NCBI GenBank assembly: GCA_900696645.1
Contig: CAADGV010000025.1
Coordinates: 1-30,665, forward strand
DNA from: an uncultured Chlorobiota bacterium
Lineage (GTDB): Bacteria; Bacteroidota; Ignavibacteria; UBA10030; UBA6906
Reading direction: 5' to 3'
Length of the DNA: 30,665 nucleotides
Shown here: positions 1 to 30,665 of the stretch, piece after piece
Layout: every line of letters begins with the position of its first letter
How positions within the stretch are numbered: position 1 is the stretch's first letter
Made by a program: the position numbers and the translations under genes
Notes under the pieces: generated by a model
Seen by the model: only the letters and a program-made list of their open reading frames with translations
What the model was told of the DNA's origin: nothing
The model's database searches: none

Positions 1-1
1 G

Positions 2-97
2 TACATCGAGGTCTGGTACAATCGGCAACGCCTGCACTCAAGCCTCGGGTACAAAACACCGGTGGAAGTTGAACAACGCTTTCACACTCATCACTAA
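2..97 (+). CDS. IS3-family transposase OrfB, C-terminal fragment (left-truncated by window)
   Basis: This is the last 31 codons plus TAA of an IS3-family OrfB DDE transposase, which catalyses cut and strand transfer of the element. The visible peptide reads [20 protein letters not shown] and then [11 protein letters not shown]. The [16 protein letters not shown] block is the well-known C-terminal signature of the rve integrase core of this family, lying just after the catalytic glutamate, which is outside the window. The stop codon sits about 30 bases before the inferred element end, the usual arrangement. Nothing can be said about whether the full copy is intact. Confidence 0.88.
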
Positions 98-624
98 CTC
101 CTTGTCCCGTTTTCGGGGGGAAGATCAAAGCCCGATCGCACGACCAACACGCCGAGAGGGAACAGCCACAGTCCCCACAATACCTCAGACACAAACACCC
201 CCTGCTTATCGACATTCATGAAGAGCATTGCAAGAGCGTCCCGCTGCGGCTTGTCGAACATACCAAGGAACTCATTGCGCTGGACAAATGAGAGTGTAGC
301 AACCTGGTTGGCCATGCTCATAAAAGCCGATGGCGTGTCGAAGAGTATCAGGAGTACCATCACCAGAGCAAGCTCCCGATGGACATCTTTCAGCAGACGG
401 TAGAGCAAGAGTACGGTACCGATGAAACAGAGCTGTGAGACGATGCCGACCCAGATGCTGAGCCGGAACAACAACTCATGATTCAGGATGTTCTGGACTG
501 TTGCTGTTGCGTCTCCGGGGACAAAGAGTTTTCCGGGAACATAGATAAGGACAAAGGGGCCGCATATCACGACCACCAGATACAGCAGGCCTGCGTATAG
601 TGCGGTCTTCTTCATGGATTCCAT
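94..624 (-). pseudogene. DUF4386 family membrane protein, 3' end truncated by IS insertion
   Basis: The protein has the DUF4386 layout: an N-terminal helix (KKTALYAGLLYLVVVICGPF), then hydrophobic helices around residues 50-75, 83-105 and 145-165. The family function is unknown. Family members usually run well over 200 residues and continue after the last visible helix (LWGLWLFPLGVLVVRSGF) with further membrane segments. Here the frame enters the IS3 terminal repeat straight after SGF, so the last ten residues ([10 protein letters not shown]) are IS sequence and the stop lies inside the element. The start at 624 is supported by an AGAGGA ribosome site about six bases upstream. The truncated 176-residue product probably lacks its last membrane segments. 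Confidence 0.75.
98..127 (+). repeat. Terminal inverted repeat (right) of the IS3-family element
   Basis: Immediately after the transposase stop the sequence runs through a CGGGGGG tract to GAAGATCA. Its reverse complement begins TGATCTTCCCC, a typical IS3-family terminus. The outer boundary at 127 is set by this match and by the loss of similarity to DUF4386 in the adjoining reading frame. The other end and any target-site duplication cannot be seen. Confidence 0.7.
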
Positions 625-703
625 AACGGTTCCTCTGGTTCGTGGACAAATCCGGATAGAGAATGCCTCGTGGAGATTCGGGATGAGCGATCGTATCGAA
701 TTG

Positions 704-2416
704 CTATTGTCTCCTTCTTGCCTCGGCCTGCCGACGCCCCTGGTTCACAATCACTTTTGTCACCCTGCCCGAATCGTCCGCAACAAATTCAAACTGAGCG
801 TCGTTCACTTTCAGAAAGAACTTCGTTTCCGATTCGGCGAACATTTCCAGTTGATCCTGTCCCGTTGCCTGAACGAAAAGCCGGTCGCGTTTCCTTGTGA
901 CTGAGAAAGCAAAATCCGGTGTCATTTCATATCTCCCTACATACCGCTCAAGGATCGTTTCATCCAACTTCACTCCATCCGGACCGGGGATCAGCTTGGA
1001 GGTTTTGTTCCATTCCTCATTTCCATCGCGGCTTTTCAGGATAAGCCTCTCAATCTCACCGTTCCCGTTTCTCGTAAACTCCAGCGACAGCAGGGCATTG
1101 TCTTCGAAGAAGAATTTATCCTTCTCATATGCCCGGATGGATGACCGCGGACTCATCCCCAGTTGGGAGTAAAGTGTATCGTTGGATATAGTAATGACTC
1201 TCTGTCGTCCGTTCTCGTTTTCATACACGCCCGTGTACTGGACAAGTGTACCACGCTCGGCCGGAATCGGTTTGTATTCGTACGGCTTCCCGATTGCAAG
1301 CGCGGCCAACTTTGCTGTGACCTCTTCGGGGGAATTGGCGTCACAGTTGGACAACAGTACGACAAAAACATCTTCTTCCGGTAGAAACATGGCCATGCTG
1401 GTAAAGCCGTTGATCCCGCCGGCGTGCCAGAAACTCGGGCTGTCCTGAATCGAGCCGAACCGCCAGCCGTATCCGTATCTGGTCTTTTTCCCGTCGGCGA
1501 GCGTGTAGCGTGTCAGGGCTTTCTCAAGAGTTTCCTTCCTGATGAGTTTGTATGAGTGAAGGGCCTGGTTCCATTTGAACAAATCCTCGACCGTTGAGAG
1601 GATTGCTCCCGCCGCATAGGGATGTGTCATGCTGATGTGCGGGGCGTTGATGAAACCTTGTTGACCGCCGGTGTATCCATCCGCTCTGTTGGTCACGAGC
1701 TGTGTTTCACCGCCGAAGAATGACCGGCTCATACCCGCCGGTTTGAAGATCTGTTCTTCAAGGAATTTGCCGTAGGTCTTGCCGGTGATCCGCTCAATGA
1801 TATAACCGAGCAGGAAATATCCTGAATTGCTGTACTCCCACTGCGTGCCGGGAGGGAAACGGAGCGGCCGCTCTTTGAAGATGTCGATCATTTGTTCCGG
1901 GGTCAGAGCCCCTGCCATGCGATTGGGAGTCTCTCTGATCTTAGCAAAGTCGAGGATCCCGGAGGTGTGCGTGAGCAAGTGTTCGATTGTGATTTTGTAT
2001 CCCTGCATAGGATAATCGGGAATGAACTTCGTGACCTCATCCTGCAGGTCCAGCTTTCCCTCCTCCAGCAACTGCAAGATCGCAACGGCGGTGAATTGTT
2101 TGGTGATCGAGGCGATCTTAAAAACGTGTTCCGTGCGCATCGGCACGTTGAGCTCGAGATTCGCCATGCCGAAAGCCTTCTCATAGATGATCCGACCGTT
2201 CCAGGCGACCAGCGCTACGCCCCCCGGCTCATGGGGCTTGAATTGCGCCAAAAGCAGTTTGTCAAACTTGCCGGTAAGCTGGACAAGATCCGTTTGCTGC
2301 GCAATCGCAAGATTGAAAGAAAGAAGAAAAGCAAGAATGACTGCCGGGTTTTGCATGTGGTATCTGTATATGATTGTTTGACAAAGAATTGAAACTGAAT
2401 TCCAGTCCAGGCTCAT
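704..2416 (-). CDS. Serine hydrolase, class C beta-lactamase/D-Ala-D-Ala carboxypeptidase family (S12), exported
   Basis: Penicillin-binding-like serine hydrolase. Counting from 2416, the catalytic S-x-x-K is S103-I-T-K106, the tyrosine motif is Y195-S-N197, and H331-A-G333 replaces the KTG box, as in many S12 esterases and peptidases. The beta-lactamase fold spans about 45-390. Two beta-rich extensions follow (about 395-480 and 485-560), each with a Y-x-G-x-Y-E-type start (YTGVYEN, YVGRYEM) as in DUF3471-like tails. A hydrophobic signal (ILAFLLSFNLAIAQ) predicts export. The start is uncertain: 2416 lies four bases after the upstream gene's stop, which suits translational coupling, while an internal ATG at 2356 begins directly at the signal peptide. 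The gene is third in an operon after a sigma factor and a membrane protein. The substrate cannot be told from sequence. Confidence 0.85.
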   Translation of the reverse strand: MSLDWNSVSILCQTIIYRYHMQNPAVILAFLLSFNLAIAQQTDLVQLTGKFDKLLLAQFKPHEPGGVALVAWNGRIIYEKAFGMANLELNVPMRTEHVFKIASITKQFTAVAILQLLEEGKLDLQDEVTKFIPDYPMQGYKITIEHLLTHTSGILDFAKIRETPNRMAGALTPEQMIDIFKERPLRFPPGTQWEYSNSGYFLLGYIIERITGKTYGKFLEEQIFKPAGMSRSFFGGETQLVTNRADGYTGGQQGFINAPHISMTHPYAAGAILSTVEDLFKWNQALHSYKLIRKETLEKALTRYTLADGKKTRYGYGWRFGSIQDSPSFWHAGGINGFTSMAMFLPEEDVFVVLLSNCDANSPEEVTAKLAALAIGKPYEYKPIPAERGTLVQYTGVYENENGRQRVITISNDTLYSQLGMSPRSSIRAYEKDKFFFEDNALLSLEFTRNGNGEIERLILKSRDGNEEWNKTSKLIPGPDGVKLDETILERYVGRYEMTPDFAFSVTRKRDRLFVQATGQDQLEMFAESETKFFLKVNDAQFEFVADDSGRVTKVIVNQGRRQAEARRRQ

Positions 2417-2419
2417 CCA

Positions 2420-2875
2420 TTAAAATGACAGTACGTCCGGCATGAAGAAAAACAGAAGCAGCGCGAATGAAAAGAGTACGATGCCGATGTTCACCGGACG
2501 GTATTTAAGTGTGATGAGGAGTTCCTTGCGTTCCCTCACATAAGTAAAGTGGGAGAATGCCAGCAGGTTCATGATCATCGCCATGAGGGGAAGACCTAAG
2601 ACAACCACCGGAATCAGGAATGTTAGAACCGGATTCCCGTCAACTGCTGCAATGAGGCCCCCGATGCTTTTCAGAAGCGGCGAGGAAAGCCCAAGCTCAC
2701 GTTTCAAGAGGGATGTGAGTGCCACAATGAGCGGCAGGATCAGAAGCAGGAGGCCCGCCTTTGATGACGGCTTGTAGCGCAAAAGCGGGATCTTCAACTC
2801 CTCTTGATGCCTAATCTGTTCGGGCGTCGGCGGGTTGATTCCGTCGAGCATTGCTTCCATGTCGTCATCTTTCAT
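2420..2875 (-). CDS. Small membrane protein in an ECF sigma operon; possible anti-sigma partner
   Basis: A 151-residue protein not assigned to a named family. The N-terminal ~38 residues are polar and acidic (MKDDDMEAMLDGINPPTPEQ) and presumably cytoplasmic. Hydrophobic segments follow at about 39-57, 82-105 and 128-148. Its ATG overlaps the stop of the sigma-factor gene in an ATGA, and its stop is within four bases of the serine-hydrolase start, so all three genes are likely one transcript. Position directly after an ECF sigma gene, with a soluble head and membrane helices, is the usual layout for an anti-sigma factor. No zinc-binding H-x3-C-x2-C anti-sigma motif is present, so this role is inference from context only. 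Confidence 0.7.
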   Translation of the reverse strand: MKDDDMEAMLDGINPPTPEQIRHQEELKIPLLRYKPSSKAGLLLLILPLIVALTSLLKRELGLSSPLLKSIGGLIAAVDGNPVLTFLIPVVVLGLPLMAMIMNLLAFSHFTYVRERKELLITLKYRPVNIGIVLFSFALLLFFFMPDVLSF

Positions 2876-3441
2876 GGGCGTATCCTTCCGTGGTCTTGTT
2901 TCAGTCTTTCGATCCCTCTGGAGAGAAGCGATTTGACGGTTCCGGTTTTCTTGCCGAGGATGGCAGCGATCTCTTCGATAGATTTCCGCTCATAAAACCG
3001 GAGCGCGAGCACTTCTTGATACTTTGTGTCGAGTTTCTTCATGAGCTCATTGATCTTGATGAAATCCCTGTGCCGTTGCAGTTCCTCTTCCAGCATAATC
3101 CGTTCCGTCTCGGCGTTTGCATAATCCGTGATCGCAACCCCGTACTCCTCCTGTATCCTGTGTATCGACTCCGGCAGATACTTGCGGCGGTTGAAGTACT
3201 TGTTGATTTCGTTGGTCGCTATCCTGTACAACCAGTGCAGAATGGAAATATTGCGCCACTGAAACTTTCCGATGCCGGCGTAGGCCTTGAGGAAGGTCTC
3301 GGCGGCAATATCCTTGGCCGCATCATAATTGGTAGTTCTTCTGAACGCGTACCCGAAAATGTTCTTGTAAAATGCCTCATAGACCCCGGCAAATTTCTGA
3401 GGGTCGCTTTCAATTTCCTGAAGTAACTGCTCTTCGTTCAA
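2872..3441 (-). CDS. ECF-type RNA polymerase sigma factor (sigma-70 family)
   Basis: Region sigma-2 spans about residues 15-90, with the core-binding/-10 segment (DAAKDIAAETFLKAY) and a conserved tryptophan helix (ISILHWLYRIATNEINKYFNRRK). Region sigma-4 spans about 130-185, with the helix-turn-helix EVLALRFYERKSIEEIAAILGKKTGTVKSLLSRGIERLK. Length (189 aa) is normal for an ECF factor. No in-frame ATG precedes the domain. The frame opens with TTG at 3441, with a GGGAAG-like site about 14 bases upstream. An ATT codon nearer that site is possible. It is the first gene of a three-gene operon with the membrane protein and the serine hydrolase, so it may direct transcription of an envelope response. 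Confidence 0.9.
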   Translation of the reverse strand: MNEEQLLQEIESDPQKFAGVYEAFYKNIFGYAFRRTTNYDAAKDIAAETFLKAYAGIGKFQWRNISILHWLYRIATNEINKYFNRRKYLPESIHRIQEEYGVAITDYANAETERIMLEEELQRHRDFIKINELMKKLDTKYQEVLALRFYERKSIEEIAAILGKKTGTVKSLLSRGIERLKQDHGRIRP

Positions 3442-3579
3442 AATAATGGGTTCTTCCCGTGCGCTGTCTACAGGTATAATCGGAATTTCAGAAAAGGTTG
3501 CAGAGTTTCTGGCAATCCGAGTGAAAAAAGTGATTGGCCACCCTAAAGAAGTGAAGAAAATTGGACGCGCTCGTGGAAA

Positions 3580-3822
3580 TTAGATCAGCCGAATGCGATG
3601 CGCCCTCTCCTGCTCGGTTCCACGGAGAGGCACAACAATGCGATCGTCGAAGGGTGATGGAAAGGAAAGGCCAATGCGTTTGTACAGATCCTGTGGAATC
3701 CCGATGTCGGCAAGATACAACTCACCGGTTTTGTCGGGACGAAGGCCGGTTTTTGGGGGAACGGGGCTCGTCGTGTGTGTTCCGATTGGTAAGGGGTCGC
3801 GCGGTGCACTCTTCGTTCCCTG
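3580..3822 (-). pseudogene. Possible remnant of NAD(P)H-hydrate epimerase (YjeF N-domain) C-terminus
   Basis: A minus-strand frame, open from a stop near 3823 to TAA at 3580-3582, has no convincing start. Near its end it reads GLRPDKTGELYLADIGIPQD and then LYKRIGLSFPSPFDDRIVVP. The G-E-L-Y-L-A-D-I-G-I-P run followed by LY resembles the closing strand of stand-alone NAD(P)H-hydrate epimerases, which repair damaged NAD(P)HX. The N-terminal Rossmann-like part, including the catalytic aspartate region, is missing. The preceding ~30 residues are low-complexity (PLPIGTHTTSPVPPKTG) and look like random readthrough. If correct, most of the gene was lost beside the mercury operon. The match is from memory of the family, so confidence is moderate. 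Confidence 0.4.
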
Positions 3823-3845
3823 TCATCCAGGCGACAACCTCCCCC

Positions 3846-3874
3846 TTGATAAGGAACCTTTTTCTGGGTATGAT
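3846..3874 (+). promoter_or_regulatory. Sigma-70-like promoter of the mercury operon
   Basis: TTGATA (3846-3851) and TATGAT (3869-3874) are separated by exactly 17 bases, close to the housekeeping consensus. They lie about 50 bases before the arsR-type gene and just upstream of a perfect inverted repeat. Transcription would start inside or beside that repeat, which suits repression by the first gene product. Confidence 0.6.
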
Positions 3875-3888
3875 GGTTGAGTATTTCA

Positions 3889-3904
3889 GTATTTGCTAAA
3901 ATAC
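3889..3904 (+). promoter_or_regulatory. Putative ArsR/SmtB-type operator
   Basis: GTATTT-GCTA-AAATAC is a perfect 6-base inverted repeat with a 4-base spacer. A further GTATTT lies at 3881-3886. It sits 15-20 bases after the TATGAT box and 18 bases before the regulator's ATG, where an autoregulating metal-sensing repressor would block RNA polymerase. Confidence 0.55.
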
Positions 3905-3921
3905 ATGAACACGGAAGCACT

Positions 3922-4326
3922 ATGAAAAAGGTATATATCGAAGGCAAGCTTTGTATCGGGCCAAACTTCTCAAAAGCCGAGTTTGCTCTCATTAAGCGTA
4001 ACCTTATTGAGCAGAAAGGCCTGGCAACACTCGCTGATTTGCTGAACGCCGCGGGCAACACCCAGCGTCTGAAAATCCTCTATCTTCTCCACGCCCACAA
4101 AGAGATGTGCGTGTGCGACCTCGCCGAAGTTCTTGAACTGACCGACTCGGCAGTATCACAACACCTCCGCAAGCTCAAGGACAAGAACGTCGTTAAGGCG
4201 AGACGCCAGGGACAGACGATATTCTACTCTCTCGTGCCCAACATCTTCACCTCAAACCTTGAAGACATGTTTGCAATGGATGAAACCAAGGAACAGCATT
4301 CGTTCATGCACAAGGAGATTGTATAA
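3922..4326 (+). CDS. ArsR/SmtB-family metal-responsive repressor of the mer operon
   Basis: A 134-residue winged-helix regulator. The core (about residues 35-105) contains LADLLNAAGNTQRLKILYLL, the metal-sensing segment E-M-C63-V-C65-D-L, and the recognition helix TDSAVSQHLRKLKDKNVVKA, followed by the wing RRQGQTIFYSL. Another cysteine lies at C11. The CVC pair in helix alpha-3 is the usual thiophilic metal or metalloid site of ArsR proteins, so mercury or arsenic binding would release DNA. ATG 3922 is preferred because GGAAG lies five bases upstream; an in-frame TTG at 3877 would read through the operator. The stop overlaps the next start (TAATG). Mercury operons usually carry MerR; an ArsR-type controller is the less common plan, and the ligand is inferred from the neighbours. 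Confidence 0.85.
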   Translation: MKKVYIEGKLCIGPNFSKAEFALIKRNLIEQKGLATLADLLNAAGNTQRLKILYLLHAHKEMCVCDLAEVLELTDSAVSQHLRKLKDKNVVKARRQGQTIFYSLVPNIFTSNLEDMFAMDETKEQHSFMHKEIV

Positions 4327-4931
4327 TGGAACAGACAAAGATTACAGCCGTTGGGTCTGTCCTTGCAGCCATTGTCGCTTCACTCTGCTGCATTGGCCCT
4401 GTCGTCGTGGCCCTCATCGGCGTCGGCAGCATCGGCGCGTTCACCGCTTTTGAGGCATTTCGACCGTACCTCATCGGGCTGACCACAATCTTTCTCGGGT
4501 TTGCTTTCTATCTGACATATCGAAAGCGAGAAGTGATGTGCGAAGACGGAAGCTGCAAGATTGAAAGTGCCGGCAAGTGGAACAAGATCAGCGTCTGGCT
4601 GGCAACGGTTGTGGCTGCACTTGCACTTGCGTTCCCCTATTTCAATATCGCTTCAACGCAGATCACGAATGACACGGTAGTGCCGGAGGCGAGGATTGTG
4701 CTGCAGATTGATGGCATGGATTGCAGAGCGTGCGCAGCGGGTTTGCAGGCTACACTTGCAAGGCTCGAAGGAGTCCATAAGGCAACCGTGGACTATGAAA
4801 AGAGCCAGGGAGTCATCGAATATAACCCGGCAACAGTTCAGCCGGGAGATTTCATCAACCAGATCGACGAGGCAGGCTTCAAGGCTGTTGTTGTCGAGTC
4901 CAAGTCCGTGACGCCATCAGAAACAAAATGA
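4326..4931 (+). CDS. merTP: MerT-MerP fusion, mercuric ion transport protein
   Basis: Inner-membrane Hg(II) importer fused to its mercury-binding domain. Residues 1-110 are MerT-like: helix 1 carries the vicinal pair C21-C22 (SLCCIGPVVV), helix 2 includes FRPYLIGLTTIFLGFAFYLT, a cytoplasmic loop has C72 and C77, and helix 3 is about 88-106. Residues 122-190 form an HMA/MerP ferredoxin-like domain with G-M-D-C133-R-A-C136. In separate systems MerP is periplasmic; here the third helix would place the domain outside the cytoplasm beside the transporter. The ATG overlaps the regulator stop by one base. MerTP fusions are a known variant in Bacteroidota-like mer operons, so the identification is firm. 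Confidence 0.9.
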   Translation: MEQTKITAVGSVLAAIVASLCCIGPVVVALIGVGSIGAFTAFEAFRPYLIGLTTIFLGFAFYLTYRKREVMCEDGSCKIESAGKWNKISVWLATVVAALALAFPYFNIASTQITNDTVVPEARIVLQIDGMDCRACAAGLQATLARLEGVHKATVDYEKSQGVIEYNPATVQPGDFINQIDEAGFKAVVVESKSVTPSETK

Positions 4932-4943
4932 AAAAGGATCTTC

Positions 4944-6611
4944 ATGTCTGAGAAAATGTATCTCACTCTTCGTGTCGACGGAATGACATGTGATAGTTGT
5001 GCTCGTCATGTGACAGCGGCATTGAAGGGTGTACAGGGTGTAGAGGACGCGGATGTTGGCAACTGGAAGGACAGCAAGGCACGTGTCGTTGTTCGTGAGA
5101 CAGTTGACGAGCAACGCTTGCTCGAAGCAGTAAGAAATGCCGGCTATCGGGCCACCGTTCGGGAACGGAAGGGTTCGGGTGAAAGGCAGCAATCTCCGAA
5201 AAAGAATGATACTGATTACGACGTCATCATTGTTGGGGGAGGCTCTGCAGCATTCGCCGCGGCACTCAAAGCGCGCGAACTGGGAAAACAAGTCCTCATG
5301 ATTAACGATCGTTTGCCTCTCGGCGGCACGTGCGTGAATGTCGGCTGCGTCCCATCCAAAACACTGATACGGACAGCGGAAGCTTTTTATCACACAAACC
5401 ATACAAACTTTGAGGGTATCATAACCAACGGCAGCACACTGGATTTCAAGACAGTCGTGAGACAAAAAAGAGAACTTGTTGCATCTCTGCGTAGCAATAA
5501 ATATGTCGGCATCATAAAAGACGACCCTAATGTAACCGTCATCAAAGGCCGAGGCAAACTTCTTGACAAGAACAGCGTTACGGTAAACGGCAAGACGTAC
5601 ACGTCACAGTATATCTTGATCGCGACAGGATCAACGACGTTTGTTCCGGATATCCCCGGGATTGAAAAAGTTCCGTACTTGACGAATGAGACATTGTATG
5701 AACTCAACAACCTGCCTGAACATGTTATCGTCATCGGCGGGCGCTACATAGCTTTAGAGAATTCCCAGATGCTTGCCCGTCTGGGCGCGAAGGTTACCCT
5801 TCTGCAACGATCACACAGAATCCTGCCTGAGGAATTGCCGGATGTTACTGAAACGCTCACCGAGTTTCTGAAAGAAGAAGGGATAGAAGTAAGAACCGAC
5901 GTTGCTGTTCAATCCGTAGCAATGGTTGGCAAGAGCATCGTTGTGAACGCTACTTTGGACGGTGAAGAACAAGCAATCCAGGGCAGTCACCTGTTTATCG
6001 CCACAGGAAGAAAAGGCAACACAACACAATTGGGATTGGAAGAGTCAGGCATCGCTACACACGGGAAAGGGTTTGTTGCCACTGATGAGTTCTTGAGAAC
6101 GACCGTGCCGAATGTTTTCTCCGCAGGCGACGTGACGGGCCAGCGCTTGTTCGTGTACACCGCTGCGTACGAAGGGGCGCTTGCTGTTGAGAACATGTTT
6201 GGCGAAAACCTCAGAGCGAAGGACTACCACCCGCTTCCGTGGGTGATCTTTACCGACCCGCAGGTTGCTGGCGTCGGACATGATGAGAACTCGGCGTATG
6301 CTGCCGGAATAGATTACGAGGTCTCCGTCATGCCGTTGTCGGAAATCCCACGCGCCCTCGCCGCAAGAAACACAAAGGGCTTTATCAAACTCCTCAGGAA
6401 CAAAGCCGACGAAACCCTCATCGGAGCGCGTATACTTGCCAGTGAAGGGTCTGAACTGTTGATGGAGGTTTCACTCGCGATGAAATACGGCATTACAGTA
6501 AACGACCTGAAGCACATGTTCCATCCGTACCTGACTCTCTCGGAGGGAATAAAACTCGCAGCGATTGGTTTTGATAAAGATGTGGGTAAGCTCAGTTGCT
6601 GCGCGGTATAG
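4944..6611 (+). CDS. merA: Mercury(II) reductase with N-terminal HMA domain
   Basis: Cytoplasmic flavoprotein that reduces Hg(II) to volatile Hg(0) with NADPH. An HMA domain (about 5-72) has G-M-T-C16-D-S-C19. The FAD-binding start DYDVIIVGGGSAA is at about 91-103. The redox-active disulfide is G-G-T-C130-V-N-V-G-C135-V-P-S-K. The NADPH-binding fold begins at about 260, and a second FAD motif is TVPNVFSAGDVT. The dimerisation domain contains the mercury-site tyrosine in HPYLTLSEGIKLAA and ends in the vicinal cysteines C552-C553 (LSCCAV) that hand over Hg. All catalytic elements are present at full length (555 aa). One variation is GGRYIALE where many relatives have a third glycine. The gene is twelve bases after merTP. 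Confidence 0.96.
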   Translation: MSEKMYLTLRVDGMTCDSCARHVTAALKGVQGVEDADVGNWKDSKARVVVRETVDEQRLLEAVRNAGYRATVRERKGSGERQQSPKKNDTDYDVIIVGGGSAAFAAALKARELGKQVLMINDRLPLGGTCVNVGCVPSKTLIRTAEAFYHTNHTNFEGIITNGSTLDFKTVVRQKRELVASLRSNKYVGIIKDDPNVTVIKGRGKLLDKNSVTVNGKTYTSQYILIATGSTTFVPDIPGIEKVPYLTNETLYELNNLPEHVIVIGGRYIALENSQMLARLGAKVTLLQRSHRILPEELPDVTETLTEFLKEEGIEVRTDVAVQSVAMVGKSIVVNATLDGEEQAIQGSHLFIATGRKGNTTQLGLEESGIATHGKGFVATDEFLRTTVPNVFSAGDVTGQRLFVYTAAYEGALAVENMFGENLRAKDYHPLPWVIFTDPQVAGVGHDENSAYAAGIDYEVSVMPLSEIPRALAARNTKGFIKLLRNKADETLIGARILASEGSELLMEVSLAMKYGITVNDLKHMFHPYLTLSEGIKLAAIGFDKDVGKLSCCAV

Positions 6612-6686
6612 GAGATTGTCCATCAACTCTGAGGCACCACATTACTGCCGTCCTTTGTGCAACGCTGACGCTGAGGGAGATAGTCG

Positions 6687-6748
6687 GACCCCTGAACTCG
6701 GCTGAGCGGTATTATAGGTATTAAGCAGCGGGAGAACTGACCCCTGAA
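6687..6748 (+). repeat. Short direct repeats in the gap after merA
   Basis: GACCCCTGAA occurs at 6687-6696 and 6739-6748, and GGTATTA occurs twice in tandem (6708-6714, 6717-6723). The 140-base gap between merA and the convergent DUF547 gene has no recognisable coding content and no clear T-tailed hairpin. It may be a scar of past rearrangement at the edge of the mer operon; that is inference. Confidence 0.35.
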
Positions 6749-6751
6749 ATC

Positions 6752-7288
6752 TCAGTACCCGTTCAACGACCAGTCATACGACTTGTAGCTGATCTTCCAT
6801 TCTCGCGGGTTCTGGAGTATCTGTCGCGACAGAGAATCGGGAAGGAACCGCGCAACAGACTGCAACACCTTCTCGTCGGAAGATCCGAAGTCGCTGTCAT
6901 ACCAACTGAAGATCTTCGCCCAGACCGTCGTCTTGAGTACCGAACCGATAATCAATCCTCCTGAGTGAAGGTCGTTGATGCTTTCAACCAGAAAGTTATC
7001 GCAGATGACCTTCAAAGTGTATGCGTTGTACGTATTGATCCAAAAGGCCAGCTTTTCATTTTCACCCGGTAGAGTGTCAGGGTCAGTCTTTGCAAGCCAG
7101 CCAATGTACTCGGCGAGACGTTTGTCGAATCTCATCTCCTTATAGTTCACGACGCCATCATGAACGTAGGAAAGGATTTCTGAAAAGAGACCGTGTCGAT
7201 GATTTGGCTGCGCCGGGACATTCTCCGCCGCAACAAAGAGGATCCCGTTGAGAATGAGTATCAACAAGCGTGTTCCGATCTGCCTCAT
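6752..7288 (-). CDS. DUF547 domain protein with internal deletion
   Basis: Exported protein of the DUF547 family (function unknown). From ATG 7288 it has a signal segment (LLILILNGILFVAAENVPAQ). The first half of the domain includes EKLAFWINTYNAYTLKVICD and SGGLIIGSVLKTTVW. The end of the domain includes IFSWYDSDFGSS and WKISYKSYDWSLN. The central block that normally lies between TTVW and the xxWYxxDF segment, with the conserved HFALVCAS...CPP cysteine region, is absent. The two parts are joined in frame near 6917-6922. Length is 178 aa, against the roughly 250 or more usual for secreted members. The start overlaps the ArsS gene stop as ATGA, so it is co-translated; a longer frame from 7342 lies wholly inside that gene. 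It is probably non-functional unless the deletion is an assembly artefact. Confidence 0.8.
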   Translation of the reverse strand: MRQIGTRLLILILNGILFVAAENVPAQPNHRHGLFSEILSYVHDGVVNYKEMRFDKRLAEYIGWLAKTDPDTLPGENEKLAFWINTYNAYTLKVICDNFLVESINDLHSGGLIIGSVLKTTVWAKIFSWYDSDFGSSDEKVLQSVARFLPDSLSRQILQNPREWKISYKSYDWSLNGY

Positions 7289-8259
7289 TTCACGACCGCT
7301 CCGCCGCAACTGCTTCCCGCTCCGGCAGTGCAGCCGTAACAATGTGAGCCGAATACAATCCTGCGCTCCAAAAGTTTGTCAAAGTTGAAATTCCAGATTG
7401 TATCCGGCGCTCCGTGGTTCACTCGCCATTCAAGCATCTGGTTAAAATCACAATCGTACAACGTCCCGTCATACCCCACGCTGATCAAACTTCTGCACAT
7501 TACTCCTTCTGCGGCCGTCGGGTTGAATGCGTTTATCAACTTCTCCATGTAGGACTCATACAACTCCGCCCGCTCAAGAAAATGCTTGAATCTGTTGATG
7601 GGCATGTTGGTAATGACGTACAGCCGGTTGAACGTGATGTTGTATCGCTTCCCTAACTCATCCTTGAATTGCTTCTCAATTGCTCCTTGCTCCGGCGGCA
7701 GGTACGCTCCCACAGGATTGTAGATGAGGTTCAGCAGGAGCCCGCTTCCGTCTCTTCCGTATCCAAGGGCATTAAGCTTGCGCAGCGATTCAAGGCTCTT
7801 TGCAAACACACCCTGGCCCCGTTGTGCATCGGTCTCATGTTCCTGGAAATACGGCAAGGAAGAGATTACCTCGCACTGATGATCACGGAAGAATTCGGGA
7901 AGGTGCTCCATGTTTTTACCGCTCACCGGGTGCGGGTCCAACGTCACGGTGAGGTTGTGCCGGACCATCACGTGTCTGCTGAGTGCCCTTGCCTCTGTGA
8001 CGAAATACTCAAAATGGTCATTCAACTCCGGGGCGCCGCCTGTGATGTCGAGATTTGTGATTTGAGGGTACAGACGAAGGATTTCCAGACAACGATCAAT
8101 GGCGGATTTATCCATCATTTCTGTGCGCTTCGGGCCGGCATCCACATGACAATGTTTGCACGCCTGGTTACAGAGCTTGCCGAGGTTTACCTGAATCGTG
8201 TCAATGCTGAGCGGACGTAGATTCAGGCGCGCTTCGGCTACGGTTTGTTCAAATACCAT
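7285..8259 (-). CDS. arsS: Radical SAM/Cys-rich protein, ArsS-type (arsenosugar biosynthesis family)
   Basis: Radical SAM enzyme of the family annotated as arsenosugar biosynthesis protein ArsS. The 4Fe-4S/SAM motif is C30-x3-C34-x2-C37 (CNQACKHC), followed by DITGGAPELN. The C-terminal half is DUF3641-like, with SVGYDGTLYDCDFNQMLEW and a cysteine-rich tail H-C307-Y-G-C310-TAGAGSS-C318. Some relatives carry selenocysteine in this tail; here the codons are ordinary cysteines. Length (324 aa) is typical. ATG 8259 has AAAGGA seven bases upstream. No ArsM methyltransferase is in the window, so a full arsenosugar pathway is not shown here. The DUF547 gene is translationally coupled downstream. Confidence 0.88.
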   Translation of the reverse strand: MVFEQTVAEARLNLRPLSIDTIQVNLGKLCNQACKHCHVDAGPKRTEMMDKSAIDRCLEILRLYPQITNLDITGGAPELNDHFEYFVTEARALSRHVMVRHNLTVTLDPHPVSGKNMEHLPEFFRDHQCEVISSLPYFQEHETDAQRGQGVFAKSLESLRKLNALGYGRDGSGLLLNLIYNPVGAYLPPEQGAIEKQFKDELGKRYNITFNRLYVITNMPINRFKHFLERAELYESYMEKLINAFNPTAAEGVMCRSLISVGYDGTLYDCDFNQMLEWRVNHGAPDTIWNFNFDKLLERRIVFGSHCYGCTAGAGSSCGGAVVK

Positions 8260-8324
8260 TGGTTATTCCTTTTGCTGACATTGCTCAACTGATGCCTTGC
8301 CTGAAAGCGCAGATGAAACGCCTT

Positions 8325-8427
8325 AACCACGAAGAACGCTGAGATCACAGAGAAAGAAACCTTTAATGTGTTCTCAATGTCAAGGTATTTCCTCCGCATT
8401 CTCTGCGCCTCTGCGATTGGTTTTTTT
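8325..8427. repeat. Imperfect inverted-repeat intergenic element (CACAGAG/CTCTGCG type)
   Basis: Between the arsS and TPR genes, one arm begins AACCACGAAGAACGCTGAG and continues to CACAGAGAAAGAAACC. The other arm contains CATTCTCTGCGCCTCTGCG and ends GATTGGTTTTTTT. Reverse-complemented, both arms read AACCA...CAGAG...CAGAGAA, so the block can fold into a long imperfect hairpin. Sequences of this style recur between genes in many environmental bacterial genomes. Only one copy is seen here, so its repeat status is from general knowledge. Confidence 0.55.
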
Positions 8428-8489
8428 GCCGAGTTTTCGTCCGCGTCTCTAGCAGCACCCATCTGGTCCACAGACCCCGTGTTCGGGAA

Positions 8490-9416
8490 TCAAGGGTTCT
8501 TGAATCGTGCGAGGGCTTCTTTCAAGTACGGCCTGGCAGTCAGATCAACACCATCAGTCAGGTACGTGAACGTTGCGAAGTGTTCATCGGAAGACAATAT
8601 CCTGCCAACTTCATCGAAAATCTCGTTGCGGTACAAAAAGTACGCGTCTGCCACAATTCTCTCGCGGTCGGCCCGCTCCATTGTTTCGCCGTTCAGTCTC
8701 ATGTCATTAACTATCCGGATGATCTGCGCCTGACAATCAGGCTGTCGCTTGTTCTGATACGCTGCCAACATCAGGTGACGAACGTATTGTTTTTGGTTGC
8801 CGCTGTTCACTGCATCGGTAAAATGCGCATTCGCCTCTTCAAGCGTGCCACCGCTATGTCCGGGATACAGCAACCAGAACCCGTACATGACATGCGCGTA
8901 CACATTCGCCGAATCGAGTCGAAGCGCTTCGCGGAAATGTTCTTCGACTTTCACACTTCGATCTCCTTCTTTGAACAGCAAATATCCAGCCCAGCCAATG
9001 TGAGCCCGGACTGTTGCGGCGTATTCTCTTCGTGTTGTGTCAATTGCGCGATGAAGCACGGGTGAGACCTTGTTCACAATATCGGAAAACGATTTTTCCG
9101 GCTGACTCCCTGTTCCGGAGATGCGGGCATTCCGCAGCCATTCCATTGCAAGGTCAACGTGAGCTTCGCGCTCGTCGCTGTTTAACTCAACGGCTTGCGT
9201 CATCGTATCCCATGCTTTGCTGTAGAGACCCGAGGCTGCAAGCTGTTGCGCTTCCGCCTTCAGTTCGGCCGCTTTGCTCTTGCGGGCCGCATTCTCCGAA
9301 ACCATGTTCACAATTTGACGGACGCCGAGGATCAGGGAAATAACTGCGGTGATGACGCCAATGATTTTCAGCGCTTTGGTTCCCATGCCGGCTTTTGCGG
9401 TTTTCTCATCTGCCAT
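8490..9416 (-). CDS. Membrane-anchored tetratricopeptide-repeat protein
   Basis: The protein has one N-terminal transmembrane helix (ALKIIGVITAVISLILGVRQ, about residues 14-33 from ATG 9416). Helical repeats follow: AEAQQLAASGLYSKAWDTMT and QAVELNSDEREAHVDLAMEW, then a later pair around FREALRLDSANVYAHVMYGF and ANAHFTDAVNSGNQKQYVRH. These have the alternating small/aromatic pattern of TPR units. TPR domains scaffold protein complexes; no enzymatic motif is visible. A longer frame from 9473 exists, but its extra residues look non-conserved. The bulk of the protein would face the periplasm or cytoplasm depending on topology. It stands alone, 131 bases after the GDPD gene and on the same strand. 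Confidence 0.7.
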   Translation of the reverse strand: MADEKTAKAGMGTKALKIIGVITAVISLILGVRQIVNMVSENAARKSKAAELKAEAQQLAASGLYSKAWDTMTQAVELNSDEREAHVDLAMEWLRNARISGTGSQPEKSFSDIVNKVSPVLHRAIDTTRREYAATVRAHIGWAGYLLFKEGDRSVKVEEHFREALRLDSANVYAHVMYGFWLLYPGHSGGTLEEANAHFTDAVNSGNQKQYVRHLMLAAYQNKRQPDCQAQIIRIVNDMRLNGETMERADRERIVADAYFLYRNEIFDEVGRILSSDEHFATFTYLTDGVDLTARPYLKEALARFKNP

Positions 9417-9546
9417 AGTTATACTGTTGACCTTTGCCTTTTGTGGAAAATCGTGGCGCTCAAACGCTGACAAAGCTATTCATTTTCCACCAATTCGTCA
9501 AACGCTGATAGGATTTGTTTCGTGAAAGGAAGCGGAGGGCTGATCC

Positions 9547-10380
9547 TTACTTGGGGTCCCGCGTTGAATCGAGAATATGTTTCAAAAGATCGGGCCTGTC
9601 TGTTTCGATTCCATCGACGCCAAACCCTATTGCCTTCCGCATTGTCTTTTCATCATCAACTCCCCATGCAACCACCTTGTATCCGCGTCGATGCGCCTCT
9701 TCAACGAAGGAGGATGACAAGAGAAGATAATGCGGTTGAAGGTATTCAGCATCAACATCAAACACACTCCCAGCAGAAACCCCCGTCCCGACAATGAGAT
9801 GCATCCAGGGAATCCTGAACGCGTACACAAACAGCCGCGGAATATCCGGCGCCAGGTTCTTGAAGTGTTCAATCACTTCCATCTCAAATGATTTGAGAAT
9901 GATGTGCCGTTGCTTGCCGCTTTCAACGATCTTCTGCACGAGTTGTGCCTCAACGCTTCCGTCATCGGAACTCCCTTTCAGCTCTGCAATCAGAAGAAGG
10001 CTCGAGTCAAGCAACGCGAGAACTTCCTCCAACGTCGGGATTTTCTCACCGGCAAATCTTGCGTCAAACCAACTGCCCGCGTCGAGCGTACGCAGTTCGG
10101 AGAGTGTTTTCTCTGCAACTTTCCCCTTGCCGCTTGTTGTCCGATTGACGGTTGCATCGTGCATGACAACAAAGTGGTCGTCCTTCGTCGCCCGCAGATC
10201 AATCTCCAATACATCAATCTTCATTGCTATGGCGGCACGAAATGACGCGAGAGTGTTCTCCGGTGCAACCAGCGGCGCTCCCCTGTGTGCAATGATGTGC
10301 GGCTCTGACTGTTGTTGTCCCGAAGCCGAAGCGGTGAGCAGAATGATTATCAAACCAATAATGGAATACCGACTCTTCAC
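9547..10380 (-). CDS. Glycerophosphodiester phosphodiesterase, exported
   Basis: GDPD-family TIM-barrel enzyme that hydrolyses glycerophosphodiesters to glycerol-3-phosphate and an alcohol. Visible motifs are IIAHRGAPLVAPENTLASF (catalytic H-R and metal-binding E-N), VLEIDLRATKDDHFVVMHD (metal ligands E/D and second catalytic H), then TTSGKG, and near the end GVDGIETDRPD. An N-terminal signal (SIIGLIIILLTASASGQ) indicates export. Length, 277 aa, fits bacterial GlpQ/UgpQ-like enzymes. The start is GTG 10380, with GAAGG upstream. It is preceded by a 310-base gap with strong secondary structure, so it may have its own leader or promoter. Confidence 0.9.
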   Translation of the reverse strand: MKSRYSIIGLIIILLTASASGQQQSEPHIIAHRGAPLVAPENTLASFRAAIAMKIDVLEIDLRATKDDHFVVMHDATVNRTTSGKGKVAEKTLSELRTLDAGSWFDARFAGEKIPTLEEVLALLDSSLLLIAELKGSSDDGSVEAQLVQKIVESGKQRHIILKSFEMEVIEHFKNLAPDIPRLFVYAFRIPWMHLIVGTGVSAGSVFDVDAEYLQPHYLLLSSSFVEEAHRRGYKVVAWGVDDEKTMRKAIGFGVDGIETDRPDLLKHILDSTRDPK

Positions 10381-10530
10381 CTTCTCACACCTTCTTCATT
10401 GTTTATGGCGATACGGGCTGTCGCAATCTCGCAATTGCATTCTTCCGCAATTCCGAGTTACACGTAAGGAAGGACAAACGGAAATGGAGAACAAGAACAT
10501 CTGAATGAAGAGAGAGGGAAGAGGAGAAAA

Positions 10531-10688
10531 TGCCCGGTGCAACCAACCCGACGCCACCATCAAAACGCCGGATTGATTGCCCCGTAAAGGGTTGGTCCAC
10601 CGGGCACACGTATTCGTTGGAAAGAAATGGCGCTAATGAATACGGCTGCCGGTGGATTTGGTTTCGTCGGGCGATCATTTTGCGGCAG
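10531..10688 (-). ncRNA. Candidate structured RNA or palindromic element: three consecutive stem-loops
   Basis: Three inverted repeats lie end to end in the gap 10381-10690. Stem 1: TGCCCGGTG plus ACCAACCC (10531-10549) pairs with GGGTTGGT plus CACCGGGCA (10589-10606), 17 pairs with one small internal loop and a 39-base apical loop. Stem 2: CGTATTC (10609-10615) with GAATACG (10638-10644). Stem 3: CTGCCG (10646-10651) with CGGCAG (10683-10688). Neither side has a T-tract, so a simple terminator is unlikely. On the minus strand it lies between the phosphatase stop and the GDPD gene. I do not recognise it as a known riboswitch. The remainder, 10381-10530, shows no gene. Confidence 0.4.
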
Positions 10689-10690
10689 GA

Positions 10691-11203
10691 TTAGGGTGAC
10701 TTCGCCCCATATTGGAGTTGCAGAAGCCGGTTCGCATTTTTGCGGAGAGTAAGAATGAACATCCTGTCGAATTCCGTGCCGCCGATTGTTGGAGGCGGGC
10801 TAAAGCCAAACGCTTCAATGATTTGCGGAACAGTATCAGAGTGCCCGACGACAAGCAATTTCTGCCCCGATCGCGAGCGAAGCGAATCGACAAGACGCTG
10901 CGTTTCGGCTAAAGGAATTTGAACGAGCGGCAACGAATGGGCGACCCTGAGAGACTCTGCGGTTTGCTGCGTTCGCAATTTTTCGGTTACGAAGATCGTC
11001 TGGATCCCGGCTGAATCGAGGGCATGCCTGAGGGCGCCCGCTCGCTGAAATCCCGGCAGCGAAAGCGGAGTCGTATCAGTGTTGTTCAGCCGTTCGGCAT
11101 GACGCACAAGAACGATGGTTGTCACTGTTGATGAACAACATCCGCCGAGGATGAGAGACAAAACCACCAGCGCCGCCAGAATTAGAGAAGCAGAATCCTT
11201 CAT
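10691..11203 (-). CDS. Histidine phosphatase superfamily lipoprotein (SixA/PGM-like)
   Basis: The N-terminal signal ends in a lipobox (LILGGC, then CSS), so the mature protein is probably lipid-anchored at cysteine. The phosphatase core starts with IVLVRHAERLN, carrying the R-H-A/G-E catalytic motif. It continues with LSLPGFQRAGAL, the TEKLRTQQTAE segment (arginine ligand), and LLVVGHSDTVPQII with the second catalytic histidine. Length of about 170 aa fits the small SixA-like members. ATG 11203 is chosen because AGGTGA lies about five bases upstream; a GTG at 11212 abuts the preceding gene. It follows the Lgt-like gene directly, so both are likely one transcript. The substrate is unknown. Confidence 0.85.
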   Translation of the reverse strand: MKDSASLILAALVVLSLILGGCCSSTVTTIVLVRHAERLNNTDTTPLSLPGFQRAGALRHALDSAGIQTIFVTEKLRTQQTAESLRVAHSLPLVQIPLAETQRLVDSLRSRSGQKLLVVGHSDTVPQIIEAFGFSPPPTIGGTEFDRMFILTLRKNANRLLQLQYGAKSP

Positions 11204-11212
11204 GATCTTCAC

Positions 11213-12076
11213 CTATTGTTGTACAACGGCCGGTTGCCGGACAGAAAAGCGATCACGCTTCGTTGCAAACGCATAGCCTGCAACTGCTGCGCTGCATACA
11301 AAAATGATCAACGACATGAGTTGACCCGTCGAGAGAACTCCGATAAACCCGCGGCTCACATCTCCCCGGAAGAATTCGATGCTGAAGCGCAGAAGCGAGA
11401 ACGCCATCCAATACAAACAAAACAACGTTCCGGCAGGCAATTCATATCGACGCCATAGCTTTGTGAATACGATGAAGAGTGCAAGGCCTTTCAAAGAGCC
11501 GTAGAGTTGAACCGGATGAATGGGCAGCGAAAGTGACGCAAGCGGATCGATCAAGCCCTCCTTCACTTGCGCGGCAAAGGGAAAGCTCCCGTGAGGAAAT
11601 GACACCCCCCACGCAACAGAAGTCAGCGTTCCGTAATCATCGCCGTTGAGAAAACAACTTATTCTCCCGAAGAAGATTCCGATTCCGGCACAACTTGCAA
11701 TCACATCAAGATACCGAAGGGCCGGTTGGCGTTTCAGTCTGAAACAGATGAGAAGAGCGGCAGTTCCGCCGATGTAGGCTCCCCACGAAACAGTCGCCCC
11801 GTTCAAATCGAACAGCATGGAAGGATTGAAGAGAACCCGATCGTAGTGGGTCAGAAGGAAAAACAAGCGCGCCCCGATCATCCCACCCAACGTTCCCCAA
11901 ATCACGCCGCCGAGAGCATGATACCGGGAGAGGCCCTCTTCGCTGCTTCTGCGCACGAAGAGAACTGCGCACACAGCAATAGCAACGGCATACACGAACG
12001 CCGGATCAGGAACGAGGTACGAGAATATATTCGTGCCGAATGTCGCGTTCAGGCTTTCAACGATCCGCGGACGCAC
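11213..12076 (-). CDS. Divergent prolipoprotein diacylglyceryl transferase (Lgt) homologue
   Basis: Polytopic membrane protein of the Lgt family, which moves diacylglycerol from phosphatidylglycerol to a cysteine thiol. About seven hydrophobic segments are visible. The family signature region reads FGRISCFLNGDDYG: the arginine is kept, but the usual GNFxNxE pattern is changed (Cys for the first Asn, Asp for Glu). The HPxxLYE-type box reads HPVQLYGS, lacking the glutamate. RFSIEFFRGD matches the C-terminal R-x-x-x-E-F-x-R motif. Length, 287 aa, is normal. The start is GTG 12076, inside the last 20 bases of the M36 peptidase gene, so translation is coupled. The altered residues suggest a paralogue with a special substrate rather than the housekeeping enzyme. 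Confidence 0.8.
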   Translation of the reverse strand: MRPRIVESLNATFGTNIFSYLVPDPAFVYAVAIAVCAVLFVRRSSEEGLSRYHALGGVIWGTLGGMIGARLFFLLTHYDRVLFNPSMLFDLNGATVSWGAYIGGTAALLICFRLKRQPALRYLDVIASCAGIGIFFGRISCFLNGDDYGTLTSVAWGVSFPHGSFPFAAQVKEGLIDPLASLSLPIHPVQLYGSLKGLALFIVFTKLWRRYELPAGTLFCLYWMAFSLLRFSIEFFRGDVSRGFIGVLSTGQLMSLIIFVCSAAVAGYAFATKRDRFSVRQPAVVQQ

Positions 12077-14453
12077 GGGCAGATTCTTTCTGCTTGATCA
12101 TTCTGCGCCAAACGGCTGCGCCGAGCAGTGGTATCAGAGTGATCAATGCAAACGGTTTCGGATTTTCCCTTGCAGATGCCGAGCACGCACACTCGCATTG
12201 CCCGCTTTCGTTAATTACGGCTCTGCCGGGCGGCCTTACTCCGCCAAACCCACTGCGACGGATGTTGCCACCTTCGTTATTCGTTGTCGTCAGGCGATAG
12301 AAGAGTTGATCCTGCATTCTCAGTGTGTTCCAGTTCGCGGCGGGAATCTGCCATGCGGCTGTTCCGCCTGCACCGGCAACAATCCCTCCCTGCGATCCGC
12401 TGGAAATGAGATTCACCGTAAATGCCTCGTCATTCGCCACTTCAACGATAAAACGCGTATTGAACGGCCTGTTTGTCTGGTCGGCATTGTCGCCGCTGAA
12501 CGTGTAATCACGTCCCGTCCAGACCGTAAACGTCGGACCTGCGGCATCATTCCGATCCAAGAAATCATCGTTGATGTCGATGACAGCTTCCCTGTCCTCC
12601 AGGAACATGCCAGCCCGCGCAAAGCCGCTGAGTACTTTATGTATTGAACGCGATGAGTCGTACCGCGGGACAAGTTGTTGCATGAGATTCAGGAAGGAGT
12701 CGTGCACCCGCCTGTGTGTCATACCGTTCAGAACCCCGACACCCGCTTGCGCCATAGCCGCAATAAGATTGAAGTTCATGCTGAATGCGCCTATCGCACT
12801 CTCGTCGAGCAGTTCCTGCCGTCCGTTCCAGAGAGCCCAGCAGATAATCTGGCCGTTGCTGTGGGGAAAACCATCTCCGAAATTCACGATATGTTCGGGG
12901 AAAATGTCCAATGCCTCGGCTTGCCGCGGCACGAAACTGCTTTGCACGGGAGCGGCACAATTTCCCGCCCAGAATGCTCCGAAGGTGTCGGTATTGAAAT
13001 TGGTGTTTGCCCAATAGTCGGCAATGCCTTCGTTGATTGATCCGATGATCGTGCCGCCTGCCGCATTGTATTGCAGACGATTGAGAAGATGGCCGAATTC
13101 ATGAGCAATAACCGTGGCATCAATGGCCGAGTTGAAGAAATCATTGCATGTTGCGGCGGTTCCCGTGGTTGCCGATCCGATGCCGAATGTGAGCGAATTT
13201 GTTCCGCTTGCACAGGCATTGTTGATTCCGAAGCCGCACGGATTGTTGTGGTTGACTGTTGCCGTGATGAACGGGAATGCCTGACTTCCCCACGCCTCGT
13301 AGTTCTTTCTCATCTCATGCACCCACGCGAAGACGTTCACTTCCTGAAAGCGCGAGTTGTAGTTCGTTTGATTCGTTCGGTTTACAACAGTGCCGTTAAT
13401 CGGATTCACATTGAAGTTCGCCTCGCCCGAACCCGACGCAATCGTTAGGTCGCCCGTACTCACGCCGTCGGCACCGTTGTTGTTCACATCCAGAACATTA
13501 TTCAACCGCAGCCGGTACTGATTGCCGGACGGGGCATCCACTTCGAACGTCAGCTCCCGCGTGCCCGCGTTCGGGCTCGGATTGAACACGAGCCCTCGAG
13601 CAGCGTCAAACGAGAACAACGGCTCAAGCTGCAACACATTGCCGTTATCGGCATCCACCCAAACTTCATACGGACCGTCTTCCGCGGAGATTTCCATCTT
13701 CCACGCGTACTTCAGGCCCGAGCCGTACGGCAGTATTACCTTCTTCGGGGGAACGGAAACACCGGTTGATTTCGAAGTCTTGTTGATATGCTGCTCGGCC
13801 GCTTGTTGTGCCCGTGCAGCATCGAGCCGTTCTCTGTTCGTGATATTTACAGTATGGAAAACACGCCCTGACAGCGACGTGACCATCCCCGAGCGAACGG
13901 TTGCTACAATCCCTGCATCTTCTATCTTGATTCCCCGAAAGAGCTGGTCGAACACAAACGCCTCCGACGGACGGTTCATTTGTTTACGGAGATCGTTCGA
14001 AAACTCGCCGATTGCCTCCTCGGTTGCCTTGTTGATTTGACCGAACCGGCCCTTGATACGCCGCCGTGTTGTATCCTCCATCATCTTGATCTCCCGTTCC
14101 ATCATTTCGCTGTTGGCCCGACGCGGCGGAACAACTTTGAAGTATCTCAATTCCTCCGCAGGACGTTTCCAGTTTATGCTTGAGAGCACGGCTTCCACAA
14201 CCGAGCGGACTTCTTCCTGTTTTCCTCCTGTTTTTGCGTTGTCGGATGACAGCGTCAGGCTGAAATAGTCTCCATCAAACATCGGCAACGTGCCGGTGCC
14301 TTGGTACGCCACAGCCCGAGCATCAAGCTCAAGCTTGCTTCGATCAAGGGGCGGAGTATAAATTGGAGTGACTCTGTACGGCACTTGAGTAAATGCCTGG
14401 TACACAGAGACAAAAAGAAGGCCGGTGAGCAGGAAACGATGGCGGGTGCGCAT
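12057..14453 (-). CDS. Secreted M36 (fungalysin-type) zinc metallopeptidase with Cys/TM/Arg C-terminal tail
   Basis: A signal peptide (FLLTGLLFVSVYQAFTQ) is followed by a propeptide with FTP/PepSY-like features up to about residue 290. The M36 catalytic domain has the zinc motif H451-E-F-G-H455 and the downstream ligand in NEGIADYWAN (E475). A beta-rich segment follows to about 740. The last ~48 residues comprise GQCECACSA (C753, C755, C757), a hydrophobic stretch PFALITLIPLLGAAVW, and RRMIKQK. This tripartite tail resembles MYXO-CTERM/GlyGly-CTERM-type sorting signals rather than the type IX domain of the other secreted proteins here. ATG 14453 has GAGAGGAG seven bases upstream and matches the signal peptide; a longer frame from 14513 lacks both. 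The end overlaps the Lgt-like gene. Confidence 0.88.
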   Translation of the reverse strand: MRTRHRFLLTGLLFVSVYQAFTQVPYRVTPIYTPPLDRSKLELDARAVAYQGTGTLPMFDGDYFSLTLSSDNAKTGGKQEEVRSVVEAVLSSINWKRPAEELRYFKVVPPRRANSEMMEREIKMMEDTTRRRIKGRFGQINKATEEAIGEFSNDLRKQMNRPSEAFVFDQLFRGIKIEDAGIVATVRSGMVTSLSGRVFHTVNITNRERLDAARAQQAAEQHINKTSKSTGVSVPPKKVILPYGSGLKYAWKMEISAEDGPYEVWVDADNGNVLQLEPLFSFDAARGLVFNPSPNAGTRELTFEVDAPSGNQYRLRLNNVLDVNNNGADGVSTGDLTIASGSGEANFNVNPINGTVVNRTNQTNYNSRFQEVNVFAWVHEMRKNYEAWGSQAFPFITATVNHNNPCGFGINNACASGTNSLTFGIGSATTGTAATCNDFFNSAIDATVIAHEFGHLLNRLQYNAAGGTIIGSINEGIADYWANTNFNTDTFGAFWAGNCAAPVQSSFVPRQAEALDIFPEHIVNFGDGFPHSNGQIICWALWNGRQELLDESAIGAFSMNFNLIAAMAQAGVGVLNGMTHRRVHDSFLNLMQQLVPRYDSSRSIHKVLSGFARAGMFLEDREAVIDINDDFLDRNDAAGPTFTVWTGRDYTFSGDNADQTNRPFNTRFIVEVANDEAFTVNLISSGSQGGIVAGAGGTAAWQIPAANWNTLRMQDQLFYRLTTTNNEGGNIRRSGFGGVRPPGRAVINESGQCECACSASARENPKPFALITLIPLLGAAVWRRMIKQKESARASADR

Positions 14454-14478
14454 AGGAACTCTCCTCTCGCAGGTTGAA

Positions 14479-14502
14479 GTGAAACAATCGTGATTGTTAC
14501 AC
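14479..14502. promoter_or_regulatory. Palindromic operator candidate upstream of the M36 peptidase
   Basis: AACAATC-GT-GATTGTT (14483-14498) is a perfect palindrome. After one mismatch it extends outward to GTG and CAC at the edges, giving 11 of 12 matched pairs over 24 bases. It lies 26-49 bases upstream of the peptidase ATG, just before the ribosome site. A dimeric repressor or activator site is the likeliest reading; the regulator is unknown. Confidence 0.5.
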
Positions 14503-14880
14503 CTCGGAACCAACCTTTACTGCATATGTGAAGAACATGGCGGTTCTGGGGACTGCGCGAATATATGAGGGCAAAAAGCAAAATGCAAGTGCACACATTG
14601 GTTACAATAAGTGCCAGGGCTTCGCGCTGCTTGAAACGGATATGAATTCGACTTAATCAACTAAACCGTTTTGTGCAGAACTCATCCAACAAACAACGGT
14701 GTTTGTGACGGCCTGACTTTCGTTGTTCATATCTGATAAGAGCATCTTGAAGCAACACATTGTGCATATTGCGGTTACGATGCTTTCTGTGTTCATTATA
14801 AAGCACGATTTCAAGGAACCGACGCCATCCTTCGGTCGTTAATGAATGGAATAATGCTCCGCCAATCTGAATAGAATCTC
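14503..14880. other. Divergent intergenic region, no gene seen
   Basis: The space between the minus-strand M36 gene and the plus-strand efflux operon holds no convincing ORF or RNA gene. A TATAAA at 14797-14802 lacks a good -35 partner. The region presumably holds the divergent promoters. Confidence 0.5.
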
Positions 14881-15963
14881 ATGACCCCTAAAACGAAACG
14901 AATTGCCCTCATTCTGGGCATTACCCTCTTACTTATCGTTCTCATTCTTCCCAAGATTATCTCCTCGAATGACAGCGGTTCGCGGAACCGGACTCCCGCC
15001 GGTCGTGACCAACAAATGCAGGTGCGGACCTTGATCGTACAGCCGCAGAACATGGGTAGTCAAGTCACGGCCGTAGGAACAGTCCTCTCGAACGAATCGG
15101 TTGAAATACGCTCTCAAGTCTCCGGACAAATCGAGCGAATTCTGTTCACAGAAGGAGCCAAAGTACGCAAGGGAGCAGTCTTAGTAAAGATAAATGATGA
15201 TGAACTGCAGGCGCAATTCCTCCGGGCAAAATCACGGCTTGCAATCGGCGAGCAACAAGCTGAGCGGCAACGACAGTTGTTTGAGAAGAATTTTGTGAGC
15301 GAAGAAGAGTACAAGAATGCAACGAACGAGTTGAATATTGTAAAGGCCGAGGCACAACTGATTGAGGCACAGATAGCGAAGACGGAAATCCGGGCCCCGT
15401 TCGATGGAACAATCGGCCTGCGATTTGTCAGCGAAGGCAGCTACATTTCTCCTGCCACGATGATTACGACGTTGCAAGATAACAGCAGAATGAAAATCGA
15501 CTTCACCATCCCCGAAAAGTATGCCGGAGAAATCAAGGTGGGCGATCGGGTTTCCTTCAGTGTCCAGAACCGGCCCATGCAATTCGAGGGGAAAGTCTAT
15601 TCAAAAGACTCCCGTATCGATCAGACAACCCGCACATTGCGTTTGCGTGCGCTCGCCGCGAACCCTCAGGAACTTCTTCTGCCCGGCTCGTTCGCCACTA
15701 TTACCGTAGTGATCAGCGAACGGAAAGCCATGAGCATACCGACTTACGCCCTCATCCCCGAACTCAGAGGCCATCGCGTGTACTTGTACAGGAATGGCAA
15801 GGCAGAGTCACAACCTGTAGAGATCGGCACACGAACAGAGGATATGGTTGAGATCATTGGCGGCTTGCAGGCAGGAGATACCCTGATAACATCGGGGATT
15901 CTTCAGATGAGACCGGGAATGGCCGTACGCCCCATCGGGAACAAGCAAGCGGAACTCCAATGA
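14881..15963 (+). CDS. RND efflux periplasmic adaptor (membrane fusion protein, MexA/AcrA-like)
   Basis: Adaptor that links an inner-membrane RND pump to an outer-membrane channel. An N-terminal membrane anchor (IALILGITLLLIVLILPKII) is followed by a lipoyl half-motif (VGTVLSNESVEIRSQVSGQI and EGAKVRKGAVLVKI). An alpha-hairpin coiled coil runs about 107-160 (rich in Q, A, E, K), the second lipoyl half is IRAPFDGTIGLRFVSEGSYI, and beta-barrel and membrane-proximal domains follow. Length is 360 aa. The ATG has no obvious ribosome site. The stop overlaps the pump gene start as ATGA, so both are co-translated. The substrate cannot be told. No TolC-type outer-membrane gene follows. Confidence 0.92.
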   Translation: MTPKTKRIALILGITLLLIVLILPKIISSNDSGSRNRTPAGRDQQMQVRTLIVQPQNMGSQVTAVGTVLSNESVEIRSQVSGQIERILFTEGAKVRKGAVLVKINDDELQAQFLRAKSRLAIGEQQAERQRQLFEKNFVSEEEYKNATNELNIVKAEAQLIEAQIAKTEIRAPFDGTIGLRFVSEGSYISPATMITTLQDNSRMKIDFTIPEKYAGEIKVGDRVSFSVQNRPMQFEGKVYSKDSRIDQTTRTLRLRALAANPQELLLPGSFATITVVISERKAMSIPTYALIPELRGHRVYLYRNGKAESQPVEIGTRTEDMVEIIGGLQAGDTLITSGILQMRPGMAVRPIGNKQAELQ

Positions 15964-18900
15964 GTTTATCAGCAGTAAGCATACAACGCCCCGTCCTCAC
16001 AATTGTCATGGCGATTGTGATTGTATTGTTCGGCTTCATCGGTTTCACGTATCTCGGCGTACGCGAACTCCCCAATGTTGATCCTGCTATCATTTCCGTC
16101 AGCACATCGTACCCCGGCGCGAATGCCACCGTGATTGAATCGCAGATCACGGAACGGCTTGAAGAGGCAATCAGCAGTGTGCCGGGCATCCGCACACTTA
16201 ATTCAACAAGCCGTGAAGGGCGCAGCAACATCACCATTGAGTTCGATCTCGAAGTGGATTTGGAAACCGCTGCGAACGATGTTCGTGACAAGGTTGCCGG
16301 AGCCGTGCGAAGTCTCCCTCCGGATGTTGATCCGCCCGTTGTGTCAAAGGCCGATGCCGACGCAAGTCCGATTATTATCATGAACGTCAGCAGCAGCACA
16401 CGGGGCCTCTTGCAGCTTTCCGACCTTGCTGACAGGGTATTTCGTGAACGGTTGCAGACGATTCCCGGCGTCAGCAATGTCCGGATCTTCGGCGAGAAAC
16501 GTTATTCCATGAAGCTCCGGATGGACCCGCTCCAACTGGCCGCATACCAAGTAACGCCGCTTGATGTACGCACCGCGTTAAATGCCGAGAATATCGAACT
16601 CCCGGCAGGCCGGATCGAAGGGCATCACGTTGAACTGACAGTGCGCACGTTGAGCAGACTCGAAACGGCGGAGGAATTCAACAATCTCATTATCCGCGAG
16701 CAGGAAGGCAGAATTGTCCGCTTCAAAGATGTGGGGTACGCGGAGTTGGCACCGGAAGACGAACGTTCAATCTCGAAAGGCCTTGCCGGACCACGAGTTG
16801 CCGTCGCAATTTTCCCCCAGCCCGGCTCGAATCATATTTCGATTGCCGATGAATTCTATAAGAGAATCGAAGAGATCAAGAAAGATCTTGCCGACGATGT
16901 CGAGATCAGTATCGGTTTCGATACAACAAAGTACATTAAAGCATCAATTGCTGAAGTACGCGAGACGATCTTTCTCGCCTTCGCATTGGTTGTGTTCGTC
17001 ATCTTCCTGTTCCTTCGCGACTGGCGAACGACGCTGATTCCCGTCTTTGCTATTCCCATTTCGCTGATCGGGTCCTTCTTCATCATGTATCTTGTGGGTT
17101 TCTCCATCAACGTTCTGACTCTTCTCGGGTTTGTTCTTGCCATCGGACTGGTTGTGGATGATGCCATTGTCGTGCTGGAGAACATCTACGCCAACATCGA
17201 GCAGGGAATGAACCCGATCGAGGCCGGATTGAAGGGCTCGAAGGAAGTGTTCTTCGCCATCATCTCCACAACTGTTGCGCTGATTGCTGTGTTCATGCCC
17301 ATTATGTTTTTGGAGGGATTGACAGGGAGATTGTTCAGGGAATTCGGCGTTGTAATCGGCGGAGCGGTATTCCTTTCATCATTCGTGGCGTTGACACTCA
17401 CGCCGATGATGTGTACGCGACTCATCAAGCCTCACATGGGGCACAACAGGTTCTACAATAAAACGGAACCGTACTTTGCCCGACTCATCGGCTGGTACGA
17501 GCGGACACTCACTGCGTTCATGCGGCACCGCCATTTTGCATTTCTTGCGATTCTCGTATCTGCGGGAATGATGTGGATATTCTTCTCCGTGCTGCCGCAG
17601 GAACTGGCACCGATGGAGGATCGGAGCCGTCTCCGCATCAACTCCACTGCCCCGGAGGGAACCTCCTTCGACCGGATGGACGCCTACATGGATACTCTTA
17701 TTGATTTGATACGACGTGAAGTCCCGGAAGTTGACGCCGTTATTGCCAATACATCCGGCTTCGCGGGAGCGTCCAATGCCGGCAGAACTACGGTTACACT
17801 CGTCCCCCCCGAAGAACGCAGCCGCACACAGCAGCAAATTGCCGAAGCACTTTCACGTTCCGTGCGAAGTCTGGATGACGCACGCACGATCGTGGTGCAG
17901 GAACAAACCATCGCCATCGGCGGGGGTGGCGCACGTTTCGGCTTGCCTGTCCGGTACGTGATCAAGGCTCCCAGATTCGAGAAACTGAAAGAAGTGTTGC
18001 CACGCTTTCTTGACGAAGTCAGCAACAACCCTGTGTTCAGCGTTGCGGATGTTGACCTGAAGTTCAACAAACCGGAACTGGTTATTGAAATCAACCGCGA
18101 GCGTGCCCGTTCGCTGGGTGTTTCGGTAAGCGAGATTGCTCAGACGCTTCAACTTACACTCAGCGATCAACGGTACGGATATTTCATCAGGGACGGAAAA
18201 CAATATCAGGTTATCGGTCAACTCACACGGGCAAACCGCGATGCGCCGCAGAGTCTCGCCTCTATTTTTGTGCGGAGCAGGAACGGCGAGCTGATACAAC
18301 TCGACAATCTCGTCACGCTCAGCGAACAGGCGACGCCACCCGAACTATACCGCTTCGACAGGCAAATCGCAGCAACAATCTCCGCAGGACTCAACCCCGG
18401 CTTCACGCTTGGTGACGGCATCAAGGCAATGGATGAGATTGCAGACAGAGTGTTGGATGAATCATTCAGCACAGCGCTTTCGGGAGCCGCCCGGGATTTT
18501 GCGGATAGTTCGCAGAGCCTGTTGTTCGTGTTCATCTTGGCGCTTGTGTTGACCTATCTTGTACTGGCTGCACAGTTCGAGAGCTTCCGCGATCCGTTCA
18601 TTATCATGTTCACCGTGCCGCTTGCTGTGGCAGGCGCATTGCTGTCGCTCTGGTATTTCAATCAAACGTTCAACATCTTCAGCCAGATCGGGCAGATTAT
18701 GCTGATCGGGCTTGTGACGAAGAACGGCATTCTCATCGTTGAGTTTGCCAATCAGCGCAAGGCAACAGGCATGTCGGTTCGCGACGCGGTGATCAGTGCG
18801 GCCACGGCCCGCTTCAGGCCGATTTTGATGACAAGCCTTTCGACTATTCTCGGTATTCTCCCGATTGCATTGGGCCTCGGAGCCGGTGCAGAGAGCCGCG

Positions 18901-19088
18901 TATCGATGGGTATTGCAGTTATCGGCGGGCTCATGTTCTCGGGCGGATTGACACTCTTCGTGATTCCTGCCGTTTACTCATACTTCTCGAAGGAGTCGGC
19001 ATTGGCAGTTCCTGAAACCGCTCCGGTTTTTGCCGGCGGCAACGGTTCCGAAGATGTCGAAATTGCTGTTAAGGGAGACGTCACGTAG
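15960..19088 (+). CDS. RND multidrug efflux transporter (AcrB/MexB-like, HAE1 family)
   Basis: Proton-driven inner-membrane pump, 1042 aa, the normal size. TM1 begins VLTIVMAIVIVLFGFIGFTY. A periplasmic porter domain (about 35-330) starts LGVRELPNVDPAIISVSTSY. TM helices 2-6 include the proton-relay segment VLAIGLVVDDAIVVLENIYA with the paired aspartates of TM4. The second porter domain is about 560-860, and TM8-12 include LVTKNGILIVEFANQRKATG and SLSTILGILPIALGLGAGAE. No gaps are seen. The ATG lies in the stop of the adaptor gene. Pump plus adaptor without an outer-membrane factor suggests use of a channel encoded elsewhere. Hydrophobic drugs, dyes or detergents are typical family substrates. 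Confidence 0.95.
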   Translation: MSLSAVSIQRPVLTIVMAIVIVLFGFIGFTYLGVRELPNVDPAIISVSTSYPGANATVIESQITERLEEAISSVPGIRTLNSTSREGRSNITIEFDLEVDLETAANDVRDKVAGAVRSLPPDVDPPVVSKADADASPIIIMNVSSSTRGLLQLSDLADRVFRERLQTIPGVSNVRIFGEKRYSMKLRMDPLQLAAYQVTPLDVRTALNAENIELPAGRIEGHHVELTVRTLSRLETAEEFNNLIIREQEGRIVRFKDVGYAELAPEDERSISKGLAGPRVAVAIFPQPGSNHISIADEFYKRIEEIKKDLADDVEISIGFDTTKYIKASIAEVRETIFLAFALVVFVIFLFLRDWRTTLIPVFAIPISLIGSFFIMYLVGFSINVLTLLGFVLAIGLVVDDAIVVLENIYANIEQGMNPIEAGLKGSKEVFFAIISTTVALIAVFMPIMFLEGLTGRLFREFGVVIGGAVFLSSFVALTLTPMMCTRLIKPHMGHNRFYNKTEPYFARLIGWYERTLTAFMRHRHFAFLAILVSAGMMWIFFSVLPQELAPMEDRSRLRINSTAPEGTSFDRMDAYMDTLIDLIRREVPEVDAVIANTSGFAGASNAGRTTVTLVPPEERSRTQQQIAEALSRSVRSLDDARTIVVQEQTIAIGGGGARFGLPVRYVIKAPRFEKLKEVLPRFLDEVSNNPVFSVADVDLKFNKPELVIEINRERARSLGVSVSEIAQTLQLTLSDQRYGYFIRDGKQYQVIGQLTRANRDAPQSLASIFVRSRNGELIQLDNLVTLSEQATPPELYRFDRQIAATISAGLNPGFTLGDGIKAMDEIADRVLDESFSTALSGAARDFADSSQSLLFVFILALVLTYLVLAAQFESFRDPFIIMFTVPLAVAGALLSLWYFNQTFNIFSQIGQIMLIGLVTKNGILIVEFANQRKATGMSVRDAVISAATARFRPILMTSLSTILGILPIALGLGAGAESRVSMGIAVIGGLMFSGGLTLFVIPAVYSYFSKESALAVPETAPVFAGGNGSEDVEIAVKGDVT

Positions 19089-19232
19089 CCTCCTATTCTA
19101 TCAAGCGTCAACCGTTCGTAACATCTCCATCATACCGCAAAATTCCTCTTGGATGTTTTGCAGGTATTGCATTGATTACGGCTGTTTCAGTACACCATCC
19201 TTTTCTTTATCCCTGAAAGGAAATACACACGT

Positions 19233-20753
19233 ATGGCAGAGAAGAAGAATATCCTGAACCGGCTTCTCGGATTGATTGAACGGGTGGGCAACGCTTTGCC
19301 CCATCCTGCCACCCTGTTTGCCATTTTCGCAGGATTGGTAGTTGTGGTTTCAGGGATTGCTTCGATGTTCGATCTCGCAGTAGTGCATCCGGGAACGGGA
19401 GAGACAGTGCATCCCGTAAACCTGCTCTCTGCCGACGGACTGCATCGCATTGTTACGAAAATGGTGACGAATTTCACGGGCTTTGCACCGCTGGGAACTG
19501 TGCTGGTGGCAATGCTGGGAATCGGGATTGCTGAAAGCAGCGGCCTCATCGGCACCGTGCTTCGGCTGCTCGTCATCTCCGCTCCAAGAAAACTGTTGAC
19601 GTTCGTGCTCGTATTTTCGGGCGTTCTCTCCAACACCGCAAGCGAAGTCGGATACGTGTTGCTCGTTCCCCTCGGGGCAATCATCTTCCTCGCAGTCGGA
19701 AGACATCCGATTGCCGGAATGGCTGCGGCGTTTGCCGGGGTATCGGGCGGATATAGCGCCAACCTTTTGCTCGGAACAATTGATCCTCTGTTGGCCGGAC
19801 TTTCGCAAGAAGCTGCAAGCATTATCATGCCGGGCTACAAAGTCAATGCGGCTGCGAACTACTATTTCATGTTTGTCTCAACTTTCTTTATTGCGACGGC
19901 AGGCACGTGGGTTACCGAGCGGATCGTGATTCCGCGGCTCGGCCAATACAAAGGCGATGTGAAGCCGCAAACGTCAACGTCTCTGACCAAAGAGGAAAAA
20001 CGCGGGCTACGATTTGCGATCGTCGGAGCATCCTTGTTCGCCGCATTCCTACTCGGCGGCGTCATCCCGGAAACAGGATATCTGCGCAATCCGAAGACGT
20101 GGGAAATATTGCATTCGCCTTTTATGGACGGGATTGTTGCGTTCATCTTTCTTGGCGCTGCCATCGGGGGCGTTGCCTACGGTATCGGCGCCCGGACATA
20201 CAAGTCCGATTCCGATGTGATGAAGGGGATGGGAAAAGCCATGGAAGCGATGGGCGTGTACATTGTGCTGGTGTTCTTCGCTTCACAGTTTGTTGCGTTT
20301 TTCAGGGAAACGAATCTCGGACTGATCGTCGCAATCGAAGGAGCCGCGTTTCTGAAGAATTCGGGATTGGGCGACATTCCGCTTCTGCTTGCATTCATTC
20401 TTCTCTCTGCGACCATCAATATGTTTATCGGAAGCGCTTCGGCAAAGTGGGCGGTAATGGCGCCTGTGTTCATACCGATGCTGATGCTGCTCGGCTACTC
20501 GCCAGAATTGGTGCAGGGCGCCTACAGGGTTGGCGATAGCGTCACGAACATCATCTCCCCGATGATGTCGTACTTTGCGCTGATCGTTGCATTTGTCGAG
20601 AAGTACGATAAGAATTCGGGCATCGGCACTGTCATCTCTACAATGCTCCCCTATTCAGTTGTGTTCTTGATTATCTGGTCGATATTATTCATCGGATGGA
20701 TTTTACTTGACCTCCCCCTCGGACCGGATGCGCCACTGTATTTGAATCGGTAA
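19233..20753 (+). CDS. AbgT-family transporter (p-aminobenzoyl-glutamate/antimetabolite type)
   Basis: Polytopic protein of 506 aa from the AbgT family, which includes E. coli AbgT (p-aminobenzoyl-glutamate uptake) and Neisseria MtrF (sulfonamide export). Family hallmarks are the N-terminal [20 protein letters not shown], the [20 protein letters not shown] segment, [20 protein letters not shown], and the C-terminal hairpin region [20 protein letters not shown], then [18 protein letters not shown]. Start ATG 19233 has GAAAGGA about 12 bases upstream. It lies 144 bases after the RND pump on the same strand, so it is probably a separate unit ending at the hairpin near 20773. Substrate and direction cannot be set from sequence. 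Confidence 0.92.
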
Positions 20754-20772
20754 TGTGAATGGAGACTGCAAA

Positions 20773-20805
20773 AGAGAAGTCCCGGCCCTCGCGCCGGGAC
20801 TCTCT
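20773..20805 (+). terminator. Intrinsic terminator between convergent genes
   Basis: The left arm AGTCCCGGC (20778-20786) and right arm GCCGGGACT (20793-20801) form a perfect 9-pair stem with loop CCTCGC. Four more pairs (AGAG/CTCT) extend it past one bulged A. A T-rich tail (GTTTCCTTCATTT) follows on the plus strand. It probably ends the AbgT transcript and may also act on the opposite cargo gene. Confidence 0.75.
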
Positions 20806-20826
20806 GTTTCCTTCATTTCACAAAGT

Positions 20827-23046
20827 CTAACGCATCAGAATCATTCTTCTCGAAGCCGAAAATTCACCCGCCTGCAAGCGATAGATATACACGCCGCTCG
20901 CAAGATGGCTCGCATCGAACTGTACAGACTTGGCTCCTGTACCCTGAACCTCGCCGACCAGCGTCGCCACTTCGCGACCAAGCACGTCAAACACCTTCAG
21001 TGAAACAAATCCCAAGTCCGAAGCCTCAAATCCCAGTTGGCGATTGGAATTTGGTATTTGGTATTTGATAGTTGTTGTCGGATTGAACGGGTTGGGGTAG
21101 TTCTGATATAAGGCAAAACCTGATGGCAGATTTTGGTCTGTCGCTTCAACCGAAGTAATCAGGTCACTCAGCGGCCTCCTCCAAACTCCCAGATTTCCAA
21201 CAGTGGCAAACAGATGGGTACTGTTTGCCGCAAGCGAAAGTACTGATAGCTGTCCCGGCAGACCTGTGCTTACCGGGCTCCAACTCGTGCCCGCATTTGT
21301 GGACAAGAGAATCGGTTCGTTGCTGGCAACTGCTGCAAAGAGATTTGTTCCTACAGTTACAAACGAAGTCACTGAGCCACCCATGAACCCGTTGTTAACT
21401 TGTGTCCATGTGACTCCGACGTCTGTTGATTTAAAGAAGCCGTCAGGCTGATCGGCACCTGCAAAGATAGTATTCCCCAACGATGCAAAGGCATTGACGG
21501 AAGAAAATCCCGGCAAGCCGCTGTCACTTGGAGCCCATGTAGCTCCGAAATCAGTCGAGCGATAGATTGCCGCCGGGTTGAGCACATTCGCTGAGGTTCC
21601 GGCGAAGAGTGTTGTTCCGTGAGCATGCAATGCCTTGAAATAGGGAGTCGGTAATCCGGCATTGACGGATTCCCAAGAGTTGCCATTGTTTGATGAGCGG
21701 TAAATACCTTCAGTGAGGGTGGAAACAAAAAGAAAGTTGCTTGTTCCGCTGTTTATCCGAGCGAGAGACGATTGTTGCGCATATCCGTATGAAGTATCAA
21801 CCATAAGTCCGCCGTTCACCTTACCCCAAGTTTGTCCGTCATTTGTAGAACGATATGTTCCAAGTCGGCGAGTGCCGGCAAACATATCCGTTTCGGTCAC
21901 CAAAAGAGCTTCCGTTATTCGTTCTATTCCAAAAAGAGAATCTTCACAGAAACCTGTATTGCGTTCTACCCACGTGCTACCATTGTTCGTCGTGGCATAC
22001 ATCCCGCCAGACAGGATTGTACCTGCAAGAATGGTTTCTCCCCTCGATGCAAGTCTATTCGCAAAACTATTGAACATTGTATTCTGCAGCGGAATCCAGT
22101 TGTTCCCTCCATCCGACGACCGGAAGACACCACTGGTATATGTACCTGCAAGGAAATCGGAACCAACGGTCGTAAGAACATGGACAGTCCGGTTCGTCAA
22201 GCCGTTTTGGATCGGCTGCCAGTTCGCTCCCACGTTTGTTGACCGAAAAACTTCGTAACCTGGCCATCCCGGAAACAAACCACTTGCAAGCATGGTTGTG
22301 TCACTTCCAACCACACGCGCTATTAAATCGAATATCTGGGCAAGTGGATGCAGCAATTCCCTTGTCCACGCAGTGTCGGACAAGCGTCGCATGTGGATAC
22401 CATTGGCACCGCCTGCTACATGAGTTCCTGTTCCGGCAAAGAGTCGGTCTCCAACCATCAAGAGAGATGATACTGCCATAGGCGAGCCGCTCAGTGGTGT
22501 CCATGTCATCCCTTGATCAGTTGTTTGCATAATACCGGTCTCCCCGCCGGCAAAGACCGTCGTGCCGGATACAGCAAAGTCATGGGTCCAATGGTTACTC
22601 AACGATATCTCCCAAGTAATTCCATTATCGGTGCTATGCTCGATTCTGTTTTCTTCCGCAGCATAGATAACTCCGTTTGCAACGAAGAGTTTCTGAATAT
22701 TGAAAAACGGACTGTACGCTACAGCCCACTCGTTACCATTGTTTGTTGAGCGATAGATTTTGTTGAACGACGACGCGAACACGGTGTTTCCATTCCTGGC
22801 AAGCGAAAAGATGTCCTCCGGCATGTTGAAAGGAAATCCGTTGTTCCGTTGTTGCCAGATTGACCCGCCGTTCGTGCTGTACCAAATGCCTTCTCTCGTT
22901 CCAACCATAATGTCGGATCCGAATGTCACTATGTCCCTGACTATCGCTCCGCCGGGTCCCGCCGTTTGGACCCACTGGGCATGCAACGGAGTAGCGATAG
23001 CAAGCAGTACAGTCAACACCAAAATCGTTTTGCGTTTCCCGGTCAT
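20827..23046 (-). CDS. Secreted BNR/Ycf48-like propeller protein with type IX sorting domain
   Basis: A signal peptide ([18 protein letters not shown]) precedes about twelve repeats of the type [27 protein letters not shown] and [13 protein letters not shown]. These are the Asp-box/BNR-like turns of a beta-propeller (Ycf48 or sialidase/sortilin-like). The C-terminus (about 650-739) is the type [45 protein letters not shown] and [13 protein letters not shown], ending in MILMR. It is therefore probably carried across the outer membrane and displayed or released. No catalytic residues are evident. Within the CTD a ~15-residue insert ([15 protein letters not shown]) sits before VSLKVFD. ATG 23046 has GGGAG five bases upstream. 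A palindrome shared with the response-regulator gene lies upstream at 23181. Confidence 0.87.
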
Positions 23047-23180
23047 GGCAACTCCCGTTATGTAATTGTTGGCAATCGGCGATAAGGGAGGTAACGTTCT
23101 GAAGACGAAGTATGCCCCCTTGCGTTAGAATGCGTGTAATGATTCTACTGAAATGTAATACGAAAACGGGGTCAGAAGCC

Positions 23181-23196
23181 CTGCATAGGTATGCAG
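23181..23196. promoter_or_regulatory. Palindrome CTGCAT-N4-ATGCAG upstream of the type IX cargo gene
   Basis: CTGCATAGGTATGCAG is a perfect inverted repeat 135 bases upstream of the cargo start at 23046. A near-identical 16-mer lies at 23927-23942. It could be a binding site for the adjacent NarL-type regulator. A run of seven T follows on the plus strand, so an intrinsic terminator is an alternative, but no plus-strand gene precedes it. Confidence 0.5.
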
Positions 23197-23233
23197 TTTT
23201 TTTAGGGGGATGGGTTTGAGAATGGATGCCGCT

Positions 23234-23893
23234 TCAACGCGGCGGCTGGATGATGCGCTGTTTCAATCCCTCAGCGATCGCTTCGGCACGTGAATGTACC
23301 TGCAACTTCAAGTAAATGTTGCGGATATGGTAGCGGACGCCATCCACGGAAATAAAGAGCTCGTTGGCAATGGTGGCGTACGATTTCCCCTCAGCCATCT
23401 TTGCGAGAACCTCGTGTTCGCGTTCCGTCAGTTCTTCAGCAATGGCATTGTGTTTCTTCGGTTGGAATGAAGCAATCACTTTTCTTGCTATCGTCGGTGT
23501 CATCGGCGAGCCTCCGGCAATAGCATCGCGGATTGCCTTCACAACTTCTTCGGGAGTCGCTTTCTTGAGCAGATAGCCGACTGCACCCGCGCATATAGCA
23601 TCGAACACATGCTGGTCGTCATCGTACACGGTGCACATGACGACGGCAACACGCGGATACAACTTTCGGATATGACGCAGCCCGTCAACCCCCGACATGC
23701 CCGGAAGTTGAATATCCATCAACACAACATCGGATCCCTCGATTGCAGTGGTGGCAAATGCTTCTTCGCAGCTTTCGAATGCCCCCACGACATGCAAGTC
23801 GGGAACACCGGCGAATGTTACTTCCCAGCCGGAACGAATAAACCGGTTATCCTCAATGATGGTGATATGAATTGGCGACGGAGGCGTAGTCAT
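23234..23893 (-). CDS. NarL/FixJ-family response regulator
   Basis: The receiver domain (about 8-125) has the acidic pair E14-D15, phospho-acceptor D60 (VVLMDIQLPGMSG), T88 and K110 (GYLLKKATPEEV). A LuxR-type helix-turn-helix (about 150-210) reads LTEREHEVLAKMAEGKSYAT, then IANELFISVDGVRYHIRNIY. Length, 219 aa, is standard. It is encoded 55 bases downstream of the histidine kinase on the same strand, so they are almost surely cognate partners. No clear ribosome site precedes ATG 23893. The short gap contains a palindrome shared with the downstream cargo gene. Confidence 0.95.
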   Translation of the reverse strand: MTTPPSPIHITIIEDNRFIRSGWEVTFAGVPDLHVVGAFESCEEAFATTAIEGSDVVLMDIQLPGMSGVDGLRHIRKLYPRVAVVMCTVYDDDQHVFDAICAGAVGYLLKKATPEEVVKAIRDAIAGGSPMTPTIARKVIASFQPKKHNAIAEELTEREHEVLAKMAEGKSYATIANELFISVDGVRYHIRNIYLKLQVHSRAEAIAEGLKQRIIQPPR

Positions 23894-23926
23894 GTTGAAT
23901 GGTAACCATCCTGTGTAACAAAACCA

Positions 23927-23942
23927 CTACATAACCATGCAG
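23927..23942. promoter_or_regulatory. Palindrome CTACAT-N4-ATGCAG between kinase and regulator genes
   Basis: CTACATAACCATGCAG, flanked by A and T to give ACTACAT-N4-ATGCAGT, is an inverted repeat with one mismatch. It lies 34 bases upstream of the response-regulator ATG. It matches the site at 23181-23196 at 12 of 16 positions, or 11 of 12 when the N4 spacer is ignored. An autoregulatory binding site is the simplest reading. Confidence 0.5.
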
Positions 23943-23948
23943 TAGTCG

Positions 23949-26945
23949 TCAGAGGGTGCATGTAAATTCCCATCGCGTGCCGTTGCCGGGAGAAGTATGG
24001 AGTTGAATCTCGCCATCCAGCAACTCCGCCCGGTTGCGAATGTTCTTTAGTCCATGACGTGATGACGATCGAGAGGGATCAAATCCCTTCCCATTGTCTG
24101 CTATCTTCATGAAGAGTCGATCCGGTGATTCAGGATACACTATAACGGTTGCTTGTGTGCATCCGGAGTGCTTCACGATGTTCGTCACAATCTCTTTGAA
24201 CAAGAGCCAGAGGTTCCTCCGTTCTTCCATTTTCAATATCCGGAGAGGACAATTCTGTGGCACATCAATCTCATAGGCGATATTTCTGCTCTCGAACATA
24301 TCGGAGGCGTATCTGCGGAATTTAGCCAGCAGATGTTCCCACGAGTCGTTCTCGGGTGTGATTGACCAGACAATGTCGCTGAGCGATTCCTGGGCGGCTG
24401 CGGCGCTTTCCTGAATCAATGACAGAAACTTGTTTGCAACACCGGAAGGTGTGTGGCGCAGTTCGCCCTGTGTGGCAGAGGCAAACGAAACGATACCGCT
24501 CAGCGTGGCGCTGATATCGTCATGCAGGTCTCTTGCTATTCTCTCGCGTGTTCGTTCACGTTCGTCGCGAACAGCCTGCGCGCGTTCCAGCGCCAGCACG
24601 TGACGGGTCAGTTTCTGCTTTTCGAAATACCGAATTACTGCGAAGCCCGCGCTGACGACAAGAAACACAATGCCGGGTATGAACCACCATCGTTTCCAGA
24701 ACGGAGGGACAATAATGAAACCAACTGCGGCCGGCGATCCACCCGGCGTCCCGTCAACCGTCATTGCACGAACGAGAACTCGATATTCTCCAGGCTCCAG
24801 TGCTGTCAGCGTAACCGAGGTTTGCTTTGCCAGCGATTGCCAGGAATGTCCCGGCCTGTCGAGCCTGTACTGATATTCCCCGATTCCTCCATCCTTAAAG
24901 CTGACGCCGATGAAACCGATCGAGACAGTATTCCGGTCGTGCGACAGTCTGAGCGGCGACTTCAACGATGTGGGCGTGCCGTTCACATGCACAGCGGTGA
25001 TGTAGATTGGTGGCGGGTCGGCAATTTCGCTCGAGGGAGGCTCAGACAAGAACACGGCATCGGGAGCAATGCAGGCAATCGTCCCGTCACGGAACATCCC
25101 CGTCATCAGGATATGGTCACGCACAGCATTTTGCTCGTACCAAATGAACCGGCGGGGCTGGCCTGGCCTGCTCAACAACAATCCCGACGATGTTCCGAGC
25201 CAGAGGTTGCGATGCGCATCTTCCACAACATTCCAGATTGTATTGCTCGGCAAGCCGTTCTTCATATTGAAAGTTGTGAATGTGACGCCTTCGAACAGTG
25301 ACAGCCCACCCGACCGTGTCCCAATCCAGAAGAGCCCATCCGAATCCTGCATAATTGCCCGCACACCATTTTCTGCCAGACCATCTTTCGTCGTATAAGA
25401 GCGTACGCGACCTGTCAGCAGGCTCTCTGCACTCAGGAAGCCGAGTCCTTCGTGGTTCATTCCAAACCAGAGATTGCCAGCAGTGTCTTCGTATAATGCC
25501 CTCACACCGATGCCGGGTAAACCGCTTGTTGTATCAATGGTACGGAGTAAGGGATCCGCTTTGGTTCTGTCGAGAAGAAACACGCCACGGTCTGCGCAAG
25601 AGTAGGCGAGCAGATTGTTTCTGCAGAGGATGAAGAAATACGGAATACCTTTGGGAAAATCCTTCCCGGGCCTGAATGTTTTCTTGAGAAAGAGTCTTGA
25701 CGACAGGCGATGTCTCAGAGTGAGCCCATATTGCGAGAGACTCCCATCGATGAACAAGACCCAGAGTGAGGAATCAGCATCATACTTGATGCAAATGGGT
25801 GAATCCGCTGTGCGGGCAAGGGGGAATGCCGTACTCTGCCAATGGCCGAGCGAGTCCCGCCAGAATTCATGCACACCTGCACTGCCTGTCAGCCAGAGAT
25901 GGTCGTTCGCATCTATTGTCGCCACGGAGTTGTTGGAGTTTCGCGGAATGTCCTTCACAGGGAAGAGAACGTTGCGTTTGGGTGAAAGACGCGCCATGCC
26001 ATTCGAAGCCGTGCCTATCCACAGATTGCTTTCAGTGTCAATGAATGCACAGGTCAGGAAGTCGGAAGAAAGTCCGGGGCCGAGTTGGTGATCGGCAATC
26101 TTTCCTTTGAGAAACTCTTCCTTGGTAAAAGAGAACAACCCCGTTGTTGTTGCTACGAACATTGCGCCTTCCCGGTTTTGAACAAACGACGTAATAGCTG
26201 CCCCGGTGATTCGTTGGCGTCCAACAATAGTGCTGTCTTTGACAAGACAGATGGTTCCGTCGGTCATGCCCGTCCATATATTCCCCGATCGATCCCGGAA
26301 TATCGACGACGAGTAATGCTGAATCGTTGTGTCACTGGAAACATTGAAGCGGAGAAGCCGTCTGCCATTCTTGAGGTACTTGTAGAGCGAGCGTGTATCC
26401 AGCATCCAGAACACGGAATCTCCCTCATGCTCAAATGCCAGCACCTTGAATCGGATGTCTTCCGGAAACATCTGCCTGAACGATCCATTGCTGAACTGCA
26501 TAAGACCGCGAGAAGTTCCGAGCCACAACGGCTCACCGATTTCTTGATGAAGACAATGAATACCGATGGCGCCCAATTCCGGAGGCGGGGCATGACGCTC
26601 GAAACCTTCGTCGGTAAACTCACAAAGGTCGCCGCCGAGAAAGCCGCTCCAAATTCGTCCCGCTCGATTCGGATCTTCCAGCAACGTCACAACGAGATTT
26701 GCAGCCAAGCCATCTGCAACGGTGTAGTGTCTGAACGTTGCTCCGTCGTACACGCTGATCCCCTCTCCCGTGCCGACCCAGAGGAATCCTCGCGAATCCT
26801 GCATGATGACGTTGACGGCATTCGACAGCAGCCCGTCAACTGCGGTGACCTTCCTTGCAGGAATAATCTGGCTGGCGGCGCTTTCTCCAAGCATGGTGAG
26901 AACCAGCACAATGCCGGAGAGTGTGAGAAGAGATCGGGAATTCAT
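23949..26945 (-). CDS. Reg_prop/Y_Y_Y sensor histidine kinase (HisKA_3 type)
   Basis: Membrane sensor kinase, 998 aa. After a signal segment, residues ~35-680 carry many two-component propeller repeats (NVIMQDSRGFLWVGTGEGIS, IMQDSDGLFWIGTRSGGLSL, VVEDAHRNLWLGTSSGLLLS), expected to form two seven-bladed propellers. A Y_Y_Y domain (about 680-745) includes EYQYRLDRPGHSWQSL. A transmembrane helix lies at about 753-774. The HisKA_3 dimerisation domain has ERIARDLH808DD, where H808 is the predicted phospho-site. The HATPase domain has EIVTNIVKHS (N922) and DNGKG (D950). Unlike Bacteroides hybrid regulators of this build, it has no fused receiver; the NarL-type regulator is encoded separately downstream. 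The ligand, probably periplasmic, is unknown. Confidence 0.94.
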   Translation of the reverse strand: MNSRSLLTLSGIVLVLTMLGESAASQIIPARKVTAVDGLLSNAVNVIMQDSRGFLWVGTGEGISVYDGATFRHYTVADGLAANLVVTLLEDPNRAGRIWSGFLGGDLCEFTDEGFERHAPPPELGAIGIHCLHQEIGEPLWLGTSRGLMQFSNGSFRQMFPEDIRFKVLAFEHEGDSVFWMLDTRSLYKYLKNGRRLLRFNVSSDTTIQHYSSSIFRDRSGNIWTGMTDGTICLVKDSTIVGRQRITGAAITSFVQNREGAMFVATTTGLFSFTKEEFLKGKIADHQLGPGLSSDFLTCAFIDTESNLWIGTASNGMARLSPKRNVLFPVKDIPRNSNNSVATIDANDHLWLTGSAGVHEFWRDSLGHWQSTAFPLARTADSPICIKYDADSSLWVLFIDGSLSQYGLTLRHRLSSRLFLKKTFRPGKDFPKGIPYFFILCRNNLLAYSCADRGVFLLDRTKADPLLRTIDTTSGLPGIGVRALYEDTAGNLWFGMNHEGLGFLSAESLLTGRVRSYTTKDGLAENGVRAIMQDSDGLFWIGTRSGGLSLFEGVTFTTFNMKNGLPSNTIWNVVEDAHRNLWLGTSSGLLLSRPGQPRRFIWYEQNAVRDHILMTGMFRDGTIACIAPDAVFLSEPPSSEIADPPPIYITAVHVNGTPTSLKSPLRLSHDRNTVSIGFIGVSFKDGGIGEYQYRLDRPGHSWQSLAKQTSVTLTALEPGEYRVLVRAMTVDGTPGGSPAAVGFIIVPPFWKRWWFIPGIVFLVVSAGFAVIRYFEKQKLTRHVLALERAQAVRDERERTRERIARDLHDDISATLSGIVSFASATQGELRHTPSGVANKFLSLIQESAAAAQESLSDIVWSITPENDSWEHLLAKFRRYASDMFESRNIAYEIDVPQNCPLRILKMEERRNLWLLFKEIVTNIVKHSGCTQATVIVYPESPDRLFMKIADNGKGFDPSRSSSRHGLKNIRNRAELLDGEIQLHTSPGNGTRWEFTCTL

Positions 26946-26974
26946 CGTTGGCGAAACATACTAAGCGGCGATTC

Positions 26975-27012
26975 AAAAAACAACAAGCCCCGCCACGTTG
27001 TTGGCAGGGCTT
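26975..27012 (-). terminator. Intrinsic terminator of the 27036-28517 cargo gene
   Basis: Read on the minus strand, AAGCCC plus TGCCA pairs with TGGC plus GGGCTT across a short loop (hairpin 26985-27012). A T-rich tail (TTGTTGTTTTTT) follows. It lies 24 bases after the cargo stop and 40 bases before the kinase gene, so the two genes are separate transcripts. Confidence 0.8.
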
Positions 27013-27035
27013 GGGAGCTTCACTCAGAGATCAAG

Positions 27036-28517
27036 CTATCGCAATAATAAGAGCCTTTTTGTCTGCATAAACTCGCCAGCCTGCAGTCGGCAGAAGTACG
27101 TTCCGCTCGGCAACCCCTCCGCGTTGAACGTCACCTCGTAATTCCCCGCTTGCAGTTTGTCGTTTACTAACATTGCGACTTCGCGGCCGAGAAGATCGTA
27201 CACACGTAGGGATATTACAGGTAACTGCCCTACTACAGATAAGGGTATTGAAAATGTGATCGTCGTAGTCGGATTAAACGGGTTGGGATAGTTCTGATGA
27301 AGCACAAATGATGTCGGAACGTCTGCCGTATAGCGAACACCGGTTGTTTGAACCGTTCCCCTTTTCATGAAGATGTCACACACAACAACAGAATTCCTCA
27401 CGGCACCCGGTGAATAGGTAACGGCTATCTCGCCATTTCCTCTTGCGGCAACAGTCGATGTGTTTCGAGTGACGTACTCAGGCGTCAGGTCGAATATCAA
27501 CGACGGATTAGTAAAGATGCCGTCCTTCCCGTGAACAAGAAACCATCCGCGGGCGGAGGCGGCGAGACTCGATTGGTATACAACGAATACAGTACCTTCA
27601 TCATCCACCGCAAAATTATGATAGCCTCCGGGACGTTGCCCGGATGTTGAAACAGCAACCGGCGTTTCGAAAGAGCCGGAGGCGTTGTTGATCAGGTACA
27701 GCACTTCGTTTGGCGAGTTTCGATAGAGAATATGCACTGTGTTGTTCTTGTCAACCCTCACCCTCGGATAGTCAACATCAACGGTTACGCCCGTCGGGGT
27801 TTCGACCAGCGAACCGGTTCTGTTCGTATAATACTTCATCGGGCCGCCGAATGCTGAGCCCGACTTCACGACGATGTGAACAAATCCCGATGTATCGACG
27901 GCAATCCCTGAATCAAAATCGCCGGTGACACCGGCTTCGAACAATAGTTGTTCAGCCGACAGCGACGAATCTCTGAGATTGAACCTTCGATAATAGGCGT
28001 GCTGAGTGCCGGTTGGCGGAAATGTGTGATACACAAAATGCAGAACGCTGTCGCGCCCAATGGCGCACATTGGCGTTGCTTTGTTTAAGCCCGCCGTTGT
28101 AATAAGAATCGGAGTTGTGAACGTGTTACCGTCCAGCCGGGTATATTGCACCTGAAACAGATTCCCTGCATCACGCCCGAGAAAACCGATATGTACATTG
28201 TCATTCTTATCAAGAACAATTGTCGGGTAGTTATCATCAACAAGGTTTGTGGTTACCTGCTTTGTTATGAATGTGTTGGCACTGTCGGTTACGTAGTAGA
28301 TTTCCCGCGTAGTAGAGTTTGTTCCGGATTGGCCCGAATAGACGATGTGAATGTTCCCCTGCGAGTCAAATGCCATACTTTGCCTGTTGTTGAACTTATC
28401 GTTGTAAGCAATTGTATCCTGCGGAAAGTTCAATTGCCAGGCACCTGCAGGCGCGTACATCCAGAGTAGAATAAGTAGGGCCCCCTTTCGATGGAGTCTT
28501 CTTAAGTACTGAAACAT
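27036..28517 (-). CDS. Secreted repeat protein with type IX sorting domain
   Basis: A signal segment (GALLILLWMYAPAGAWQ) is followed by a repeated motif of the kind SMAFDSQGNIHIVYSGQSG, PTIVLDKNDNVHIGFLGRDA, GIAVDTSGFVHIVVKSGSAF and RVRVDKNNTVHILYRN, about 55-60 residues apart. This D-x-x-G/N-x-(V/I)-H-(I/V) pattern suggests a propeller of the sialidase/BNR-like superfamily. No active-site set is recognised. The final ~95 residues are a type IX CTD ([53 protein letters not shown]) ending in LLLLR. Start ATG 28517 has GAGG about seven bases upstream; a longer frame from 28538 lacks this. A strong terminator follows. Probable role: extracellular or cell-surface binding protein. Confidence 0.87.
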   Translation of the reverse strand: MFQYLRRLHRKGALLILLWMYAPAGAWQLNFPQDTIAYNDKFNNRQSMAFDSQGNIHIVYSGQSGTNSTTREIYYVTDSANTFITKQVTTNLVDDNYPTIVLDKNDNVHIGFLGRDAGNLFQVQYTRLDGNTFTTPILITTAGLNKATPMCAIGRDSVLHFVYHTFPPTGTQHAYYRRFNLRDSSLSAEQLLFEAGVTGDFDSGIAVDTSGFVHIVVKSGSAFGGPMKYYTNRTGSLVETPTGVTVDVDYPRVRVDKNNTVHILYRNSPNEVLYLINNASGSFETPVAVSTSGQRPGGYHNFAVDDEGTVFVVYQSSLAASARGWFLVHGKDGIFTNPSLIFDLTPEYVTRNTSTVAARGNGEIAVTYSPGAVRNSVVVCDIFMKRGTVQTTGVRYTADVPTSFVLHQNYPNPFNPTTTITFSIPLSVVGQLPVISLRVYDLLGREVAMLVNDKLQAGNYEVTFNAEGLPSGTYFCRLQAGEFMQTKRLLLLR

Positions 28518-28663
28518 CTTAACCTCGAAATTATTCAAATGAAAAAAAGATTACTGCACATACAATTTACAATCCTAATTCCTGAAGCTCAAGAAAAATG
28601 AAGCGAACGTCATGCCCAATCGGGGAACGACACAACAGAAATCTCGATATGAAGCGGGACAGA

Positions 28664-30348
28664 TCAATCGGGTGTGGGCGCATCGGCGCTGTGCGCTTCG
28701 TCCTGCCCGCCGACAGACTTGCTCTTCGTCCTCCTGCGGCTATATGCAAGGGAAACAGCGACCAGTACTACCCCCAGCACAAGAAATGAAGCTATGCGAT
28801 AGGACGGCTCGAGCTTCGTCGTATCAACAATGAAAACGTGGCCAATCGTAAGCAGCAGCGTCAGCAGAGCCATCCACCGGTACTTGTGACTCTTCAATAT
28901 GAGGCTGGCTGCATAATAAAAGACTGCAATGCACACCCACGACAGGCTTACATATCCGCCCGGAACAATGTGATACATGGAATACGGAAACACAAAGAAG
29001 GCGCCCGCGAGGTAGGCGTTGCGCATCATTTCAGTTTTCAGTTCAAGCCTGTGTTTCTGCCAATTCAAGATTCGTGCACTCAACAGCGCAATTATTCCAA
29101 AACTCAAGCTGATCAATCCGACTGTTCCGCCAAGAATCAAGTACGCAATGAACACCATGAGATAGATGACAAAATTCCCCACAACAATGAAGCGCGACCG
29201 GAACCAGACCGCGGTCGAAATCACCAGAATCGTCTGCCAGGAGAGCCAGATGAGGCTATCCGGCATCTTGAATTGACCGACTATGGCGACACTGAGCGCA
29301 AGATATCCCAACATTGCATAGACGAATGTTGCATACCTGCTTTGCATCCGCATCCAGAACGCAACGGAGAATCCCAGAAACACGGCGGACGCCAGAACAT
29401 GGCTGAAGACAAAACCTTCCTTGAACGAAGCAAGAGTCAGGAACAGATAGAGGCTGAATGCTCCAAGTCCGTTCAGCGCGGCATGAAGCAGAGCTCGAAT
29501 ATCTTCCGCAGTATCCCCATTCCGAATGAGATTTCCGGTCGCAAGTATCGCAGCATACAAAAGAATAAAATAGAGATTGCTTTGCGGCGACGAGGCAATC
29601 AGAACGTCATTTCCCATGAGGGGATTATTCATCGCCCAAACAGAATGCGTGAAGTAGGAAAGCAAAATTCCTTGGATAGCAAGCCAGTTCCATTCATGTT
29701 GCATCTTCAGATAGACAATGACAACAGCCAGCAGTGTGATCATCACAAACACGAATGTTGGCTCGCCGCCGACAATGGCAGTAACGTAACCCATCGCCAG
29801 ACTCAAACCGTCAGATACACGGACTTCCGTCGGACAGAAATCAGAAGGTTGACCGCCACAACAGCTAGCAGTAATCCGAGGAGAACAGCTTTGGCGGTCA
29901 GAACAGGCTCCGGACTGAAAAAATGAAGTCGCAACGTAGTGAAGTACAGCAACAGCATCGCGCCGCCGAGGAGATACCGGGAAACAAGCGCAAACGAATT
30001 TCGCCAGAAGTACGACACTGCCGCAATGACAGCAACGATTATGTATCCGAACAGACACGGTAAGAAAGGAGGAAGAGCTTGATACGGGAAGGTGAGAAGA
30101 AATGCAACCCCAATTGCAAGAACTCCAATACCTGCTTTCGCAAACCACGACTGACCGATGCGAAATTCCAACTCCTCTTCCTCCTCCTGTTCGGGCAACG
30201 CGGAGGGCACAGGTTTTTCCTCCTGTTCACCGGCTTCACCTAGTTGCTCAATATTCAAGTGTGCTTCAATGCGAGCAATGCGGGCGTCGAGAGCTTTGAG
30301 ATATCTGCGTATCTCATTTTCGTCGGGAGAAAGAGAGGGTTGATCCAT
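28664..30348 (-). pseudogene. DUF2339 family polytopic membrane protein, frameshifted
   Basis: Two overlapping frames make one DUF2339 protein. The first (30348 to 29803) has an acidic coiled-coil head (DENEIRRYLKALDARIARIE, then EEEEELEFRIGQSWFAKAGI) and several helices, and stops after SVRRKSVYLTV. The second frame continues from about 29815 (SDGLSLAMGYVTAIVGGEPT) to 28664 with about ten more helices. Joining them needs a -1 (or +2) shift close to 29805-29815; together they give about 560 residues, near the short end for the family. No slippery heptamer is evident at the junction. A real inactivating indel or a sequencing error are both possible. DUF2339 function is unknown. The residues that the second frame encodes upstream of the junction are out of frame and not real. 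Confidence 0.72.
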
Positions 30349-30372
30349 GTGCTTTTGCCTTTGAGCTGTGAA

Positions 30373-30389
30373 TGTGAAATACGTTCACA
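30373..30389. promoter_or_regulatory. Inverted repeat TGTGAA-N5-TTCACA upstream of the DUF2339 gene
   Basis: A perfect 6-base inverted repeat lies 25-41 bases upstream of the DUF2339 ATG. It resembles Crp/Fnr-family sites (TGTGA...TCACA) but has one extra spacer base. A regulator-binding role is possible, not shown. Confidence 0.35.
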
Positions 30390-30539
30390 CGGCCGATCGC
30401 AAAGCAGCCGACAGGTAAGAAGCTTGGCAGATGAACGGGAAATCGAAGGCCACTTGATGTATTCGGGTCGGAAGTCCCGAAGAAAAGTTGGCAAAAGAAC
30501 TTGGAAAGTCAACTATGGCGTTTGATGAAAGAACGAAAG

Positions 30540-30665
30540 TGTAATAGCCCAGTAAGAATGTCAGGGTTTGCGTCCAATAGAAATGTCAGGTTAGTTTGGG
30601 GTTTTGCACAAAGAAAGGACCCCGACATTGACAGACACCATAACCCTGAGTTCCTACGAGATGGA
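30540..30665 (+). mobile_element. Probable left end of an insertion sequence (ISNCY-like)
   Basis: The stretch begins TGTAATAGCCC and contains the 9-mer AATGTCAGG twice (30557-30565 and 30582-30590), spaced 25 bases. A short leader, a GAAAGGA ribosome site and a new reading frame running off the edge follow. Terminal AATGTC-type subrepeats before a transposase gene recall ISNCY/IS1202-like elements. The exact family and boundary are uncertain. Confidence 0.45.
30628..30665 (+). CDS. Start of a probable transposase gene (cut by window end)
   Basis: A TTG start at 30628 lies eight bases after GAAAGGA (30613-30619), and the frame LTDTITLSSYEME is open to the edge. The sequence is too short for family assignment. 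Its place right after a repeat-bearing terminus suggests an insertion-sequence transposase with an N-terminal helix-turn-helix. This is inference from layout. Confidence 0.4.
   Translation, partial: MTDTITLSSYEM

Follow-up and report, generated by a model that had tools for sequence, protein, structure and literature searches.

The question raised by this locus is whether a secreted peptidase, which ends in a cysteine motif, a hydrophobic helix and a basic segment, is the substrate of the Lgt homolog encoded directly downstream. Lgt, the phosphatidylglycerol:prolipoprotein diacylglyceryl transferase, normally lipidates the N-termini of proteins. The original prediction proposed that in this case the C-terminal cysteines of the peptidase are modified. 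It was made for a window of 30,665 nucleotides (the whole stretch of DNA analyzed), and the coordinates, gene order, 20-base overlap and tail sequence that it gave for the pair were reproduced in our analysis. The features of the locus are:

9547–10380, minus strand: glycerophosphodiester phosphodiesterase (PF03009, 169.1 bits)
10691–11212, minus strand: predicted lipoprotein of the histidine phosphatase superfamily (signal LILGGC; PF00300, 33.6 bits, cut-off 21.7)
11213–12076, minus strand: Lgt paralog gene (287 aa), overlapping the peptidase gene by 20 b
12057–14453, minus strand: metallopeptidase gene (ORF encoding a secreted protein of 798 aa)
12087–12107, minus strand: RRMIKQK, basic segment 3′ of the helix (from the sequence)
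12108–12158, minus strand: hydrophobic segment KPFALITLIPLLGAAVW, likely transmembrane helix (from hydropathy)
12183–12197, minus strand: CECAC, three Cys ahead of the helix (from the tail alignment)

The peptidase and its C-terminal tail

Alignment of 11 homologs of the peptidase revealed a type I-like N-terminal signal peptide without a lipobox Cys, and a gluzincin signature (HEFGH...NEGIAD in the window) of which HEFGH and NEG.AD are invariant. A PepSY/FTP propeptide region was also recognized (Pfam PepSY, 8.2e-5; FTP, 0.0038; both slightly below the curated cut-offs). The protein had initially been labeled an M36 peptidase, but the full-length peptidases matched no M36 model of Pfam or NCBIfam; it is instead weakly M4-like, with model NF047971 weakly matching 9 of the 11 homologs (best 2.8e-5). 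A search of solved structures with the peptidase gave no match at E 0.001, and its AF2 model (mean pLDDT 46.6) was unusable.

The tail of the peptidase (GRAVINESGQCECACSASARENPKPFALITLIPLLGAAVWRRMIKQKESARASADR) is composed of GQCECACSASA, the hydrophobic helix and RRMIKQK. Across 12 peptidases, whose tails are 42–98% identical to that of the window, the invariant pattern is G..C.C.ASA...A...P...R. The last two Cys of CECAC (CxC) are conserved in all 12 homologs and the first is replaced by Lys in the Bacteroidota members, so that CxC appears to be the core of the motif. The hydropathy of the helical segment is 1.62 over 17 residues in the window and 1.6–2.3 in the homologs; the basic end, expected to be cytoplasmic, is retained in every aligned tail. 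When 437 distinct C-termini of long ORFs were screened for a Cys-TM-RR pattern, only these peptidases were picked out. The tail is not a chance feature.

One strong tail match per genome was obtained in 12 of the 14 genomes tested; none was found in the other two, G011 (70% complete) and G129 (a single 4.09-Mb chromosome record). Neither phmmer nor a profile search detected further tail proteins in the window's own genome. Two other secreted proteins of the window (20827–23046 and 27036–28538) carry type IX tails, as had been predicted.

The Lgt paralog and the housekeeping enzyme

The assignment of the overlapping downstream gene to the Lgt family is certain: its product matches PF01790 with 141.9 bits (cut-off 24.9), and its AF2 model matches the crystal structure of E. 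coli Lgt (5azb; E 5.5e-9, TM 0.69). The score with the lgt equivalog model TIGR00544 is below the cut-off (100.9 vs. 118.9 bits). The paralogs form one clade apart from the housekeeping Lgts (support 99/99), and dN/dS values of 0.13–0.16 among the three nearest members indicate purifying selection.

The second, canonical lgt for which the original prediction suggested a search is present. The window's genome (4.2 Mb, 100% complete) contains exactly two PF01790 genes, of which the separate housekeeping lgt, located on contig C7, scores higher than the paralog. Another, better-scoring Lgt is encoded in all genomes with the peptidase/paralog pair except G127 (a 3.6-Mb MAG). The candidacy of a Gemmatimonadota clade member, with lspA nearby, as the sole Lgt of its genome was rejected, since two other Lgts are present there.

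In the 14-member alignment of the paralogs, the equivalents of E. coli R143, N149, G154, R239, E243 and R246 are invariant (R143, G154 and R239 correspond to R138, G149 and R230 of the window's protein), and those of R73 and D129 are also kept. A role in holding and activating phosphatidylglycerol has been proposed for R143 and R239 (PMC4728403). Y26, H103 and N146, essential in E. coli Lgt, are absent: Y26 is replaced by Pro25, H103 by Trp98 or Phe (Trp98 in the window's protein) and N146 by Cys141. E151 is changed to Asp or Cys, and E202 is also replaced. Features that distinguish the clade from the housekeeping Lgt of the window's genome are Trp/Phe-Gly-[Ala/Val]-Tyr in place of the HGGL motif (part of the peptide site as proposed by Mao et al.; PMC4728403), Pro25 in place of Tyr26, NG[DC]DYG, and HPxQLY[GLC] replacing HPxxxYE.

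The changes at the signature Asn, Glu and HPxxLYE positions, initially taken as signs of altered function, are real, but the substitution of Asn by Cys, like the loss of the HGG His, is common to the genome's own housekeeping Lgt, which has Cys at the signature Asn and Tyr at the position of E. coli His103 (GCHLSGDGDYG, LTWYGGF). Cys146 and Tyr103 also occur in Ignavibacteriae housekeeping Lgts, and a 2026 survey reported natural Lgts with N146C and H103Y/W/F (PMC13251419). The argument for a new function based on the Asn change is therefore weakened; the change of the HGGL motif and the loss of Tyr26 are more telling.

Since the equivalent of Tyr26 is replaced, activity of the paralog is not assured. 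The protein might be inactive as a transferase, or use another lipid, and act as an insertion or anchoring partner of the peptidase, with CxC, common as a redox or metal motif, forming a disulfide or metal site. The replacement of Tyr26 and Glu202 and the altered HGGL motif fit this explanation. We nevertheless consider it highly improbable, given that the active-site arginines and the head-domain network of Lgt are invariant, that the gene is under purifying selection, and that natural Lgts with Cys146 and Trp/Phe/Tyr103 exist, among them one from L. interrogans that partly complements E. coli (PMC13251419).

Co-occurrence of the peptidase and the paralog

Scanning of approximately 85,000 species genomes, plus G001, identified 13 further close relatives of the paralog; a second copy in G120 is the fifteenth clade member. 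The records are labeled Ignavibacteriae, Calditrichota/Calditrichaceae, Prolixibacteraceae, other Bacteroidota and Gemmatimonadota, along with one “Deltaproteobacteria” MAG, which may be mislabeled; its locus is very close to that of Calditrichaceae.

A tailed peptidase is encoded directly upstream of the paralog, on the same strand, in 12 of the 15 clade members (the window counted), with gaps of −20 to +320 b. One of these pairs (L040) lies on a contig carrying only the last 104 residues of the peptidase. The paired loci come from Ignavibacteriae, Calditrichota and Bacteroidota records. The search of relatives for the tail, recommended in the original prediction, thus located it in 12 genomes of several lineages, always on the same peptidase and beside this Lgt subgroup. 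Searches of genomes sampled evenly across the phylum detected the paralog (395 genomes), the full-length peptidase (395) and the tail (326) in the same two, G000 and G001, and in no others. In the order to which one Prolixibacteraceae member belongs, the peptidase was present in 1 of 295 genomes, that of the member itself. The distances among the enzymes correlate with those among the peptidases (Mantel r 0.965, 0/5000 permutations). The co-occurrence is real and specific, and is what the hypothesis of C-terminal lipidation predicts.

Three clade members (L047, L048 and L131) have no such peptidase adjoining, so that the Lgt clade extends beyond the pairing. In the tree, where within-clade support is moderate, these three do not group together as one outgroup to the paired members; on that tree, the pairing would have changed at least twice. 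The number of independent events is small, because only a few lineages carry the pair, and its two genes may have spread together.

The L131 copy (L131:6426–7283) is the second paralog-clade member of a Calditrichaceae genome; it has the signature CFLNGCCYG and is flanked by lipoprotein genes on the opposite strand. A separate Lgt group was noticed in the Prolixibacteraceae genomes G123 and G124 (L134:5236–7044 and L135:6139–7908), whose ORFs of approximately 600 aa combine an N-terminal Lgt domain, with a GCC-type signature, and a C-terminal region resembling an outer-membrane barrel or secreted domain.

Only one relative of the peptidase was found outside the tailed set. This distant homolog (G361, L138:6725–9484; partial match, E 1.4e-47) lacks the C-terminal Cys tail and has an N-terminal Cys signal, FWGCEKEE, in which the Cys precedes EKEE, as in the surface-export signals of Bacteroidota lipoproteins. 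Its genome contains no match to the paralog. As a single case, it would fit a swap of the anchoring end with respect to the tailed peptidases.

Neighboring genes

The lipoprotein gene reported to follow the paralog encodes the predicted histidine-phosphatase superfamily lipoprotein, and lies directly downstream. It occupies the third position in the loci of Ignavibacteriae and Calditrichota and is absent from those of Prolixibacteraceae. Outside the window, the glycerophosphodiester phosphodiesterase gene is retained in no locus other than that of the near relative G001, and is therefore probably not part of the system.

This arrangement bears on a second explanation, in which the paralog is an accessory N-terminal lipoprotein transferase, e.g. 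for the histidine-phosphatase lipoprotein, and the tail serves just as a membrane anchor or is acted on by other enzymes. Consistent with this, the downstream gene of Ignavibacteriae has an N-terminal lipobox, the unpaired L047 is followed by a gene for a predicted N-terminal lipoprotein metallopeptidase, and the presence of two lgt genes in one genome is a known and common situation (PMC13251419). However, the Prolixibacteraceae loci contain the pair with no such lipoprotein adjoining, and the constant joint presence of tailed peptidase and paralog is left unexplained, which makes an accessory role of this kind unlikely.

Several other features of the neighborhoods were recorded. The Calditrichota third-gene histidine phosphatase (L038:9141–9674, L039:3369–3893) ends in HLCPCSE, a CxC without a helix, which may be linked to the tail's CxC or may be due to chance. 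Two Prolixibacteraceae loci carry, upstream of the pair, genes for Cys-rich proteins with a HEMGHxxxLxHD metallopeptidase motif (L042:2181–3140, L044:1732–2691); a papain-like peptidase is found at a similar position in other loci of this family. Homology of the downstream metallopeptidase of L047 with these HEMGH proteins was unsupported (best E 0.47). Within the window, positions 4326–6611 encode first a MerT-like transporter and then a mercuric-reductase-like flavoprotein, both with an HMA domain, likely a mercury resistance pair, and positions 7285–8259 encode a radical SAM protein with a C-terminal DUF3641 domain, of a family often linked to arsenosugar synthesis.

Proposed mechanism

In our judgment, the Lgt paralog is probably a dedicated enzyme that lipidates the C-terminal Cys of the adjoining peptidase, the two forming an enzyme-substrate pair. 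The peptidase would be exported by Sec via its N-terminal signal peptide, and its C-terminal helix would act as a stop-transfer sequence in the inner membrane, leaving CxC just outside and the Arg/Lys end in the cytoplasm. The paralog, with the phosphatidylglycerol-site Arg kept and the acceptor-side motif changed, would then move diacylglyceryl or a similar lipid to CxC, where one or both of the invariant Cys would serve as acceptor. The peptidase would retain a C-terminal lipid anchor, and the helix might be removed by a protease from another locus. This order (export, lipid transfer to Cys, optional cleavage) agrees with the published MYXO-CTERM model, where a predicted Lgt-like enzyme is drawn and lipidation precedes cleavage (PMC11980579).

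If correct, this would extend lipoprotein anchoring beyond N-termini and show that the acceptor specificity of Lgt can be redirected. The linkage across distant bacterial groups suggests a dedicated machine for back-end lipid anchoring, the step proposed in the related MYXO-CTERM pathway, and one Lgt paralog with a single tailed substrate offers a compact two-gene system with no background of many tailed proteins.

Comparison with known sorting systems

The tails of the peptidases resemble MYXO-CTERM in having a Cys motif, a helix and an Arg-rich end at the C-terminus. With model TIGR03901, the tail of L042 scored 20.6 bits (cut-off 20) and nine other tails scanned scored 12.7–19.4 bits; the window's own tail gave no match, and a search of the window's genome gave only chance-level matches. 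CPBP proteases are encoded in all 14 genomes, with four genes in that of the window, but these are generic CPBPs: Mrt_core, used to detect myxosortase, was above the cut-off in none of the 14. An Lgt-like acyltransferase has been proposed for MYXO-CTERM proteins, the cognate enzyme being called unidentified and Lgt being named the leading candidate by analogy only (PMC11980579).

These data are relevant to a third explanation, according to which the housekeeping Lgt lipidates the tail as a MYXO-CTERM-like signal, a CPBP protease cuts it, and the paralog performs a later or different lipid step. Besides the TIGR03901 scores and the four CPBP genes, it can draw on the finding that MrtX processed TraA in E. 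coli, whose sole Lgt is its own (PMC11980579). Since no tail was found in the absence of the paralog, and no CPBP reached the myxosortase cut-off, this course of events is quite improbable, and lipidation by the paralog itself remains the preferred interpretation.

In MYXO-CTERM proteins, as proposed here, the Cys outside the inner membrane would be lipidated. The two-gene pairing of enzyme and target is like that of MrtJ/JDVT-CTERM (PMC11980579); however, the adjoining enzyme is an Lgt paralog here and a CPBP protease in both the MYXO-CTERM/MrtX system and the MrtJ/JDVT-CTERM pair. MYXO-CTERM also differs in having dozens of targets per genome, compared to one here, and in its hosts (Myxococcota, as opposed to Bacteroidota, Ignavibacteriae and Calditrichota records).

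Tails of this type and the Lgt family are both already known; no description of a dedicated pairing of an Lgt with a C-terminal tail was found in the literature searched. The paralog shares with canonical Lgt the fold, the family and the equivalents of R143/N149/G154/R239/E243/R246. It differs in belonging to a separate clade, in the replacement of Y26 by Pro, of HGGL by [WF]G[AV]Y and of E202, and in being coupled to a protein that has a C-terminal Cys tail and no N-terminal lipobox. With chances that we regard as about even, it represents an Lgt-family enzyme re-aimed from an N-terminal lipobox to a C-terminal Cys motif, with inverted membrane orientation and one dedicated substrate. This would constitute a pathway for C-terminal lipoproteins and provide a candidate for the type of enzyme performing the MYXO-CTERM lipidation step. 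The GlyGly-CTERM/rhombosortase system likewise employs a C-terminal tripartite sorting signal, which keeps secreted proteases on the cell surface; there, a Gly-Gly motif is matched with a rhomboid protease (rhombosortase), whereas here a Cys motif is matched with an Lgt-family enzyme.
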